A stretch of 64,000 nucleotides of DNA from Halorhabdus utahensis DSM 12940 (GTDB lineage Archaea; Halobacteriota; Halobacteria; Halobacteriales; Haloarculaceae), in NCBI RefSeq assembly GCF_000023945.1, contig NC_013158.1, forward strand, positions 1,488,001 to 1,552,000. The letters are read 5' to 3'. Below are positions 1 through 64,000 of this stretch, piece by piece (position 1 is the stretch's first letter; the number at the start of each line of letters is the position of its first letter). Below the pieces are notes generated by a model. It made no database searches. It had not been told where the DNA came from and worked only from the letters and a program-made list of their open reading frames with translations. The position numbers and the translations under genes are program-made.

Positions 1-752
1 ATGAACCGGGTAACGCCGATGAGTCCGTTGATCTCGCCGTCCTCGCCGTACCACGGCACTTTGGAGGTGAGCGTCCACTCGCCGTTGTCCTCGTTGTACT
101 CCTCCTTGTTGATGATCGGTTCGCCCGTCTCGATAACCCGACAGTCGTCTCGGGCAGCCTCCTGGGCGAACTCGTCGTCGCCGTAGATCTCCCGGTCAGT
201 CTTTCCCAGGACTGCCCCCGGAGCGACGTCGTAGTCACTCATGTACAGGTGTCGCCCATCCGTATCCTTCACGTAGAGTGAAACGGGGAGTTGCTCGAAG
301 AGCTGGTCGAGGAGGTTCGCCTTGTCTTCGAGGAGATCCGCGGGCTGTTGGGAATCCGTTTCGGCGTTCCGGACTGCTTCTTCGATTCGGTCGGCGAGCC
401 GGTCGTACTGCTCTGGCTGTCGAATGACATAGTCGTCGACACCGGCGGCGATGGCCTCACTGGCGACAGACTCACTCCCCGCATCGGTATACAATACGAA
501 CGGAACATCTCCGTGACGCTCGCGGACGAGTGTCAGCAACTCGGTCCCGTCCATCCCCGAGAGGTGGTGGTCACTGAGAACACAGTCGAAACGGCCGGAA
601 TCGAGCTGAACTAGCCCCGCCTGTGGCGTCGGAACGGGCAGGACCGTGATCCGATCACTCTCGCGCTCCAGTGCCGTTTTCGTCTCCTCGGCGACCTCGG
701 TATCGGCCTGGACGTAGAGGACGTGGATCGCTCGATCCCCCTGGTCGCTCAT
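1..752 (-). CDS. Receiver-PAS signalling protein, partial (C-terminus outside window)
   Basis: About 250 N-terminal residues are visible; the frame is still open at base 1, so the C-terminus (perhaps more PAS/GAF domains or a histidine kinase core) is missing. Residues about 8-125 form a response-regulator receiver with the phospho-acceptor Asp at about residue 61 inside CVLSDHHLSGMDG. The acidic pocket is altered: the usual Asp pair after strand 1 reads VQAD. Residues about 145-250 resemble a PAS domain (LYVKDTDG near its start). The ATG at 752-750 is used because the receiver begins immediately after it. It is probably a cytoplasmic phosphorelay sensor; the signal is unknown. Confidence 0.8.
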   Translation of the reverse strand, partial: MSDQGDRAIHVLYVQADTEVAEETKTALERESDRITVLPVPTPQAGLVQLDSGRFDCVLSDHHLSGMDGTELLTLVRERHGDVPFVLYTDAGSESVASEAIAAGVDDYVIRQPEQYDRLADRIEEAVRNAETDSQQPADLLEDKANLLDQLFEQLPVSLYVKDTDGRHLYMSDYDVAPGAVLGKTDREIYGDDEFAQEAARDDCRVIETGEPIINKEEYNEDNGEWTLTSKVPWYGEDGEINGLIGVTRF

Positions 753-918
753 GTGACTGTCCGGTCGACCAGCAGGGCCAAGAAGGTAACTCTTGACGGC
801 CAATAGATTCCGTCCTCGCAGAATCCAATATTCGCTGCTTTTCGGGCGTCAGACCGCCAGTTTCACCCTGACGATCCTCGTCGTGAATCGCGTACCGCGT
901 CGCCTGTTGTCCACTCCG

Positions 919-1326
919 TCACTGGAACGCGCCACCCTCGTCGTAGAGGAAGTAAATCGCCATGCCAGACAGCACTATGGACGGCGCCACCCAGAAGTTA
1001 CCGACGAGGAGGATCGGGATCGGCCCGACCAACGACGGGACGTGTACAGCGTATCCGAGCATGCGGCTTCGAGGGGTTCGTTTCCAGAGACAGTAGGCGA
1101 CGGCGGCGAAGAGACCGCTGAACAGAAAGGCCATGAGTGCGATCACGATCAACACATTCTGGACGCCGTAGAGGAGATAGCGACCGCCGAACAGCAGGGC
1201 AGCGACCACGAACGCCCCACTCAACAACGTCACGATCGCGTAGAAGGCGGTCAGGACGCTGACAAACCCGATCTTACTCGACCGTTGCTCCCGTGTCCTC
1301 CCCTGAGCATCTGTCACCGTTGACAT
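919..1326 (-). CDS. Four-helix membrane protein of unknown function
   Basis: The protein has 135 residues with four hydrophobic stretches (about 20-45, 50-75, 85-105 and 110-130) and a short polar N-terminus, so it is an integral membrane protein. I do not recognise the family. The frame is open upstream to 1578, but the ATG at 1326 is preferred because a TATA-like box lies 23-32 bases before it, which fits a leaderless transcript. The extra 5' residues are Arg-rich and look untranslated. It is transcribed alone; the neighbours give no clue to function. Confidence 0.65.
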   Translation of the reverse strand: MSTVTDAQGRTREQRSSKIGFVSVLTAFYAIVTLLSGAFVVAALLFGGRYLLYGVQNVLIVIALMAFLFSGLFAAVAYCLWKRTPRSRMLGYAVHVPSLVGPIPILLVGNFWVAPSIVLSGMAIYFLYDEGGAFQ

Positions 1327-1348
1327 GCATTCGAGTGGGAGCAGTCTG

Positions 1349-1358
1349 ATATATAAAG
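1349..1358 (-). promoter_or_regulatory. TATA box of the 135-residue membrane protein
   Basis: On the minus strand the bases read CTTTATATAT, centred about 28 bases before the ATG at 1326. This spacing is typical of haloarchaeal leaderless promoters. Confidence 0.6.
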
Positions 1359-1578
1359 TCGCGGGCAGCGGTGGGCGAACGTTCCCACAGCAGCGCCCGA
1401 CCGTGGTGGCGGTCTGTCGATGGCGGGGGTTGCTGACGGTCTGGAAGCGTCGGCGGGTACTGTCAGTCTGAAATGTTCCAGGAGCCAATCCGAGACGCAG
1501 TCGAGCGCGGATCCAGGGCGAAAACGGGAACCACAGAAGAGCCGGAATACAGAGTTGCGACCGGGCAGCCGTCGTCAC

Positions 1579-2856
1579 TCACGTCCCGTGTTGCCAGGAG
1601 TCCATGTACTCGCGCTGTTCGGGCGACAACTCGTCGATCTCGACGCCCTCGGCGTCGAGTTTGATCTCGGCGACTTCCTTGTCCAGTTCGTCGGGGACGT
1701 TGTGGACGCCGGCCCCGTACTCCTCACCGTTCTCGACCATTTCACGGGCTGAAACGGCCTGGATCGCGAAGCTCTGGTCCATGACTTCGACGGGGTGACC
1801 CTCCGCGACCGGCGACGCCAGATTCACCAGACGTCCCTCGGCGAGGACGTTCAGTTGGCGACCGTCCGGGAGTTCGTACCCGCGAACGCCGTCTCTGGCC
1901 TCGAAGGTGTTCTCGGCCATGTCTTCGAGCGTCTCGAGGTCGATCTCGACGTCGAAGTGCCCGGCGTTCGAAAGGACGGCGCCGTCCTGCATGTTCTCGA
2001 AGGCGTCACGCGTGATGACGTCGCGGTTGCCCGTCGTCGTCACGAAGATGTCACCCTCGCTTGCGGCCTCGACCATCGGCATGACACGGAACCCTTCCAT
2101 ATGGGCCGCAAGTGCCTGTCGAGGCTCGACCTCGGTAACGATAACGTCGGCGTTCATCCCGCGTGCCTTCATCGCGACGCCCTTTCCACACTGGCCGAAC
2201 CCGCCGACGACGACCGTCTTGCCGGCGATCGAGAGGTTCGTCGTGAGTTCGATCGAGACCAGGCTGGCCTCGCCCGTCCCGTGGACGTTGTCGAACAGTC
2301 GCTTCATCGGCGTATCGTTGACGGCGAACATCGGGTACTCCAGCGCGCCGTCGTCGTCCATCGACCGCAGGCGGTGGACGCCGGTGGTCGTCTCCTCACA
2401 GCCGCCGACGATGGAGTCGATGAGTTCGGGGTACTCCTCGTGGACGCGGAACACGAGATCGGCACCGTCGTCGATGGTGATCGTCGGCTCGTGGGAGAGG
2501 ACGGCGTCGATCGCACCGTAGTAGGCCTCGTCCTCGACGCCGCGCTCGGCGTAGGACGTGATCAAGTCGTTGGCATCGAGAGCGACGCTCACGTCGTCGT
2601 GGGTCGACAGCGGGTTACACCCGGTGATGGCGACCTCGGCCCCGCCGGCGGCCAGCGCCTCGGTCAGGACGGCCGTCGTCGCCTCGACGTGCATTGCCAT
2701 CCCGATCGTCTCGCCCGCCAGGGGTTGTTCGGCCTCGAACTCCTCGCGCAGGGCGGCCACGATCGGCATGTGCTCGCGCGCCCAGTCGATCTTGCGGCGG
2801 CCCGACGCTCGCTTTCCATCGGGATCCTCGACCCGCTCGGTAATCGGTTGACTCAT
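1579..2856 (-). CDS. ahcY: Adenosylhomocysteinase (SAH hydrolase)
   Basis: The enzyme hydrolyses S-adenosylhomocysteine, the by-product of methyl transfer, to adenosine and homocysteine, using tightly bound NAD. The 425-residue product is the usual length for archaeal members. Visible hallmarks are MHVEAT near residue 55, ETTTGV at 155-160, NDTPMK at 180-185 (catalytic Asp/Lys region) and the NAD loop GFGQCGKG at about 219-226. The ATG at 2856 is preferred over an in-frame start 23 codons upstream because MSQPITERV matches the acidic start expected of the family. It is a single-gene transcript. A deaminase for the same metabolite class lies 1.4 kb away on the same strand. Confidence 0.96.
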   Translation of the reverse strand: MSQPITERVEDPDGKRASGRRKIDWAREHMPIVAALREEFEAEQPLAGETIGMAMHVEATTAVLTEALAAGGAEVAITGCNPLSTHDDVSVALDANDLITSYAERGVEDEAYYGAIDAVLSHEPTITIDDGADLVFRVHEEYPELIDSIVGGCEETTTGVHRLRSMDDDGALEYPMFAVNDTPMKRLFDNVHGTGEASLVSIELTTNLSIAGKTVVVGGFGQCGKGVAMKARGMNADVIVTEVEPRQALAAHMEGFRVMPMVEAASEGDIFVTTTGNRDVITRDAFENMQDGAVLSNAGHFDVEIDLETLEDMAENTFEARDGVRGYELPDGRQLNVLAEGRLVNLASPVAEGHPVEVMDQSFAIQAVSAREMVENGEEYGAGVHNVPDELDKEVAEIKLDAEGVEIDELSPEQREYMDSWQHGT

Positions 2857-3009
2857 GAATGAAGTATCGACACACGGCGGGAAAACGCTACCGAAGCGTC
2901 GACCGAACGGACGCTCAAAAGCCAAATCTCAGCGGTCCCGAACTCAATCACAGCCGGAAAATTTCGATCGCAGCGGTTCAGCAGCCAACACGGTAATTCG
3001 ATGTCAGCG

Positions 3010-4110
3010 TTATCGTCCGGGACCGGCGTGTGCGGGCGGGCCGCGTCGGTCGTTGTTTTCGTCCGCATCAGTGTCCTCTTCGTCGGCTTCTTTTTCCTCG
3101 TCAGCGTCCTCCTCGTCAGCGTCCGCCTCTTCACGTTCCTCGTCTGCGTCATCGTCTGCGTCGGTCGCGTCACGGTCCTGATCACGATCCGGCTCCTGAT
3201 CGCCAGCCTGGGACGGACCGCGGTCGTCAGTCTCGTTGCCGTCCGGACCGGCGTGTTCGGGCGGACCGCGTCGGTCGTCGTCAGTCTCGTTGCCGTCGTC
3301 GCTCATTCCGGGACCGGCGTCAGCGGGGGGACCAGCGTCGCCGGGCGGCCCGGCGTGGTCGGGGCGGTTATCGTTGCCGGGGTTGTTCTCGGTCACGAAG
3401 TCGGCGACTGCCTGTCCGAAGCCGGGGCCAGCGCCGCCACCAGCGAGCATCTCCTGGACGAACGCACTCACTTGCTGGCCGAACGCGTCGTCATCGCCGG
3501 CGTCGGCCGCTTCGAGCGCGACGGTCGTCGTCGCAGTCCGGTTCCCGACCGTCGCCGTGACCTCGACGGGCATCTCGGTCTCGGGAGCCGGAAGGGCGAC
3601 GGTACCGTTTTCATCCGTCGTGTACGTCCCAGCGCCCGCGTACGTGTCGTTCTCTTCTTCCTCAGTCTCCTCTTCTTCCGTCTCTTCTTCCTCAGTCTCC
3701 TCTTCTTCCGTCTCTTCTTCCTCAGTCTCCTCTTCTTCCGTCTCTTCTTCCTCAGTCTCCTCTTCTTCCGTCTCTTCTTCCTCAGTCTCCTCTTCTTCCG
3801 TCTCTTCTTCCTCAGTCTCCTCTTCTTCCTCCGTCTCCTCTTCCTCCGTCTCGTTCAGGTCATCTTCTGTCTCGTTGAGTTCCTCGTCCGTCTCGTTGAG
3901 ATCCTCGTCGGCGTCGTCCGTCGCGACGCTCACGTCGACGGTGGCGTTCGAGACGGCTGTCCCGTTGTCAGTCACCGAAATCGTCACGTCCGCGTTGTTA
4001 CCGGCCTGTGTCACCGAGACCGCGAGGCCGCCATCGGCAGCCACCGCAGGAGCGGCCACCGAGACGACCATTAGCGCGGCCAGGGCGACGGCAGTTAGCT
4101 TTTGATTCAT
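3010..4110 (-). CDS. Secreted acidic repeat protein with Thr-Glu tract
   Basis: The product is about 366 residues. Residues 1-25 are a Sec-type signal peptide (MNQKLTAVALAALMVVSVAA, then PAVAAD), followed by a Thr/Val-rich Ig-like segment to about residue 70. Next come three NET sequons (possible N-glycosylation) and a run of TEEEE pentapeptides. A second Ig-like segment follows (near GTYTTDENGTVALP), and then a low-complexity tail rich in Asp, Glu, Gly and Pro with repeated HAGP/DAGPP motifs. No transmembrane anchor or sorting signal is obvious at the C-terminus, so it may be released or bound through partners. The ATG at 4110 starts the signal peptide directly; an ATG four codons upstream is less likely. 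The function is unknown, possibly a cell-surface spacer or adhesin-like protein. Confidence 0.8.
   Translation of the reverse strand: MNQKLTAVALAALMVVSVAAPAVAADGGLAVSVTQAGNNADVTISVTDNGTAVSNATVDVSVATDDADEDLNETDEELNETEDDLNETEEEETEEEEETEEEETEEEETEEEETEEEETEEEETEEEETEEEETEEEETEEEETEEEETEEEENDTYAGAGTYTTDENGTVALPAPETEMPVEVTATVGNRTATTTVALEAADAGDDDAFGQQVSAFVQEMLAGGGAGPGFGQAVADFVTENNPGNDNRPDHAGPPGDAGPPADAGPGMSDDGNETDDDRRGPPEHAGPDGNETDDRGPSQAGDQEPDRDQDRDATDADDDADEEREEADADEEDADEEKEADEEDTDADENNDRRGPPAHAGPGR
3652..3845. repeat. 30-bp tandem repeat inside the acidic surface protein gene
   Basis: Five identical 30-bp units run from 3661 to 3810, flanked by partial copies. Each unit encodes two TEEEE pentapeptides using different Thr codons, so the DNA period is 30 although the protein period is 5. 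Perfect DNA identity suggests recent expansion by slippage or recombination. Unit number may vary between strains without breaking the frame. Confidence 0.9.
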
Positions 4111-4294
4111 CACATCTCTCACTCGGGACTACGGGAAGATATACCCCGAGAGCCGTTCACTCCGTTCGGGAGTGTTTGCCGATCGAAATAGCGCCCGCTG
4201 AATCGTTTATACTGTTTAGAATAGTTTTACAGCGTTCTATTCTTGCTCGTCACTCAAGTATTCAATGACAGAATGGTCACCCGGGCGACGACGA

Positions 4295-5584
4295 TCAGGT
4301 CGCACGGTCGACCAGCGCGTCGGCGTGGTCGACGGCCGTCTCACGGACACTGTCCTCGTCGAAGACAGTTACCTCCCGGTCGCGCATGAGCACCTGGCCG
4401 TCGGCGACAGTGTGACGAACGTCCGAGCCGCGGGCGGCGTACGCCAGGTGTGAGACCAGATCGTGGGCCGGTGTGAGATGCGGCGATTCGAGGTCAAGAA
4501 CTGCCAGATCGGCGTTCGCGCCGACCTCGATCCGGCCGGAATCGAAGCCGAGAAGCTCGGCACCGTTTGCCGTCGCCATCTCGACGACGGTCGCCGCATC
4601 GACGGCGCTCGCATCGCTCGCGGCGAGCTTGCCGAGCATGGCCGCGTCGCGCATCTCGTCGAACATGTCGAGATCGTTGTTCGAGGCCGCGCCGTCGGTA
4701 CCGATGCCGACGGTGACGCCGGCTTCGAGCATGTCCTGAACGGGGGCCATCCCGCTGGCGAGTTTCATGTTCGAGGCCGGGCAGTGGGCGACGCCGGTGT
4801 CGGTCTCGACCAGCAGGTCGATCTCGCTGTCGTCGACGTGGACGCCGTGGGCGACGTAGGTATCGCCGGCGAGGAGTCCGAGGTCCTCGGCATAGGCGAG
4901 TGGACGCACGCCGTGTTCCTCGACGATTGGGGCGACCTCCTCGGGCGTCTCGTTGGCGTGCAAATGCGTCGCCAGCCCCGCCTCGTTGGCCCGCGGGACG
5001 AACTCCCGGAGGTACTCCTCGCCGACGGTCGTCAGCGAATGTGGCTGAAACGTCGTCCGAATCCGACCGTCGGCCGCACCGTCGAGTTCCCGCGCGACTT
5101 CGAGGCTCCGTTCGAGGTCCGCCCGGGCGCCCTCGTCGTCCTTGCCGACAGTCACGGCAGTATAGCCGAGCCGTGCCCGAACGCCGGCCTGCTCGACCGC
5201 TTCGGCGATCTCTTCGACCTCGAAGTACATGTCCGATAAGGCCGTCGTGCCGGACTTGATCATCTCGATCAGCCCGAGTTCCGCACCGACGCGGATGTCT
5301 TCAGGGGTGAGTTCGGCCTCGACCGGCCAGATGTCCTCTTGCAGCCAGGCGTCCAGCGGCTTGTCGTCGGCCAGTCCCCGGAGCAGCGTCATCGCGACGT
5401 GGGTGTGGGCGTTGACGAGCCCCGGGATGATCAGTCCGCCTTCGGCGTCGAGTTCGTCGTCGCCACCGCCGGGATCGCCAACGGCCTCGATCGTGCCCGC
5501 GTCCTGATCGACGAGCACGTCCGCGCGTTCGACTGTCATGTCCGGACGGAGAACCCGTCCGCCCGTGACGAGGAGGTCACTCAT
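4295..5584 (-). CDS. mtaD: MTA/SAH (5'-deoxyadenosine) deaminase, amidohydrolase family
   Basis: This is a metal-dependent amidohydrolase of 429 residues. Metal ligands are visible as HTH at 60-62, HLHANE at 207-212, His246 (VAHGVH) and Asp297 (GTDGAAS). This is the signature of the MTA/SAH/5'-deoxyadenosine deaminase group, which makes inosyl products from methionine-cycle nucleosides. The exact substrate cannot be read from sequence. The ATG at 5584 (MSDLLVTGG) is used because the family starts there; the upstream 41 codons do not match. Together with the nearby SAH hydrolase it offers two routes for clearing SAH-type products. Confidence 0.85.
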   Translation of the reverse strand: MSDLLVTGGRVLRPDMTVERADVLVDQDAGTIEAVGDPGGGDDELDAEGGLIIPGLVNAHTHVAMTLLRGLADDKPLDAWLQEDIWPVEAELTPEDIRVGAELGLIEMIKSGTTALSDMYFEVEEIAEAVEQAGVRARLGYTAVTVGKDDEGARADLERSLEVARELDGAADGRIRTTFQPHSLTTVGEEYLREFVPRANEAGLATHLHANETPEEVAPIVEEHGVRPLAYAEDLGLLAGDTYVAHGVHVDDSEIDLLVETDTGVAHCPASNMKLASGMAPVQDMLEAGVTVGIGTDGAASNNDLDMFDEMRDAAMLGKLAASDASAVDAATVVEMATANGAELLGFDSGRIEVGANADLAVLDLESPHLTPAHDLVSHLAYAARGSDVRHTVADGQVLMRDREVTVFDEDSVRETAVDHADALVDRAT

Positions 5585-5777
5585 GGCGTGTGGTTTTCGC
5601 GGGACGAATAAGACAGTGGCGGGTTCCGAAAGCGACACGACGGAATTACGGAGAATCGAGGAGAAAGACTCGCGCTGCAGCGCGGGGAGGAAGTCAATGT
5701 TCGTCAACGAGAGATCGCCAAACGACCGGCCATTCAGTAAAATTTTTAACTATTACCCAATTACTGGTAACCATAAG

Positions 5778-6452
5778 ATGTACGAGGTTATCGGGGAAAC
5801 TGCGGCGCAGGTCGTCCTCGCGGCCGAGGACGGCGACTCGATTCGCCGAGTCGCTCAACGGATACAGCGGCCATACGAAACGGTCCGACAAGCGGTCAAT
5901 CGGCTCGAAGACGCGGGGTTTCTCGGCTACGACGATGGCCTGACCCTGCCGGACCACCATGTCCGCGAAGCGGCCCGCGATCTACTCGCTTCGAGCGCCC
6001 GCGTCAGTCCGCCATCGATCGAAGAGGCGTACGTCCTCCCGCAGTTCGGCGATTGGCCGTTCGCGTTCACCCGGATCGACGCCGTCTACGTCTGGACACA
6101 CGGCGGCTACCAGGTCGCCCGCGAGCCCGACGACTACCCGCTGTTCGTCGCCGTCCGTGAACGGGATATCGACAACTGGGAGACCTTTTTCGATTCGTTC
6201 GGGTTGCCGACCGCGCTCGAACGCCAGCCCAGCGAGGCAGTGCAGGGACCACTGCAGGTCGTTCTCGAACCGCGTCCGTCCCTCGACAGCGAATACGTTG
6301 AAGGGTATCCAGTGATCCCCCGGGCAGAAACGGTCACGTACATGCGTGAGCACTCAGCGCAGTTCCAGTCGGCACTCGCGATGCTCGATCGGCTGTACGA
6401 GGATCTCGACCTCGGTGTCGCTTACCGGGAAGGTGAACGGGCCCAGCCATGA
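5778..6452 (+). CDS. Winged-helix regulator, possible AbiEi-like antitoxin
   Basis: The product is 224 residues. Residues about 15-50 form a helix-turn-helix (DSIRRVAQRIQRPYETVRQA), and the rest is an uncharacterised C-terminal domain. It overlaps the downstream nucleotidyltransferase gene by ATGA, so the two are translationally coupled. A wHTH protein before a DNA-polymerase-beta-type nucleotidyltransferase is the arrangement of AbiE-type toxin-antitoxin modules, where the first protein represses the operon. The ATG at 5778 is chosen because an AT-rich promoter-like stretch (5735-5765) precedes it; the frame is open further upstream but runs through that promoter. The antitoxin role is inferred. 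Confidence 0.6.
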   Translation: MYEVIGETAAQVVLAAEDGDSIRRVAQRIQRPYETVRQAVNRLEDAGFLGYDDGLTLPDHHVREAARDLLASSARVSPPSIEEAYVLPQFGDWPFAFTRIDAVYVWTHGGYQVAREPDDYPLFVAVRERDIDNWETFFDSFGLPTALERQPSEAVQGPLQVVLEPRPSLDSEYVEGYPVIPRAETVTYMREHSAQFQSALAMLDRLYEDLDLGVAYREGERAQP

Positions 6453-7144
6453 GCCTCGGCGATCGTAGTGATGCGCTGGTCTCACTCCTCGCAGACCTCC
6501 AGGAGAGCGATCTCTCGTACGTGCTCGTCGGTGGGTATGCAGTGTCGGTATTCAACGCCCGCTTTTCGACGGACCTCGATATCGTCGCTCCGCCGGACGC
6601 GGTGGACGAGTTCGTCGAATTTCTTGAGGAGCGAGGGTTCGAACAAACGGACAGTCATTCGAAGCACTGGATCTACGACACCGAAGTCAGGGAGTTCGAG
6701 AAACGACTCGCGCCCAGACAGCCGATCGGCTTCGATCTGCTGGTCAACGGCCTCGGTTGTCGGCAAACTGAAGCCCAGTGGTCGTTCGAGTACCTCTCCG
6801 AACACAGTCACCGACGCGAGATCAGTGGCGGAACGATGACCACGTCCGCAAACGTCGTCGACGGCACCGTCCTCGTCGCGACGAAGCTCCACAGCGGACG
6901 CGAGACGGATCTCCGGGACGTCCTCGCAGTGGCCGAAGAGGTCCGTCTGGAGGCGGTAACGCCCCATCTGCACCGAGGGGACGAACAGGCACGCAAAGAA
7001 CAACTCGAACGGGGGAAGGAAGTTCTCGCAAGTGACGGACTGCGACACGGGTATCGGAGTGATTTCGGCGAGTCGTCGATCTCAACAGGAACGGTCACGT
7101 CTCTTCGGGAGTACCTCACCGAGCAGATCGAACGGCTTGGATGA
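6449..7144 (+). CDS. Nucleotidyltransferase, possible AbiEii-like toxin
   Basis: The product is 231 residues. The N-terminus shows the minimal nucleotidyltransferase signature: VGGY at 27-30 and TDLDI at 41-45, matching the GG...DxD catalytic core. The middle region gives a third acidic position in the strand around FDLL (about residue 97). In AbiE/MenT systems such enzymes transfer nucleotides to RNA or tRNA and stop growth. The tight ATGA overlap with the wHTH gene supports a two-gene module. It could instead be a housekeeping nucleotidyltransferase of unknown target. Confidence 0.65.
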   Translation: MSLGDRSDALVSLLADLQESDLSYVLVGGYAVSVFNARFSTDLDIVAPPDAVDEFVEFLEERGFEQTDSHSKHWIYDTEVREFEKRLAPRQPIGFDLLVNGLGCRQTEAQWSFEYLSEHSHRREISGGTMTTSANVVDGTVLVATKLHSGRETDLRDVLAVAEEVRLEAVTPHLHRGDEQARKEQLERGKEVLASDGLRHGYRSDFGESSISTGTVTSLREYLTEQIERLG

Positions 7145-7222
7145 CCACTGGAGAGACCGTTCACGCTATCCAGACCGCCACGATCGGCACTGCACTGAAC
7201 GAATCGGCCGCCGTACTCGCGG

Positions 7223-7381
7223 TCACTCCTCGCGCTCTTTCAACCACTGGTCCAACAGCTCCCGAATCGCGGCCTCGCGGTTGTCCCGGTGATCCCGGAA
7301 GGCCTTCTCGTCCAGCACCTCGATGGTCTCCTCGTCGAACTCGACGGTCACTTCTTCGAGGTCCGATAGAACGTCGTTCAT
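7223..7381 (-). CDS. Small ribbon-helix-helix-like protein
   Basis: The product is 52 residues. A short beta segment (EVTVEFDEETI) is followed by two helices, which fits a CopG/ribbon-helix-helix DNA-binding fold common in haloarchaea. The ATG at 7381 (MNDVLSDLEE) is favoured; upstream in-frame sequence lacks a domain and carries basic, poorly conserved-looking residues. It faces the AbiE-like pair convergently, with a 78-bp gap. It may be a regulator or an antitoxin without a visible partner. Confidence 0.55.
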   Translation of the reverse strand: MNDVLSDLEEVTVEFDEETIEVLDEKAFRDHRDNREAAIRELLDQWLKEREE

Positions 7382-7464
7382 TATGCAAGATCGGCGGACG
7401 GCATCGACAAATAGGTTCGTCAGCCACCCGTCCGACGCCCGTCGATTCACTTAAATACTCGCGC

Positions 7465-9090
7465 TCACGTCCGGATCTCGAATCGCGTTCCCGTCTCGAC
7501 GTCCGCGAGGTCGATCGTCCACTCGTGAGCGGCGACGATCTGCTCGACGATCGAGAGCCCGAACCCGGTGCCGTCCTCCGCGGTGCTGTAGCCCGACTCG
7601 AAGACCTGGTCACGTTCTTCTTCGGGGACACCGCGTCCGTCGTCGACGACGAAAAAGCCCTCCGTGTCATCGAGTGCGCCGACCGTGACGGTGACGTCCT
7701 CGCCGCCGTGTTCGATAGAATTCCGGAAGAGGTTCTCGAACAGCCGCTGGAGGCGGTCCGGATCGGCCTCGACATCGTGATCGGAGTCGACGACCAGTTC
7801 CGCCTCGGCCGTCTCGACCATTCCCCAGGCGTCCCGGGCGATCGCCCCGAGGCTGACGCGGTCGGTCTCCTCGACGGGCTGGCCCTGGCGGGCGAGCTGG
7901 AGGACGTCCTCGATGAGCGTCTCGATGCGGGTGAGAGCGTCGTTTGCCGCCACGAGGTGTTCGCTATCGTGTTCGTCACGAGCAAGTTCGAGCCGGCCCT
8001 GGGCGACGTTCAGCGGGTTCCGCAGGTCATGAGAGAGCATGCTGGCGAAGGAATCCAGCCGGTCGTTTTGTCGTTCGAGCTCCTTGCGGTACTGTTCGCG
8101 ATGGGTCTCGTCGGTGAAGACGAGGGCCCGTCCCAGCGAGGACTGGGAGGCCGAGAACTGCTGTTCGGTGACGCGGTAGTACCGCGTCTCGCCGTCCCGG
8201 TAGACCGTGACGAGCGGGTCATCCGTCGCGATTTTCTCCGCACACCGCGGGGCGACGTCAGCAAAGCGGTCGCCGATCACCGACCGGTCGTCCAGGGCGG
8301 GGACCAGTCGCGTGGCCGCGCGGTTGTAATCCTGGATCCGATCGTCTGCGTCGAGGACGATCACGGGATCGTCCCGATCGCCGGCCAGCCTGATCGTCCG
8401 GAAGCGCTCGAAGTAGACGAACGAGAGCCCGACGGCGAAGGCCGCGACGCCGACCGGCTCGTAAGTTATCTCCATCAGACCGGGAACGAGCATCCCCAGC
8501 ACGTCGAAGCCGACCGGCAGGGCCGTCAGCCCGAGGAGGGCGAGCAGCGGCCGCGAGTCGTGGCTGACGTGTCGGAAGCGCTCGTAGAGCATGAAGTATC
8601 CGACCGTCGCCAGCGCGTAACTGCCGGCCATGACCGTCCAGTGTAACGTAGTGCTCGCGATCGCGACGTGGGGAAACGGCGTCGATACGACTTCACTCGA
8701 GAAGTACAGGCCGTGAAAGTCATTGGTGAGCTTTACGGCGACGATCGCGAGGAAGACGGTGAGCGATATCTGCCGGATCCGTGGGTCGCGGTGGAGCGAC
8801 CGGCCGGTAAAGGCCGAACAGAAGTACAGCCAGCCACCGATCGTACTCAACCCGACGACGAGGCCGATCTGGTAGAGGAACACGCCCAGTTGCTCGTCGG
8901 CTGTCGCCAGGTAGCCGACGTGGGCAAGTGCCCACCCGCCGCTGGTGAGCAAGAGCGCGACCAGACCCCGTCGGGTGTCGCCCTCGGCGATCCGGTTGAC
9001 TCGGACCGCACTGACGAACGTGGCGACCGCAGAGAAGCCGAAGATCGCCAGGTACCAGAACCGGGCACCGATCAGCAACCCGTCGATCAT
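7465..9090 (-). CDS. Histidine kinase with N-terminal 7TM sensor and PAS domain
   Basis: The product is 541 residues. Residues 1-230 hold about seven hydrophobic helices (histidine-kinase 7TM sensor type). A PAS domain follows at about 240-335 ([18 protein letters not shown]). The HisKA phosphoacceptor helix has SHDLRNPL near residue 355, and the HATPase domain at about 430-541 shows the N box ([11 protein letters not shown]) and G boxes ([15 protein letters not shown]). It is a membrane-bound sensor kinase; the ligand is unknown. No response regulator is adjacent, as is common in haloarchaea. Confidence 0.9.
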
Positions 9091-9237
9091 CGGGGGCTCG
9101 ACTCACCTCTCCTGCGCATGATAGAACGGTCCGGAGCCACGGTAATGAATGTATCTTCCGACGAGTTACTCGCCGTCTCGAGTCGTACGCCCGACCCGTG
9201 CCGAAAGACAATTGCGCCTCTCGCACGGAGAGTGAGT

Positions 9238-10086
9238 ATGCGAATCGCCTTGCCCAATAAGGGCCGGCTTCACGACCCGAGCGTCGAATTGCTCGAACGC
9301 GCCGGGCTCCACCTCGTCGACGGCGCTGACCGACAGCTATACGCCCGGACGGTCGACGACGACGTGACCGTCCTCTACGCACGCGCCGCGGACATCCCCG
9401 AATACGTCTCCGACGGCGCGGCCGACCTCGGCATCACCGGCTACGACCAGGCCCAGGAGGCCGACCGGGAGAACCTGGTTTCCCTCCTCGATCTGGACTA
9501 TGGCCAGTGCAGGCTCGTCCTCGCCGCGCCCGAGGACGGCGACATCGAGGAACCCACCGATCTCGAGGGCGGGACGATCGCGACGGAGTTCCCGAACGTC
9601 ACCGCAAACTACCTCGACGACGCGGGCATCGACGCCGAGATTACGGAGGTTTCCGGGGCGACGGAACTCACGCCGCACGTCGACATCGCCGACGGCATCG
9701 TCGACATCACCTCGACGGGCACGACGCTGCGGATGAACCGCCTCGCAGTCATCGACGACGTCCTCGAGAGTTCAGTCCGACTGTTCGCCCGCGAGGACGT
9801 CGCCGACGATCCCAAAGTCCAGCAGATCGAGATGGCGCTGTCCTCGGTGCTGTCAGCCGAAGACAAGCGCTACCTCATGATGAACGCGCCCGAGTCCGAA
9901 CTGGAGGAGGTCAAAGACGTCCTGCCCGGGATGGGCGGGCCGACCGTGATGGACATCGCCGGGACGGAGGATGTTGCGGTCCATGCCGTCGTCGACGAAC
10001 GCGAGGTCTTCGAGACGATCAACCGACTGAAGCAGATCGGCGCGAGCGATGTCCTCGTGACCGAGATCGAACGCCTCGTCGAGTGA
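9238..10086 (+). CDS. hisG: ATP phosphoribosyltransferase
   Basis: The enzyme catalyses the first step of histidine synthesis, joining ATP and PRPP. The 282-residue product is the long form with a C-terminal regulatory ACT-like domain, normally feedback-inhibited by histidine. Recognisable parts are the N-terminal [17 protein letters not shown] near residue 65 and the PRPP loop in [19 protein letters not shown]. The ATG at 9238 gives the canonical start; the frame upstream is antisense to the kinase gene. It lies alone, with no other his genes nearby. Confidence 0.96.
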
Positions 10087-10150
10087 CACCGAGGCCCCGG
10101 ATTGACCGCAATCCGGAGGTCTTTGTCCCCGGCCCAACTATCGCTTTAGC

Positions 10151-10429
10151 GTGTCAGACCCATCGAACAGTGACGCCAACCTCCCCAGAAGCGGCAAAGC
10201 CCAACTCGTCGCGGCCCTTCGCGTTCGCACACACGCAAAACGCGGGATCGCGACGGGCACCGTCTTCGCTATCGCCGCCTACGCCGTGTTCGTCTTCGGT
10301 CGCGCATCGGCGCTCGGGCAAGTGCTGTATCTCTCACTGCTGGCCGTGCTCGCGATGACAGCCGGGGCCGTCGTGACGACGATCCTGGTCGGGATCGAGG
10401 CCTACCGACTGGCCAAAACGGACGAGTAG
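10151..10429 (+). CDS. Small two-helix membrane protein
   Basis: The product is 92 residues starting at a GTG, with a polar N-terminus of about 30 residues and two hydrophobic helices at about 33-55 and 60-82. It ends shortly after a YRLAKTDE tail. I recognise it only as a conserved-looking haloarchaeal small membrane protein. It follows hisG by 64 bases on the same strand and may share its transcript. Confidence 0.6.
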   Translation: MSDPSNSDANLPRSGKAQLVAALRVRTHAKRGIATGTVFAIAAYAVFVFGRASALGQVLYLSLLAVLAMTAGAVVTTILVGIEAYRLAKTDE

Positions 10430-10455
10430 CGACAATCAGTGGCCGACGGCGCGAC

Positions 10456-11673
10456 TCACTCGCTGCCAGCCAGTTCGCCCAACCGCTCCGCGCCGCTCCG
10501 TGTTCCCTTCGCGATCACCACGTCACCGGCGTCGATCGTCGTTGCCGGTCCCGGCGAGAGTTCCCAATCGGTCGAATGCTTGCCGGTCGGATGGGTCGCC
10601 GGCCGGCGGACGGCGATCACGCGCATCCCCGTCCGGGTCTTGACCTCGAGATCGCCCAGTGTCGCGCCGTCGAGGTCGCTGCCATCGGCAACAGTCTCCC
10701 GGACGATCACCTCGTCGCTCGCCTCGATGGCCGCCTCGACGACGGGATGGGTGCCGAGGCCCCTGAGCACGCCTTCGCTGATCTCGAGGGCGGCGTCGGA
10801 GATGACCTCCGTCGAGCGCGCGAGGTGGACCAGCCCACGGAGGGCGATGGGATCGTCGACCCGGCCGGCAGCCTGGAGCGTCCAGGCCTCGAAACGGGAC
10901 TGGAGGGCGTCGACCTCGGCCTCGAGTTCGAGGACTTCCTCGGCGACGGCCTCGCTGTCGAACAGCACCGCGCCGTAGGCCAGGTCGACCGCGAGTTCGC
11001 TCATGTTCTTCATCAGGACTATCGAGTCGACCGCCCGCTCCAGATCCTCGATGTCGCTCTCGGGCGGCGCGGGGGGCTCGTAGGTCCCGCCGGTGGTCGC
11101 CGCGTAGACTTCGGCGATGCCCTCCTCGGGCCCCCTTGCCAGCAGCACGTCACCCGACCGGAGCGTCGTCTCGGCGTCGGGGTTCATCAGCCACTCCCCA
11201 GACCGACGGATCGCGATGATGCGGACGCCCGTCGCGGTTTCGAGGTTGAGACCGCCGAGCGTCCGGTCTGCGTACGTCGAGTCGGCCGCCACCGTCGCCC
11301 GGACCAGCGTCTCGACTGCCTCCGGCAGAGTCGCCCGCATCGCCGCCGGCAGGCCGATATCTTCCAGGACGACCTTCGCGATATCGCCCGCCGCATCGCT
11401 GATCTTCTCCGCCGCACCGACGACACCCAGCACCGGGGCCAGCGCCTCGGCGTCCTCGGGGTTGCGGGCCGCCATGAGGAGGCTCATCCGTGCCCGGAGG
11501 TGGAGGACGTCCATACGCTCTTCGAGGGCGAGGACTTCCTCGGCGATTTCGTCGCTGCCGAGCAACACCGCCGAATAGGAGAGGTCGATCAGCAACTCGG
11601 CGGTGTCTTTCATCTCGGCCAGCACGTCCTTGACGCTGACCGGTTCGTACGTGACGTCCTCACCCGATGCCAT
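10456..11673 (-). CDS. PhoU-like/TrkA-C protein, internally duplicated
   Basis: The product is 405 residues made of two similar halves. Each half has a helical PhoU-like region (about 5-105 and 215-310; compare LIDLSYSAVLLGSDEIAEEV with LAVDLAYGAVLFDSEAVAEE) followed by a TrkA-C (RCK_C) ligand-binding domain (about 120-200 and 320-395; SGDVLLARG, AGDVVIAKG). It has no membrane segment, so it is a soluble regulatory subunit, probably for a cation (K+) channel or transporter encoded elsewhere. The ATG at 11673 is used; another start six codons upstream is possible. Confidence 0.8.
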   Translation of the reverse strand: MASGEDVTYEPVSVKDVLAEMKDTAELLIDLSYSAVLLGSDEIAEEVLALEERMDVLHLRARMSLLMAARNPEDAEALAPVLGVVGAAEKISDAAGDIAKVVLEDIGLPAAMRATLPEAVETLVRATVAADSTYADRTLGGLNLETATGVRIIAIRRSGEWLMNPDAETTLRSGDVLLARGPEEGIAEVYAATTGGTYEPPAPPESDIEDLERAVDSIVLMKNMSELAVDLAYGAVLFDSEAVAEEVLELEAEVDALQSRFEAWTLQAAGRVDDPIALRGLVHLARSTEVISDAALEISEGVLRGLGTHPVVEAAIEASDEVIVRETVADGSDLDGATLGDLEVKTRTGMRVIAVRRPATHPTGKHSTDWELSPGPATTIDAGDVVIAKGTRSGAERLGELAGSE

Positions 11674-11884
11674 GTGTTGTCGGTTCGACACCGCGGGCCA
11701 AAAGTATTGCCGCCCGGGGACCGCGTCCAGTAGTGATCCGCCACGACCCCCCTAATCTGAACAAGCGTCGAAAAGTGCGAGAGGAATGCAAACATACCCG
11801 GGGCATACGTGTCAATCTGAAAGGTACGGGAAAACGTAGCCTGAAAACGGTAATGCTTTTCCTTGAAGGTGAGCAGTGTATGGT

Positions 11885-13024
11885 ATGCCCGACGAGCTCA
11901 GAAAGGGACTGGAGGGAGTGCTGGTCGCCGAATCGTCGCTGAGCGACATCGACGGCGAGGAGGGGCGACTCGTCTACCGGGGGTACGCGATCGAGGATCT
12001 CGCACGCAACACCTCCTTCGAAGAGGTACTGTATCTGCTCTGGGAGGGCCACCTCCCGACTGAATCCGAACTCGAACCGTTCGAAGAGCAGATGGCCGAG
12101 GAGCGGGCGGTCCGCGAGGAGGTACTCTCGACGGTCCGGGAACTCGCCGCCGCCGAGGAGAACCCGATGGCCGCCCTGCGGACTGCCGTCTCGATGCTGT
12201 CGGCCTACGACCCGGACGACTCGACGGGCGAGGCCGGCGACGGCGAGATCGCCCAGCGGAAGGGTCGCCGGATCACCGCGAAGATGCCGACGATCGTCGC
12301 CGCGTACAAACGACTTCGGGACGGCGAAGAGCCCGTCGCACCCCGGACGGACCTGAGCCACGCCGAGAACTTCCTGTACATGCTCAACGGCGAGGAACCG
12401 GCCCAGACCCTCGCGGACGTCTTCGACATGGCGCTGGTCGTCCACGCCGACCACGGGATCAACGCCTCGACGTTCGCCGCGATGGTGACAGCCTCGACGC
12501 TGTCTGATCTCCACAGTTCGGTCACCAGCGCCATCGGCGCACTGAAGGGAGGACTCCACGGCGGCGCGAACCAGAACGTGATGCAGATGCTGCTTGAACT
12601 CGACGAGAGCGACCTGACGGCCGTCGAGTGGGCCCGTGAGGCCGTCGAGTCCGGCGATCGTATCCCCGGATTCGGCCACCGCGTCTACGACGTCAAAGAC
12701 CCACGGGCGAGGATCCTCAGTGCCAAGTCCAAGGCGCTGGGCAAGGCCGCCGACGAACTCAAATGGTACTCTTACTCTCGCGCCATCGAGGAGTTCATGG
12801 CCAAGGAGACCGGCATCGCGCCCAACGTCGACTTCTACTCGGCGTCGATGTACTACGAGATGGGCATCCCGATTGACCTCTATACGCCCATCTTCGCGAT
12901 GAGTCGCGTCGGTGGCTGGGTCGCCCACGTCCTCGAATACCAGGAAGAGAACCGCCTCATCCGCCCCCGAGCGCGTTACGTCGGTCCGGAAGATCGGGAG
13001 TTCGTCCGGATCGAGCAGCGGTAG
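11885..13024 (+). CDS. citZ: Citrate synthase
   Basis: The enzyme condenses oxaloacetate and acetyl-CoA to citrate in the TCA cycle. The 379-residue product matches archaeal/Gram-positive citrate synthases. Catalytic signatures are HADHGINAS, GGLHGGAN and GFGHRVY, with catalytic Asp in NVDFYSA. The start MPDELRKGLEGV at 11885 fits the family; a GTG nine bases upstream is also in frame. It is a single-gene transcript. Confidence 0.95.
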   Translation: MPDELRKGLEGVLVAESSLSDIDGEEGRLVYRGYAIEDLARNTSFEEVLYLLWEGHLPTESELEPFEEQMAEERAVREEVLSTVRELAAAEENPMAALRTAVSMLSAYDPDDSTGEAGDGEIAQRKGRRITAKMPTIVAAYKRLRDGEEPVAPRTDLSHAENFLYMLNGEEPAQTLADVFDMALVVHADHGINASTFAAMVTASTLSDLHSSVTSAIGALKGGLHGGANQNVMQMLLELDESDLTAVEWAREAVESGDRIPGFGHRVYDVKDPRARILSAKSKALGKAADELKWYSYSRAIEEFMAKETGIAPNVDFYSASMYYEMGIPIDLYTPIFAMSRVGGWVAHVLEYQEENRLIRPRARYVGPEDREFVRIEQR

Positions 13025-13099
13025 GCTCGCCAGGGTGACGACGACAGAAGTGGCTTCGAGGGTGCCGTGTTTCTTGTGTCTGGCTTCCCCATCCATACT

Positions 13100-13531
13100 A
13101 TGGCACCCACCCACGTCCTCGTCCCCCTGGATGGCTCCCCGCTGGCTGGGCAGGCGTTGCGTCACGCACTGGAGAGCTACGACTGCGGGATCACGGTTTT
13201 GAACGTCCTCACGCCGATCGGGAGCACGATGAGCGAAGGCGGGATTCAGGACCGCACGGAGCACCGCGTCGCCGAAGCCGAGGACAGAGCCGAAACGATG
13301 GTCGCGAAGGCCCGTGAGCAGGTCGGAGCGCACGACCAGCGTGTCGAGGCAGTGATCGAGGTTGGAGACCCGGCCGAGGTTATCGTCTCATCCATCGACG
13401 AGTACGGCGTAGATCACGTTGTCATGGGTGGTCACGGGGGTGACAGCGATGGCCTGGTCTCGCGCTTGCTCGGGACGGTGGCGACGGCAGTCGTTACCGA
13501 AGCACCGGTGACGGTGACGGTGGTTCGATAA
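13100..13531 (+). CDS. Universal stress protein (UspA family)
   Basis: The product is 143 residues, one UspA domain. It begins with THVLVPLDGSP (strand 1 and phosphate loop) and carries the ATP-binding motif GGHGGDSDGLVSRLLGTVA in its last third, so it is likely of the nucleotide-binding type. The ATG at 13100 is preferred over one 11 codons upstream. It lies 75 bases behind citrate synthase; its cellular role is not defined. Confidence 0.88.
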   Translation: MAPTHVLVPLDGSPLAGQALRHALESYDCGITVLNVLTPIGSTMSEGGIQDRTEHRVAEAEDRAETMVAKAREQVGAHDQRVEAVIEVGDPAEVIVSSIDEYGVDHVVMGGHGGDSDGLVSRLLGTVATAVVTEAPVTVTVVR

Positions 13532-13621
13532 CCGATTCACTCGCTGTATCTCACATGCCGTTCATGACGGATGGCGGGCGACACAGCCGAAAAAGCGAGA
13601 AAAGCAGCCGCTCTGCTCCCC

Positions 13622-14485
13622 CTACTGCGGGTCGATCCCGTCCAGCGCGGCGCGATCCTCGTCGGTCAGGTCGATGTGGGTCGAGGCGACGTTCGCTTCG
13701 AGGTGCTCGACGCTCGACGTTCCCGGGATCGGCAGCATCACGTCCGAATGATCCAGCAGCCACGCGAGCGCGATCTGTCGCCGGGTCGCATCGTGCCGGG
13801 CGGCGACGTCGTCCAGTACCCCAGCGACGCCCTCGTCGTCGACCGTGTACATCGGTCCCCAGGGGATGAAGCCGACGTCGTGGGATTCACACGCTTCCAG
13901 CACCGCCTCGTCCTCGCGATGGCCGACGTTGTACTGGTTCTGGACCGTCGCGATGTCGACGATCTCCATCGCCGTCTCCAGCTGCTCGACGGTGACGTTC
14001 GAGAGCCCGACGTGGTCGATCTGGCCGGCGTCCTTCATCTCGGCGAATGCCTGGACCGAATCCTCGAAGTCGCCGTCGGGATCCGGCCGGTGGAACTGAT
14101 AGAGATCGATCTGATCGGTCCGGAGTCGATCGCGACTGGCGAGTACCTGGTTGTGGAGGTACTCGGGGTCGCCGTGGGGCGTCCACTCGCCGTCGCGATG
14201 CCGGAGCAGGCCGGCCTTCGAGGCAACCACGACGTCGTCCTCGGCGGTCAGGGCCTCACCGAGCAGGCGCTCGCTGACGCCCGGGCCGTAGGAGTCGGCG
14301 GTGTCGATGAAGTCGACGCCAAGTTCGACGGCCCGGCGGATCACGTCCTTCGCGGCGTCCTCGTCCGCCGGCGGACCGATGATGTCCTCGCCGGTCAATC
14401 GCATCGCGCCGAATCCAAGTCGGTGGACCGTCAGCTCCCCGCCGATGTCGAACGTGTCGCTGTCGTTGTGTGGGTTTTCAGCCAT
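13622..14485 (-). CDS. Aldo/keto reductase
   Basis: The 287-residue product is an NADPH-dependent TIM-barrel oxidoreductase. The catalytic tetrad is visible: Asp and Tyr in DFIDTADSYGPG (about 58-69), Lys in VVASKAG (about 90) and His in LYQFHRPD (about 132). The C-terminal cofactor loop IPGTSSVEHLEAN is intact. The physiological substrate is unknown. It starts 101 bases from the divergent threonine dehydratase gene. Confidence 0.9.
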   Translation of the reverse strand: MAENPHNDSDTFDIGGELTVHRLGFGAMRLTGEDIIGPPADEDAAKDVIRRAVELGVDFIDTADSYGPGVSERLLGEALTAEDDVVVASKAGLLRHRDGEWTPHGDPEYLHNQVLASRDRLRTDQIDLYQFHRPDPDGDFEDSVQAFAEMKDAGQIDHVGLSNVTVEQLETAMEIVDIATVQNQYNVGHREDEAVLEACESHDVGFIPWGPMYTVDDEGVAGVLDDVAARHDATRRQIALAWLLDHSDVMLPIPGTSSVEHLEANVASTHIDLTDEDRAALDGIDPQ

Positions 14486-14586
14486 CGCTTCGCACGTCGA
14501 AGGCCAGCCTCAAAGCGTTGGCGGGGCCGGCGATCGACAGTCCCCGCGCCCGCCACAGTTACCACTGTCCGGACGCAATCTCGGGC

Positions 14587-15798
14587 ATGCTCACTCGCGA
14601 GGACGTGCTCGTAGCTCGCGATCGTGTGTCCGAAACGGCCCGACACACGCCCCTGGAGCGATCGTACTCCCTCTCGGCGATGACCGGCGCGGACGTCCAC
14701 CTCAAGTACGAGACCGTCCAGCGGACGGGGTCGTTCAAGATCCGTGGCGCGACCAACCGGATCGCGACGCTCACCGACGAACAGCAGGCCGCCGGCGTCG
14801 TCGCGGCGAGTGCCGGCAACCACGCCCAGGGGGTCGCGCTCGCTGCAACCCGGATGGGCGTCGATTCGACCATCGTCATGCCCGAGCGGGCCCCAGTTGC
14901 GAAGGTCAAGGCCACCCGGAGCTACGGGGGCGACGTGGTCCTCCACGGCAGGGATTACGACGCGGCGGCCGAACGTGCCCACGAGATCGCCGAGGCGGAG
15001 GGGCGCACCTACGTCCCCGCCTTCGACGACGAACGGGTGATGGCCGGCCAGGGAACCCTCGGCCTGGAGATCGCGACGGACTGCCCCGACGTGGACACGG
15101 TCGTCGTCTCGGTGGGTGGCGGCGGCCTCATCGCTGGCGTCGCCACGGCGCTCAAGGCCTGGAACGACGACGTACGGGTGATCGGCGTCCAGGCGGAAGG
15201 CGCGGCGAGCCTCCCACAGTCGCTGGAAGCGGGCGAAATCGTCGAGCGCGAAGCTGTCGAAACGATCGCCGACGGCATCGCCACGCGGAAAGTCGGCGAG
15301 TTGCCCTTCGAAGTGATCCAAAATCGGGTCGACGAAGTCGTCACCGTCCCTGACTCAGCGATCGCCGTGGCAGTGACAACACTCCTCGAACGGACCAAGA
15401 CGCTCGTCGAGGGCGGCGGTGCGGTGCCGGTCGCTGCCCTCTTGGAGGGAGCCTTCGAATACGAAGCGGATGAGACGATCGTCCCGGTGCTTTCGGGTGG
15501 AAACATCGACCTCAACGTCCTGACGACGGTCATCATGCGCGGGCTGATCGAGACCGGCCGGTATCTCCGGATCAGGACAGTCCTGGAAGATCGCCCCGGG
15601 GCGCTGGAGGAACTCGTCGAGGTGATCTCACGGGAGCGTGGGAACATCTACGCGATCGAGCACGACCGCGCCTCGCGGGACATCGCGATGGACGACACCG
15701 TCGTGGACCTGGATATCGAGACCCGGGGGCCCGACCACGTCGAATCGTTGCTCGATGCGCTCGAAGACAGTGGCTACGAGGTCGAGGTGCTCGTCTGA
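14587..15798 (+). CDS. ilvA: Threonine ammonia-lyase with C-terminal ACT domain
   Basis: This PLP enzyme deaminates threonine to 2-oxobutanoate, feeding isoleucine synthesis or threonine catabolism. The 403-residue product has the PLP lysine in GSFKIRGATN (about residue 50), SAGNHAQG (about 77-84), the glycine-rich phosphate loop VGGGGL (about 180) and a C-terminal ACT domain (about 325-403; RTVLEDRPGALEELVE). This short single-ACT form is common in archaea. The ATG at 14587 gives the standard N-terminus; upstream frame is antisense to the reductase promoter. Confidence 0.93.
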   Translation: MLTREDVLVARDRVSETARHTPLERSYSLSAMTGADVHLKYETVQRTGSFKIRGATNRIATLTDEQQAAGVVAASAGNHAQGVALAATRMGVDSTIVMPERAPVAKVKATRSYGGDVVLHGRDYDAAAERAHEIAEAEGRTYVPAFDDERVMAGQGTLGLEIATDCPDVDTVVVSVGGGGLIAGVATALKAWNDDVRVIGVQAEGAASLPQSLEAGEIVEREAVETIADGIATRKVGELPFEVIQNRVDEVVTVPDSAIAVAVTTLLERTKTLVEGGGAVPVAALLEGAFEYEADETIVPVLSGGNIDLNVLTTVIMRGLIETGRYLRIRTVLEDRPGALEELVEVISRERGNIYAIEHDRASRDIAMDDTVVDLDIETRGPDHVESLLDALEDSGYEVEVLV

Positions 15799-15826
15799 TC
15801 GTGGCGACCACCGCGACGTGCCCGAA

Positions 15827-16516
15827 TCACTCGAGGCGGACGTCGTCGAGGACGCCGACAGCCGTCGTCTCCCAGACGATATTGAGGCCGACCGCGATCA
15901 ATCCCTCGCCGTCGTGCTCGACGGGATACTCGTAGGTCTTCCAGCCCTCGTGATCGGCCAACTGGTTGGACCGGTCAAAGTCCGCCTCGGCGAGTCCGTC
16001 TTCGGGGATCGGCCCCGCATAGGTGGCGACCTGGAGAATCTCGTTGAACGACTCCTGATCGCTGTAGCCGGCGACCGAGAGGGCCTCGACGTCGGTGAGG
16101 TCGACTTCCTGTTGGACCCAAACCGTGCCGTCGTCGGCACTGCCGTCGATCTCGATGGCGAGGGCCGTCTCGCCGTCGGCCGATAACTCCGTCGTCGTCC
16201 GAACGTCCGAGTCGACTGGCTCCCCGGAGTTGTTCGGGTCCTCCGGCAGGTCTTTCCCGACCGTCCACCCCTCCAGGCCGGACTCGAAGCTGGCGTTCCG
16301 GAGGGGCCGGGATGGCGTGTCCGTGGGTGTGTCCGTTGGACGCTCCGTCGGGGTGTCGGTGGGCGAATCCGTGGGTGTATCGGTCGGAGAGTCAGTTGGC
16401 GATCCAGTGTCCGGGTCAGTCGTCGAGTCGTCAGCAGTCTCATCGCCGTCGAGACAGCCAGCCACGGCGAGCGTCGCGAGCGATCCGGTCGTTGCGAGGA
16501 AGGTACGTCGCTTCAT
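15827..16516 (-). CDS. Tat lipoprotein with Thr/Pro/Asp linker and extracellular domain
   Basis: The product is 229 residues. Its N-terminus is KRRTFLATTG followed by a hydrophobic stretch and lipobox AVAGC, so it should be Tat-exported and lipid-anchored. Residues about 30-72 are a PTD/PTE-rich linker, repetitive at DNA level. The C-terminal 155 residues form a beta-rich domain (RNASFESGLEGWTV near its start) resembling carbohydrate-binding-type domains of the NASFE-GW class; the ligand is unknown. The ATG at 16516 directly precedes the twin Arg. Confidence 0.75.
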   Translation of the reverse strand: MKRRTFLATTGSLATLAVAGCLDGDETADDSTTDPDTGSPTDSPTDTPTDSPTDTPTERPTDTPTDTPSRPLRNASFESGLEGWTVGKDLPEDPNNSGEPVDSDVRTTTELSADGETALAIEIDGSADDGTVWVQQEVDLTDVEALSVAGYSDQESFNEILQVATYAGPIPEDGLAEADFDRSNQLADHEGWKTYEYPVEHDGEGLIAVGLNIVWETTAVGVLDDVRLE

Positions 16517-16610
16517 GTCAGCCACAACGACCGGGAGGGAAAAGTGCCTTCCCGAGCGTCAAACGCGGGTTTGATCGACCAACGATCCGGACCGCGTCCC
16601 GGACCGGCGA

Positions 16611-16958
16611 TCACAGGAAGTCCCGGACCTCGCTGTAGAACATGTCGTGGTGGTCGACCGCGTCGATCTCGCGGGCGATCAGGACGGCGAGGACGTGCCA
16701 GCACAGGTCGGTCGGATCGTCGGGATCGAGGTTGTACGAGGCGTCCTCGCAGGTACAGGCCTCACCCTCGATGACGTACTCGTCGCTGTGGCCGACCACC
16801 ACCGTGAAGTCCTCGTACTCCTTGACGCGGTCCTCGGCGACGGCCTCGATGGCGCGAACGCCACGGGAACCGTGGACGGTGGTGATGCGGTCGACGATGT
16901 CGGGCGAGAGTTCTCCCGCCTCACTCAGCGCGGCTCGCCACTCGTCGACTGCCGTCAC
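16611..16958 (-). CDS. SWIM zinc-finger-like protein
   Basis: The product is 115 residues starting at GTG. It carries CTC at about 68-70 and CWH at about 86-88, which together form the CxCx(n)CxH pattern of SWIM zinc fingers. The N-terminal 60 residues are helical and acidic. SWIM domains bind DNA or protein; no partner is adjacent. It lies between a lipoprotein gene and the divergent trm1. Confidence 0.65.
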
Positions 16959-17087
16959 GGGGCAGGGATTGGACGCGGCGGGTCAAAACAGGTTCGATGC
17001 CCACACCGTGGCGTTTCGTGGCGAGATGTCCACCGGAGTCCGTGCCAGGAACGAGGCGCTTTTCCTCACGGCCGGCCCAGCGGAGGT

Positions 17088-18212
17088 ATGCGCGAACGCG
17101 AAGGACGGGTCACCGTCACGGTCCCCGAGCAGGCAGAGGAGGGGGTCGGCGAGTCAGTGTTTTTCAATCCCGTCCAGGAACTCAACCGCGATCTGACGGT
17201 GGCCGCGATCCGGGCCGTCCGCGAGCGCGTGGCCGAGCGGGACGGCCACCCGGTCGAGACGTACCTCGACGCGACCGCGGCGACTGGAGTCCGCGGCGTC
17301 CGGGCGGCCGAAAACGGCTTCGACGCGACGCTGTGTGACGTCGACGAGGCTGCGGTCGAGCGCTGCCGTGAGAACCTCGCGGGTAACGACCTCGACGGCG
17401 AAGTGCTCCACCGGGACGCCAACGCTGTCATGCACGAACGCCAGTTCGACATCGTGGATCTGGACCCCTTCGGCACGCCGATCCCGTTCGTCGACGCCGC
17501 TCTCCAGAGCGCCGGGCGGATGCTCGCGGTGACGGCGACCGACCTCGCGCCGCTGTGTGGAGCCCACTTCGAGAGCGGCGTCCGCTCCTACAGCGCCGTC
17601 CCGCGAAACACCGAGTACCACTCGGAGATGGGTGCCCGAATCCTGCTGGGGTCCCTCGTTCGGACCGCCGCGCGCTACGACATCGCCGCCCGTCCCGCGC
17701 TCACCCACGCCACGGACCACTACGTCCGGACGTACCTCGATCTCGAGCGCGGCGCGCGGGCGGCAGACGACGCGATCGGGGAACTCGGGTACGTCCATCA
17801 CTGCCAGCAGTGTCTCTACCGCGAAGCTGAGAATGGACTGATCGCCCATCCCCCCGAAGCGTGTCCGAAGTGTGGCCAGCACCTCCAGACCGCCGGCCCG
17901 CTGTGGCTCGGCGCGGCTCACAAAACGGACTTCCTCGAGCGCGTCCGCGGACAGATCGACGACGGGATGGGAACCGCCGAGGAAGGTCGGGAGTTACTGG
18001 AGACGCTCGCCGACGAACTCGACGTGGCCACCCACTACGACCAGCATCGACTCACGAAGCGGTGGGGTGAAAGTGCCGTGGCGATGGCGGACTTTCTCGA
18101 CGCGCTCCGGGAGGCAGGTCACGAGGCGTCCCGGACCCACTACGGCGGGACGACGTTCAAGACGACCGCCGACGTGAGCGAGATCCGGGCGGCGACCGCC
18201 GGGGACGAGTAG
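17088..18212 (+). CDS. trm1: tRNA (guanine26-N2)-dimethyltransferase
   Basis: The enzyme dimethylates G26 of tRNA with SAM. The 374-residue product contains the N-terminal [11 protein letters not shown], the SAM loop [17 protein letters not shown] (about 58-74), the catalytic DLDPFGTP (about 122-129) and a C-terminal zinc site from CQQC and CPKC (about 240-265). The ATG at 17088 sits just after a GGAGG ribosome-binding sequence, which decides the start within a longer open frame. Confidence 0.95.
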
Positions 18213-18251
18213 CGGACGCCAGAAATGGCGACTGGAAACGGGGGCGGCAGG

Positions 18252-18551
18252 TTATCGAAGTGAGATGACCGTCAGGAATGACACGGCGACGAACTGCAGT
18301 CCCCGCATCGCGAGGACGGCCAGCTGGGCCGATTCCGAGCCCGCGTAGAGCATACCCATGCTGAAGAAAAACGACAGTGCCACCAGGTTCTCGATGATGA
18401 GCACGGCCGCGAACCCGAGCAATCCGAGCGTGAGCGGCGTCCGAAATTCCCGGTAGTTCTGTGCCCAGATGCCCCCCAGGACCAGCAGCAACAGGATGTT
18501 CAGCCCCGAGAGAACGCTCGCCGCGGTCAGCAGTGTGTTCATGCTAGCCAT
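18252..18551 (-). CDS. Three-helix membrane protein paired with wHTH regulator
   Basis: The product is 99 residues with three hydrophobic helices (about 7-28, 40-65 and 75-97) and resembles small haloarchaeal membrane proteins of the DUF7521 type (name uncertain). It starts two bases after the stop of the upstream wHTH gene, so the two form an operon. An ATG three codons in would also serve. The function is unknown. Confidence 0.7.
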   Translation of the reverse strand: MASMNTLLTAASVLSGLNILLLLVLGGIWAQNYREFRTPLTLGLLGFAAVLIIENLVALSFFFSMGMLYAGSESAQLAVLAMRGLQFVAVSFLTVISLR

Positions 18552-18553
18552 CG

Positions 18554-18898
18554 TTAGTTTGGTGTCTCCGTTTCGGTGTCCGTCGGGTCCCCGTCTCGGC
18601 TTGACTTCGCGCCGGCCACCGCGAGGTCGGCCTGGTTGATGATGCGTTCGAAGGCGTCACGGTTGGCTTCGAACCGGTCGGAGAGGAAATACAGTTCGCC
18701 GTAATCCTCCCCGCCGGCCTCGACGACGTCGTGATCAACCAGCATATCGAGGTGGTGGCGGACGGTGTTGTAGTCGACATCGAGTGCCTCCGCGAGTCGG
18801 TTGGCGTTCCGTGGTCGCTCGTCGAGCAGGCTGATGATGCGGGCCCGGTTGGCGCCGCCACGCGTTCCCGACAGGAGGTACCACAGTGCCTTTTCCAT
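18554..18898 (-). CDS. Winged-helix (ArsR-like) transcriptional regulator
   Basis: The product is 114 residues. Residues 3-75 form a winged helix with recognition segment RLAEALDVDYNTVRHHLDML, an ArsR/HTH_20-like layout frequent in haloarchaea. The acidic, Thr-rich tail (DGDPTDTETETPN) is disordered. It is co-transcribed with the small membrane protein that follows by two bases. The regulator may control its own operon, with the membrane partner as sensor or effector (inference). Confidence 0.8.
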   Translation of the reverse strand: MEKALWYLLSGTRGGANRARIISLLDERPRNANRLAEALDVDYNTVRHHLDMLVDHDVVEAGGEDYGELYFLSDRFEANRDAFERIINQADLAVAGAKSSRDGDPTDTETETPN

Positions 18899-18970
18899 CG
18901 CGACGTGTGTATGCGTTTAGTGGATCGGATATAGTATTCCCGATGGCGGTAGCAATAGTGAGACAGAGCC

Positions 18971-20443
18971 TCATGCGCTGATCTCTTTCGACACCCAGCC
19001 GGTCGCTCCGCTGGGGAACGAATCGGACTGATCACGGGGCTGTCGATCTCCCTCGCCGTCGATCGCTCTGACGACCACCTCGTGGTCGCCCGTTGGCTCA
19101 TACACGTGACTCCACTGCCGCCAGACATCCTCGCCGGGGAGCGGCGCAGAGAGGGTGGCATCGGTCCAAGAGGCGCCACCGTCGGTCGAGACTTCGACGC
19201 GCTCGATCCCGCGCGTTCCTGCGTATGCGTGCCCGGCCACCTCGATGCGGCCGTCGTCCAGTCGGGTGTCGTCCCAGAGCTTTGCGACGGTATTGACGGG
19301 GCCAGTGCCGTGCCAGCCGCGCTGCTCCCAGTAGCCGTCCATCGCTTCGTCGAGGAGTTCGATCTCGGTGAGCCACTTGACGTTGGTCTCTCCCCAGTGG
19401 CCCGGCACGAGCACGCGTACCGGATGGCCGTGGGACTTCGGGAGCGGCCGGCCGTTCATCTCCCAGGCCAGAAACGCGTCCTCGAGGGCTTCGACCGGGA
19501 ACTGCACGAAATAGCCGTCTTCCGCCCGGAGCATCGCACAGTCACAGTCGCCTTCGGGATCGGCTTCCTCAAGCAGGGGCTTGATGGGGGTGCCCGTCCA
19601 GACGGCGGTGTCGAGTTTGCGCCCGTTGAGACTCTCACCGACACAGCGGAGGGTAACGTACCGGTGTTCGGTCGGCCTGTCGGTCAGTTCCTCGAACGTG
19701 ACCGAGAACTCGGTTTCGACCTCGCCAGTGAGTCCCATCGACCAGTCGTCATCGGCGATTTCGGGATCAAATTCCGCGATGTCGACGTTGTAAAACTCCC
19801 CGATTGAGCTGACGAGTCCCGGAACGTTGTCGGCTGCCAGATCCAGCGACTGCGTATTTGCTTCTTCGAGCCGGCGAGTGACCGGCGACGGTGGGTCACT
19901 GGCTGGCTCCTCGTCGGCGGTCTCGGTATCGCTGTTGGTTTTGATCCAGCCAGCGCCGCCAGCGACGACGACAAAGCCGATCGCACTCTGGATCGAACCG
20001 AGCGCGCGCCGCCGAGATGGGTCGTGGTCAGCCGTAGACAGCGACCCGGCCCCGATAACGGTAAAGAGGGCCACCGGCAGCGCGGCACCGAGGCTAAGCA
20101 CTGGTTCGGTCGTGATCGCAACCGTGAGCGCCCACGCCAGGACGCCGGCCACTCCCGGAGCGAGGAACCACCGATCCAGTTTCGCGCCGACGAACTGCCC
20201 CAAAACGGCGGTCGTCCCGAGCAACACGCCAGCGATGGCCATCGAGAGCGCGATATGGAGCAGATGGCCTGCGTCGCCGACGTTCGTTATCATCCAGGCC
20301 ACGATCGGCCCCGGTGTCGATCGGACGACGACGGCGTCGATCGGCGCGACGATGAACTGCCGTGTGTATCCCGCGAGTGCGTACGAGCCAGCGACGCCAC
20401 TGATACCGGCGAGCGCGAAAACCTGAACGCGTTTATCCATCAT
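18971..20443 (-). CDS. Membrane-anchored sulfite-oxidase-family molybdopterin oxidoreductase
   Basis: The product is 490 residues. The N-terminal 165 residues hold four or five membrane helices. The molybdopterin domain spans about 190-390 and carries the likely Mo-ligand Cys in VTLRCVGESLNG plus GHPVRVLVPGHWG near its end. The C-terminal 95 residues match the Mo-cofactor dimerisation (Ig-like) domain (GYAG-type start at AGHAYAGTRGIERVEVSTDG). The substrate is unknown; family members oxidise sulfite or reduce S/N-oxides. It overlaps the upstream lipoprotein gene by 11 bases, implying coupled expression. Confidence 0.88.
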   Translation of the reverse strand: MMDKRVQVFALAGISGVAGSYALAGYTRQFIVAPIDAVVVRSTPGPIVAWMITNVGDAGHLLHIALSMAIAGVLLGTTAVLGQFVGAKLDRWFLAPGVAGVLAWALTVAITTEPVLSLGAALPVALFTVIGAGSLSTADHDPSRRRALGSIQSAIGFVVVAGGAGWIKTNSDTETADEEPASDPPSPVTRRLEEANTQSLDLAADNVPGLVSSIGEFYNVDIAEFDPEIADDDWSMGLTGEVETEFSVTFEELTDRPTEHRYVTLRCVGESLNGRKLDTAVWTGTPIKPLLEEADPEGDCDCAMLRAEDGYFVQFPVEALEDAFLAWEMNGRPLPKSHGHPVRVLVPGHWGETNVKWLTEIELLDEAMDGYWEQRGWHGTGPVNTVAKLWDDTRLDDGRIEVAGHAYAGTRGIERVEVSTDGGASWTDATLSAPLPGEDVWRQWSHVYEPTGDHEVVVRAIDGEGDRQPRDQSDSFPSGATGWVSKEISA

Positions 20444-20873
20444 CCGACGTGGTTTCGTTCGTCATCGTCTCGTTCCCCATCGACCCATCGTCCATCGTCT
20501 CGTTCCCCATCGACCCATCGTCCATCGTCTCGTTCTCCATCGACCCATCGTCCATCGTCTCGTTCTCCATCGACCCATCGTCCATCGTCTCGTTCTCCAT
20601 CGACCCGTCATCCATCGTCTCGTTCCCCATCGACCCGTCATCCATCGTTTCATTCCCCACCGTCCCGTCATCCATCGTCTCGGTCTCCATCGACCCGTCA
20701 TCCATCGTCTCAGTGCTCATTGCGTCGTCGGACGTTGTTTCCTCGGCCATCGAGTCGTCACTCGATTCCTCGTCTGCGGAGTTTGAATCCCTCGAACAGC
20801 CGGCAAGGGAGATCGCTATCGTGCCGCCGATGGCACCCACGAATCGTCGTCGCGTCGTGTCGATTTCGAGCAT
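20433..20873 (-). CDS. Tat lipoprotein with Met-Asp-Asp-Gly/Asn-Glu-Thr repeats
   Basis: The product is 146 residues. A Tat signal (TTRRRFVGAIGG) leads to the lipobox SLAGC at about residue 30. The rest is low complexity: about eight decapeptides of the form NETMDDGSMG/E. Each offers a pair of Met residues with Asp and an N-E-T sequon, so it could bind a soft metal or carry several N-glycans (inference). The stop lies inside the next gene, a membrane molybdenum enzyme, suggesting the two proteins work together. The ATG at 20873 is chosen because the signal peptide starts there. Confidence 0.75.
   Translation of the reverse strand: MLEIDTTRRRFVGAIGGTIAISLAGCSRDSNSADEESSDDSMAEETTSDDAMSTETMDDGSMETETMDDGTVGNETMDDGSMGNETMDDGSMENETMDDGSMENETMDDGSMENETMDDGSMGNETMDDGSMGNETMTNETTSDDG
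20464..20720. repeat. 30-bp tandem repeat in the Met-rich lipoprotein gene
   Basis: About eight 30-bp units follow each other; the inner copies from 20491 to 20640 are nearly identical and those nearer the signal peptide are more diverged. Each encodes one decapeptide, so unit gain or loss keeps the frame. The period equals that of the Thr-Glu repeat at 3.7 kb, but the sequences are unrelated. Confidence 0.88.
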
Positions 20874-20897
20874 ACATACCGTCGCAGGCAAGGGAAC

Positions 20898-20913
20898 GGA
20901 AAATACATTTTCC
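20898..20913. promoter_or_regulatory. Palindrome upstream of the Met-rich lipoprotein operon
   Basis: GGAAAAT and ATTTTCC arms of 7 bases are separated by 2 bases, 25 bases before the ATG at 20873. A second inverted repeat (AATTT, 6-base spacer, AAATT) follows at about 20915-20930. The position at the promoter suggests an operator, but no regulator can be named. Confidence 0.4.
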
Positions 20914-21073
20914 AAATTTGATACGAAATTCGTTCACGTCTCTGCAAGGACTGTGCAAACTCTATGCAAATTTCCGCGAGCAGTGCGCTCTGGACTGGTT
21001 GAAAGCGGGAGGATACTGATTGATGACCCAACCGTCTGGGGTCGACTTGCATTCTCGCGCGGGTTGAGCGCGA

Positions 21074-21451
21074 TCAGGTCACGCGCGTGATCAGTCGATA
21101 GCCGAGACCGTAGACGGGGCGAAGCAGGTGATTCACGAGCGAGAGGAGGCCAAGGACGCCGCCGAGGGTCTGGAGTTCACCCGGCGACGCGCCAGCAAAC
21201 CAGATGACGACTGCTCCCGCGAGGACGGGTGCAACAGGCACCGACGTGAGGTACGCGTCGACGGCAGGATGGGAAACGAGCCCGGTCAAGTGATGACGGA
21301 AGGACAGCGCGAACGCACCGACGGCAAGCAGCGCGAGGCCGACCGCCATCGTGCCCGATTGGCCCGCGACGCCGAGGGCGATCAACAGCACGCCGGCGAG
21401 AAAGCCCATGCCGGTGAGTTGGCGGACGCGACGGACCAGTCGCTGATGCAT
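21074..21451 (-). CDS. Small membrane protein of unknown function
   Basis: The product is 125 residues with a basic N-terminus (MHQRLVRRVRQL) and four predicted hydrophobic helices. I do not recognise the family. The ATG at 21451 is preferred; the longer frame upstream has no membrane or domain signal. It is divergent from the YihY-like gene, with 291 bases between them in which I see no gene. Confidence 0.6.
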   Translation of the reverse strand: MHQRLVRRVRQLTGMGFLAGVLLIALGVAGQSGTMAVGLALLAVGAFALSFRHHLTGLVSHPAVDAYLTSVPVAPVLAGAVVIWFAGASPGELQTLGGVLGLLSLVNHLLRPVYGLGYRLITRVT

Positions 21452-21742
21452 ACCGGGTGGATGGGAGGGGTGCAGGTAACAGTTTTCGTTCCCCACGCGG
21501 GGCACTCGGTGGCCAGTGGAGATCCGACAACTCACGCACAACCCAAGGAGGTGTCGAGCGTCGCCTCGCCCAGGAGGACGACGCCATGGATCCGCAACCG
21601 TGGGTCAGCCAGTGATTACCTCACGCTCCTGCATTGGGGCTGCTCCTGGATAGTCTGGAACCGCCCGGACACCGGGAGTGACGTCGGCGATCCGTGCCAG
21701 AACCGACCAAGCGGTTTTGTCTCCAGGGCACGGAATCCCGGC

Positions 21743-23152
21743 ATGATTTCGACCGCACGCACGTTCCTCGGGACCGGCCGCAACATCGTCGGCCTGACCC
21801 GGAGGTCAAGACTCTCCTTTCTGGCGGCTGCCACGGCCTACTACGCGTTCGTCTCGGTGTTCCCGCTCGTCCTGCTGGTCATCGCCATCGGATCGCTGCT
21901 CGGCGGTGACGCCCTGGCCGAAGCGGTCCTTGCGGCGGTCAGCGATGTCCTCTCGCCCAGCGGGCGGGACGTGCTGCGTGACGCACTGGCAAGTGGTGCC
22001 GGCCGCGGTGAGGCGACCATCGTCGGGGTCGGCGTGCTGTTCTGGAGTGGGCTGCGCGTCTTCCGGGGCCTCACGCTGGCATTCGGAACAGTCTATGGAA
22101 CGAACGAGGCCACCACGTTCCTGAGGCAACTCCGAAACGCCGCACTCGCCCTTGTCTCGCTGGGGTTCGGTGTGGTCGCGGTCGTCGTCGGGAGCGTGGC
22201 CCTCTCACGTACCGGCGTCGTGCTCCCGGGAGTCGCCCAGCCGATCGGCATCGTTCTGGCGCTGACGGTCGTGCTACTCCCGCTGTACGTCGTCGTGCCG
22301 GACGTACCCGTTGGGATCCGTGAGGCCATCCCCGGGGCGCTGACGGTGGCCATCGGCTGGACGCTGTTGAGCGTCCTCTTCCGGCTCTACGCCGGGAACG
22401 CCGGCCAATTCGATGTGTACGGTGTGGTGGGCGGCGTGTTACTGTTCGTCACCTGGCTGTACTTCGGGGCGACCATCCTCCTGCTGGGCGCTGTCGTCAA
22501 CGCCGTCCTGGCCCGAGACCGGCAACTACAACTTGAGGGGGATCCCAGGGAAAGGCAACCACTGACAATGACCGGGACGGACGGCACGGCCGGGGACGGG
22601 CCGGACGACGACGGAGACGACACCGAACGACCGGACGCCCCGGACGCTGCGACGGGCCCGGACGGCCGGAAGACCGACTCGGACGACGTGAGACCGGACG
22701 GCCGGAAAGCTAACTCGGACGGTGTGAGCTCGGACAGCCGGAAGACTGACTCGGACGGTGTAACGGGCCACCAGCATGGCAGCGCCCAGCCGGCCGAAAC
22801 GGCGGCAGAAATCGAGGCGCTCCGTGAAGAGATCGACCGGCTGGAAGACGAGATCGACGACCGGACAGTGCACCGCGAGAGCGTCGAAAGCGACCTTCGT
22901 CGGTACGTCCGCCGTCGTGTCCGTCGCGGGAAGGCTCGCGGCTGGGGCCCGTATCTGGTCTTGCTCTATGGCACCGTCATGACGCTGGGGGCGTTTCACT
23001 TCCTCGGCGGTGGCTGGGCCATCCTCGCCATGCTCGTGATCTGGCTGTCGACACTTGGGCTGTACGCGCTGATGCTATTGGTCGGTGTGACGTTCAAGAT
23101 CGTCGGCGCACCGGGGCGATTGCTGGATCGCGTGCGGGACTGGCGTTCCTGA
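21743..23152 (+). CDS. YihY/BrkB-family membrane protein with coiled-coil C-terminus
   Basis: The product is 469 residues. Residues 1-265 form the YihY/virulence-factor-BrkB domain with six hydrophobic helices (YAFVSVFPLVLL near residue 35; FLRLYAGNAG-like RLYAGNAGQFDVYG near 215). A polar Asp/Gly linker with repeated GRKTDSD segments follows, then a coiled coil (about 350-390; EIEALREEIDRLEDEID) and two C-terminal membrane helices. The coiled-coil extension is unusual for the family. The ATG at 21743 gives the expected start. It precedes a PAP2 phosphatase by two bases, forming an operon. Confidence 0.85.
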   Translation: MISTARTFLGTGRNIVGLTRRSRLSFLAAATAYYAFVSVFPLVLLVIAIGSLLGGDALAEAVLAAVSDVLSPSGRDVLRDALASGAGRGEATIVGVGVLFWSGLRVFRGLTLAFGTVYGTNEATTFLRQLRNAALALVSLGFGVVAVVVGSVALSRTGVVLPGVAQPIGIVLALTVVLLPLYVVVPDVPVGIREAIPGALTVAIGWTLLSVLFRLYAGNAGQFDVYGVVGGVLLFVTWLYFGATILLLGAVVNAVLARDRQLQLEGDPRERQPLTMTGTDGTAGDGPDDDGDDTERPDAPDAATGPDGRKTDSDDVRPDGRKANSDGVSSDSRKTDSDGVTGHQHGSAQPAETAAEIEALREEIDRLEDEIDDRTVHRESVESDLRRYVRRRVRRGKARGWGPYLVLLYGTVMTLGAFHFLGGGWAILAMLVIWLSTLGLYALMLLVGVTFKIVGAPGRLLDRVRDWRS

Positions 23153-23154
23153 CC

Positions 23155-24006
23155 GTGGCTTCGCTCGATGCGGCGGTCTGGTTCGGCGTCTCGCTGGTGA
23201 CACTCCTTGGTGACCCGCTGGTGATCGCCGGACTCGGCTTTGGACTCTACTGGTTCGGCGGCTGGGTGCCAGTGATCGGTGACCGTCTCGACGAACTCCG
23301 CGTCGAACTCGCCTTCGCCACGATCGCCGGCGCGCTCGCGCTCTCGGCGGCACTCAAGACCGGGTTCGCCCTGGAACGGCCGCCGGGGGCGGCCGCCCTG
23401 CCCGGCACCGCCGGCATGCCCGACATCGTCGTGCCGATATACACCTGGATCGTCGGCCCGGGCGGCCACGCCTTCCCGAGCGGTCACGCCACGGCGGCGA
23501 CCGTGGGGTGGCTGGGTTTGGCGTGGGCGTATCGGGGGAAGAACCGCGACCGGGCGCTCGTCCTTGCCGGCGGGCTGGTCGTCGCGATCGCGACCTCGCG
23601 CGTCGTCCTCGGCGTCCACCGGCCCCACGAGGTACTCGCCGGGATCGGCGTCGGGCTGGCGTACCTGTTCGTCACCTTCGGCTTGCTCGGGCGACCCCGG
23701 CGGACGTTCGCCCTCGCTGGTATGATCGGCGTAGCCGGTCCCATCGTCGTCGGGTTGACCGGGGACAGTTTGCTGGTTGCCGGCGTCGCCCTCGGGATGA
23801 CTGTCGGCTGGGAGTTCGCCCGCGAGCGGGATCGACCGGCCGTGACGCTCCCGGTGCTGGCGGCGGTGATCGCAGCGGGGGGAGTGGCCGGGGCCACGTT
23901 CGTTCGGTCGGGCACGTTCGAGACGGGGCTGGCACTGCTCGGCGTCGGTAGCGGCGCGACGATCGTGGCTGGACAACGTGTGATTCGAAGGGTCAAAAAC
24001 GAGTGA
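23155..24006 (+). CDS. PAP2-type membrane phosphatase
   Basis: The product is 283 residues starting at GTG. The three acid-phosphatase motifs are present: KTGFALERP (motif 1, about 66-74), PSGHA (motif 2, about 107) and SRVVLGVHRPHE (motif 3, about 145). It has multiple membrane helices, so it likely dephosphorylates lipid or prenyl phosphates in the membrane. It is translationally close (two bases) to the YihY-like gene, so the two proteins may share a lipid-related role. Confidence 0.88.
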   Translation: MASLDAAVWFGVSLVTLLGDPLVIAGLGFGLYWFGGWVPVIGDRLDELRVELAFATIAGALALSAALKTGFALERPPGAAALPGTAGMPDIVVPIYTWIVGPGGHAFPSGHATAATVGWLGLAWAYRGKNRDRALVLAGGLVVAIATSRVVLGVHRPHEVLAGIGVGLAYLFVTFGLLGRPRRTFALAGMIGVAGPIVVGLTGDSLLVAGVALGMTVGWEFARERDRPAVTLPVLAAVIAAGGVAGATFVRSGTFETGLALLGVGSGATIVAGQRVIRRVKNE

Positions 24007-24028
24007 AAGCGATCGGGTCCGCGTGGCC

Positions 24029-25399
24029 TCAGAACGTTTCGAGGTATCGGTCGAGTTCCCACTCGGAGACGTCGACCAGGTACTCCTTGTGTTCCTGGCG
24101 TTTGGCCTGGCGGAACTTCTCGCCAGTGTGCGGGCCGAGCGCGTCCAGAATGACGTCGTCGTCTTCGAGCGCGTCGAGGGCCTCGCCGAGGTTCTCCGGC
24201 AGGGTGTCGATGCCGTACTCCTCGCGTTTTGCCTCGTCGAACTCGTAGATGTTCTCCCGGACCGGACCAGGGGCGTCGATTTCCTTCTCGACGCCGTCGA
24301 GGCCGGCGTGGATGAGCACGGCGAACGCCAGATACGGGTTACACGACGGGTCGGGGAACCGAGCTTCGATCCGGCTGGCGGCCGGGACGCGGGCAGCCGG
24401 TTTGCGGATCAGCGCCGAGCGGTTGCGGTCCGACCAGGCGACGTAGACCGGGGCCTCATAGCCCGGAACCAGACGCTTGTAGCTGTTGACGGTCGGGTTG
24501 GTGACGGCGGTGATCGCGGGGGCGTGGTCGAGAATACCCGCGAGGAACTGCTTGGCCGTCTCGCTGAGGTTGAACTCGTCGTCGCCGTCGTGGAAGGCGT
24601 TCTCGCCGTCATCGGTGAACAGCGAGATGTGGGTGTGCATGCCCGACCCGTTGATCTTCGGGATCGGCTTGGGCATGAACGTCGCGTGGAGATCGTGTTC
24701 GGCCGCGATCGCGCGGACGACCGACCGGAAGGTGGCGACGTTGTCGGCCGTCGACAGCGCGTCGTCGTAGGTGAAGTTGATCTCGTGTTGCCCGCGGGCA
24801 ACCTCGTGGTGGGAGGCCTCGATCTCGAAGCCCATGTCTTCGAGTCCGAAGATGATGTCACGACGCACGTCGCTCGCGAGGTCTTTCGGCGCGAGATCGA
24901 AGTACCCTCCGTGGTCACCCGTTTTCGTCGTCGCGTAGCCGTCCTCGTCCTCCTCGAAGAGGAAGAACTCGGGTTCGGGCGCGACGTTGACCTCGTAGCC
25001 CATCTCGTTGGCGCGGTCGATGGCGTTTTTGAGGATTCCGCGCGGATCGCCCTCGAACGGTTCGCCGGTCGAAGTATTGATGACGTCACAGATGAGGCGC
25101 GCCGCAGCACTGTCCTCGCTGGTCCGCCACGGGAGCAGCGAGAACGTCGACGGATCGGGGTCGAGGCGCATGTCCGACTCCTGGATCCGAACGAACCCGT
25201 CGATCGAAGAACCGTCGAAATAGATTCCCTCAGTGAACGCCTTCTCGGCCTGGTCGGCCGTTATCGAGACGTTCTTGACTGTCCCCAGAATGTCGGTAAA
25301 CTGCAACCGCAGGAAGTCAACGTTCTGTTCATCGATCTCCTCGAGTACCGCCTGTGCCTCGGCGGAGAGACCGCCGTCGGTGACCTGTTCGTTTGTCAT
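24029..25399 (-). CDS. glnA: Glutamine synthetase type I
   Basis: The enzyme makes glutamine from glutamate and ammonia using ATP, the main entry of nitrogen. The 456-residue product shows FTDILG near the N-terminus, FDGSSIDGF, the metal-binding [18 protein letters not shown], the ATP loop [14 protein letters not shown] and [10 protein letters not shown]. The ATG at 25399 ([10 protein letters not shown]) is used; 19 upstream codons extend past the promoter. The divergent lrp gene 126 bases away probably encodes its regulator. Confidence 0.97.
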
Positions 25400-25427
25400 C
25401 TTTCTCGTCACATGGAGGAAATGCGCC

Positions 25428-25438
25428 CGGTATAAAAG
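25428..25438 (-). promoter_or_regulatory. glnA promoter TATA box
   Basis: The minus strand reads GGCTTTTATACC, about 34 bases before the glnA ATG. It lies in the 126-bp divergent spacer shared with lrp, so both genes may respond to Lrp. Confidence 0.5.
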
Positions 25439-25525
25439 CCCTGCCGATCTGCGCAAATCTTCCGCTCCCGGTCAGGAATTGGATGTTCGTAAAATTCTAA
25501 TGGGAGGGACGCATGATTCAGTCCA

Positions 25526-25984
25526 ATGACGTACGAAAATCTCGACCGCAAGCTGATCAATGCGCTACTAGACGACGGCCGTGCGAGTCTCCGAAGCCTC
25601 GCCGACGACCTCGACGTCTCGGTGACGACCGTCTCGAATCACCTCTCGACGCTCGAAGAGGAGGGGATCATCGAGGGCTATACGCCGAAGGTCGACTACG
25701 ACAAGATCGGCTACGACGTCACAGCGATCTTACAGCTCAAGGTCGAAGGGAGTGCGCTCCCGGAGGTCACTGAAAGTCTCAGGGAACACGAACAGATGGT
25801 CAGCGTTTACGAGGTCACCGGCGATTACGACATCATCGCCGTCGGGAAGTTCGCCGACACCGACGACATGAACGCCCAGATCAAGAGCCTGCTCACCGAT
25901 CCGGCGATCCTCGAATCCAACACCAGCGTCGTGTTGAATGCCGCCGTCGAACACGAACAGTTCGAACTAGAAGTCGAAGAGTGA
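25526..25984 (+). CDS. lrp: Lrp/AsnC-family transcriptional regulator
   Basis: The product is 152 residues. The N-terminal winged helix (about 5-55; [18 protein letters not shown]) is followed by the RAM/AsnC effector domain (about 65-140; [16 protein letters not shown]). Lrp proteins sense amino acids, commonly glutamine or leucine. Its place directly opposite glutamine synthetase is a known haloarchaeal arrangement and points to control of nitrogen assimilation. Confidence 0.92.
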
Positions 25985-26173
25985 GCCGACAGGAAGGCGG
26001 GTTTTCTATCGGACAACCCCGCCGTCGTGCAGTCGTCTGACGCGGTTTTAAGTGAGGCGACGAGCATCCACCAGGTGGGCGCGCACCGACGGCCACGTCG
26101 TTCTTTCCCATCCTCCCACAGCGCGCCCGGGCACCCATTTTCGGCCCGGACCAGAGCGCCGGGTGACAGGCGC

Positions 26174-26842
26174 TCAGGCAGCCGGCTCCTCGGCCGCTAA
26201 ACTGCCCCGGACATCCTCGATAGCTCCTGGCGGGGCGGTGATCGCGATCCGGTCGCCGGCCTGGATCGTCGTTCGCGGCAGCGGGATCGACATCGGTTCG
26301 TCGTCACGACCGTGGGCATACACCTGTGCGTCACCGGGGAGTTCGAGCGTGACGACGCGCGTCCCGATCACCGGAGATCCGTCGGGAATGCGGATCGACG
26401 CGACGGTGAGGTGCTCGGTCAGATCCGCGAGCACGTTAAAGTCGCCGCCGAGCAACGCTGTCTTCGCCCCGGCCGCCCCCAGACGTTCGGGATAGATCAC
26501 CTCGTCGACGTCGCTGGCGTACTTTTCGTAGAGTTCCTGACGGTAGTCCTCGTCGATCCGCAACACCGTCCGCGCGCCGTGATGTTTGCCGATCATACAC
26601 GCAGAGAAGTTGGCGTTGAGATCGCCGGTCAATCCCGCGATGGCGTCGGCAGTGGCGATCCCGGCCGCCTCCAGGACATCCTCGTCGTTGCAATCGCCCA
26701 GAACAGTCTCGAAGCCCTCTTCGCGTGCTCGCTCGGCCTTTTGAGCGTCGATCTCGACCATAGTCACGTCGTGGCCTTCCTCTGTCAACACGCGGGCAGT
26801 GCGCATGCCCACGCGACCGAACCCCACGATGACGAAGTCCAT
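26174..26842 (-). CDS. trkA: TrkA-type NAD-binding K+ uptake regulator
   Basis: The product is 222 residues: an RCK_N Rossmann domain (about 1-130; VIVGFGRVGMRTARVL) and an RCK_C domain (about 140-215; AGDRIAITAPPGA). It binds NAD(H)/nucleotides and gates a Trk-type K+ transporter encoded elsewhere. The ATG at 26842 places the glycine-rich loop at residues 4-12, as expected; the frame upstream is not family-like. Confidence 0.9.
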   Translation of the reverse strand: MDFVIVGFGRVGMRTARVLTEEGHDVTMVEIDAQKAERAREEGFETVLGDCNDEDVLEAAGIATADAIAGLTGDLNANFSACMIGKHHGARTVLRIDEDYRQELYEKYASDVDEVIYPERLGAAGAKTALLGGDFNVLADLTEHLTVASIRIPDGSPVIGTRVVTLELPGDAQVYAHGRDDEPMSIPLPRTTIQAGDRIAITAPPGAIEDVRGSLAAEEPAA

Positions 26843-27325
26843 ACCTGTGTGATGTGCCACCATACCTAAAAACGCTCCCCTCGCTGCAAGCGACGCACAG
26901 ATGACTCGAGTGGGGACAGCACAGCGAGGTATCGACGGGCGATCAAAACGGAAACCGGAGATGGGGGACACCAGTCGAGGACCGGTGTCAGCCCGCTCCA
27001 GCGTCACGGGACAGGTCTCTGGCGTTTCGCGCTCAGGTGGCAGTATTCGGTGGTCAACGAACGAAACAACCGATCAGTGGTCGCTGCACCGCGTGACAGG
27101 CGTGGCAAGCCGCCGTACGGTCCAGCGATCAGGGATAGCTCGTGTGTAGGTGGCTCACCTCTGTATGTGCCATGTTCACACCCGCCACAATATAAGTCTT
27201 TCTGCTGGTGCAAAATTCGACCGCGAGAAAGGTCACGTTCAAAGAGTTTTTCCGGAAGAGATACGTGATCTATACTACGTCAACCAGGAAAAGTGTATGA
27301 ACAGCAGTTTCTCGGGCAGAGTCTC
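26843..27325. other. Gene-poor interval with an orphan TATA box
   Basis: No convincing gene is seen in these 483 bases. A clear TATA-like AATATAAG lies at 27189-27196 on the plus strand, with no good open frame behind it. A 30-codon frame beginning at GTG 27208 (VQNSTARKVTFKEF...) is weak. A transcript from it would run antisense to the zinc-ribbon gene at 27326-27469. Confidence 0.4.
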
Positions 27326-27469
27326 TTACTCTCGCGGGATCGCCAAGTTTCGCAGACGGCCGCCACACTCCGGGCACTGACCGATCCGGTCGTCGCGACG
27401 CAGGACGGTGAGACAGGACCGACACTCGAGTCGATACGTCGACGGGGTGTAGGGATCTGATCGAACCAT
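27326..27469 (-). CDS. Small rubrerythrin-like zinc-ribbon protein
   Basis: The product is 47 residues with two CxxC knuckles: CRSC at about 16-19 and CPEC at about 32-35. Such mini proteins are widespread in haloarchaea and are usually labelled rubrerythrin-like domain proteins. The ATG at 27469 is preferred; the longer frame upstream is not conserved-looking. The role is unknown, perhaps zinc or iron binding. Confidence 0.75.
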   Translation of the reverse strand: MVRSDPYTPSTYRLECRSCLTVLRRDDRIGQCPECGGRLRNLAIPRE

Positions 27470-27616
27470 GCGCCAACTCCGTCTATCCGGACTGGTAAGC
27501 GTATCCCTAAAATGCACTGAATAATATATATGAATTCGCAATTTTCACACAATAGCCCACATATTTTGGGTGAAACTGTACGAACGGCCTATGTGGTTCT
27601 GAGGGGACACACTTCC

Positions 27617-27709
27617 CTAGCCCGCCAGCACGGTGTTCACGACGAGCGCGAGTGCAGCCAGTGCGGAGAGGGCAACTGTACCGAGAACGATCTTTGTTGC
27701 AGTGCTCAT
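27617..27709 (-). CDS. 30-residue hydrophobic mini-protein
   Basis: The product has 30 residues: MSTATK, then one hydrophobic stretch (residues 7-28) ending in VLAG. It is a single-pass or signal-like peptide. A TATA box is placed 26 bases upstream of the ATG, the usual leaderless geometry, and the codons are GC-rich in third position. It is too short for standard annotation. The function is unknown; it could be a membrane peptide. Confidence 0.55.
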   Translation of the reverse strand: MSTATKIVLGTVALSALAALALVVNTVLAG

Positions 27710-27730
27710 GGATTGGGCTATGGCAGGATC

Positions 27731-27740
27731 GTATAAATAC
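27731..27740 (-). promoter_or_regulatory. TATA box of the 30-residue mini-protein
   Basis: GTATTTATAC on the minus strand, centred about 26 bases before the ATG at 27709. It is well placed for a leaderless start. Confidence 0.55.
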
Positions 27741-27751
27741 GATTGGTGCGG

Positions 27752-29212
27752 TCACTCCTCGACACCCACACCCGATCGGCGGGCGACTTCCTGCCAGGCA
27801 CCGCCCGCGAAGCGTCCGGTGTTGACGGAAGCCCGGACGTAGAAGTCGGCGACGATCGCGACGAACACGGCAGGTGGTCCGAGCCCCACGCCGAGCGGGA
27901 GCGAGGACCCGGCGACCGTGATCGCGTAGCCCGCCGGCAGCGCCAGGGCGGCGATCGGGAGTCGAACGGCGTAGATGCCTAGCGTCGTCCCGTACAGCGG
28001 GAAGCGCGTGTCACCGGCCCCACGCAGACTCCCGCGCATCGTCCGCGAGACGGAAAAGCCCGCGACGGCCAGCCCGAAGACGCGAATGAAGGTGACCGTC
28101 AGATCGACGTATTCGGTCCCGAAGGCCACCGCGATCGGGCGGGCGGCGATCACGAGGACGAGCGCCACCGGGAGTTGGGTCGCCAGCGCGATCCGGAGTG
28201 TCTGCCAGCCGTAGCCGGTCGCCTCGTCCTCCGCACCCCGGCCGAGGCTCTGGCCGACGAGCGTACTCGCCGCAGTGGAATACCCCCAGGCAGGCATCAA
28301 CGCAAGCATGATTACCCGACGGCCGATGGCGTAGGCGGCGACGACCGGTGTCCCCAGCACGCCCAGAATGAACAGGAAGGGAAACCGGCCGAACGTCTGA
28401 AACAAACGCATCCCCGCAAGCGGCGTGGCGACGCGGACGATCTCGGCGGCGAGTCCGGGGTCGACCTGTCGGCCACCGAGCCGAAGTGAGACGGTAAAGC
28501 GGCCGGAGACCAACAGCGCGAAGAAGGCCATCGCGGCGACGACGTTGGCGATCACTGTCCCGAGGGCCGCACCGGCGATCCCCAGCCGCGGCGCGGGACC
28601 GAGCCCGAATATCAGGAGTGCGTTCAGCGTGACGTTGATCGGCAGCGTCAGCAGCCGGACGTACATCGGCGTTTCCGTGTCGGCACCGCCGGCCAGCGCC
28701 CGGGAGGCGACCATGCTGAAGAACCGGAACGGGAGTGCAAGCATCACGAGCCGGAGATACGTGCCACCGAGGTCGATCACCACAGCGTCGCCGGTCAACA
28801 GGCCGACCAGCGGCTCGGCGAACAGCCACGCGATGGCAGTCAAGGGGAGGGAAATCGCCAGGGCCAGCCACAGCGACTGTTTGACCGCCAGGTCGGCGCG
28901 TGCGTGCCGGCCGGCCCCCTTCAGCCGGGAGACGACGCTGATCGTCCCGCTCGTGACCGCCAGCGAGAGCCCGAAGCCGATGAAGAAGTACTGAAAGCCG
29001 AACTCCAGGCCGGCGATGGCGGCGTCGCCGAGCGCGATCCCGACCATCATGAAGTCGGCCATCCGCAACAGCACGCGCAACGCGCCGGTCACCATCACCG
29101 GTGCGGCCAACTCCAGCGCGTCAGTGGCCTGCCGGCGCTCGAGAAGCCCCAGGCGAGCAAGCCCTGCCGGAAACGCCCGGAGGGTTCGACGGAGTCGATC
29201 GCCCAGCCCCAT
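27752..29212 (-). CDS. MATE-family multidrug exporter
   Basis: The product is about 486 residues with twelve hydrophobic helices in two similar halves (ALELAAPVMVTGALRVLLR near the start; GMRLFQTFGRFPFLF opening the second half). MATE proteins export cationic drugs or metabolites using Na+ or H+ gradients. The ATG at 29212 is chosen; a TTG 11 codons upstream is possible. The mini-protein gene lies just downstream but has its own promoter. Confidence 0.9.
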   Translation of the reverse strand: MGLGDRLRRTLRAFPAGLARLGLLERRQATDALELAAPVMVTGALRVLLRMADFMMVGIALGDAAIAGLEFGFQYFFIGFGLSLAVTSGTISVVSRLKGAGRHARADLAVKQSLWLALAISLPLTAIAWLFAEPLVGLLTGDAVVIDLGGTYLRLVMLALPFRFFSMVASRALAGGADTETPMYVRLLTLPINVTLNALLIFGLGPAPRLGIAGAALGTVIANVVAAMAFFALLVSGRFTVSLRLGGRQVDPGLAAEIVRVATPLAGMRLFQTFGRFPFLFILGVLGTPVVAAYAIGRRVIMLALMPAWGYSTAASTLVGQSLGRGAEDEATGYGWQTLRIALATQLPVALVLVIAARPIAVAFGTEYVDLTVTFIRVFGLAVAGFSVSRTMRGSLRGAGDTRFPLYGTTLGIYAVRLPIAALALPAGYAITVAGSSLPLGVGLGPPAVFVAIVADFYVRASVNTGRFAGGAWQEVARRSGVGVEE

Positions 29213-29571
29213 CGTGATCCGACTGTCGACCACCACGTCTCTCAACCTTTCGACTCCTGGGTGCCCGGAGCCGCGCCCACTCGTCTGCCACGCGTCTGAC
29301 GCCCGTCAGCGATCCGCTCGATCACAACCCCTCCGCTTCAGGTCGAACGAGGGGAGATGACATGTCACAGACTACCAAGACCCACGACCCCAGGGAGAGA
29401 CACACCCGTCATGCACGTACTTCCCGTGGACCGCCCGGGAAGTCACGTGCTTGGGGGCCGGAGCAGGTGCAATGGAAGGATCCGTTCCAGTGGATCCACT
29501 CGAAACAGACCATCGGAGCCCGAGAGGGCCGAGTCGAAAAGCACTCCGGACAGCCGCAAGACGGTCAGATC
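29213..29571. other. Interval with hairpins, probable leader or small RNA
   Basis: The plus frame is open from ATG 29362 into the pyruvate-kinase-domain gene. Its codons (AGG, AGA, CGT, ACT) are unlike the neighbours, however, and it encodes no domain. Two inverted repeats are seen: 29413-29450 (14-base arms with one inserted base) and 29473-29489 (TGGAA/TTCCA). I read it as an untranslated leader or small RNA rather than coding sequence, but the longer protein cannot be excluded. Confidence 0.4.
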
Positions 29572-30129
29572 ATGATCCGGACGGACGACATGGACACGGA
29601 AGAACTGCTCGACCGAGCGGCAACCTACGCCAGCGATCACGACGTCGACGCCGTCTGTGTCGCCTCGACGTCCGGCGAAACGGGCGCGGCGGCCGCCGAG
29701 CGTTTCGGCGAAGATCTCGTCGTCGTCGGCCACTCGTATGGCTTCGACGAGCCGAACGAACAGGAACTCGACGCCGAGCACGTCGAGACGATCGAGGCGG
29801 CCGACGGTGACGTCTTCGTCGGCCCGATGGCGTTCAGTAACGTCGGCTCGGCAGTTTCCGAGCGCGACGGCTACGCGACACACGAAGTCATCGCTGACGT
29901 CCTCCGGCTGTTCGGCCAGGGGACGAAAGTCGCCGTGGAGTGTCCGCTGATGGCGTGCGATGCGGGGCTGGTCGACAGCGGGTCGCGCGTGCTCTCGATC
30001 GGCGGGACCGGTAGCGGTGCGGACACCGCCTTGCTGGTCAAGGCGGCCAACTCCCGGGACTTCTTCGACGCGCGCGTCCTCGACGTGGTCGCCAAGCCGG
30101 CCGATGCGGCGAACCTCATCTACTGGTGA
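29572..30129 (+). CDS. Pyruvate-kinase alpha/beta-domain protein
   Basis: The product is 185 residues, a stand-alone copy of the pyruvate kinase C-terminal (allosteric) domain fold. Visible parts are VCVASTSGETGAAAA (about 26-40), LVVVGHSYGF and a final ISIGG/TGSGADTALLVKA segment. It lacks the catalytic barrel, so it is not pyruvate kinase itself. The ATG at 29572 gives the usual length; the open frame continues 70 codons upstream without domain support. The role is unknown. Confidence 0.7.
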   Translation: MIRTDDMDTEELLDRAATYASDHDVDAVCVASTSGETGAAAAERFGEDLVVVGHSYGFDEPNEQELDAEHVETIEAADGDVFVGPMAFSNVGSAVSERDGYATHEVIADVLRLFGQGTKVAVECPLMACDAGLVDSGSRVLSIGGTGSGADTALLVKAANSRDFFDARVLDVVAKPADAANLIYW

Positions 30130-30215
30130 GGCCGTCGGGCCCGGCGGCCTCACCACGCGGCCGGCCACGACCCGGAGTCGACACACGTTTGACGCCGCCG
30201 GTCGGTGCCCCTGGT

Positions 30216-31028
30216 ATGGGCGAGATGGCAGAAGACCGGATCTACGCCGACCGCCGGGGCAAGGCCGACGTCTACGTCGGCTCACCGCTTGGCCTGACGC
30301 TCGTGGCCGTCTCCGACGACCGCGTCGGCCGATTCAGACTCCTCCGGCGCGGGGCGGTCCGGGACGTCGCGACCGGCGACGGCTCGATACTGATCGGGAC
30401 CGACGAGGACATCTATCGGAGTACAGACGGTGGCGACTCCTTCGACGCAGCCGGATTCGGGCCAGCGGTCGCTGTCGGCTTCGACGGCGACCCGATCGCC
30501 GCCGATCCGGACGGTGCGGTTGCCCGGTTTGCCGTGGCTGCGGACGAGTGGCAGCACCTCGGGAGCGTCGACGGCGCGCGCGCGATCGACGGCGCGTGGC
30601 TGGCTGCCGACGACGGCGTCTATCGAATCGGCGAAGGGGGCCTCGAGCATGCCGGACTCCAGACGGCCCGTGACGTCGCGGCGGGCGGAGCGGTCCTGGC
30701 CGCCACCGCCGACGGCATCCACCGCTACGTCGATGGCGAATGGACGACCGAGCGATCCGTGGACGTCCGGGCGGTCGCGAGCGATGGGACGCGCGCCCAC
30801 GCCGTCGGACCGGACGGCCTCTACGAGTACGACGGCACCTGGGGCCGTCGCGAGTCGCCGATCGACGAACCCATCGTCGACGTGGGCTACGCGGGCGGGA
30901 TCGTCGCGGTCACCGACGCCGGGACCATCCTGGTCGATCCGGCGGCATCGAAAGACGGCGCGGAAGGGTGGCGAACCCGGTCGCTCGGACTCGAAGACGT
31001 CTCGGGGCTTGCCGTTGCCGATCAGTGA
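30216..31028 (+). CDS. HVO_0234-like beta-propeller protein
   Basis: The product is 270 residues, made of repeated beta-blade motifs such as GTDEDIYRSTDGGDSF, AADDGVYRIGEGG and AATADGIHRYVDG. It resembles the haloarchaeal family known as HVO_0234-type beta-propellers. It has no signal peptide, so it is cytoplasmic. It ends 54 bases before the PRPP synthetase gene on the same strand, a pairing I associate with this family. The start may also be the ATG three codons later. Confidence 0.75.
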   Translation: MGEMAEDRIYADRRGKADVYVGSPLGLTLVAVSDDRVGRFRLLRRGAVRDVATGDGSILIGTDEDIYRSTDGGDSFDAAGFGPAVAVGFDGDPIAADPDGAVARFAVAADEWQHLGSVDGARAIDGAWLAADDGVYRIGEGGLEHAGLQTARDVAAGGAVLAATADGIHRYVDGEWTTERSVDVRAVASDGTRAHAVGPDGLYEYDGTWGRRESPIDEPIVDVGYAGGIVAVTDAGTILVDPAASKDGAEGWRTRSLGLEDVSGLAVADQ

Positions 31029-31082
31029 CGGCGTGGGTGAAAGATCGAAAACGGGTTTAGGACCCATCGCCTGGACGTAGAT

Positions 31083-31922
31083 ATGATCCTCAGCGGGTCG
31101 GCCTCACAGACCCTCGCTGCGAGACTGGCGGACGAGCTCGGGGAATCGCTCGGCGCGACCACCACCAAGCGGTTTCCGGACGACGAACTCCACGTCACCG
31201 TCACGGAACCCATCGACGAGCGAGCGATCATCGTCGCCTCGACTGTTTCGAGTGACGCCCACATCGAACTCCTCCAGCTCCAGGACGCCGCCCGCCAGGC
31301 GGGGGCCGACGAGGTGGTCACTGTCCTGCCGTACATGGGGTATGCACGCCAGGACCAGACGTTCGAACCCGGCGATATCATCTCGACGCGCGCCGCTGCG
31401 CGCGCGATCTCGACCGGAACCGATCGCGTCCTGACGGTCACGCCCCACGAGAAGAACGTCGCCTCGTTTTTCGACGTACCGACGACGGTGATCGACGGCG
31501 CACCGCGACTGGCCGACCCGCTGCCCGCCGACCTCACCGACCCGCTGTTCCTCTCGACAGACGCCGCCGCCGCCCCGCTTGCGACGAGCGCCCGTGACGC
31601 CTACGGCGCCGGCGACAGCGACCACCTGACAGACGCGACCGACGGCGAACGCCCGGCACCGACCGAGGAGACGATCGCCGGGCGAGACGTCATCGTCGTC
31701 GACGACATCGTCGGCACCGGCTCGACGATGTCCGGGGCAGTCGCCGTGGTCGCCGACGGCGACGCCGAGCGAATCTTCGCGACCTGCGTCCATCCGGTGT
31801 TCGCGACGGGGGCACTCAGCAAGATCGCCCGCGTCGGTGCCGAGTCCATCTACGGCACGGACACGCTCGAACGCGTCATCAGCGACGTGAGTGTCGCCTC
31901 GACGATCGCCGACGCGCTGTGA
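31083..31922 (+). CDS. prs: Ribose-phosphate diphosphokinase (PRPP synthetase)
   Basis: The enzyme makes PRPP from ribose 5-phosphate and ATP, supplying nucleotide, histidine and tryptophan synthesis. The 279-residue product is the short archaeal form. Signatures are the N-terminal KRFPDDELHV, YMGYARQDQ in the catalytic flexible region and the PRPP loop DVIVVDDIVGTGSTM (about 200-214). The window also encodes two PRPP users, HisG and Upp. Confidence 0.95.
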   Translation: MILSGSASQTLAARLADELGESLGATTTKRFPDDELHVTVTEPIDERAIIVASTVSSDAHIELLQLQDAARQAGADEVVTVLPYMGYARQDQTFEPGDIISTRAAARAISTGTDRVLTVTPHEKNVASFFDVPTTVIDGAPRLADPLPADLTDPLFLSTDAAAAPLATSARDAYGAGDSDHLTDATDGERPAPTEETIAGRDVIVVDDIVGTGSTMSGAVAVVADGDAERIFATCVHPVFATGALSKIARVGAESIYGTDTLERVISDVSVASTIADAL

Positions 31923-32005
31923 GCCACCGGCCCGGGTTCGTCGACGGCTCGTCGTCACCCTGACCGACACCTACATTGGGCGGGACGCCCAATTTTCGGG
32001 TCCGA

Positions 32006-32608
32006 ATGGACGAGAAGACCGACGAACTCCGCGAACTCTTCGAGGAGGTTGCCGGGACGGACACCGTCACCGAAAGCCAGCAAGAGGGACGGGGAACGCT
32101 CTCGGAGATCGACGAGGAGCGCGTCGATCGGCGGCTCCGGGAGATCGTCGAACAGATGCGCGAGGCGTTTCCCTTCGAGACGGAACTGTCAGATGACCAG
32201 CGGGTCAGGCTGGTGCGTGGCTTCTATGGGGGCGAGAGCGACGCCGACCTGGCCGCGGCCATCGACGTCGACGCGGAGATGGTCATCGCCGCCAGGCTGG
32301 AACTGCATCTCTTCCGCGAATCGGACACTGACACGCCGGTCCCGTGGGACGAGGTTCGCCGCCATCTGCGGGAGAGTGAGGACGACGAGGAAGTCGCGGC
32401 TGCACTCGATCTAGATCCCGAAACTGTCGAACAGTATCGGGCGGTCGCCGACGCCCGGGACGAAGCCAGAAACGTGAGCCACCGCTTCCGGAGCGCCTAC
32501 CGGGATGCGATACCCGATGCCGACCTGGCCGAACCGCTGCTCGACGACGTTACCGAGGACGGCCTCGAAGAGGCTGCCGCGGACATCGAAACGGACGTCT
32601 CCTTTTGA
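32006..32608 (+). CDS. Conditioned-medium-induced protein 4-like protein
   Basis: The product is 200 residues, acidic and largely helical, and resembles the haloarchaeal family annotated as conditioned medium-induced protein 4 (MDEKTDELRELF start). A first helical part (about 1-60) is followed by a region with homeodomain-like helices (about 65-150; DADLAAAIDVDAEMVIAARL and DEEVAAALDLDPETVEQYRA), suggesting DNA binding. The name reflects expression in growth-phase medium; the biochemical role is unknown. The ATG at 32006 is favoured over one 10 codons upstream. Confidence 0.7.
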   Translation: MDEKTDELRELFEEVAGTDTVTESQQEGRGTLSEIDEERVDRRLREIVEQMREAFPFETELSDDQRVRLVRGFYGGESDADLAAAIDVDAEMVIAARLELHLFRESDTDTPVPWDEVRRHLRESEDDEEVAAALDLDPETVEQYRAVADARDEARNVSHRFRSAYRDAIPDADLAEPLLDDVTEDGLEEAAADIETDVSF

Positions 32609-32631
32609 GCGGGGCGGGTGTTGCGGGCACG

Positions 32632-32640
32632 TTTATATAA
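32632..32640 (+). promoter_or_regulatory. TATA box of the Cas4-like gene
   Basis: TTTATATAA is centred 27 bases before the GTG at 32663. That spacing argues for a leaderless start there rather than at the upstream in-frame codons. Confidence 0.6.
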
Positions 32641-32662
32641 CAGACCGCAGCCAGCGGTGGAC

Positions 32663-33307
32663 GTGCCCACGTTCCGCGAACTCGCGACCGCAGCCTACTG
32701 CCCACGCAAGTACTACTACCGCCAGCGGGAGTCAACCGACCTCAAGGTTCCGGCCGAGGTCGAGACGAAGCGGGAACTCGCGTTCGAATATCCGAGACTA
32801 CTGGACGGTGGCCTCTCGGGGGCACCCATCGCCGTCACACCGACCCAATTTCGCTCGCGGTTGAGCCGGGTGAAAGCCAGCCTCGATGCCTGGGACAGTC
32901 TCGTCGAGGACCCCGACCGGGACGTGCTTCTGGAGGGACGGGACTGTCGCGGGATCGCCCACAAAGTGCTGGCGGATCCGGTCGCGCCATCGCTGGTGTT
33001 CACCGGCGCGCCACCCGAAAACGGCGTCTGGGAGCCCCAATCCGTGCGACTGGTCGCCGCCGCGCTCGCGCTGGCCTACGAACGGGAGCGACAGGTGGCC
33101 GTCGCCTTCGCCGAGTACCCGACCCACGGAATCGTCCGGCGCGTTCCGCTGTCCGCCCATCGGCGGGCGACCTATCGCGCGGCGCTCCGAACTGTCGAAT
33201 CCATCGACGGCCCGCCGCCACGAGCAGACAACCGGACCAAGTGCGAGCCCTGCGAGTATCGCGAGAAGTGTGGCGTCAAAACGCGGTCGCTCCGGTCACT
33301 CCTGTGA
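32663..33307 (+). CDS. Cas4-like iron-sulfur protein, apparently nuclease-dead
   Basis: The product is 214 residues. The four Cas4/RecB-type iron-sulfur cysteines are present: Cys13 (YCPRKYYY) and Cys194, Cys197 and Cys203 (CEPCEYREKC). The central PD-(D/E)xK motifs are degenerate: the GxxD position is followed by GIAHKVL and the ExK strand reads LVFTGAPP, lacking Glu and Lys. It may therefore be a structural or DNA-binding Fe-S protein. No CRISPR array or cas genes are nearby. The start is set by the TATA spacing; a GTG two codons earlier is also possible. Confidence 0.7.
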   Translation: MPTFRELATAAYCPRKYYYRQRESTDLKVPAEVETKRELAFEYPRLLDGGLSGAPIAVTPTQFRSRLSRVKASLDAWDSLVEDPDRDVLLEGRDCRGIAHKVLADPVAPSLVFTGAPPENGVWEPQSVRLVAAALALAYERERQVAVAFAEYPTHGIVRRVPLSAHRRATYRAALRTVESIDGPPPRADNRTKCEPCEYREKCGVKTRSLRSLL

Positions 33308-33323
33308 ATGGTGCCCAAAGCTG

Positions 33324-33920
33324 TTACGCCGAATGGGTTTCGAGCCAGTCCTCGACGGCGTCTGCGTTCGCACCACGGCGGTGGATCGTCCCCCGGCTCA
33401 CGTCGACGACGGTGCTCGCCGTCCCGGGCGTCTCCCCGCCGTCGAGGATCACGCCGGCAGCGGTCCGGATCTCGGCATCCAGGTCAGCGGGATCGGTGAC
33501 GCTCGGCTGGCCACTGACGTTCGCGCTGGTCGCCGTCAGCGGGCCGCTGCGTTCAAGCAGTTCGCGAGCGAGGTCGTGGTCCGGGATGCGAACGCCGACA
33601 CGGTCGCGGCCGCCGGTGAGTGCGTCCGGGACGGGGTCGCGCCCCTCGACGACGACCGTCACCGGGCCGGGCAGAAACTCCTGCATGAACCGCTGCTCGG
33701 TCACCGACGGGCTGACGTAGTCAAGTGCGGCCTCGACGGACGCGACGCCGAGCGAGAGCGGATTGTCCCGATCGCGTCGCTTGGTTTCGAAGACGGCTTC
33801 GATCGCAGCTGTGTCGAGCGCGTCCGCGCCGAGTCCGTAGACCGTTTCGGTCGGATAGACCACCAGCCCACCGGACTTGACGACCTCGGCCGCCGCCGTG
33901 AGGTCAGAGTCGCGCGTCAT
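33324..33920 (-). CDS. tsaC: L-threonylcarbamoyladenylate synthase
   Basis: The enzyme (Sua5/YrdC/TsaC) makes threonylcarbamoyl-AMP for t6A37 modification of ANN-decoding tRNAs. The 198-residue product has the YrdC core: VYPTETVYGLGADAL near residue 22, KRRDRDNPL near 48, and SANVSGQPS near 131, forming the ATP/threonine cleft. It lacks the Sua5 C-terminal domain, so it is the short form. The ATG at 33920 is used. Confidence 0.93.
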   Translation of the reverse strand: MTRDSDLTAAAEVVKSGGLVVYPTETVYGLGADALDTAAIEAVFETKRRDRDNPLSLGVASVEAALDYVSPSVTEQRFMQEFLPGPVTVVVEGRDPVPDALTGGRDRVGVRIPDHDLARELLERSGPLTATSANVSGQPSVTDPADLDAEIRTAAGVILDGGETPGTASTVVDVSRGTIHRRGANADAVEDWLETHSA

Positions 33921-34099
33921 GTCAGGGCGACCTGCGCTTCCAAGCGCGCCCGGGAAAACGTGTTCTCGAGTGGTCGGTATCCGACATGCTCCGCCGTTAG
34001 GAGCGGATCCAGCTAAGTCTGTCGGGAGTGCCTTGATGTCCAGCCCATGACAGAGCGTCACCAAAGGGTTAATTTCCCGGCAGACACCAAGGTGTGTTG

Positions 34100-35506
34100 A
34101 TGGGGATATCTGTGCTTACAGCAGTGGCAGAGGCCAGTGCGTACCTGTATACCGTACCGATCGTCGGCATCGAGCTTTCAAAAACAGGTGTCACGGCGAT
34201 CGGCATCCTCATGATCCTGTTTCTCATCGTCGGATCGGGCTTTTTCTCCTCCTCCGAGATCGCGATGTTCTCGCTGGGGACCCACCGGATCGACCCGATG
34301 GTCGAACAGGGGCTCCGTGGGGCGAAAGCGATCAAGTCACTCAAGGAGGACCCCCACCGGTTGCTCGTGACGATCCTGGTCGGGAACAACATGGTCAACA
34401 TCACGATGTCCTCGATCTCGACGACCATCGTGGGTTTCTACTTCGATCCGGGGACGGCAGTCCTCGTCTCGTCGTTCGGGATCACGTCACTGGTGTTGAT
34501 ATTCGGTGAGACGGCACCCAAATCCTACGCCGTCGACAACACCGAGTTACATGCACGCCGCGTGGCTCCAGTACTGCAGTTCGTCGAGAAACTGCTGTGG
34601 CCGCTGATCACCCTCTTTCACTACGTGACCCAGTTCGTCAACAAACTCACGGGCGGCGGGCCGGCCATCGAGTCGTCGTACCTCAGCCGGTCGGAGATCC
34701 GGGAGATGATCCAGACCGGCGAGCGCGAGGGAGTCCTCGACGAGGAAGAGCGACAGATGCTCCAGCGGACCCTCCGGTTCAACCGGACGATCGCCAAGGA
34801 GGTCATGACGCCGCGCCTGGACATGGACGCCATCTCGGCCGACTCGTCGGTCGAAGAGGCGATCGCGGAGTGTGTCCACAGCGGCCACACCCGGCTGCCG
34901 GTCTACGAGGGTGGTCTCGACAACGTCATCGGGGTCGTCAACATCCGTGATCTCGTCCGTGACGCCCAGTACGGCGGGACAGACGATGTCGAGCTTCAAG
35001 ACCTCATCGAGCCGACGCTGCACGTCCCCGAAAGCAAGAACGTCGACGATCTCCTGACGGAGATGCGGAGCGAACGCCTCCACATGGTGATCGTCATCGA
35101 CGAGTTCGGCACCACAGAGGGACTCGTCACCATGGAGGACCTCACCGAGGAGATCGTCGGCGAGATCCTCGAAGGCGAAGAGGAACACCCGATCGAATTC
35201 GTCAACGACGACACCGTGACGGTCAAAGGGGAAGTCAACATCGAGGAAGTCAACGAAGCGCTGTCGATCGACCTCCCGGAGGGCGAGGAGTTCGAGACCA
35301 TCGCCGGGTTCATCTTCAACCGAGCGGGTCGGCTCGTCGAGGAAGGCGAATCCATCGAGTACGAGGGGATTCAGATCCGTGTCGAGCAAGTCGAGAACAC
35401 CCGGATCATGAAAGCCCGGATCACACGACCGGAAGAGGGAGCGACACTCGAATCGGAAGCCGAAGGCGGGGACGACGACCACGAGAGTGACACGAACGAC
35501 GCCTGA
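34100..35506 (+). CDS. CNNM/CorC-type membrane protein with CBS domains
   Basis: The product is 468 residues. The N-terminal DUF21 domain spans about 20-200 with three or four helices (GSGFFSSSEIAMFSL; VLIFGETAPKSYA). A CBS pair follows (about 220-350; EVMTPRLDMDAIS, RLPVYEG, FGTTEGLVTMED), then a CorC/HlyC C-terminal domain and an acidic tail. Members transport or sense Mg2+ and other divalent cations. The start is set at the ATG at 34100; GTG/TTG codons just upstream are alternatives. The FGTTEGLVT motif is fully conserved. Confidence 0.9.
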   Translation: MGISVLTAVAEASAYLYTVPIVGIELSKTGVTAIGILMILFLIVGSGFFSSSEIAMFSLGTHRIDPMVEQGLRGAKAIKSLKEDPHRLLVTILVGNNMVNITMSSISTTIVGFYFDPGTAVLVSSFGITSLVLIFGETAPKSYAVDNTELHARRVAPVLQFVEKLLWPLITLFHYVTQFVNKLTGGGPAIESSYLSRSEIREMIQTGEREGVLDEEERQMLQRTLRFNRTIAKEVMTPRLDMDAISADSSVEEAIAECVHSGHTRLPVYEGGLDNVIGVVNIRDLVRDAQYGGTDDVELQDLIEPTLHVPESKNVDDLLTEMRSERLHMVIVIDEFGTTEGLVTMEDLTEEIVGEILEGEEEHPIEFVNDDTVTVKGEVNIEEVNEALSIDLPEGEEFETIAGFIFNRAGRLVEEGESIEYEGIQIRVEQVENTRIMKARITRPEEGATLESEAEGGDDDHESDTNDA

Positions 35507-35507
35507 A

Positions 35508-36692
35508 TCACACCATCGAAAGTATCGTGTACCCGGCGTAGCCGGCACCGAGCGCGATACCGAGTGAACCGACCCACGCCAGGACGGTATACCCCATTTT
35601 TGCGCGACCGATGCCGGCCTCGCCGGCGGCAAAGCCGCTGCCGACGATCGCACTCACCATGATCTCGTTGAACGAGACCGGAATCCCGAAGAAGACGGCC
35701 GTCTGGGCGATCGCAAACGCGGGGATCAGCGCCGCTATCGACCGCCGTGGGGACAGCGAGGAGTAATCCTGGCTGAGCGCCTTGATCATCCGCGGCGCGC
35801 CGGTCCAGGAACCCGCGAGCAGCCCGATCCCGCCGCCGAACAGGACGGCGAGCAGCGGGACATCGTAGGGGTCGACGACCGGCAGGACGGGGCCGACGGC
35901 GAGACCAACCTGACTCCCGCCCGCCGAGAAGGCGACGAGGCCGCCCAACACCAGCAGGAACTGCCGCTGGGCGGCCGCCCGGTCGATCCTGAGGGAGCGA
36001 TAAAGGCTACCCGCAGCCAGGGCGGCCAGAGCGACCGTCACCAGCACGGGGCCCAACGGCGGGCCACCCAGCGCCCGCGAGACGGCGACCGCGATCGAGG
36101 CCCCCTCGCCGGCTCCGCCGAGGACACTGAACTCGATGTTTGCAAGAATGACGCCGATGAGGCCGGCGAGGGCGGCGACGATCCGATCCTCGCCGCCGAT
36201 CCCGCTCTGAAGCCACCGCGCAGTCACGTAGGCGATCCCGCCGCCGAGAAACGGCGTGGCGACCCACAGCGCGACGATCTCCTGGTAGGTAGCCCAGGCC
36301 GGTTGACCGCCCAGCGCCAGCCCGACGCCGACGACTGCGCCGGTCACGGTAAAGGCCGTCGCGATGGGGTAACCGGTGAACACGCCGATAGCGACCAGCC
36401 CCCCCGCGATGAGGAGCAGCAGGATCGAGGCGGCCGGGGTCAGTCCGCCGCCGTCGGGGAACAACACGAGCCCGGAGCCGACCGTCTCGGAGACGTTTGC
36501 GCCCTGGAGTACGGCACCCGCCAGCCCGAGCAGCCCGACGACGAACGCCGCCTGCATCACCGAAATCGCGTTGGCACCGACCGCGGGCGCAAAGGGGGTC
36601 GATCCCGACGAGCCCGCACCGATCGCCCACGCCATAAACAGACTCGCCAGCGCGGCGACGACGAGGGTAGCGACCGTAACGAATAGTCCCAT
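35508..36692 (-). CDS. pitA: PiT-family inorganic phosphate transporter
   Basis: The product is 394 residues with ten or more hydrophobic helices. Family markers are GANAISVMQAAF near residue 40, ETVGSGLV near residue 70 and the second-half mirror SFNEIMVSAIVGSG near residue 345. PiT proteins import phosphate with H+ or Na+. It is convergent with the CNNM gene, with one base between the stops. A second PiT copy begins at 63.6 kb. Confidence 0.9.
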   Translation of the reverse strand: MGLFVTVATLVVAALASLFMAWAIGAGSSGSTPFAPAVGANAISVMQAAFVVGLLGLAGAVLQGANVSETVGSGLVLFPDGGGLTPAASILLLLIAGGLVAIGVFTGYPIATAFTVTGAVVGVGLALGGQPAWATYQEIVALWVATPFLGGGIAYVTARWLQSGIGGEDRIVAALAGLIGVILANIEFSVLGGAGEGASIAVAVSRALGGPPLGPVLVTVALAALAAGSLYRSLRIDRAAAQRQFLLVLGGLVAFSAGGSQVGLAVGPVLPVVDPYDVPLLAVLFGGGIGLLAGSWTGAPRMIKALSQDYSSLSPRRSIAALIPAFAIAQTAVFFGIPVSFNEIMVSAIVGSGFAAGEAGIGRAKMGYTVLAWVGSLGIALGAGYAGYTILSMV

Positions 36693-36767
36693 TAGTGGGA
36701 GTTGAGTCTCGGCGAGGTAATAGTCTGCGGAAACGCGGGCACGCAAGCGAGCGACTCCGGACGGCGT

Positions 36768-37457
36768 TCACGTCGTGTCCGAGTCGGTCCACTCGTGATC
36801 TTCCGGGGGGACGTCGACGCCTTCGGCGGCCGCGCTGGCATCAGTTTCCTTGGGCGCATCGATGTGCCACCTGTCGACTTGCTGCTCGAAGTCGGCAAGT
36901 TTGTTCGAGACACGGATCTTGAGGTCATCGTCGTTGACGTTGACCTCGAAAACGTACTCGGGATCCTCGTCTTCGACCCGCCGGAGGTTCGCACTGATCA
37001 GGTCGTTGTCGAAGTAGTATGGCGCGACCTGCGTCATGACGTTCCGGTAGACCTTGTCCTCGACCGCACGGATCGCCTTCCGGCCGGCCGAGTCCGCTGC
37101 GCGCGCGACGTAATCGATCGATTCGCCCCACGCGTCGACGGCCTCGTCGGGTTCGTCTAAATTTTCGTATGAATCAGCGAGTTTCTCGCCGGCCGTCCGG
37201 AGGTCGTCGTCGGGGTCTTTGCCCTTCTTTTCGCCCTTTCCCTCGTCAAGACGGGCCTGCTGGGCAGTCTTTTCGTTGACGTCCTCGTCGAGTCGCTCGT
37301 GGCTCTTGGGTCGCCACTCGTCGAACTCTTCGAGAGCGTCCGTATCGACGTCGTGATCCGCGGCAAGTTCTCGAAGGGCGCGGGTAATTCGCTCTCCGTG
37401 CTCGACCACGTCGACCCAACCGCCGTGAACTTTGAATCCGGAGACGCTTTCGTCCAT
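36768..37457 (-). CDS. Conserved haloarchaeal protein (DUF5828-like)
   Basis: The product is 229 residues, acidic and helical, without membrane segment or signal. The central part is a Lys/Glu/Asp-rich region (NEKTAQQARLDEGKG) and the C-terminal third mixes beta and helix (YVFEVNVNDDDLKIRVSNKL). I recall a similar haloarchaeal family labelled DUF5828, but the name is uncertain. The function is unknown. It sits between PiT and the divergent upp gene. Confidence 0.65.
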   Translation of the reverse strand: MDESVSGFKVHGGWVDVVEHGERITRALRELAADHDVDTDALEEFDEWRPKSHERLDEDVNEKTAQQARLDEGKGEKKGKDPDDDLRTAGEKLADSYENLDEPDEAVDAWGESIDYVARAADSAGRKAIRAVEDKVYRNVMTQVAPYYFDNDLISANLRRVEDEDPEYVFEVNVNDDDLKIRVSNKLADFEQQVDRWHIDAPKETDASAAAEGVDVPPEDHEWTDSDTT

Positions 37458-37632
37458 GATATCTCGGGAGCGAAGGATGAGGAGTCGCTCCCAGTGATAG
37501 CATTCGTAGGTGTCGATATGTATAAGCCTTATCGGAGCGTGTGAGTCTCTCCCCTGCCAAATGCCGGCGCACAGCGGTCATCCCGCCGGTAAATATCAAC
37601 GCCTTTGAGGCGGGCTGGCGACAGTATCAACG

Positions 37633-38307
37633 ATGACTATCGAAGACCACGAACGCGCGAAGGTCGTCGGCCACGCGCTGGCCAGGGACACGCTGACCCG
37701 ACTCCGGGACGTCGAGACCGAACAGGTCGCCTTCCGGAAGGGGCTCGTGAAACTCGGCCGGATCTGTGGCTACGAGATCGTCGACGGCCTGCTCGAAAGC
37801 GAGACGGTGACCGTCGAGACACCCCTCACGACGACCGAGGGCGAACGCGTCGGCGAGATGGACGACGTCGTGATCGTCAACGTTCTCCGGGCGGCGACGC
37901 CGTTCGTCGAGGGGCTGCTCAAGGCCTTCCCCCGCGCGAAACAGGGCGTCATCTCCGCCGGCCGCGACGAGGAGGGCGGCATGGACACCGAGGGCCGCTT
38001 CGACATCTCCATCGAGTACGTCAAGATGCCTGCGATCCACGAGGAAGACACCCTCATTCTCGCCGACCCGATGCTCGCGACCGGCTCGACGATGTGTGCC
38101 GTCCTCGAGGAAGTGCTCGACGGCGCGGACCCCGAGCGCGTGATCGTCCTCTCCGCGGTCAGCGCGCCTGAGGGGTTGGATCGACTCCGCGAGGAGTTCC
38201 CCGACGTCGAACTATTGACCGTCGCCGTCGACGATCATCTGGACGACAACGGCTACATCGTCCCTGGATTGGGCGACGCCGGCGACCGGGCGTTCCGGAC
38301 GACGTGA
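37633..38307 (+). CDS. upp: Uracil phosphoribosyltransferase
   Basis: The enzyme salvages uracil with PRPP to UMP. The 224-residue product has [16 protein letters not shown] near the N-terminus, the PRPP loop [10 protein letters not shown] (about 140-149), and [13 protein letters not shown] in the C-terminal uracil-binding loop. The ATG at 37633 fits the family length. It is a single-gene transcript. Confidence 0.96.
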
Positions 38308-38435
38308 GCGTCGTTTATCGACGGAATTCCGTTGTTCGGTCGTTCGCCATTTCGATCGAACGGCTCCGAAGCGACACGTTTTCCTCGCGCTTGCCGGCTG
38401 TTTTCCCGCCCGTGGTGTGAAGAGTGTGAATGGGA

Positions 38436-38891
38436 CTACACGTCCGGCATATCGATGTCGGCAGGGACGAGCGACAACCCCAGCGTCCGGAAGTCAGTGT
38501 CGAACGCGAAGACGTATTCGACGTCGTGCTCACGCGCCAGCGTCGCCGTCGCGTGGTCGACGAAGGAGATCTGCTGGTCGTCGTACCGGTCGAACGCCGC
38601 ACAGACGGCACCGAACGTCGTTGCATCCGGGTGCAGAATTGTCACCGCATCCGAGTCCCGAATCCACGACAGCGTCGCACTCGCCCGCTCGTGGCCGGCC
38701 TTTCGCAACACGAGCGTCGCGAGTTCGCTCAGGACGTAGTTCGTCGTGTACAGCGGTCGAAAGTGCAGTCTATCGTCCCCGATCGCATCCATGACTGCTC
38801 GTGCCTGATCGTGACGTGGCGCGTTCGAAACGAAGGACGCGAAAAACGCGCCCGTATCGACGAACAGCGGCGTCGCGCCGGCCCCGCTCAT
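38436..38891 (-). CDS. PIN-domain ribonuclease (VapC-like toxin)
   Basis: The product is 151 residues. The PIN acidic residues are visible: FVDTGAF (Asp11), NYVLSELA (Glu about 56), FVDHATA (Asp about 115) and FAFDTDF (Asp about 133). It overlaps the upstream wHTH gene by ATGA. PIN toxins cut RNA, often tRNA or rRNA. It probably forms a toxin-antitoxin pair with the preceding protein, with a winged helix replacing the usual ribbon-helix-helix antitoxin. Confidence 0.82.
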   Translation of the reverse strand: MSGAGATPLFVDTGAFFASFVSNAPRHDQARAVMDAIGDDRLHFRPLYTTNYVLSELATLVLRKAGHERASATLSWIRDSDAVTILHPDATTFGAVCAAFDRYDDQQISFVDHATATLAREHDVEYVFAFDTDFRTLGLSLVPADIDMPDV

Positions 38892-39241
38892 CGCTCGACT
38901 GACCCGTAAAGGACGTCGTCGATCTCGTCGTCAGCAACCGGATCGTCGACGGAAAACGCCGGCGCGTCGAACAGGGGATCGGCGTTGCCCTCGGTGTCCT
39001 CGCTGTCGTCCGTGTACCACCATACGACGGTTCGACTGCCGAGCGAGACCTTCTCCAGTCGACCCGCCTCCGCCAACGTACGGAGCCGCCGGTAAGCGGT
39101 CGATCGGTCGACGTCGAAGCGATCGGCGACCTCCCCAGCAGTGTGGAACGGCCGTCCCACAGCGAAGTACCGGATGATGTCCCGGTCGTCGAAATCGGTC
39201 TCGAATTGCCCGCGATCATCGCGGTCCGTATTTCCGGACAT
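38888..39241 (-). CDS. Winged-helix protein, probable antitoxin partner of the PIN toxin
   Basis: The product is 117 residues. Residues about 20-75 form a winged helix (TAGEVADRFDVDRSTAYRRLRTL). The C-terminal half is acidic and low in structure, ending in DDEIDDVLYGSVER, a possible toxin-binding tail. The four-base overlap with the PIN gene implies coupled translation. Haloarchaea often pair PIN toxins with such HTH proteins; the antitoxin role is inferred. Confidence 0.7.
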   Translation of the reverse strand: MSGNTDRDDRGQFETDFDDRDIIRYFAVGRPFHTAGEVADRFDVDRSTAYRRLRTLAEAGRLEKVSLGSRTVVWWYTDDSEDTEGNADPLFDAPAFSVDDPVADDEIDDVLYGSVER

Positions 39242-39344
39242 GGCTGTTCTCTATTACGGAGTGTCATTTCTGAACACTAATAGATGTGCCGGTTGTGAGG
39301 GATGAACACGATATAGTGCATGGCATTGTTGCCGCAGTCCCGGA

Positions 39345-39980
39345 TCACTCGGATGTCTCGACCGTCGCCCGCCCACTTGTCGCGCTCCCGACCCGATCCC
39401 GGAGCGCCGCCAACTCGGCGGTCGGGACCCGCACGACGAACGCAACGCGCTCCTCGTAACAGGCCTCGAACTCCACGCCTTCGCTCTCTAAAATCGATCT
39501 GACCGTCCCGGAATCGTCGTACTCGACCTCGATCGCAACGCGTTCGTGTGGGCGCACCTCACGAACGCCGGCGTCGTCGACCGCTTCCTTGACAGCCCGA
39601 GAGTAGGCACTCACCAGCCCGCCGACGCCCAGCTCCGTCCCGCCGAAGTACCGCGTTACGACGACCGCGACATTCTCAAGTTCCTGGCCGTCGAGGACGT
39701 TCAACGCGGGTTTGCCTGCCGATCCCGATGGTTCGTCATCGTCACTCGCCCACGCCCGGAGCGGATCGGCACGCACCCGGTAGGCCGGGACGTTGTGGGT
39801 CGCATCGTCGTACTCCGCACGGATCGAACCGACGAACGCCTCGGCCGCGTCAACGGTCCCGGCCGGGCGCGCGTGACCGATGAACTCCGAACCCGAGATG
39901 GTGAACCGCCCCTCAGCGACGCCGGCACTCGTGTGTTCCGAACGGCTTGAGCGACGGAAACCTTCGGGGAGATCGCTCAC
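39345..39980 (-). CDS. IMPACT/YigZ-family protein, copy 1
   Basis: The product is 211 residues starting at GTG. It shows the UPF0029/IMPACT core: FTISGSEFIGHARPA, RVRADPLRAWASDDDEPSGSAGKPAL and VVTRYFGGTELGVGGLVSAYSRAV. Family members affect translation control or ribosome-linked stress, but the archaeal role is undefined. Its GTG overlaps the stop of the upstream zinc-ribbon gene by four bases. A close paralogue lies at 42.0-42.7 kb. Confidence 0.88.
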   Translation of the reverse strand: MSDLPEGFRRSSRSEHTSAGVAEGRFTISGSEFIGHARPAGTVDAAEAFVGSIRAEYDDATHNVPAYRVRADPLRAWASDDDEPSGSAGKPALNVLDGQELENVAVVVTRYFGGTELGVGGLVSAYSRAVKEAVDDAGVREVRPHERVAIEVEYDDSGTVRSILESEGVEFEACYEERVAFVVRVPTAELAALRDRVGSATSGRATVETSE

Positions 39981-40726
39981 TGCATCGCTGCCGGCAGATA
40001 CGCATCGACATCGAAGAGCTCACGCTTCCTGTAGAGGTACCCCGCGATAGCGAGATGCAACACGATACTGATGAGAACGATACCCCCACCTGTGCCGGCG
40101 AGTTGGGCCACATTCACGAGCAGGCTGAGGGCGACGAGCGCGACCCCGAGCAGCCAGCCCCACCATTCCAGGTTCCATAGCCCGTAGACGGCCGCGAAGT
40201 CTCCGATGCCAATCACCACGAGAAGAAAGCCCAGTCCGCCGAGTGTCGATCCAGTCCCCCTCGCGCCCAGGGCCGTCGCGGCCTGGCTCGCGTCCCCAGC
40301 AATAGCCCCGGTGAACAGCGAGAACACACCGAGGATGCCGAACACTGCACAGAGCACCCTGATTCCCGTCGGTGCCCTCCCGATTGTGGCGTCCCGGTAC
40401 CCCTGTGGGTGACCGTGCCCCGATGGTGAGTGGCCAGCCCCCGTTGTCGCCGACTGCTGGCCGCCGGGCCCACGCTGATCTCCATATCCATCTGATTCCC
40501 CCTGCCGTGGCTGCCCAGCGGTCCCCCGCTCCCGGCCGGGTCCAGCGTGTCCCTGCTGAGGTTGCTGTCCAGGGGTGGGATTGTCCCCATCCCAGTCCGG
40601 TCGCTGCTGCCCGCTGGATCGGGTACGCTCCCTCGCGACATCCTGGTCGGCCACTGGTTCACCACAGCTACTACAGTAATTGACGCCTCCCTGAAGTTCC
40701 GCTCCACAGTTCGGACAGACCGCCAT
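39977..40726 (-). CDS. Zinc-ribbon membrane protein
   Basis: The product is 249 residues. An N-terminal zinc ribbon (CPNCGAEL at 4-11, CSSCGEP at about 18-24) is followed by a Gly/Gln/Pro-rich linker (about 30-115) and three or four C-terminal membrane helices (about 120-235). The ribbon-plus-linker layout is typical of haloarchaeal surface-stress or quality-control proteins, without a known function. It overlaps the IMPACT copy by four bases, so both are likely in one transcript. Confidence 0.72.
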   Translation of the reverse strand: MAVCPNCGAELQGGVNYCSSCGEPVADQDVARERTRSSGQQRPDWDGDNPTPGQQPQQGHAGPGRERGTAGQPRQGESDGYGDQRGPGGQQSATTGAGHSPSGHGHPQGYRDATIGRAPTGIRVLCAVFGILGVFSLFTGAIAGDASQAATALGARGTGSTLGGLGFLLVVIGIGDFAAVYGLWNLEWWGWLLGVALVALSLLVNVAQLAGTGGGIVLISIVLHLAIAGYLYRKRELFDVDAYLPAAMQ

Positions 40727-40914
40727 GTTCCGTAATCGAAATTATAGATATTAAATTTTTCTGTCAATAATTGATATCTCTTCCGTAACATAATTAGATC
40801 TATTTCTGTCGCTATTTTCGGCTGTTCCCACTTATTTTACTATCATTCTGGATTATATGTTGTTTATAATTACAAATGTTTTACATAGGCCCTTCCGTAT
40901 AAGCTATTTGTCGT
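40727..40914. promoter_or_regulatory. AT-rich divergent promoter region
   Basis: These 188 bases are much more AT-rich than the rest of the window and hold several TATA-like runs (AATTATAGATATT near 40740; TTATATGTTGTTTATAATT near 40855). They serve the divergent zinc-ribbon and PH-domain genes. The sharp composition drop suggests strong promoters or acquired DNA. Confidence 0.5.
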
Positions 40915-41514
40915 ATGTCCGATTCGCCACAGCAATCACAGCAACGACGAGATCAACAGCAACAGGGTGACGGGGCTGACCGCGCGCACGTACTGGACGA
41001 TGAGACGATCATCGTCGAGACGCGGCCATCATGGACAGTCTGGTTCTGGCAGCTCGTGGGTGCCGTGCTGATTCTGTTGGCCGGTCTCCTCCTCGGCGGG
41101 GAGGCGGGAAGCGGGGTGGTGGTCGTGATTCCAGTGCTGCTCTCGCTGTTTATTTTTGGCTGGATCTGGTACCGACGAAAGCGGATCCGCTACGTCGTTA
41201 CCGACCGCCGGGCAATGATCGTCACCGGCATCTCCTCGAAGAAGACGACCGAGATATGGCTCGAAGACGCTCGATCGATGCAGACTGGATCGTCATTTTT
41301 CGAACGGCTGCTTGGCCATGGCACGATCATTCTCTCGGATTCGACACTGACCCGCAATTCACTCAACGCATTGGGCGCCGTCCCGTTTCTCTCCGCGCTC
41401 CCGATCTTCAACGCTGGTCGGGGACTAACCTTCAGCGGTATTAGCGACCCCGTTCGCGTCGCCAACGTCATCCGGAAACGGCAATCTGCACTGAAATCAG
41501 CGAGTAGCGATTAA
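40915..41514 (+). CDS. PH-like-domain (bPH2) membrane protein
   Basis: The product is 199 residues. A Gln-rich N-terminus is followed by two hydrophobic helices (about 42-64 and 66-86) and a bacterial PH-like domain (about 90-190; RIRYVVTDRRAMIVTGISS). Such proteins sit on the inner membrane face and their role is generally unknown. The gene is divergent from the zinc-ribbon membrane gene, sharing the AT-rich spacer. Confidence 0.78.
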   Translation: MSDSPQQSQQRRDQQQQGDGADRAHVLDDETIIVETRPSWTVWFWQLVGAVLILLAGLLLGGEAGSGVVVVIPVLLSLFIFGWIWYRRKRIRYVVTDRRAMIVTGISSKKTTEIWLEDARSMQTGSSFFERLLGHGTIILSDSTLTRNSLNALGAVPFLSALPIFNAGRGLTFSGISDPVRVANVIRKRQSALKSASSD

Positions 41515-41651
41515 TCGGGCCAACGGGTTCTCGGAAAGCGTCCGGTTCGCCGGGCAGGAACGTATCCGGCCCGCGGAGGCGAGTTCACAATCTGTTGTGT
41601 GGCTCTGGACGGGGTTGACACCCCGTCAGCGCCACGACAGTGGCTGCCCTG

Positions 41652-41882
41652 TCACGAACTCAGAATCCCAAGCCACAGCAGCGTCCCGAAGAATCCGGCA
41701 ACGGCCTTACTCAGCAGCAGGTTTCCCATAACGAACGCCCTGAGGACGGGAATGATCTGGCCAGCTGTGATCGACTCGACGAGATACCCGAGTTCCTGGC
41801 CGAGGTATTCCAGATTCATGATCACGTCGAACAGCGAAATCGGACCAAGCACGAAGTCGATGAGGAGTTGAACGAGACCCAT
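41652..41882 (-). CDS. Small membrane protein
   Basis: The product is 76 residues with two hydrophobic stretches (about 3-22 and 45-75) and an acidic loop between them. I do not recognise a family. The ATG at 41882 directly precedes MGLVQLLIDFV. It lies between the PH-domain gene and IMPACT copy 2, in the same small cluster. Confidence 0.55.
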   Translation of the reverse strand: MGLVQLLIDFVLGPISLFDVIMNLEYLGQELGYLVESITAGQIIPVLRAFVMGNLLLSKAVAGFFGTLLWLGILSS

Positions 41883-42045
41883 TGCGTGAGGGGGTGGTCG
41901 CCAGTTAAATGTAACTTCCGCCTAGTATTCGCATATGTTTATTTTCTTTCAGATTACATTAAATGACGGAGAATACTTTGATATCGTATTCCGTCTTCCG
42001 TGTGGCCGACGACTATCGGAACCGTGACTTGCCACTGGAGTTGCG

Positions 42046-42657
42046 TTACGCTTCGGGTGTTTCAACCATCGCCCGCCCGCTCGTTGCGCTCGCAATCCGG
42101 TCTCGAAGAGTGTCGCTTTCGGCGGTCGGCACCCGCACGATGAACTGCACACGTGCTTCGTAGCTGGCTTCAAAGTCGACCCCTTCGCTCTCCAAAATCG
42201 ACCGGACTGTCCCTGAATCGTCGTACTCGACGGTGATCGCCAGGCGCTCGTGTGGCCGCTCTTCCCGGACGCCGGCGTCCTCGGTCGCCTCCTTGACGGC
42301 CCGGGAATAGGCGCTCACCAGGCCACCGACGCCGAGTTCAGTTCCACCGAAGTATCGCGTCACGACGACGACCACGTTCTCCAGTTCCTGGCCGGCGAGA
42401 ACGTTCAACGCCGGCTTGCCGGCCGAACCAGAGGGTTCGCCGTCGTCGCTGGCCCACGCCCGAAGTGGATCGGCCCGCACCCGATAGGCGGGGACGTTGT
42501 GAGTCGCGTCGTCGTATTCGGCCCGGACCTCCTCGACGAACGCCTCAGCCGCCTCGACAGTCTCGGCTGGTCTGGCATGGCCGAGGAACTGAGAGCCCGA
42601 TATCGTGAACTGTGACTCCCCGGGACCGGCAACCGTCCGGTAGCGTTCGTCCGTCAC
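42046..42657 (-). CDS. IMPACT/YigZ-family protein, copy 2
   Basis: The product is about 203 residues from GTG 42657 and is very similar to copy 1 throughout (SQFLGHARPA; ASDDGEPSGSAGKPA; RYFGGTELGVGGLVSAYS). Many codons differ only in the third base, so the duplication is not recent but both proteins are constrained. A TTG start 23 codons upstream is open; the GTG gives a length close to copy 1. The two copies flank a block of small membrane genes. The role is unknown, as for copy 1. Confidence 0.85.
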   Translation of the reverse strand: MTDERYRTVAGPGESQFTISGSQFLGHARPAETVEAAEAFVEEVRAEYDDATHNVPAYRVRADPLRAWASDDGEPSGSAGKPALNVLAGQELENVVVVVTRYFGGTELGVGGLVSAYSRAVKEATEDAGVREERPHERLAITVEYDDSGTVRSILESEGVDFEASYEARVQFIVRVPTAESDTLRDRIASATSGRAMVETPEA

Positions 42658-42840
42658 TGCCGGCGCTTCGCCGGCAATCGTGAAACCAGTTTCGCGACGA
42701 ACCGCAGCGGATACCGTTTCAGTCAAGCAGTTTCACTTTCACTCCGGGGGGATCGCCTATTTACCCATTCACGATCCAGATAGAAGTGGAGCGTCGCTGG
42801 TCACACGCCGCACACGCTCCATCGTTCCCCTTTCAATACA

Positions 42841-43011
42841 ATGCACGCAGACACCCGTCCAGTCGGTCGCTGTCCCCGATGCGGGACCGGAATCACGCCC
42901 GAGCGCGTCATCATCAGATACGAACGCACCGACGGCGAGGCGATGTACGCGACCTGTCCGGACTGTCGGGACGTTGTTCGACCCCATCCCGCCGTCGAAT
43001 CGACGGCGTGA
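42841..43011 (+). CDS. Small CPxCG zinc-finger protein
   Basis: The product is 56 residues with CPRCG at 11-15 and CPDCR at 39-43, a single zinc knuckle pair. Haloarchaea encode many such small CPxCG proteins, several with effects on growth or motility, but this one is not recognised individually. The codon use is typical of the genome. It stands alone between IMPACT copy 2 and the iron lipoprotein gene. Confidence 0.7.
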   Translation: MHADTRPVGRCPRCGTGITPERVIIRYERTDGEAMYATCPDCRDVVRPHPAVESTA

Positions 43012-43100
43012 GCCGACACGATCCCGGCGGGCGTTCGAGCGACCCCAGTAGCGACCGCCGCGATCGCAACCCGTTTTGACGAGCGATCCCAAGCACAACT

Positions 43101-44171
43101 GTGTTCAGACGGGAGTTTCTCGCGACCGGATCGGCACTGGGAATCGCCGCGCTCGCCGGCTGTGGATCCCTGGAGTCGAGAGCAATCGACATCCCGCCGG
43201 TCCTGGACAACCGACCCGACGCGATCTACGTTCCGGGCCACGTCGAGGGGATGAACATGGTCGGCATCGAGACGACCGGGGAGTACGACGTCGCGCTTTC
43301 ATATAGCTATCCCCACCGCTTCTGGACGGTCACCGGCACCGATGTCGAGCGCACGTCGACCGAGGAGGCGGACTCGGTTCACCTGATGGCGACAGTCTGG
43401 GACGCAGAGACGGGGATGATCCTCCCGGAGGTCGGCGTCGCCATCGAAATCACGCAGGATGGATCGCTCGTCTCGGAGGAGACCGTCTACGCGATGCTCT
43501 CGGGGCCGATGGGTGTCCACCACGGCGCGAACTTTGCGGGCCTCGATGAAGGCGACTACGAGGTGGCCGTCCGCGTCGGCGCGACAGCGAGTCGCCCGAC
43601 GGGCGCGTTCGCGGGACGGTTCGAGGAGCCAGCGACGGCGACGTTCGAATTCACCTTCGACCAGGAAACGATGGGAGAGATTCGCTTCGATCGACTCGAC
43701 CGTGGAGGCGAGCGTGGGGCCATCGAGCCGATGCCGATGGGCGCGGTCCCCACCGGCGTCGCACCTGCCACGGACGATCTACCAGGGAAAGCCGTGAAAG
43801 CCATGGCCGGAGACATCCGCTACGTGGCGACGGTGGTCGACCCACCTGCCGGGATCGAGGACGAGGGGCCGTACCTCGCACTCTCACCCCGGACGCGGTA
43901 CAACGGCTACTATCTCTCGCGGATGGGGGTGTCCGTGAGCCTGGAGGGCAACGGCGAATCGTCGACCGAGGAGACACTGACCCGGGCGATCGACCCCGAG
44001 TTGGGATATCACTACGGGACGACGCTGCCACGCGAGGGCGAGCAAGGCGAGACCGCGAGCCGCGAGCGTGACGAGCTGTCGATCACGGTCGAGACGCCAC
44101 CACAGGTCGCCAGACACGAGGGCTACGAGACGGCGTTTTTCGACGTGCCGACGACGACGCTGTCGCTGTGA
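43101..44171 (+). CDS. P19-like iron-transport-associated lipoprotein
   Basis: The product is 356 residues starting at GTG, with Tat-like REFLATGSALG and lipobox LAGC at about residue 21, so it is anchored outside the membrane. Residues about 45-175 resemble the P19/FTR-associated periplasmic iron protein, with His/Met-rich spots (VPGHVEGMNMVG, YPHRFW, GPMGVHHG) able to bind copper or iron. The C-terminal half is a second beta-rich domain. It precedes a DyP-like gene by 75 bases. The iron role is inferred from family and context. Confidence 0.7.
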   Translation: MFRREFLATGSALGIAALAGCGSLESRAIDIPPVLDNRPDAIYVPGHVEGMNMVGIETTGEYDVALSYSYPHRFWTVTGTDVERTSTEEADSVHLMATVWDAETGMILPEVGVAIEITQDGSLVSEETVYAMLSGPMGVHHGANFAGLDEGDYEVAVRVGATASRPTGAFAGRFEEPATATFEFTFDQETMGEIRFDRLDRGGERGAIEPMPMGAVPTGVAPATDDLPGKAVKAMAGDIRYVATVVDPPAGIEDEGPYLALSPRTRYNGYYLSRMGVSVSLEGNGESSTEETLTRAIDPELGYHYGTTLPREGEQGETASRERDELSITVETPPQVARHEGYETAFFDVPTTTLSL

Positions 44172-44246
44172 GGGACCACACCTGGAAACAGCCACCGGCT
44201 CGCCGCGGCCGACGCGGTTTAGGCCCCGGATCACCAAGCGTCCCCG

Positions 44247-45527
44247 ATGGAAGCGCGACCGGAGTACGACCGCCGGCAGTTGCTGAAGGCTGCGGTCGCC
44301 ACCGGCGGCGTGGCCGCGTTGAGCGCGTGTCTCGACGTCACTGACGAGCCTGTGCCGACGGGCGTCGACGATCCCGAGACGCTACCAGAGCGCCAGCACG
44401 CCTGGAACGACCGCGTCCGGAGTGACGAGCACGGCAACGTGGCACTTCCGCGCCACCAGTCACTGCTGTACCTGACCCTCGATGGCGACGGGCCACCGAC
44501 CGACGCCGACCGCGAGGTCGTCCGGAACGCCCTCCGGACGCTCGATCGGGCCTACGAACGCTCGAACGAGGGGCTGGTCTATTCGATCGCCTACTCGCCA
44601 TCCTACTTCGAGCGCTTCGACGCGTCGCTTCCCGACGGGATCGACCTGCCGTCGCCGCGACGCCTCTCGCCCTTCGAGGAACCCGAATTCGACACCCAGG
44701 ACGCCCTGCTTCACCTCGCCAGCGACCGCGCCGACGTGATTCTGGCGGCCGAGGCGGCGCTTCGGGGCGATCGAGATGAAGTCAACGGCGTCACCCTCGA
44801 CGCGCCGCTCACGGACGCGATGCCCGTCGCGGACCGCCGGTCCGGGTTCGTCGGTCCCGGGATGCCGGCCGACCGGCAGGACGTCGCGGGGATCCCGGAC
44901 GGCGATCCCGTCCCCGAGGCCGCGCCGCTGTTCATGGGCTTTGAGGCCGGCTTCCGGGGCAACCAGGCCACGGAGGACTACGTCACGATCGAGTCGGGGC
45001 GCTTCGCCGGCGGGACGACCAAACACGTCTCCCGACTCCGCCAGCGCCTCGAGGACTGGTACGGCGAGCAGGACTTCGAGCAGCGAGTCGCGGAGCTGTT
45101 CAGTCCCGCTCATGCCGAAGCGGGACTCGTCGAGGGCGTCGGCGAGAATCTCGGCAGCGATAGCGGACTGACACCGGAAATGATCGAGAAGGTCCGTGAG
45201 CACGCCAGCGAGTTCGGGCGGGTCGGCCATGCCCAGAAGGCCGCCCGGGCGAACCGCGACGAGGACGGCAACGTCCGACTCCTGCGACGCCACGTCGAGT
45301 CGACGGACGGCGACGTCGCCGCGCTGCACTTCCCGTCGCTCCAGCGGGGCATCTCGGCCTTCGAGGACGTCCGGAAGGCGATGAACGGGACCGATCTGAC
45401 CGACGAGCCGGCGATCCGCCAGCGGGTCAACAACGGCATCCTGGAGTACATCTTCACGACGCACCGCGGGAACTTTCTGGTGCCGCCGCGCCGCCTTCGG
45501 GTGCTCCCTCGGCCACGGCCCGCGTAG
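44247..45527 (+). CDS. Tat lipoprotein of the DyP-type peroxidase superfamily
   Basis: The product is 426 residues. The Tat signal YDRRQLLKAAVATGG ends at a lipobox-like SAC. The body shows the DyP hallmark GXXDG as AGIPDGDP (about 215), TTKHVSRLRQRLEDW in the following strand/helix, and GHAQKAARANRDEDG (about 330) where the proximal haem His lies in DyP proteins, then LHFPSLQRGISAF. It may be an EfeB-like haem enzyme releasing or oxidising iron at the surface. The upstream P19-like gene supports an iron function. Confidence 0.72.
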   Translation: MEARPEYDRRQLLKAAVATGGVAALSACLDVTDEPVPTGVDDPETLPERQHAWNDRVRSDEHGNVALPRHQSLLYLTLDGDGPPTDADREVVRNALRTLDRAYERSNEGLVYSIAYSPSYFERFDASLPDGIDLPSPRRLSPFEEPEFDTQDALLHLASDRADVILAAEAALRGDRDEVNGVTLDAPLTDAMPVADRRSGFVGPGMPADRQDVAGIPDGDPVPEAAPLFMGFEAGFRGNQATEDYVTIESGRFAGGTTKHVSRLRQRLEDWYGEQDFEQRVAELFSPAHAEAGLVEGVGENLGSDSGLTPEMIEKVREHASEFGRVGHAQKAARANRDEDGNVRLLRRHVESTDGDVAALHFPSLQRGISAFEDVRKAMNGTDLTDEPAIRQRVNNGILEYIFTTHRGNFLVPPRRLRVLPRPRPA

Positions 45528-45624
45528 CGACGGTACGGCAAATGCCGGCTGGCGCGTCCGCGGGAATCCACCCAATTGGCCGGGGCCAAAACGATTATTG
45601 GGCGGACACGCCGACAGAGAAGGT

Positions 45625-46689
45625 ATGCAACGACGCGCTGCGGCGATCTATGCCGCGTTTTTCATTCTCGTCGGCGTCTCAGCGTACGCTTTCATCGGCA
45701 TCGCCGAGCAGCCGACAGTGTCACTGGCTGGCGACGAGTACGCGGCCGGGGCAAACCTCGACGTCGGCGATCGGACGTATACGGTCGAAACCGTCGACGC
45801 TGACGCCGACTCCGGGGAACTCTCCTGGACGAACGAATCAGCGACGTTCACGGTGACGTTCGAGAACGACACGACAGTCTCACCGCTCGAAGTGCAGTGG
45901 GATGGCCAGCGAGCGCGATGGACCGAGACGCTCGCCAACGGCTCGACGTTCGCCTACGAGAACGGGACCTATCGGGTCGGCGTCAATGCCTCGGCCGACC
46001 CGCCAACCGCGACACTCCAGCACGTCGAGAACGCCTCGGTGAACGAGAGCGTCGAGCTCGGTGATACGCTCGCGTATCAAAACAACGAGACGACGATCAC
46101 GGCCATCGACGCCGACGGGATGACACTCGCCTGGAGCGAACCCTACCTCGTCGCCGTCCCGAACGTCACCGATCCCTCGTCAGTCACGTTCCGCCAGCAA
46201 TTCGACGTCGAAACCCGGCTCGCACGCGACGACTTGGTGTACAACGAGACGGTGACGGTCGGAAGCGGCGAGTCCGTGGTCCACCGGGCCGACAACGCGA
46301 CGACGGCACTCGATACGTACCTGCCCGCGCCCGATACCGCGACGTTCGAGGAGGGCGAGACGATCCACTATGCGGGCAACGAGACGATCGTCGAGAACGT
46401 CACAGCCGGCGGCGTCACGCTCGCGTGGGACGGGGTGCGAACGGAGACCGTCCGCTTCGCCGAGGGAGCGAACATTACCCTCGCCGGCCAGCCCTACTTC
46501 ACGCACTTCAGTGGCTCCTCCCAGGTCCAGATCCTGCCGCGTGAGGACGCCTACGAAACGTACCAGCAACAACTCGACGAGCAGGAGTACTTCACCGAGC
46601 GGAAGAACGGTCTCTGGGGCGTCACGCTGTTCAGCGGCCTCGTCGCCGCGATGTTGCTGGGGATGGCGTACCTGCCCAGAAAAGGGTAG
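45625..46689 (+). CDS. Extracellular protein with terminal membrane anchors
   Basis: The product is 354 residues. An N-terminal hydrophobic helix (about 8-27) and a C-terminal one (about 330-350) bracket a 300-residue beta-rich outer part with many NxS/T sequons (NES, NDT, NGS, NGT, NAS). It contains three or four repeats of a strand pattern around ETVDADADSGELSW and AIDADGMTLAW. It follows the iron-related genes but shows no metal motif. The function is unknown. Confidence 0.65.
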   Translation: MQRRAAAIYAAFFILVGVSAYAFIGIAEQPTVSLAGDEYAAGANLDVGDRTYTVETVDADADSGELSWTNESATFTVTFENDTTVSPLEVQWDGQRARWTETLANGSTFAYENGTYRVGVNASADPPTATLQHVENASVNESVELGDTLAYQNNETTITAIDADGMTLAWSEPYLVAVPNVTDPSSVTFRQQFDVETRLARDDLVYNETVTVGSGESVVHRADNATTALDTYLPAPDTATFEEGETIHYAGNETIVENVTAGGVTLAWDGVRTETVRFAEGANITLAGQPYFTHFSGSSQVQILPREDAYETYQQQLDEQEYFTERKNGLWGVTLFSGLVAAMLLGMAYLPRKG

Positions 46690-46718
46690 TCGGTTCCGAA
46701 AACCCACGCCCGTGAACC

Positions 46719-46928
46719 TTAGTCGGTCCGAGCGAGCCAAACGAGTCCGACACCGATCGCCGCCGTTCCCAGGATACCGAGGAGCTGGAAGATCGTCACC
46801 GGAATGCTCCCGTTGGTCGCCCAGGGCATCCCGATGACGGTCAGGAGACTCATCACGACCAGAAACGCCCCTGTCGCGACACCCAGCGGTTCGAGTCGAT
46901 CGGTGAACCGGTCCGTGAATCCGTTCAT
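46719..46928 (-). CDS. Small two-helix membrane protein
   Basis: The product is 69 residues: a polar N-terminus (MNGFTDRFTDRL) and two helices (about 14-38 and 43-65). The family is not recognised. The ATG at 46928 is chosen because the upstream frame runs into an AT-rich promoter-like stretch. It is convergent with the preceding surface-protein gene. Confidence 0.55.
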   Translation of the reverse strand: MNGFTDRFTDRLEPLGVATGAFLVVMSLLTVIGMPWATNGSIPVTIFQLLGILGTAAIGVGLVWLARTD

Positions 46929-47008
46929 ACCCGTTCCTGTGAGTTCTAGATAGTAAAACAACCGGTTACGGTTCGGAGAAGATTACCGGGGAGCGTCACC
47001 CCCGACGC

Positions 47009-47539
47009 TCACTCGATCGAAAAGTCCTCGAAGGTCACGTCGAACCCCTCACCAGTAGGCGCTGCGGCCATCATCCCGACAGAGAGCGTCTCGGCCTCGG
47101 TGAGGTATCCCTGACGGAGCATCTGGAAGGCCTCGCCGTCCCTGGAGAAGAACGTCTCGACGGTCTCGCCGGTACGTTCGACGCGGACGGACACGGACTC
47201 GGGGTCGTCATCCAGCGGCGAGACCGACCAGTCGGAGAACTCGCGAGTGATGACAGTGCTTGCCTGTTGTCCCCCGTCGACGTACTCGATGCCGGTCTTC
47301 AGCCAGGTCGACTCGTCCTCGCGGACCATCAGCCCGGCCTGATCGTACTGGTCGGCGTACGCGCCGGTGACGGTCACCCGAGCAGAAAAATCACCCGAGA
47401 CCTCGCGATAATAGAATGGCGCGTCGTCCTGAACGAAGTCGTGGGCCGTCACGCGCCAGCAGTCGGTCCCGGGGTCGGTGCGAAGAGTGAGTCGATCGCC
47501 GTCTTCCTGCCACTCGGTAGGTTCGTTGCGCCACGCCAT
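47009..47539 (-). CDS. DUF1349-family protein
   Basis: The product is 176 residues and matches the DUF1349 beta-sandwich (concanavalin-like) fold: WRVTAHDFVQDDAPFYYREV, QAGLMVREDESTWLKTGIE and a C-terminal FDVTFEDFSIE. The family is cytoplasmic and of unclear function, sometimes annotated as regulation of enolase protein 1. It is divergent from the methyltransferase gene by 99 bases. Confidence 0.85.
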   Translation of the reverse strand: MAWRNEPTEWQEDGDRLTLRTDPGTDCWRVTAHDFVQDDAPFYYREVSGDFSARVTVTGAYADQYDQAGLMVREDESTWLKTGIEYVDGGQQASTVITREFSDWSVSPLDDDPESVSVRVERTGETVETFFSRDGEAFQMLRQGYLTEAETLSVGMMAAAPTGEGFDVTFEDFSIE

Positions 47540-47638
47540 GGTTCCAGTGAGGGCCGACGGCTGAAATCGTTCGGGATCGAAGAGTCAAGAACGACCGGGA
47601 AGCCAAGACACACCCCGCCGGCGCGTCTATCGACGGTA

Positions 47639-48268
47639 ATGAGCAACGACGGCGACCCCGCCCATCCGCTGTTCGCCGCTGTCTACGATCCCGCGATGGC
47701 TCACGCCGAACGTACGATCCTCGAATCCCACCGGGAGTACCTCGCCGAGGGCCTCACGGGGTCCGTCCTGGATCTCGGGGCGGGTACCGGCGCGATGTTC
47801 CCGTATTTCCAAAAACGCGCGTCGGTCCACGCCACCGAACCCGACCGGCACATGCGCCGCCGGGCGCGTGAACGGGCCGAGCGCGAGGGGAGCGACGTCA
47901 AGCTCCACGACGCCGGCGCGGCCGACCTCCCCTTCCCGGACGACCACTTCGACGCCGTCGTCTCCTCGATGGTGTTCTGCAGCGTACCCGACGTCGAGGG
48001 GTCACTGGCGGAGGTCCAACGAGTCCTGCACCCTGGCGGGGAGTTCCGGTTTCTCGAACACGTCGCCGACGACGGGTGGCGCGAGACGGTCCAGGTGGCC
48101 GTCGCGCCGGCCTGGAAACGACTCGCCGGTGGGTGTCACCTCACGCGCCGGACGGCCTCGCGATTCGCCAGTAGCGACGCCTTCGACGTGGTCGAGATGG
48201 ATCGCTTCGAGCTCGGCGTGACGCCGGTCCGGCCGTTCGTGCGCGGGCGGCTCCGGAAGCGAAAGTGA
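47639..48268 (+). CDS. Class I SAM-dependent methyltransferase
   Basis: The product is 209 residues. The SAM loop VLDLGAGTGAMFPYF lies at about 43-57, the second strand acidic is in HATEPD, and the motif DLPFPDDHFDAVVSSMVFCSVPD is typical of the UbiE/methyltransf_11 type. The substrate is unknown; many relatives methylate quinones or lipids. The ATG at 47639 follows a promoter shared with the divergent DUF1349 gene. Confidence 0.88.
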   Translation: MSNDGDPAHPLFAAVYDPAMAHAERTILESHREYLAEGLTGSVLDLGAGTGAMFPYFQKRASVHATEPDRHMRRRARERAEREGSDVKLHDAGAADLPFPDDHFDAVVSSMVFCSVPDVEGSLAEVQRVLHPGGEFRFLEHVADDGWRETVQVAVAPAWKRLAGGCHLTRRTASRFASSDAFDVVEMDRFELGVTPVRPFVRGRLRKRK

Positions 48269-48305
48269 GTCAACCGTTCCGGCTCGGCTCCGGAAGCGTC
48301 GGTGA

Positions 48306-50486
48306 TCAGCCGCGCTCGCCCCAGTCCGTCCGATCGAGGACGTGATACGACTGTTTCAGCCGCTCCTCGTAGGGAGGTCGGTCCCAGGTCGACCACGAAT
48401 AGGTCGTGGTTTCGAGTGTGCCGGCGGCGGTTCCGGGAACCGCATGGTCGATCAAGCCCGTCGAAGCTGAATCGGCCGTCCCGGCTCCACTGGGGTCGTA
48501 GGTCGCGGCACCGACCTGGATCGAGTCGAAATCGGTCACGTCCAGCCCGTCGTCCCACGCTGTCGCGATGCGCTGTTTCGAGGAGGGATCAGCGACGTTC
48601 AGCAGGATCCACGGCAGGCGGAGTTCGATGACGTCGCGCTCGGTGTCGACGTGGACGTCAGTCAGCGAGTCGTAAGATTCGGCCTCGGGGTTGCCGTTCC
48701 CGTACCGGAGTCGCCCAGTCTCGACAGCCTCGAAGGGGACCGATTCACCAGTCGGCGGCACAGTGTACCCGAGATTGATCGGTTCGCGGACGGGGACGAA
48801 TCCGGCACGTCCATCGCGATAGGTGTCGAGATCGAGCCCGGCAATTTCGCCAAATTCACGCGCGAACGCATCGTAGGATGACTCGACCAGCAGCCTGGAG
48901 TCATCCGGGCCACCCAGGTCGGCGACGAAATCAGCCGTCGCCGTCAGCGCGCCGACCGGCAGCGACTGGGCACGGCCCGTCAGTCCGACCGTGACGAGCG
49001 CGCCCGTCCGGCCCCATTGCATCGGCTCCGGAAGGGTCGCAAACTCCAGACGGATCGCAAGCCCCGCGAGATCGTGGGAGATCTGCATCCCAGTCAGCGT
49101 CCGTTCGTCGGGAGCGTCGGTCGGTTCCGCGGGTCGAACTACCGTGGCGTCGTCCCAATCCCCGGGTGACCCATCGAGTGTGATCGCGTCAGGCGACTGG
49201 AACGCCAGGAGGCCAAAGCGCTGTTCCGGCGTCTCGACGTTCGACCAGTGGGGCCGTCGCCCGGGGACCGAGCGCGCGTCGAGGTTCCAGGTGCGTTTGA
49301 ACCACTCGTCCTGCCAGGAAAACGCGATGCCCCCCGCCGTATCCGCGGCGAGGATGTCCTGATACATCGCCGCCACGATCTCGCCCTGTTCACGCTCGGT
49401 GTGGCGACCCTGGTCGCGCCCGTGGACATCGCGGTGGGCAATCCCGCGGGAACTTGGGACGCCGAACTCCGCGATCAACACGGGCTGGTCGGTCGAAGCG
49501 ATCAGGTCGTGCAGATAGCCCGCGTAGCTGTTTGGCTCCCCGCGATGATCGACGTAATCGACGTACTCCGGCGTCTCGTTCAGCAGGTCGGGGTAGTACG
49601 GGTAGGCGTGATAGGACGCGAATGTGCCAGCATCGAAATCGTCGGTCGCCACGATGGCATCGGGGTCGACGCTGACCAGATCCTCGTCGTGATACGGTTC
49701 GTATGGATGGTCGAGCGGGTCGGTCGTCACCCAGTTGACGAACGACAGCGGGCGCTGGACGTCGTAACGGTCGCTCTCGTGGGTCGCGAGGGTGTCGAGT
49801 CGGCCCGCGAGCCACTGTTCGAACCGGGAGCCGCCTTGCGTCCGAACGAACGACCCCTCGAAGTCGCCGTCAGCATCGGCTTCGTTGGTCGCCTCGACTA
49901 CCTCCGGTGGCCACTCGATGCCGAAGAGGTACCCCAGCGTGACGTCACTGACGTCGGCGTCGAAGGGGCCGCTCGCGTATCCGGGGCGTTCGGGGAGCGT
50001 CGTGTCGCCGTGGACGACCTCGACGGTCCGTCGGAGTTCCCGATCGACCGTCGATGAGAGGGCGGTGGCGTCCCCGGCGTCGATCAACTCGGCAGTCGGA
50101 ACCCAGGTACCCTGGAGCAACAACAGCGGCTCCTCGGCATCGTCGTTGTACGCCCGGAGGGCGCGATAGAAGGCAGGCGGGTGGATCGTGTAGGTCCGGA
50201 CGACATTGGCGATCTCGCCGATGTGCTCCAGCCAGCGGTCGTATTCGGCGCGTTCGATGGCGGCCGAGCCCGGGAAGTACCCCGGTTTCGCCATTCCGAG
50301 GTTCACTCCCCTGACCGTGAGTTCCGTGACGGTGCCCTCTGATCGGCGTTCGAATCCGTCAGCGCCGATCCGGTACGCCGGTGGCGATGACCGGTCCGTC
50401 GATTGACATCCGGAGAGACCGGCGAGGCCGGCGGCACCGACGGTAGCGACGAATCGACGACGATTCACAGATGAGTCAGGGACCAC
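48306..50486 (-). CDS. Tat lipoprotein, glycosidase-like TIM barrel with CBM9-like C-terminus
   Basis: The product is 726 residues. The Tat/lipobox start is VNRRRFVATVGAAG...GLSGC. A TIM-barrel glycosidase-like part spans about 50-420, with a likely catalytic Glu in VLIAEFGVPSSRG and TIHPPAF, VNWVTTDP and SWQDEW on other strands. The C-terminal 290 residues contain a CBM9/DOMON-like domain (ITLDGSPGDWDDA) and further beta domains. It is divergent from a receiver/HEAT/glycosyltransferase set, so it likely trims or releases the polymer they make. A GTG six codons in (50468) is an alternative start. Confidence 0.75.
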   Translation of the reverse strand: MVPDSSVNRRRFVATVGAAGLAGLSGCQSTDRSSPPAYRIGADGFERRSEGTVTELTVRGVNLGMAKPGYFPGSAAIERAEYDRWLEHIGEIANVVRTYTIHPPAFYRALRAYNDDAEEPLLLLQGTWVPTAELIDAGDATALSSTVDRELRRTVEVVHGDTTLPERPGYASGPFDADVSDVTLGYLFGIEWPPEVVEATNEADADGDFEGSFVRTQGGSRFEQWLAGRLDTLATHESDRYDVQRPLSFVNWVTTDPLDHPYEPYHDEDLVSVDPDAIVATDDFDAGTFASYHAYPYYPDLLNETPEYVDYVDHRGEPNSYAGYLHDLIASTDQPVLIAEFGVPSSRGIAHRDVHGRDQGRHTEREQGEIVAAMYQDILAADTAGGIAFSWQDEWFKRTWNLDARSVPGRRPHWSNVETPEQRFGLLAFQSPDAITLDGSPGDWDDATVVRPAEPTDAPDERTLTGMQISHDLAGLAIRLEFATLPEPMQWGRTGALVTVGLTGRAQSLPVGALTATADFVADLGGPDDSRLLVESSYDAFAREFGEIAGLDLDTYRDGRAGFVPVREPINLGYTVPPTGESVPFEAVETGRLRYGNGNPEAESYDSLTDVHVDTERDVIELRLPWILLNVADPSSKQRIATAWDDGLDVTDFDSIQVGAATYDPSGAGTADSASTGLIDHAVPGTAAGTLETTTYSWSTWDRPPYEERLKQSYHVLDRTDWGERG

Positions 50487-50568
50487 AACGTCATGAGATT
50501 GTCGGCGACGTCAATTGGCTTCGCCTCATGAGGTGATTATTTGTGGATGCCACCGCATTGTCTGACAA

Positions 50569-50943
50569 ATGGCGGAATCGATCCTCGTCGTCGACGACGA
50601 CACCACGATCCGGCAGTTACTTCGCCACCGCTTCGAAGCGGCCGGGTTCGAGGTTCGTGTCTGTGAGGACGGCCAGGAAGCTGCCGACCTCTTGTCGACG
50701 GGGTTCGAGCCCGACGCCCTCGTCGTCGACGTCATGATGCCCCGTCTCAACGGGACGCGGCTGGTTCGGATGCTCAGAAACGGGGAGCTGGCGGTCCGAA
50801 CTGACCTGCCGGTCGTGATGCTCACCTCCCGCGGCCGGGAGGAACACGTTCTCGAAGGCTTCGACGCCGGCGTCGACGACTACGTCTCGAAGCCGTTCCG
50901 GAGCGCGGAGCTACTGGCCCGCGTCCGGCGACACCTCCCATGA
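50569..50943 (+). CDS. Single-domain response regulator
   Basis: The product is 124 residues, one receiver domain only. The acidic pair DDD (10-12), phospho-Asp in VVDVMMPRLNG (about 54) and Lys in YVSKPF (about 108) are all present. It lacks an output domain, so it must act by protein contact. It opens a three-gene set with a HEAT-repeat membrane protein and a glycosyltransferase (stops and starts 25-30 bases or less apart), pointing to phosphorylation control of polymer synthesis. Confidence 0.9.
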   Translation: MAESILVVDDDTTIRQLLRHRFEAAGFEVRVCEDGQEAADLLSTGFEPDALVVDVMMPRLNGTRLVRMLRNGELAVRTDLPVVMLTSRGREEHVLEGFDAGVDDYVSKPFRSAELLARVRRHLP

Positions 50944-50971
50944 CGCGAGTCGTCCCCTTCGAGGTGAGGGT

Positions 50972-52099
50972 GTGATGGCGGGGGCCGTCGGCGCGTTCGG
51001 GTACGAAGTCCCGCTGATCGTGATCCTGGCCGTGGTCGCGCTCGTGATCGGACTGCTACTGACCGTCTCGTTTTACATCACCATCGGCTGGTCAGTGTAC
51101 CGCTCGGTCGTCGACGAGCGGCGTGATCGCGTCAGGGACGACCTTCGGGAAGCGCTGCTCGAGCGCCTCTTTGCCGACGATCCCGGCTGGGAGGAGTGGG
51201 TCGAGACGCTCTCCGGAACCGAGCGGCGAGTTACCGAGTCGCTGCTCGACGAGTTTCTCCGTGAGCTCGATGGCGGGGACAAGGCACAGCTGCAGGGGCT
51301 CGGCGTCGCCCTTGGGATTCCCGACCGCGCGCGCAACCAACTCGACGGCCGCGGCGAGTTCGAGCACCTCGATGCACTGACCTGGCTGACGTTGCTCGAC
51401 GATCCCGACCCGTATCTGGAGTCTGCGTTCGAGCCGAAGACGCCGCGGGAGCGGGCGGCGACGGTGACGCTGCTGTCCGAGACCGACAGCCTCGCGGACG
51501 CCCGACAGGGTGTTTCGATACTGCTCGACGACATTGACGGCCAGTTCACAGTCTTCGGCCAGGACACGCTGCATCGCGTCTCACGATCGAACCCGACACC
51601 GCTGTTGGAGACCGCACGCAGGGAGTATCGAAGCTGGAACGAACCCCTGCTCGCGCAAGTGCTTGCGGTCTGTGCCAACCTGGAGACCAGCGTCGGCGAC
51701 CAGGACCTCTCGTGGCTGACCGCGGCCCTGGAGACCGAAAACGAAGCGATCCGGGCCGCCGCGGCGCGGGCGCTCGGGAGTTTTGGCTGGCGGGAAACCG
51801 TCCGTGACCGGGCGTTTCTGGAACGGGCGGTCGGCGATCCGTCACCACGGGTTCGGGGTGCCGTCTACGAGATGCTCGGCGCGTGGGGGGACCAGCCAGC
51901 ACTGAGTGTCCTCCTGTACGCCCTGGTGAGCGAAACCCATCCGCGAGCCGTAGAACGGGGGACAGCGGCGCTCGTCGACCGCCGCGACCGCATCGATCCC
52001 GACACGCCGGCGGTGTTGGGCCCGGCCTGGGACTGGAGTGTCGAACACGCCGAGTACGACGAGATGGCCCGACACGGCTCCAAGCGGGTGTATAGTTGA
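50972..52099 (+). CDS. HEAT-repeat protein with N-terminal membrane helix
   Basis: The product is 375 residues. One helix near the start (about 12-40) anchors it, followed by a coiled basic/acidic stretch and HEAT-like helical repeats (about 210-350; ENEAIRAAAARALGSFGW, SPRVRGAVYEMLGAWG). HEAT arrays are protein-binding scaffolds. Its place between the receiver and the glycosyltransferase (next ATG starts one base after its stop) suggests it links the signal to the synthase. The GTG 50972/ATG 50975 choice is open. Confidence 0.78.
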   Translation: MMAGAVGAFGYEVPLIVILAVVALVIGLLLTVSFYITIGWSVYRSVVDERRDRVRDDLREALLERLFADDPGWEEWVETLSGTERRVTESLLDEFLRELDGGDKAQLQGLGVALGIPDRARNQLDGRGEFEHLDALTWLTLLDDPDPYLESAFEPKTPRERAATVTLLSETDSLADARQGVSILLDDIDGQFTVFGQDTLHRVSRSNPTPLLETARREYRSWNEPLLAQVLAVCANLETSVGDQDLSWLTAALETENEAIRAAAARALGSFGWRETVRDRAFLERAVGDPSPRVRGAVYEMLGAWGDQPALSVLLYALVSETHPRAVERGTAALVDRRDRIDPDTPAVLGPAWDWSVEHAEYDEMARHGSKRVYS

Positions 52100-52100
52100 G

Positions 52101-53528
52101 ATGCACACGATCACACACGCCGTCCTGATGGGACTGGCCGGGTTCGGCGTTTTTGTCGTGGGGTATTACGCATTGATCAGCGTCGGCTACCTGTTTTTGC
52201 ACGTCCTGGCGCTGTTTGAACTCCGCGAAGACGTCAAGGAGTCGCGATGGGACCCGCCGTTCCGGAAGTTCAGCTCCCCGTTCTATCCCGGCATCGGGAT
52301 CGTCGTGCCGGCGTACAACGAGGAGGCCACCATCGTCGAGAGCGTCCGCTCGATGCTCTCGTTGAACTACCCGGAGACCGAGGTCGTCGTCGTCAACGAC
52401 GGCTCGACCGACGCGACGCTGGATCGACTCCGCGAGCAGTTCGATCTCGAAGCCATCGACGCGGAGATTCCGTTCGACGTCCCCGCCGAAGAGATCCACG
52501 GCGTCTACCGGTCGACGACCGACGAGAAGTTGCTCGTCGTCGACAAGGACAACGGTGGCAAAAGCGACGCCCTCAATGCGGGGATCTGGCTGACCGACAT
52601 GCCGCTGTTCTGTGCCGTCGACGCGGATACGATCATCGACCGCGATGCGCTCCTCCAGATCGTGACGCCCTTCCTCAAGGAGCCAACGACCGCCGTCGCC
52701 TCAGGGGGCGTCATCCGTGTCGCCAACGACTGTACAGTCGAGGACGGCATCGTCACTGACGTCTCCCTGCCGAAGACGGGACTGCCCGGACTCCAGGTGA
52801 TGGAGTACCTCCGTGCCTTCTACTCGGGTCGACTCGGTCTCAACCGGATCAACGGACTCATCCTCATCTCGGGAGCCTTCGGGCTCTTCCAGACGGAAAC
52901 CGTCCGCGAGATCGGTGGCTACAGACACGACACGATCACGGAGGACTTCGACATCGTCGTGCGCCTCCACAAACACCTGACCGAGCAGGACCGGGAGTAC
53001 ACGGTCGATTTCGTCCCGGAACCGGTCGCCTGGACGGAGGTTCCGAGCAGCCGCCGGGTACTCAGCCGGCAGCGAAGACGCTGGTACCGGGGGATGATGG
53101 AGACCGTCGTGACCAACCGCAAAATGTTGTTCAATCGCGCGTATGGTCGCGTCGGGACCGTGGTGATGCCGTTTTTCGTCGCGGCGGAAACACTCGGCCC
53201 GCTCATCGAAGGGCTTGGATACGTCGTGCTCCCGGTGGCGTGGTACTTCGGAGCGCTGGACGTGACGTTCGTGCTCATGTTCTTCCTCCTGACGACCGGC
53301 TACGGCGTCTTCCTGTCGTGGTTCGGCGTCTTCAGCGAGGTCTGGAGTTTCAACCGCTACGACAGCCCCTGGCAGGTGTTGCGCCTGCTGTGGTACGGCG
53401 TTCTGGAGAACTTCGGGTACAGACAGTGGAAGACGATCGTCGCCTGGCGCGGCCTCATCGAGTATCTCCGTGGCGTCGAGACCTGGGGCGTGATGGAACG
53501 CAGCGGCTTCGCCGGTGAGGAGGAGTGA
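52101..53528 (+). CDS. Processive family-2 glycosyltransferase (polysaccharide synthase)
   Basis: The product is 475 residues. It has an N-terminal membrane helix, a GT2 catalytic domain (about 70-330) and three or four C-terminal helices. Processive GT2 motifs are complete: DGSTDAT, AVDADTIID (DxD), TEDFD and QRRRW (Q..RW), as in PgaC, hyaluronan and cellulose synthases. It would extend a beta-linked polymer and push it through the membrane; the sugar is unknown. It follows the HEAT gene by one base. Confidence 0.9.
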   Translation: MHTITHAVLMGLAGFGVFVVGYYALISVGYLFLHVLALFELREDVKESRWDPPFRKFSSPFYPGIGIVVPAYNEEATIVESVRSMLSLNYPETEVVVVNDGSTDATLDRLREQFDLEAIDAEIPFDVPAEEIHGVYRSTTDEKLLVVDKDNGGKSDALNAGIWLTDMPLFCAVDADTIIDRDALLQIVTPFLKEPTTAVASGGVIRVANDCTVEDGIVTDVSLPKTGLPGLQVMEYLRAFYSGRLGLNRINGLILISGAFGLFQTETVREIGGYRHDTITEDFDIVVRLHKHLTEQDREYTVDFVPEPVAWTEVPSSRRVLSRQRRRWYRGMMETVVTNRKMLFNRAYGRVGTVVMPFFVAAETLGPLIEGLGYVVLPVAWYFGALDVTFVLMFFLLTTGYGVFLSWFGVFSEVWSFNRYDSPWQVLRLLWYGVLENFGYRQWKTIVAWRGLIEYLRGVETWGVMERSGFAGEEE

Positions 53529-53623
53529 TAGGTGCTATCAGCGGTCGGCCGACTGACTGATCCCCCACCGCGAGCGCGTCGAGACGAGCAAACCTTTTCC
53601 CACGGTCAACGGTACCAATCAAC

Positions 53624-54775
53624 ATGGACACTCCGGAGCGCAGGAACTACTTTCGCGATCTGTTCGAAGTCGGTACCGATCGGTCCGCCCCGCTCGAGCA
53701 GAAAATCGAGCGAGCAATCACGCTCGGACGGGATCGACTGGGCGTCGACTACGGCGTCCTGTCGTATACGGGTGCCGGCGAGTACGAAATCGTCGACTCG
53801 ACGATCGAAAGCGGGGCCTACGAGGCGGGGACGATCCACGAACTCGGGGAAACGTGGTGTCGCCACGTCGTGTCCGACCGCGAGATGCTCGTCGTCGCCG
53901 ACGCGGCAAACTCGCCTTATCGCGACGACGTCGCCCGTGAGGCGACCGGACTTCAGTGTTATATCGGTGCCGCTGTCCTCGTCGACGGCGAGGTCTACGG
54001 CACGCTCTGTTACTCGGGGGAGGACCCACTGGAGCGGGAATTCACCGAGGACGACGAGCGGTTCGTCCAGTTGCTCACCCAGTGGATCAGCTACGAGATC
54101 GAGCGCGAACAACACTACCGGGCCTTAGACGCACAGAACGAACGCCTGACGGAGTTCGCCGGCGTCCTCGCCCACGACCTGCGGAACCCGTTGACCGGGG
54201 CCCGTGGCTATACGGAACTCGTCGAAGAATCTGTCTCCGATCCCGAGGCGAGCCATCTTCAAACCGTCCTCGAGTCCTTAGACCGCATGGAGCAACTCAT
54301 CACAGACACCCTCTCGCTGGCCAGGGAGGGGGCCGATGTCGGCGAGCGCGAACCGGTTTCGCTGGCCGCGGTCGCTGAGCGGGCCTGGAACACCGTGCAA
54401 CCGGACACCGCAGTGCTCGCCGTCGAGAGCGATCGAACGATCCGTGCCGACGCCTCCAGACTCCGGCAGTTGTTCGAGAACCTCTTTCGGAACGTGATGG
54501 AACACTGCCCGCCAGGGACCCGAGTGACCGTCGAGGGGACCGATACGGGGTTCGCCGTCAGCGACGACGGTCCCGGCCTCCCGCCGGCGATCGCCGATTC
54601 GCTGTTCGGCGGGTCCTTCGGTAGCAACCGCCGCGGCCTTGGCCTGCTCGTCGTCGAACGGGTCGTCTCCGGCCACGGCTGGGACGGGACGGTCGAAACG
54701 GACGAAGACGGCACACGCTTTGAATTCACTGGCGTCGGGATGGTCACTGAACCACCATCGGCCTCGATTCAGTGA
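53624..54775 (+). CDS. GAF-domain histidine kinase
   Basis: The product is 383 residues: a GAF domain (about 20-160; GVDYGVLSYTGAGEYEIVDS), a HisKA helix with AHDLRNPL at about residue 185 and a HATPase domain (about 275-375; ENLFRNVMEHC, SDDGPGLP, GLGLLVVERV). The glycine box is shortened relative to typical HATPases, but the fold looks intact. It lies 95 bases after the polysaccharide synthase on the same strand, so it may signal to the single-domain receiver of that set (inference). Confidence 0.88.
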   Translation: MDTPERRNYFRDLFEVGTDRSAPLEQKIERAITLGRDRLGVDYGVLSYTGAGEYEIVDSTIESGAYEAGTIHELGETWCRHVVSDREMLVVADAANSPYRDDVAREATGLQCYIGAAVLVDGEVYGTLCYSGEDPLEREFTEDDERFVQLLTQWISYEIEREQHYRALDAQNERLTEFAGVLAHDLRNPLTGARGYTELVEESVSDPEASHLQTVLESLDRMEQLITDTLSLAREGADVGEREPVSLAAVAERAWNTVQPDTAVLAVESDRTIRADASRLRQLFENLFRNVMEHCPPGTRVTVEGTDTGFAVSDDGPGLPPAIADSLFGGSFGSNRRGLGLLVVERVVSGHGWDGTVETDEDGTRFEFTGVGMVTEPPSASIQ

Positions 54776-54917
54776 CGGTGGTGGGCGGTCGAAAGGCCGA
54801 TGTCGAGTGACAGTGCGATTGTGCTGTGGCGTCTCACCAGGAGTCGACGGCGCACTCTCTCAAAATCGAGAACGGCCCCCGACCGTTCATATAGCCAGAC
54901 TGTCTAATCAAACCAAG

Positions 54918-57539
54918 ATGACTCGTTTTGACGACGGGAAGACCGGACCGATAACGGTCCTGTACGTGAACGACGACCGTTCGTTCGGGGATCTGGTCCG
55001 GACGAAGCTGTCACGGTGTGGCGAGATCGATGTAGAGACGGCGACTGCTGCGGAGACGGCGATGGAGAAACTTGCGACGACCGAATTCGACTGCGTGGTG
55101 ACCTCCTACGCGCTGCCCGACGGAACGGGGATCGACCTCCTCGAACAGATCCAGGCGGAACACGACGACCTCCCGACCGTCCTGTTCACCGGTCGCGGGA
55201 GCGAAGAAGTGGCGAGTCGCGCAACCCGGGCCGACGTCTCCGATTACATTCCGATCCGACCGAACCAGGAGAGCTTCGAGCTGCTGGCCCGGCGGATCGA
55301 AACGCTGGTCGACGCCGCGCGCAAGCGAGCGGCCGCCGACCGGATGACCGATCGGTTCCGACGGACGCTCGAACGGGCGACCGACGCGATCTACGCCGTC
55401 GACACCGACTGGCGGATCGAATACATGAACGAGAAGATGGGCGACCGAGTCGACCGGGACCCGGAGGAAGTCGTCGGCAACGTGCTCTGGGAGGAGTTCC
55501 CGGCGGTCGTTGACACGGAACTCGAAGACCGCTACCGGACGGCGATGGAAACCGGCGAGTCGGTCTCCTTCGAGCAATACGTCGGCGAGCCCTTCGAGTA
55601 CTGGGTCGACGTTCGTGTGTTCCCGGACGAGGACGGCCTGACCGTCTTCTCCCAGGAGATCACCGACCGAAAGCAACAGCAACGCGAATATCAGGAACTC
55701 GCCGAGGAGTACGACGCGCTGCTGGATACGTCCGGTGACGCGATCTTCGTCCTCGACGTCGACATGTCAGGACAGGATCCGGAGTTCACGTTTGCACAGC
55801 TGAGTCCTGGGTACGAGACCCAGACCGGGCTTTCGACGGACGAGGTCAAGGACAGGACACCGCGGGACGTCTTCGGCGAGGAACGCGGTGCAGAGCTTGC
55901 GGCGAACTACGCCGAATGCGTCGAGCAGCGCGAGCCGATCTCCTATCGCGAGGAGTTGTCGGTCGCCCCGGACGCCCGCTTCTGGGAGACATCGCTCGCA
56001 CCGGTCATCGTCGACGACGAGATCGTCCGGATCGTCGGTATCGCTCGGAACGTCACCGAACAAGTACAGCGCGAGCGCAAACTCGAACAGGCGAACCAGC
56101 GACTGGAGGGACTCATCGAGGCGACGCCGCTGACGATCATGGAAATCGACGCCGACGGTGAGGTCATCCGCTGGAACGAGGGTGCAGAGGAGATGTTCGG
56201 ATGGTCGCGCGAGGAGGTCCTGGGCGAATTTAACCCGATAATCCCTGAGGACCAGCAGACACAATTCGATGCCCATCGCCGGGCAGCACTCAACGGGAAA
56301 CCGATCCGTGGCAAGGAGATTCAACGAGAGACCAAGGAGGGGCGACGACTAGATCTCCTGCTGTCGGTCGCCCCGATCGAGGACTCGAACGGCGAGGTGA
56401 CCAGCATTCTCGCCGTCCTCGAAGACATAACCGAACAGAAACACCTGGAGAACCGCCTTCGATCGCTACAGCGAACCGCACAGCAACTCAGCGCCGCACA
56501 GTCCACCGAAGAGATCGCCAATATCGCCGTCGGCGCTGCCGTCGAAATCCTCGGGTTCGAGATCACCGGGATCTGGGAGTACGACGAGCGGGAACACGCC
56601 CTCATCCCGATCACTGAGACAGCCGAGGCGCGCGAGCTCGTCGGCGAGTCACCGCGATTCGATCCGGGTGACAGTCTCGCCTGGAAGGCCTTCGACACCG
56701 GCGAACTCCAGGTGTTCGACGACGTCAGAGAGGATGACGAGCGGTATAACGAGGACACGAGGATCAGAAGTGAGATCCAGGTGCCCCTGGGCGACTATGG
56801 CCTTATCTCGACTGGCTCGCCGACGACCCGAGAGTTCTCCGAGACGGACGTCGACCTGTTCAGAATCCTCGGCGCGACCGTCGAGGCAGCGCTGGCACGG
56901 GCCAGCCGGGAAGCTGAGCTAAAGCGACAGAACGAACGTCTCGATCAGTTCGCGAGCGTCGTGGCCCACGATCTTCGGAACCCGCTCACCGTCGCGATGG
57001 GCTTTCTCGAAGTGGCCGCCGAGACGGGCGACCCGGACCACTTCGAGAAGGTCGAAGCCGCTCACGACCGGATCGAACGTCTCATCGAAGACCTCCTGAC
57101 GCTCGCCCGTGGGGAGACGACGATCGAGGACAGAGAACAGATCGACCTCGGCGCAGTTGCACGGGAAGCGTGGGGCTACGTCGACACGAGCGAGGCGACG
57201 ATGGAGGTCGCCGAGGGCGTGCCAGTCGTCGCCGGTGACGCCGGGCGGTTGAGTCAACTGTTCGAGAACCTCTTCCGAAACGCGGTCGAACACGGCGGCA
57301 AGGACGTGACGATCACGGTCGGCAAGCGAGCGGACGGTGGGTTCTACGTCGCGGACGATGGCGAAGGGATTCCGCTGGAAAATCGGGAGTCAGTGTTCGA
57401 CCACGGCGTCACCACGAACGAGGGCGGAACGGGCTTTGGCCTCTCGATCGTCGAGGACATCGCGAAGGCACACGGCTGGACCGTCTCCGTCAGCGAATCG
57501 GACGAAGGCGGTGCGCGATTCGATTTTGACATCGACTGA
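54918..57539 (+). CDS. Pseudo-receiver/PAS/PAS/PAS/GAF histidine kinase
   Basis: The product is 873 residues: an N-terminal receiver-like domain (about 10-130), three PAS domains (about 145-260, 265-385 and 390-510), a GAF domain (about 520-650), HisKA (AHDLRNPLTVAMG near 685) and HATPase ([21 protein letters not shown]). In the receiver the phospho-Asp position reads CVVTSYALP (Ser replacing Asp) and the Lys loop is also altered, so it probably cannot be phosphorylated. The ATG at 54918 is chosen by the domain start; the frame is open upstream. Confidence 0.88.
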   Translation: MTRFDDGKTGPITVLYVNDDRSFGDLVRTKLSRCGEIDVETATAAETAMEKLATTEFDCVVTSYALPDGTGIDLLEQIQAEHDDLPTVLFTGRGSEEVASRATRADVSDYIPIRPNQESFELLARRIETLVDAARKRAAADRMTDRFRRTLERATDAIYAVDTDWRIEYMNEKMGDRVDRDPEEVVGNVLWEEFPAVVDTELEDRYRTAMETGESVSFEQYVGEPFEYWVDVRVFPDEDGLTVFSQEITDRKQQQREYQELAEEYDALLDTSGDAIFVLDVDMSGQDPEFTFAQLSPGYETQTGLSTDEVKDRTPRDVFGEERGAELAANYAECVEQREPISYREELSVAPDARFWETSLAPVIVDDEIVRIVGIARNVTEQVQRERKLEQANQRLEGLIEATPLTIMEIDADGEVIRWNEGAEEMFGWSREEVLGEFNPIIPEDQQTQFDAHRRAALNGKPIRGKEIQRETKEGRRLDLLLSVAPIEDSNGEVTSILAVLEDITEQKHLENRLRSLQRTAQQLSAAQSTEEIANIAVGAAVEILGFEITGIWEYDEREHALIPITETAEARELVGESPRFDPGDSLAWKAFDTGELQVFDDVREDDERYNEDTRIRSEIQVPLGDYGLISTGSPTTREFSETDVDLFRILGATVEAALARASREAELKRQNERLDQFASVVAHDLRNPLTVAMGFLEVAAETGDPDHFEKVEAAHDRIERLIEDLLTLARGETTIEDREQIDLGAVAREAWGYVDTSEATMEVAEGVPVVAGDAGRLSQLFENLFRNAVEHGGKDVTITVGKRADGGFYVADDGEGIPLENRESVFDHGVTTNEGGTGFGLSIVEDIAKAHGWTVSVSESDEGGARFDFDID

Positions 57540-58305
57540 TAGAACCGCGAGAAACCGACGACAGCGCACTCCTGAGGAAAACTCCAACCCGGAAGGTGTG
57601 CGGAAACCGCCTCAGAGCGTCCCGTGTGCCGGTGTCAACAGTTGCGTGGCTCCCGATGACCCCTCGGGATGACGGCCCACCCCCTTCGAACCTCGGCCAG
57701 CCGACTTCAGTATAGTCGTATTTAGTTTATCGAGTGCCGTGACAGGGCATCGCTTTACGGCACGACCTTCCGAATTGAGAGGAGGCAATCTCGAGAGGAG
57801 ACAGGCCGAACAGCGCGAATACAGTGGCAGTCTTCAGCCTGACAGCGGTTCGAAGTGTCGATCGGCGGTGTGAACCTCCCCGACGAGGACACCACGTCGG
57901 CTCGACCGCCAACGCTGTGATCGTCGGCTCCGCCTGCTGGGAAACGCTAGTCCAGTGTCGGGCCACGAGACAACCTGTGGGCAACCCCTGCTATCTCAGG
58001 GATGGGTTGCCGCCTGGGAGACCCATACGGGTGGTTCATATCTCCCGGCATGATGACAGCCGAGCCCCGCACAGTGCTGGGTGCTTGCCGCCCGACTGCG
58101 GCTGGCCGTCAAACTCCACGGCTACGATAAACCATATACCGATATACCTAATTGAGTTCCGGCCGAATGCACTGTTTGGGAGGATGCGGTCAGGCCGGAA
58201 GGCCGAGAAAGTGCTGAACGAGCCAGGCGCTTCGACCGCATGGAGCGAAGTACGTCACAGCCGGATGACTGTCGGAGTGTCTGGCCAGGTAGAATTTCGG
58301 AACAT

Positions 58306-58312
58306 CTTTATG
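58306..58312 (+). promoter_or_regulatory. TATA box of the iron-box operon
   Basis: CTTTATG is centred 25 bases before the ATG at 58334, as expected for a leaderless haloarchaeal transcript. The iron box sits between it and the start codon. Confidence 0.6.
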
Positions 58313-58315
58313 TTG

Positions 58316-58331
58316 TTTAGGCTAGCCTAAA
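58316..58331. promoter_or_regulatory. DtxR/IdeR-type iron box (perfect 16-bp palindrome)
   Basis: TTTAGGCTAGCCTAAA is a perfect inverted repeat whose core TTAGGCTAGCCTAA matches DtxR/IdeR-family operators; haloarchaea use Idr/SirR members of this family. It lies between the TATA box and the ATG at 58334, so bound repressor would block initiation. It is the only such site I found in the window. Iron repression of the operon is therefore expected. Confidence 0.82.
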
Positions 58332-58333
58332 AA

Positions 58334-58516
58334 ATGACAACCGAGACAAACGACGAGAATGGACAGACCCGACGTGACGGCGGAACGGACGGCGGTGCAG
58401 TCGACGGCGGACCGTTCACGGGTTGTGTCGGCGATGGCGGACAGTCGAGGCGTGAGGGGATACCCGCCGACGTGGCGACGGACACCTCGACGGCCACGGA
58501 GACTGCCGAGTCATGA
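58334..58516 (+). CDS. 60-residue leader protein of the iron-box operon
   Basis: The product is 60 residues, polar, Gly/Asp/Thr-rich, with one Cys (GGPFTGCVGDGG). It has no membrane segment or domain that I recognise. It starts three bases behind the iron box and overlaps the flavoprotein gene by ATGA, so it is coupled to it. Its small size and composition suggest an intrinsically disordered or regulatory protein; translation is not proven. Confidence 0.55.
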   Translation: MTTETNDENGQTRRDGGTDGGAVDGGPFTGCVGDGGQSRREGIPADVATDTSTATETAES

Positions 58517-59244
58517 CTGCGCCGATGGACGTGGTCGTCGTCGGCGGCGGTGTCGCGGGCCGCTCGGCGGCCGTGTTCACCGCTCGCCACGGACTGGACA
58601 CACGTGTGATCGACTCGGGTGAGTCGATCCTGCGCCGAAACGCCCACCTGGAGAACTTCCCGGGCTTCCCGGCCGGCGTCAACGGCCGGCAGTTACTGGA
58701 TCTGCTCGAAGAACAGGCGGCAGAAGCCGGTTGCGAGCAGGTGACCGGAACCGTCACGCGGGTCGAGCCGACCGACGAGGGGTTCGCCGTCGAGACCGAG
58801 GACAGCAACCGCTCCCAGGCGACGTACGTCGTCGCGGCGACCAAGAACGCGGTGGGCTACCTCGACGGGGTCGATGGCGTCGGAATCATCGACCGGGGGA
58901 AGTCGTTCGTCGACACCGACGAGCGGGGTCGCACCGGCGTCGAGGGGCTGTACGCCGCCGGCAGACTCGCCGAGAAGCCCCACCAGGCGATCGTCTGTGC
59001 CGGCCACGGCGCGGAAGTCGGCGTGACGATCCTCGAAGACGACGGCCGGCCGTTCTACCACGACTGGGTCGCGCCCGACGGGTACTTCACCGACCGCGGT
59101 CGCGAGTTGCCCCCAGGTTGTGAGGAGATCGACGACGAACAGCGCCGGGAGCGCGAACGGCGCTCGCTCGGCGTGACCCGCGAGCGTTTCGCCGAACCGC
59201 ATCCGGACGAACAGGTCACCCACCCGAGTCTGCGAGGCGAGTGA
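58513..59244 (+). CDS. Thioredoxin-reductase-like FAD oxidoreductase without CxxC
   Basis: The product is 243 residues. The N-terminal FAD loop is VVVGGGVAGRSAAVFTARHG, and a second FAD motif is GVEGLYAAGRLAEKPHQA near 160-177. The length and order match short thioredoxin-reductase-like proteins, but the redox CxxC and an NADPH domain are missing. It may reduce a ferric siderophore or similar, or only bind FAD (inference). It sits second in the iron-box operon with a four-base overlap on each side. Confidence 0.82.
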   Translation: MTAPMDVVVVGGGVAGRSAAVFTARHGLDTRVIDSGESILRRNAHLENFPGFPAGVNGRQLLDLLEEQAAEAGCEQVTGTVTRVEPTDEGFAVETEDSNRSQATYVVAATKNAVGYLDGVDGVGIIDRGKSFVDTDERGRTGVEGLYAAGRLAEKPHQAIVCAGHGAEVGVTILEDDGRPFYHDWVAPDGYFTDRGRELPPGCEEIDDEQRRERERRSLGVTRERFAEPHPDEQVTHPSLRGE

Positions 59245-59273
59245 CGGGACGAAATATCGACGGAGAACCACAC

Positions 59274-60251
59274 ATGCTCGGAACGACGCTCGAAGAGATC
59301 CGGTCACACATCGAATCACTGGCGAGCGAGGACGGGCCGTACTACCTCGTCTGTGCTCGCTACGGCGACCGGCCGGTCCCCACGACTGGCCTCCGGTTCC
59401 GGACCCGAGCCGAAGCACGGACCGCTGCACGCGCGACCGAGCAGTATCGGGCGGCGCTGCGGCGCTACGACCCGCGATTGCCCCGCTACGACGTCATCGT
59501 GTGCCAGAGATCCCTTCGGGTAACGCCCGGATCAACCGGCAGAGGTTCTGAACCTGGCGGATCGACCAGTCGAACCGATCAGGCACGGCCGCCCGAAGAC
59601 GACCAGGGGGCCGACGGCGAACCGCGCTCGGAGCCGAGTGACGTCGATCCCTGGAGCGGGTCGAATCACGGTCCCGGGAGTCGCGTGGAGTTCTGCCATC
59701 GGGTTGCCGGGGCCGTCTTCGAGGCGCTGTCGGACTGTGGTCACGACGCGGTTGAATCGGCCGTGATGGACGCGTACTTCGAACTGGCCGAGCGCGTGGG
59801 GGACCTCGACGACCTCTGTGTCTGTCTGCTCGAGAGTATGGCGGGCGAGATCGACCGGGGACTTTCGGCCGACGAGCAGGCGACGGTCATCGACACGGCA
59901 GTCTCACGGTTGCCGGGGCCGGCTTCGACGGACCACCCGGTCGAGGCGACGCTGGCGTCACTCGAAAGCCGGGAGCTACTCAAGGAGTTCACGTGGTCGC
60001 CAGCGACCGAGGGTCACGATCCGAGGGCCGTCGATGTGGTCGTTGGTCTCTCCGGGTACGCGCTGTCACCCCGGGACGGGCGGCTGCCCGTCCTCCCCGT
60101 GGTCGTCGAACTGGTCCGTCACGAGCCGTCGAAGCGGGTCGCGTCGCTTCGCGTGGCCGATCTCGAGGACGGCTGGCGGATCCGCCTCCGACTGGCTCGT
60201 AGCGCGACGTCGGACGAACTCGTCACGGCACATATCCGTTCGGAGGGTTGA
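59274..60251 (+). CDS. Haloarchaeal DUF7551-like protein of the iron-box operon
   Basis: The product is 325 residues. An N-terminal part (about 1-85; HIESLASEDGPYYLVCARYGDRPVP) is followed by a Gly/Asp/Pro linker and a helical part (about 135-215) and a beta-rich end. I recognise it only as a conserved haloarchaeal family (DUF7551 by memory). The ATG at 59274 with GGAG eight bases before it is preferred; a GTG at 59241 overlapping the flavoprotein stop is also possible. The context implies a role in iron limitation. Confidence 0.68.
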   Translation: MLGTTLEEIRSHIESLASEDGPYYLVCARYGDRPVPTTGLRFRTRAEARTAARATEQYRAALRRYDPRLPRYDVIVCQRSLRVTPGSTGRGSEPGGSTSRTDQARPPEDDQGADGEPRSEPSDVDPWSGSNHGPGSRVEFCHRVAGAVFEALSDCGHDAVESAVMDAYFELAERVGDLDDLCVCLLESMAGEIDRGLSADEQATVIDTAVSRLPGPASTDHPVEATLASLESRELLKEFTWSPATEGHDPRAVDVVVGLSGYALSPRDGRLPVLPVVVELVRHEPSKRVASLRVADLEDGWRIRLRLARSATSDELVTAHIRSEG

Positions 60252-60252
60252 G

Positions 60253-61038
60253 ATGGGGGCCCAGACCCGAATCCACGACGCACGGGACCGCGTTGAGGAC
60301 GAACGGGAGGCCATCGAGGCGAAACTCGACGCGGTCGACCGGTTCGTCGATCGCGTCGAGAACTGTCAACCGGGACCGACGCCGGCGGCTGGAAGCGTCA
60401 CCGCGACCGCCGGCACGCTCTCCCGAGACAGTCCGAGCGGGGGCGACACCTGCGAGGTCGTTCGAGAAGCGTTCGCCGAGACGATCCGCCCACACAGCCT
60501 CGACGACGTCGAAGAGCGCGAGTCTCTACCGGAAACGATCCAGACGGAACTCTCCGGGTCGGTCGCCGTCGCGCTCGCACCCACGATGAACACCAGTTTC
60601 ACACCCGAACTCAAGCAAGCAGTGCTTTCGGAAGCACGTACTCGCCGAGCCGAGACCGAGACGCTGGGGAAAGCCCTCCAACGCGAAGCCACGCAGTTGG
60701 CCGACGCTGCCGCGGTCGTCGACGAGATTACCGGGTGGATCGTCACGGCCGACGAGACTCCGCTGAGCGACCTCGGGTTCGAGGCACTGCGAGCGCGTCA
60801 CGAGCGTCTCGACACGTACCGCGAGCGGTGTGAAACCGTCGCAATGTGGCGCCAATCGTTTCTCGACGGCGCGACGAACAACGGTCCGGAAGTCGGGGTC
60901 ACTCACCGGAGCCTCGGTCCGTACTTATACCAGGACTTTCCCACGGATCACCCGGTGTTGACGACGGTGGCTCGACTCGCGGATACCTGTGGGGACTGTC
61001 AGCGAGCGGTTCGGGATCATCTGGTCCGGAGGGCCTGA
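60253..61038 (+). CDS. Haloarchaeal DUF7260-like helical protein
   Basis: The product is 261 residues, mostly helical (RIHDARDRVEDEREAIEAKL) with a CxxC near the end (DTCGDC at about 245-250). I recall such proteins as DUF7260, next to DUF7551. It starts one base after the stop of the preceding gene, confirming the operon. The CxxC could bind metal or act in redox. The function is unknown. Confidence 0.68.
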   Translation: MGAQTRIHDARDRVEDEREAIEAKLDAVDRFVDRVENCQPGPTPAAGSVTATAGTLSRDSPSGGDTCEVVREAFAETIRPHSLDDVEERESLPETIQTELSGSVAVALAPTMNTSFTPELKQAVLSEARTRRAETETLGKALQREATQLADAAAVVDEITGWIVTADETPLSDLGFEALRARHERLDTYRERCETVAMWRQSFLDGATNNGPEVGVTHRSLGPYLYQDFPTDHPVLTTVARLADTCGDCQRAVRDHLVRRA

Positions 61039-61040
61039 CC

Positions 61041-61229
61041 GTGTACGACGGATCCCGACACACGCGGGCCCGGCTCTGGGCGTGGGTGTACGCCGCGGTC
61101 TTCGAACCCGACGAGGGACATGATTCGAGTGACGGCGACGGGCGGGACGGCCGTCCGAGAGACGGCAACACCGCACGGGAGCCGAGTGACGTCGATAGAC
61201 CCGGACGAACGTCGTGGACGAGAAAGTAG
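61041..61229 (+). CDS. Short protein at the end of the iron-box operon
   Basis: The product is 62 residues from GTG, two bases behind the previous stop. The N-terminal 25 residues (ARLWAWVYAAVFEPDEG) could form a helix; the rest is Asp/Arg-rich and disordered-looking. Position supports translation as the last operon gene, but composition alone does not; it may be untranslated. Confidence 0.4.
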   Translation: MYDGSRHTRARLWAWVYAAVFEPDEGHDSSDGDGRDGRPRDGNTAREPSDVDRPGRTSWTRK

Positions 61230-61312
61230 AGGGATCGCGGGCGACGGCCACCCGACTGCCGCCGGTTCGACGGAAGCGGGGGTGCCGACGGTGAACACGC
61301 GAGCGACGACCG

Positions 61313-62029
61313 TCACTCCCTCGGTTCCCGCTGGACGACCAGGACGGGGCCGAGGAACCGCTCGGCGATCTGGTCGGCGGGCATCCCGAAAACGAACGTC
61401 GACAGCGTCGGGTCGGACTCGCCCATGATCACGCAGTCATAGTCCTCGGCGAGTTCGGCGATGGCATCGACCGGTTTCACGTCCCGGTCGACCCGCGTCT
61501 TGATCCGGGCGGGATCGACGTCCTCGTCGGCCAGGCGGTCGGTGAGTCCATCCAGCAGGACGTCGACGTCTTCGTCGGTTTCGTCCTCGCCCGTCACGTG
61601 ATAGAGCGTGACGTCGATGTCCCGGTCGGCGAACAGCCCCGCGACCACGCGTGCCAGTCGGTCGATGCCGACGGTGCCCCGAACGGCGACGAGCACGTCT
61701 TCGAGGTCCGCAAGGGCGCGGGGCACGAGCGCGGCCAGGCAGTCGTTCTCGGCGATCTGGCGGTCGAGCGTCTGCTGGGCGTCGTGGGTGAACACCAGTC
61801 GGTGTTCGACAGTGGCCCCCGCGTCGGACAGTGCCTGCTCGAACTCTTCGAGGCGGTCGAGGGCGCGGTCCTCGAACTGCATCCGGGCCTGGCCGGGGGC
61901 CGTCTGGCCGGGGATGACGTGATACCCCAGCAGGACGACGTGGGCGTTCGAGAGGAGGTCGGGCACCCCCTCCGGGAGCGATTCACCTTCGAGCACGCGG
62001 ATCGGGACGAGTACTGATGGTCGGGTCAT
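61313..62029 (-). CDS. Universal stress protein fused-length UspA
   Basis: The product is 238 residues, longer than a single UspA domain. It holds an N-terminal half (about 1-115; VLVPIRVLEGESLPEGVP, LLGYHVIPGQT) and a C-terminal UspA half (about 120-238; DYDCVIMGESDPTLSTFVFG, LGPVLVVQREP). The glycine ATP motif is incomplete. Its ATG follows the stop of the APC permease by one base, so the two are co-transcribed; such UspA partners often modulate the adjacent transporter. Confidence 0.85.
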   Translation of the reverse strand: MTRPSVLVPIRVLEGESLPEGVPDLLSNAHVVLLGYHVIPGQTAPGQARMQFEDRALDRLEEFEQALSDAGATVEHRLVFTHDAQQTLDRQIAENDCLAALVPRALADLEDVLVAVRGTVGIDRLARVVAGLFADRDIDVTLYHVTGEDETDEDVDVLLDGLTDRLADEDVDPARIKTRVDRDVKPVDAIAELAEDYDCVIMGESDPTLSTFVFGMPADQIAERFLGPVLVVQREPRE

Positions 62030-62030
62030 G

Positions 62031-63470
62031 TCAGATGTCTCCTTTGAGTCGCACGTCGTCGGCGTAGTAGCGGTACCACCCGTAGGACAGCACCATGATC
62101 ACGACGCCGATGGCGATCGATGCGCCGTTCATGAACGCGATCAGCGCGACGCTCGCGACGCCGCCGATCGCCGGCAGGACTGGCGCGCCCGGCATCCGGA
62201 AGTCCGGGTCGTACCAGTCCGGATCGCGTCGCCGCAACACCAGAAGAGCCACGCAGATCAGCGCGTACATCACCAGATGGAGGAAGGAGGCCACCTCCGC
62301 GAGGATCTCGACGCTGTCGGTCGCCACGAGCACCAGGATCGGGCCGCCGGCCATCGCCAGCGCGACGTGTGGCGTGCCGTATTTGAGGTTGATCTCGCTG
62401 GCCTTCTTCGGGAGCAAGGCGTCGCGGCTCAGCGCGTAGATCGATCGGGACGCGCTCAGGATCGAGGCGTTGGCGCTGGAGAAGGTCGCCAGCAAGCCGG
62501 CGACGAGGATCAACACTGCGCCGGGCAGCCCGAGTAAGTCCCGCCCCACGTTGACCATCGCCGTCTCGCCGAAGGTGCCCAGTCGCTCCGCGCCAAAGGT
62601 GCTCGTCGCGACGAAAATCGTCACCGCGTAGAAGACGGTGACGATGATCACCGAGCCGACCATCGCCAGGGGCAGGTTTCGACTCGGGCGCTTGATCTCG
62701 CCGGCAACCGTCGCGACCTGGGCGAAGCCCAGATACGAGGTGAACACGAGCGCGGCGGTCCTGAGTACCGGGGAGTACCCCTTCGAGAAGAACGCATCGG
62801 GGACGCTCTGGCGTCCGAAGACGCCCATCGCGTCAAGGATGCCGAACGTGAGCACGCCCGTCAGAATGACCAGCAACACGACGACGATGATGTTCTGGAG
62901 AGCCGCCGTCCGCTCGGTGCCGGCGACGCTGAGTGCGGTGAGGGCGGCCCCGAAGAGCAGCCCCAGGACGACGTGTGGCGCCAGTGGCCCGAGCGAGAGG
63001 GAGATACCGACCTCCGCGAAGACGGCGACGACGTAGTGCCCCAGGCCGACGAGGTAGAACGCGGCGGCGAAGACCAGCCCCAGCCACAGGCCGAGGCCGA
63101 CGATTGCGCCGCCGGCCGTCCCCAGCGAGCGGGAGATGAAGTAATACCCACCGCCACTGCGTGGCATGGCGGTCGCGAGTTCCGAGGCCGGGAGCGCGAC
63201 CAGCAAGGCGATCACGCCGCCGATCCCAAAGGAGAGTGCGGCTGCCGGGCCGGCCTCGTGGGCGGCGAGGCCGGGGAAGACGAAGATCCCCGCGCCGATC
63301 ATCGTCCCGATACCGATCGCCAGCCCGCCGACCAGCCCGATCGTCCGCTCCAGCTCGACGCCCTCGTCGTGGGTCGTCGTCTCGTCAGTGACCGACTCGG
63401 GTTCCGGCTCAGGCTGTTGGCCCTCGATGTTCTCGCCGGCTGTCGAAACGTCGACCTCGCGGTCGTCCAT
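62031..63470 (-). CDS. APC-family amino-acid permease
   Basis: The product is 479 residues with twelve hydrophobic helices and an acidic cytoplasmic N-terminus of about 40 residues. The APC signature [15 protein letters not shown] begins near residue 54, and [15 protein letters not shown] follows near 105. The substrate cannot be read; haloarchaeal relatives with UspA partners may move cationic or neutral amino acids. The ATG at 63470 is used. Confidence 0.88.
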
Positions 63471-63627
63471 GGGTGAAGGATTGTTCGGTAACCTGAAAAG
63501 AATACCGGCGATCGACCACAGCCGTACCCCAAAGTGCCCGGACCGACACAACGCTTACACGTGAGTGAGTCGAAAAATTTCCAAGAATGGTTGGATGGAA
63601 TCGTGAGGAGCAGGGCCGGGTCGATCC

Positions 63628-63634
63628 GGAGGTG
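63628..63634 (+). promoter_or_regulatory. Ribosome-binding site of the second PiT gene
   Basis: GGAGGTGA ends eight bases before the GTG at 63643, deciding the start for this partial gene. Confidence 0.5.
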
Positions 63635-63642
63635 AGCCCACG

Positions 63643-64000
63643 GTGGCACTGAGTTTCTGGCTACTTCCGGTTCTGGCAACGGTGACGTGTGTGGGAATGG
63701 CGTGGGCGCTGGGTGCAAACTCGAACTCGCCGCCGTTCGCCCCTGCGATCGGAGCCAACGCCATTTCGACGATGCGGGCGGCCTTTCTGGTCGGCATCCT
63801 CGCGGCGCTCGGGGCACTCTTACAGGGCGGCTCCATCTCCGAGACCGTCGGCAGAGATCTCATTCTCGGCGTTCAGATCACGCCGCTTGCGGCGACGGCG
63901 GGACTACTCACGGCGGCGGGGTTCATGGCCTTCGGTGTGTACTCGGGCTATCCCGTCCCAGCAGCCTTCGCCACCACCGGGGCGATGGTCGGCGTGGGGA
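63643..64000 (+). CDS. PiT-family phosphate transporter, partial (N-terminus)
   Basis: About 119 residues are visible before the window ends. They match the first quarter of a PiT transporter: PPFAPAIGANAISTMRAAF and ETVGRDLI, closely paralleling the complete copy at 35.5-36.7 kb. It starts at GTG with a ribosome-binding site. The rest lies outside the window. Confidence 0.88.
   Translation, partial: MALSFWLLPVLATVTCVGMAWALGANSNSPPFAPAIGANAISTMRAAFLVGILAALGALLQGGSISETVGRDLILGVQITPLAATAGLLTAAGFMAFGVYSGYPVPAAFATTGAMVGVG

Follow-up and report, generated by a model that had tools for sequence, protein, structure and literature searches.

The gene pair and its distribution

The window, which is the whole stretch of 64,000 nucleotides analysed here, belongs to the genome of Halorhabdus utahensis DSM 12940, a single contig of 3.12 Mb. 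An earlier note on this DNA had placed two adjacent reading frames at 43101–45527. Both genes, called A and B here, lie there on the plus strand. The features of the pair are as follows.

43071..43078, plus strand: TATA-like box 5' of gene A, read by eye
43101..44171, plus strand: gene A, two-domain P19-like Tat lipoprotein (GTG start, 356 aa)
43101..43163, plus strand: Tat signal (R3, R4) and lipobox ending at C21 of A
44216..44223, plus strand: TATA-like box 5' of gene B, read by eye
44247..45527, plus strand: gene B, Tat lipoprotein with a predicted DyP fold (426 aa)
44247..44330, plus strand: Tat signal (R9, R10) and lipobox ending at C28 of B

The twin Arg residues and the lipobox Cys are invariant among the aligned sequences of A (R3, R4 and C21; 40/40) and of B (R9, R10 and C28; 46/46). 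This agrees with the Tat signals and lipoboxes that the earlier note had read in both proteins. The TAT-signal match of B in a Pfam scan is below the cut-off. The upstream boxes seen by eye are GTTTTG-like for A and GGTTT[TA] for B, and each is present in the window and in 6 of 6 genomes of the same genus. The TATA-like box 5' of B suggests that B has its own promoter. Since such a box precedes each gene, B may be transcribed on its own.

Matches to A were found in 47 and matches to B in 51 of the 59 genomes, the window's own being counted. Both families are common in the haloarchaea searched. The closest named matches to B are from Halorhabdus species, with 85 and 80% identity. The lists used for linkage contain 87 rows for A and 73 rows for B, with fragments and weak rows left out. 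At 38 of the 73 B places, spread over 33 genomes, A is found within 1 kb of B, in either gene order and mostly on the same strand. The other 35 places have no A within 1 kb. B is present in all 47 genomes with A, a count confounded by incomplete genomes. In the genus of the window, the A-B order is kept in 7 of 7 genomes. A B-A-A neighbourhood of the same layout is seen at the loci L153–L157, which belong to two Haloarcula, two Halorussus and one Halosegnis species; one of these records is marked plasmid. This suggests that the B-A-A neighbourhood moved on plasmids.

Protein A and the P19 family

According to Pfam, A contains DUF7350 at residues 225–354 (E 2.5e-47). Its match to Iron_transport/P19 (PF10634) is 20.4 bits, below the cut-off of 21. 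FtrA is matched by the A profile with E 1.4e-5. Neither a cupredoxin nor an M75 family came up when A was scanned with Pfam to E 1, and an NCBIfam search gave nothing useful. A single-sequence search of A against the PDB had no relevant match (best E 0.46, PLD3). The DyP matches obtained from the PDB were no better than E 0.035 with the single sequence of B and E 0.21 with the A1 profile. The PDB matches being this weak for both proteins, comparison of sequence with the PDB was not enough.

The features of A are listed below.

43239..43679, plus strand: N-terminal P19/FetP/FtrA-fold domain, about residues 47–193 (Foldseek, VIA, FtrA profile)
43380..43388, plus strand: H94-L-M96, aligned at HLE of FtrA, with Met for the acid (H94 and M96, 40/40)
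43494..43520, plus strand: M132...M137-G-x-H140, aligned at PMVAN-DGPH of FtrA (M132, M137 and H140, 40/40)
43689..44168, plus strand: C-terminal part, about residues 197–356 (hhalign of the N half against the C half)
43731..43739, plus strand: Met-rich linker with M211 (Met in 38/40) and M213 (Met in 36/40)

A was modelled by AlphaFold2 with 40 sequences (pLDDT 86.8). In a Foldseek search with this model, the N-terminal domain matches FetP, P19, Tp34, HftA and FtrA (best E 3.1e-5). P19-family chains occupy the first five rows of Foldseek and the first 21 rows of VIA. In VIA, the predicted model is aligned with the P19 fold over 136 residues with Z 13.9 and rmsd 2.4. Together with the FtrA match, these facts support the P19 likeness that had been claimed for A. 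The structure searches covered mainly the N-terminal domain. The N half and the C half of A match each other in hhalign over 80 columns (probability 95, E 3.6e-8 as a single comparison), and the C-terminal part probably derives from the N-terminal domain by duplication and divergence. A thus joins a P19-fold domain to its probable duplicate, and it is not EfeO-like.

In the alignment of A with FtrA, M132 corresponds to the Met of PMV, M137 to the Asp before GPH, and H140 to the His of GPH. At the positions that we take to bind copper in P19, FetP and FtrA, the ligand types His, Met and His are kept in A (H94, M132 and H140; 40/40). No His of A is aligned with H151 of FtrA; R173 or F174 is nearby. 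The FtrA acids at HLE, HLEAD and D-GPH are presumably the counterparts of P19 E44, D46 and D92, respectively. Two of these FtrA acid positions are Met (M96 and M137) in 40/40 A homologues, and residue 98, at the Asp of HLEAD, is Ser, Thr or Val in 35/40. The likely iron site of P19 consists of Glu3, Glu44, Asp46 and Asp92, according to an excerpt of PMC9174327. This acidic site was not found in A through the FtrA alignment, which covers the presumed positions of P19 Glu44, Asp46 and Asp92. Residue 49 of A is acidic in 40/40 sequences (37 Glu and 3 Asp) and could keep part of an iron site. The mean Met content is 3.8% in A vs 1.2% in B, the first 30 residues being left out. We infer that the iron site of A was lost in favour of a soft-metal site, probably for Cu(I), a reading that follows from the type of the residues only.

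There is also a separate haloarchaeal P19-like protein, L178 (an open frame of 194 aa on the minus strand), in which the acid of HLE is kept. It is the top P19 match by Pfam in a sample of 294 genomes (44.8 bits).

Protein B and the DyP fold

B is covered by DUF7405 (Pfam, E 2.7e-168). The Pfam DyP models (PF04261/PF20628) have no match in the window's B up to E 1. In the phylum sample, DyP_C is over the cut-off in 6 of 294 genomes, and all six matches are in DUF7405 proteins. The model of B, made by AlphaFold2 with 46 sequences, has pLDDT 88.1 and pTM 0.87. In Foldseek, the best 50 of its 464 matches (E up to 10) are all DyPs, with a best E of 1.6e-15. VIA places the predicted model on the DyP fold with Z 27.0 and rmsd 3.0 over 291 residues, and on Escherichia coli EfeB (3o72) with Z 26.3 and rmsd 3.1 over 304 residues. 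By sequence, DUF7405 was compared by hhalign with ten DyPs (EfeB, YfeX and eight from plasmid records), and the probability is 98 with E 2.3e-13 as a single comparison. B is thus predicted to have the fold of DyP haem peroxidases, as the earlier note had supposed.

The candidate haem site of protein B

The following parts of B are relevant to the putative haem site.

44889..44903, plus strand: GIPDG, residues 215–219, the GXXDG of the earlier note, a probable decoy in a loop of low pLDDT
44937..44951, plus strand: GFEAG, residues 231–235, the probable GXXDG equivalent without Asp (Pfam DyP_C, hhalign, 2 of 3 MAFFT modes)
45228..45230, plus strand: H328, candidate proximal haem ligand, at H329 of EfeB (3/3 MAFFT modes; 142/142)
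45285..45293, plus strand: R347-R348-H349, candidate distal Arg, at R347 of EfeB, and candidate acid/base 349 (alignments)

H329, R347 and D235, which we take to be the proximal and distal residues of EfeB, are invariant among the ten DyPs. H328 of B is aligned with H329 of EfeB in all three MAFFT modes, and HMMER alignments pair it with the DyP His; hhalign sets it a few residues before H329. Apart from this small shift, the alignments agree with the DyP-like proximal His region described earlier. R347 of B is paired with R347 of EfeB in 3/3 MAFFT modes and by hhalign. R347 and R348 are present in 142/142 sequences.

The placement of GXXDG is a different matter. The earlier note took GIPDG for this motif, in which case B would be an ordinary DyP there. 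MAFFT localpair, alone among the modes, places GXXDG at GIPDG. Four hmmsearch alignments were printed: the one with the best score, D41, has GIPDS at the motif and D40 has DVDG nearby, whereas D44 has GFKSG; the motif lies outside D34. The Asp of GIPDG is found only in 96/142 sequences and its last Gly only in 40/142. GFEAG begins 16 residues after GIPDG. Placement at GFxxG is backed by hhalign, by two of the three MAFFT modes and by the DyP_C coordinates in 3/3 members scanned. Three of the six DUF7405 proteins with a DyP_C match were scanned, and in each the match starts at position 5 or 6 of the profile, on the F or M preceding G-F-K-S-G; in EfeB and YfeX, position 7 is the first G of GXXDG, if there is no gap before. 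An ordinary GXXDG at residues 215–219 is therefore quite improbable, and the claim was not sustained: GIPDG is probably a decoy, and the DyP motif is mostly placed at GFEAG. Residue 234, at the position of the Asp, is Ala in 79, Ser in 56, Thr in 4, and Val, Gly and Asn in one each of 142 sequences, and never Asp. B probably lacks the distal Asp typical of DyPs, and hence of EfeB.

Residue 349 and its relation to residue 234

Two residues beyond the distal Arg comes residue 349, where the 142 sequences have His (77), Asp (60) or Ser (5). His or Asp here may stand in for the Asp of GXXDG. In four of the ten DyPs, the sequence at this site is R-x-N. This Asn is N246 of DypB, as identified from its number, and N246 variants of DypB are named in PDB titles.

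The combinations of residues 234 and 349 are mostly Ala-His (75/142) and Ser-Asp (53/142). This striking co-variation was considered as a repeated event and rejected as such. In a tree of 124 rows with SH-aLRT support, residue 349 changes twice, and residue 234 (Ala or not) changes five times. One clade of 61 rows has His349, nearly always with Ala234. Among five independent pairs of rows that differ at residue 234, residue 349 follows in one and is the same in four. This pattern indicates a single event in the history of the family. Among 397 columns, so sharp a split between the H and D groups is seen in only 6, which include residues 234 and 349. The pairing suggests, without proving it, that the two residues share a pocket.

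Iron-related features

The perfect palindrome TTAGGCTAGCCTAA is found in the window only at 58317–58330, one pattern being searched. It presumably resembles a DtxR-type iron box. A reading frame with VVVGGGVAG, read by eye as FAD-type, starts about 200 bases downstream of this palindrome. The iron-box pattern has 11 matches where 15.6 are expected by chance. The match nearest to the A-B pair is at 43373–43386, inside gene A, and has 3 mismatches. With respect to this one pattern, the pair lacks an iron box of the type at 58.3 kb, as the earlier note had said.

An EfeU permease was also said to be absent. FTR1 is not matched at all in the window's genome, and in 0/59 genomes is it over the cut-off, with one match below it; the same search was positive in 4/14 control genomes. 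The absence of EfeU is thus upheld. The main text of a 2024 paper on the iron-starvation proteome of H. volcanii does not contain "lipoprotein", "peroxidase" or "DUF7", which is weak evidence.

The resemblance to EfeO/EfeB that was proposed for the pair can be kept only in part. A P19-like and a DyP-like protein, both with export signals, are present and the permease is missing, as proposed; however, A is not EfeO-like and B is probably without the distal Asp. The case for an iron role is weak, given Met at two FtrA acid positions in 40/40, no FTR1 over the cut-off in 59 genomes and no nearby iron box with fewer than 3 mismatches.

Relation to known systems and proposed function

B resembles EfeB and other DyPs (PF04261/PF20628) in the fold over most of the protein, the proximal His and the distal Arg, and it resembles EfeB in twin-arginine export, which is reported for EfeB. 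It differs from them in that the Asp of GXXDG is probably Ala, Ser or Thr, and in that His or Asp is present two residues after the distal Arg in 137/142 sequences. Unlike EfeB, it has a lipobox, no EfeO-like neighbour and no EfeU over the cut-off. A shares with P19, FetP, FtrA and Tp34 (PF10634) the N-terminal fold and the His, Met and His at the HL-, PM- and GPH- positions. It differs in Met at the two FtrA acid positions, in the lack of His at FtrA H151, in the fused second, diverged domain and in the lack of an FTR1 partner over the cut-off. As in EfeUOB, an extracytoplasmic metal protein is beside a DyP. In contrast to EfeUOB, FetMP and FtrABCD, no FTR1 permease accompanies the pair over the cut-off in 59 genomes, and A is not EfeO.

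A and B keep the folds of known bacterial iron-uptake proteins, and they seem to have lost the putative iron ligands and the putative peroxidase acid. Because of these losses, the pair is probably a distinct archaeal version, not a plain iron importer. With a probability of roughly 0.55, A is a surface metal protein, probably for Cu(I), and B a divergent haem peroxidase, and the two manage metal redox and peroxide without FTR1 import. In this reading, A and B are partners at the cell surface, Tat-exported and lipid-anchored. B would bind haem in the cytoplasm and would then be exported folded. H2O2 would be split by B via Arg347 and, in place of the Asp of GXXDG, residue 349, which is His here and Asp in other family groups. 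A would use the His-Met-His positions and the extra Met residues to hold a soft metal, which is most likely Cu(I). The pair might then handle the redox of surface copper (or iron) together with the removal of peroxide, and import by an FTR1-type permease would have no part in the scheme. A more specific proposal is tentative: DUF7405 might be a natural DyP-fold haem peroxidase whose catalytic acid moved from the GXXDG loop to residue 349, where many lineages have Asp and the window's clade has His. Its partner at the cell surface would be a tandem-domain relative of P19 whose iron site turned into a Met-rich copper site.

A pair for iron uptake, in which A captures Fe2+ like P19, B is an EfeB-like ferrous oxidase/deferrochelatase and the permease is not FTR1, is rather doubtful. 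The closest solved folds, the P19 family and DyPs including EfeB, speak for it, and so does the RefSeq plasmid label "iron transporter" on 15 of the 25 A homologues listed out of 49 records. Iron is disfavoured by Met in 40/40 at the two FtrA acid positions, presumably those of P19 E44 and D92, by the lack of FTR1 over the cut-off in 59 genomes and by iron boxes nearby never better than 3 mismatches; the silence of the H. volcanii paper's main text adds weakly to this. That A and B are neighbours merely by chance in the window's genome is very improbable. The TATA-like box before each gene and the 35 of 73 B places without A would fit chance, whereas in 33 genomes the two genes lie within 1 kb of each other, in one order or the other, and in the lists as entered no genome with A lacks B.

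It is also possible, at odds that we consider low, that B, for want of the distal Asp, is no peroxidase and binds haem to store, sense or carry it. Residue 234 is never Asp in 142 sequences, and an excerpt of PMC8230527 reports both Asp and Arg as essential in VcDyP. In the same excerpt, Arg is the reported essential residue in RjDypB, and R347 and R348 of B are invariant (142/142), which argues against this possibility. Accounts of what the distal Asp and Arg do in DyPs still disagree (PMC8230527, excerpt), and a DyP-fold family without the distal Asp would directly test which distal residue the splitting of H2O2 needs. Archaeal dyp genes are induced by oxidative stress, according to the same excerpt. 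For the preferred reading of A, a P19 relative with Met for the acids would show an iron fold turned to copper.

DUF7350 and DUF7405 are common in the haloarchaea searched, yet their Pfam descriptions give no function; the relations to P19 and DyP were worked out here. Annotation pipelines already recognise part of these family-level relations: the RefSeq plasmid label "Dyp-type peroxidase" or similar is found on 11 of the 25 B homologues listed out of 37 records. In the open-licence literature searched, no papers on DUF7405 or DUF7350 were found, DyP or EfeB in haloarchaea returned only papers unrelated by title and abstract, and the missing Asp with the Met-converted P19 site was not found in print.

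Genes around the pair

The neighbourhood was sampled at 37 loci, one per genus or lineage. Of the 175 genes that lie there no more than 3.6 kb from B, a selection of 128, picked by hand with long genes left out, was scanned. The families seen near B are HTH_HVO_0163_N (10), Thioredoxin_4 (9), MFS (8), DUF7282 (7) and DUF7471 (5). For comparison, 128 genes of up to 460 aa were drawn from 199 genes located more than 6.5 kb from B. Among these distant genes, MFS is seen four times, and each of the other four families at most once. In the window, four other nearby ORFs contain none of the five families by Pfam.

A third gene, which comes after B in the window (45625–46689, plus strand, 354 aa from ATG), has no Pfam match over the cut-off, and its homologues accompany B at loci of Halorhabdus, Halorientalis and Halosimplex. 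SCO1 and DsbA-like genes are near some copies, and one locus has a COX3 gene. A link to oxidase assembly was considered; much of its evidence comes from related genera. DUF7282 proteins are near A or B elsewhere (L083, L087, L091, L092, L094, L095, L106, L115, L124, L127 and L140). Among those listed, 12 of 14 have A-H-x-[ND]-H at the end of the signal-peptide region. Cleavage there would leave an N-terminal His, a possible copper-binding end.

Upstream of the pair, the ORFs 39345–39980 and 42046–42726 (minus strand) are alike by eye, and the second matches UPF0029 and DUF1949. The two are apparently a local duplication.

Follow-up and report, generated by a model that had tools for sequence, protein, structure and literature searches.

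The window analysed here, the whole 64,000-nucleotide stretch of Halorhabdus utahensis DNA, contains a perfect 16-bp palindrome followed by five tightly packed open reading frames. As judged by sequence comparison, these probably constitute an accessory operon, repressed by iron, that belongs to the siderophore-uptake regulon (DtxR/Idr/FerR) of haloarchaea and from which the lead gene, encoding a siderophore-binding lipoprotein (SBP, Peripla_BP_2), has been lost. With this assignment, the use of siderophore iron is linked to three uncharacterised haloarchaeal families (an FAD-only flavoprotein, DUF7552/7551 and DUF7260) as well as to a small WxWVY protein, and their role can now be tested in genetically tractable haloarchaea. 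As far as the literature searched shows, the connection of these DUF families with siderophore use is new, as is the repeated survival of operator-bearing stubs of the lead gene.

The iron box and the layout of the operon

The palindrome, TTTAGGCTAGCCTAAA (58316–58331, no strand assigned), is a predicted iron box of the DtxR/Idr/FerR type that was located by pattern search and promoter alignment. It is the single match in the 64-kb window when up to three mismatches are allowed, with 0.02 matches expected by chance, and the pattern TTAGGNNNNCCTAA (TTAGGN4CCTAA) occurs at six places in the 3.12-Mb genome (3,116,795 bases), compared with none for the reversed control pattern. Two hallmarks of a DtxR/Idr/FerR regulon are present, namely a palindromic TTAGGN4CCTAA operator at the promoter and a genome-encoded DtxR-family repressor (PF01325 above its cut-off at five places). 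Other perfect boxes in the same genome lie at 1870738 (L136:4739), 1882546 (L137:4547) and 1883820 (L137:5821). Behind these three are a glycosyltransferase-like gene, a Tat lipoprotein gene with a membrane-permease-like gene behind it, and a 386-aa gene; the lipoprotein and the permease-like protein could possibly form a Fe3+ ABC transporter.

BRE/TATA-like promoter elements (CGGAACA...TTTATG, 58298–58312, + strand) precede the box, as seen in the sequence itself and in an alignment by box with SBP promoters. The TATA-like TTTATG occupies 58307–58312 and the ORF1 ATG begins at 58334, 3 bases past the palindrome end, with the palindrome lying between the two as the preliminary description had stated. 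The 76 box-linked SBP promoters, aligned by their boxes, show CGAAA around positions −18 to −14, followed at −10 to −6 by a TATA element rich in T and A. The distance from box start to ATG is 17–20 bases in these promoters and 17 bases in the window. Most SBP promoters have two boxes, whereas the window has one, the second box that is usual ∼36 bases upstream being absent on reading the window sequence. No RNA element was found in the operon region.

All five reading frames are on the + strand. ORF1 (60 aa, 58334–58516) shares an ATGA overlap with ORF2 (243 aa, 58513–59244), ORF4 (261 aa, 60253–61038) follows ORF3 (325 aa, 59274–60251) after a single base, and ORF5 (62 aa, 61041–61229) follows ORF4 after two, which bears out the tight packing described earlier. 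The gap of 29 bases between ORF2 and ORF3 (59245–59273), previously given as possible, is real because aligned homologues share the start Met at ATG 59274; the alternative GTG start at 59241 would add 11 codons. No intact SBP, FecCD permease or ABC ATPase gene is present at 57.5–62 kb, for which reason we class the operon as a relic or accessory operon and not as an uptake operon. Searches with tblastn for remnants of SBP or other genes between 57540 and the box gave only weak, chance-like matches.

The fhu genes and operons of Haloferax volcanii carry such iron-regulon signals and several Fhu proteins are upregulated under iron starvation (PMC11349517). The haloarchaeal iron regulon of the DtxR-family regulators FerR, Idr and SirR includes the fhuCGD siderophore transporters (Leyn & Rodionov 2015; Schmid et al. 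2011; cited in PMC11349517). As described there, the regulon resembles the present case in having the signal before uptake operons, with SBP, FecCD and ABC genes as neighbours. Unlike the fhuCGD operons described there, the operon in the window has no transporter gene, and its SBP is represented by an apparent 60-codon relic. From what is known of these families, a repressor of the Idr/SirR/FerR type together with Fe2+ would occupy the palindrome and block the promoter when iron is replete. When iron is scarce the repressor would leave, and transcription of the operon would give a message with no leader or almost none.

The flavoprotein, the DUF proteins and their relatives

ORF2 is assigned, from family and structure matches, to a short subfamily (FLs) of FAD-only thioredoxin-reductase-like flavoproteins. 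Alignments show that it corresponds to just one half of thioredoxin reductase, the one that binds FAD, with neither the CxxC motif, the absence of which had already been recorded, nor the whole NADPH domain. It scores 88 bits against TIGR01292, for which the cut-off is 343, and is not a thioredoxin reductase, which would have both of these features. The nearest solved structure is 2cvj/2ywl (180 aa), annotated only as 'thioredoxin reductase related', which shares the FAD-binding Rossmann fold without an NADPH domain (E 6e-23 over nearly the whole 2cvj/2ywl length). Unlike 2cvj/2ywl, ORF2 extends ∼60 residues further at the C-terminus, where it has conserved FYHDWV and PPGCEEI motifs, and is encoded in an iron-box operon. 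In a tree, ORF2 groups with moderate support with two flavoproteins encoded behind an intact SBP gene, those of Halorubrum sp. Hd13 and Halovenus aranensis.

Genes and boxes were called in two overlapping sets of other haloarchaeal loci (60 and 80). In the 80-locus set, DUF7552/7551 is accompanied by a perfect box, between −2.7 and +0.4 kb from the gene, in 65 of the 76 called loci, and 162 of the 166 perfect boxes are intergenic, with none for the reversed control. By Pfam, the commonest neighbours of DUF7552/7551 are Peripla_BP_2 SBP, FecCD permease and ABC ATPase genes, and two flavoprotein subfamilies (short and long) and a DtxR-family regulator are also common. In many relatives the flavoprotein gene is directly upstream of DUF7552/7551. 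The complete operon is found in Halococcus thailandensis (L183) as box–SBP–flavoprotein–DUF7552/7551–DUF7260, with the iron box and gene order of the window; unlike the window, it has an intact SBP (>400 aa), an adjoining DtxR-family regulator gene and a second box, with one mismatch, 34 bases upstream. Another genome of the same genus (G139) has the order box–box–SBP–SBP–flavoprotein, with a flavoprotein 72% identical to ORF2, and this operon adjoins long-flavoprotein, FecCD and ABC genes. Elsewhere in the H. utahensis genome itself, at 2.24 Mb, lies an intact SBP/FecCD/ABC uptake locus, which also has a paralogous flavoprotein. No IucA/IucC siderophore synthesis genes were found in this genome, which therefore has at least no schizokinen/aerobactin-type synthesis.

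Conservation of the box and gene order across haloarchaea, the check named in the preliminary description, is thus observed and supports the predicted role in iron limitation. It had also been argued that an operon with no siderophore or transporter genes represents an undescribed response. This is not supported, since the box and genes occur in or adjoin ferric-siderophore ABC uptake operons in many relatives and ORF1 appears to be what remains, in degenerate form, of the N-terminus of the siderophore-binding lipoprotein that is missing here.

With less confidence than for the operon as a whole, we infer that the flavoprotein is probably a reductase acting on imported ferric siderophore. It would carry out a redox step, most likely reductive release, on siderophore iron imported by the FecCD-ABC system at 2.24 Mb, and, having no NADPH domain of its own, would need a partner as electron donor; the DUF proteins would be cytosolic helpers. 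A quite plausible alternative, although not the one we favour, is that the flavoprotein has a different redox activity in the iron-starvation response, for example as an oxidase or disulfide enzyme, and that the DUF proteins are its partners; this would suit the missing NADPH domain and CxxC motif and the noncommittal annotation of 2cvj/2ywl. However, the short and long subfamilies adjoin SBP, FecCD and ABC genes in many loci (SBP within ∼7 kb in 37 of the 76 called loci), which speaks against this alternative.

Two further observations concern the flavoprotein genes of relatives. In G194, of the same genus, an orthologous short flavoprotein behind three SBP genes (L130:4405–4752) is cut to a 116-aa frame in which only residues 142–241 match and the FAD-binding part is internally deleted. 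Halorubrum operons (L078, L092, L200, L205, L208, L236, L239 and L244) contain a conserved 58-aa ORF (MRAREWxVAAxxGDPTxYDVP...) that immediately precedes the flavoprotein gene and in most cases separates it from the SBP gene.

ORF3 contains DUF7552 (PF24422, E 2.7e-36) and DUF7551 (PF24420, E 3.4e-68), and ORF4, which is predicted to be all-helical, is a DUF7260 protein (PF23921, E 3.5e-79); all three matches pass the curated cut-offs. The ORF3 and ORF4 families are widespread in the class, being present in 113 of 194 and 118 of 145 genomes, respectively. The two proteins described earlier as haloarchaea-specific thus belong to families already catalogued in Pfam. Predicted models of DUF7551 and DUF7260 gave no convincing match to solved structures (best E 0.1 and 0.9), nor did the predicted structure of DUF7552/7551, and the literature searched yielded no paper on DUF7551. 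ORF5 has a GTG start, a W-x-W-V-Y core and an acidic tail. Homologues of 51–52 aa begin 3 to 6 bases after DUF7260 in three other loci (L042, L068 and L070) and have the core W-x-W-[VL]-Y-x-x-[LV]-F, with K-S-W-L-Y at this place in L068 and a tblastn match of E 1e-5 in L070. Judging by these homologues, the short tail protein, previously listed as a possibility, is a real gene.

ORF1 and the lost lead gene

A profile of 411 positions was built from 77 box-linked SBPs, none of them from the window. Starting from its first residue, ORF1 aligns with profile positions 1–57 at E 6.8e-5, where shuffled sequences give E >4, and its best local alignment scores 101, compared with shuffled maxima that have a mean of 58.4 (s.d. 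6.0) and reach 79 at most. An SBP-like sequence is therefore present at the right position for a lead gene. ORF1 retains the Tat motif TRRD, a lipobox-like GC and a Thr/Ser/Asp linker, and the hydrophobic core of the signal peptide is gone, so that function as a signal peptide is not expected. On the basis of the match to the SBP N-terminus and the loss of this core, ORF1 is identified as the predicted stub, an N-terminal relic, of a deleted siderophore-binding ABC lipoprotein gene. Other Tat lipoproteins also match the N-terminal SBP profile, some of them better than ORF1; the similarity is partly generic to such proteins, and position, box spacing and operon context therefore carry part of the argument.

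Stubs are also found in the same operon in relatives. The 106-aa stub of Halorubrum rubrum (L191) keeps the C-terminal 68 profile positions of the SBP (E 1.5e-27), the 89-aa stub of Halorubrum sp. 48-1-W (L201) scores 96 against a shuffled maximum of 77, and the 28-aa stub of H. kocurii (L236) has weak similarity. The Halorubrum rubrum operon (L191/L075) resembles that of the window in the order box–SBP deletion relic–flavoprotein–DUF7552/7551, and differs from it in that the relic keeps the SBP C-terminus and no DUF7260 gene lies behind. The 4-base junction with the flavoprotein is shared by the 48-1-W stub and by the intact SBP of Haloarchaeobius iranensis (L177). Two other candidate relics were not counted: L187, which scores 71, below its shuffled maximum of 79, and the N-terminus of L065, the similarity of which is not significant.

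It is improbable that ORF1 instead has a function of its own, as a leader peptide or a small protein under iron control, at the head of a dedicated non-siderophore iron-limitation system. Its open frame and its ATGA coupling to the next gene have been kept, and many genomes have DUF7552/7551 downstream of a box and no transporter gene within ∼7 kb, so that the unit can work without adjoining uptake genes. However, ORF1 aligns with the signal regions and linker of SBPs and starts at the SBP box-to-ATG distance, and the stubs that relatives have at the equivalent place differ from it in length.

If ORF1 is a relic of the SBP gene, it would serve only as a translated 5′ end coupled to the flavoprotein through the ATGA overlap. 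More broadly, and only tentatively, haloarchaea may repeatedly delete the SBP gene while retaining its operator and the beginning of its coding sequence, start codon included, as a short leader that is still translated, in which case the flavoprotein/DUF7552/7551 module would be an independent iron-starvation system that outlives the transporter component. The proposed reason for keeping the stub is that near-leaderless promoters of this type have operator and start codon fused. The case also illustrates how a short 'hypothetical' ORF that follows a regulated, near-leaderless promoter can be what is left of a deleted gene and supply the genes downstream with their operator and start codon. That the operon is decaying after the loss of its SBP and has no present function, as the shortened G194 flavoprotein and the presence of DUF7551 in none of the four other genomes sampled from the genus might suggest, is very improbable, since the four downstream ORFs are all intact with their family motifs, the DUF genes match Pfam at E 1e-36 to 1e-79, the box is perfect and the GC3 of the operon genes is 0.74–0.86.

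A related series is seen in Haloferax. In Haloferax mucosum (L048, − strand, with the box at 1232 of that strand, and L204) a truncated SBP N-terminus of 153 aa (E 2.7e-20) lies directly behind an iron box and heads a flavoprotein-FecCD operon, and at the corresponding place Hfx. denitrificans and Hfx. massiliensis have just a 21-aa stub. These remnants represent the serial decay of one lead gene.

A conserved protein of ∼49–56 aa is encoded directly behind perfect boxes in many haloarchaea (loci L178, L180, L190, L225, L226, L233, L236, L238 and L100). It has the core C-x-S-x-P-G-K-V-V-F-L-E-S-G-N-T-D-G-W-I and starts 19–23 bases after the box, and these proteins form a candidate iron-regulated microprotein family.
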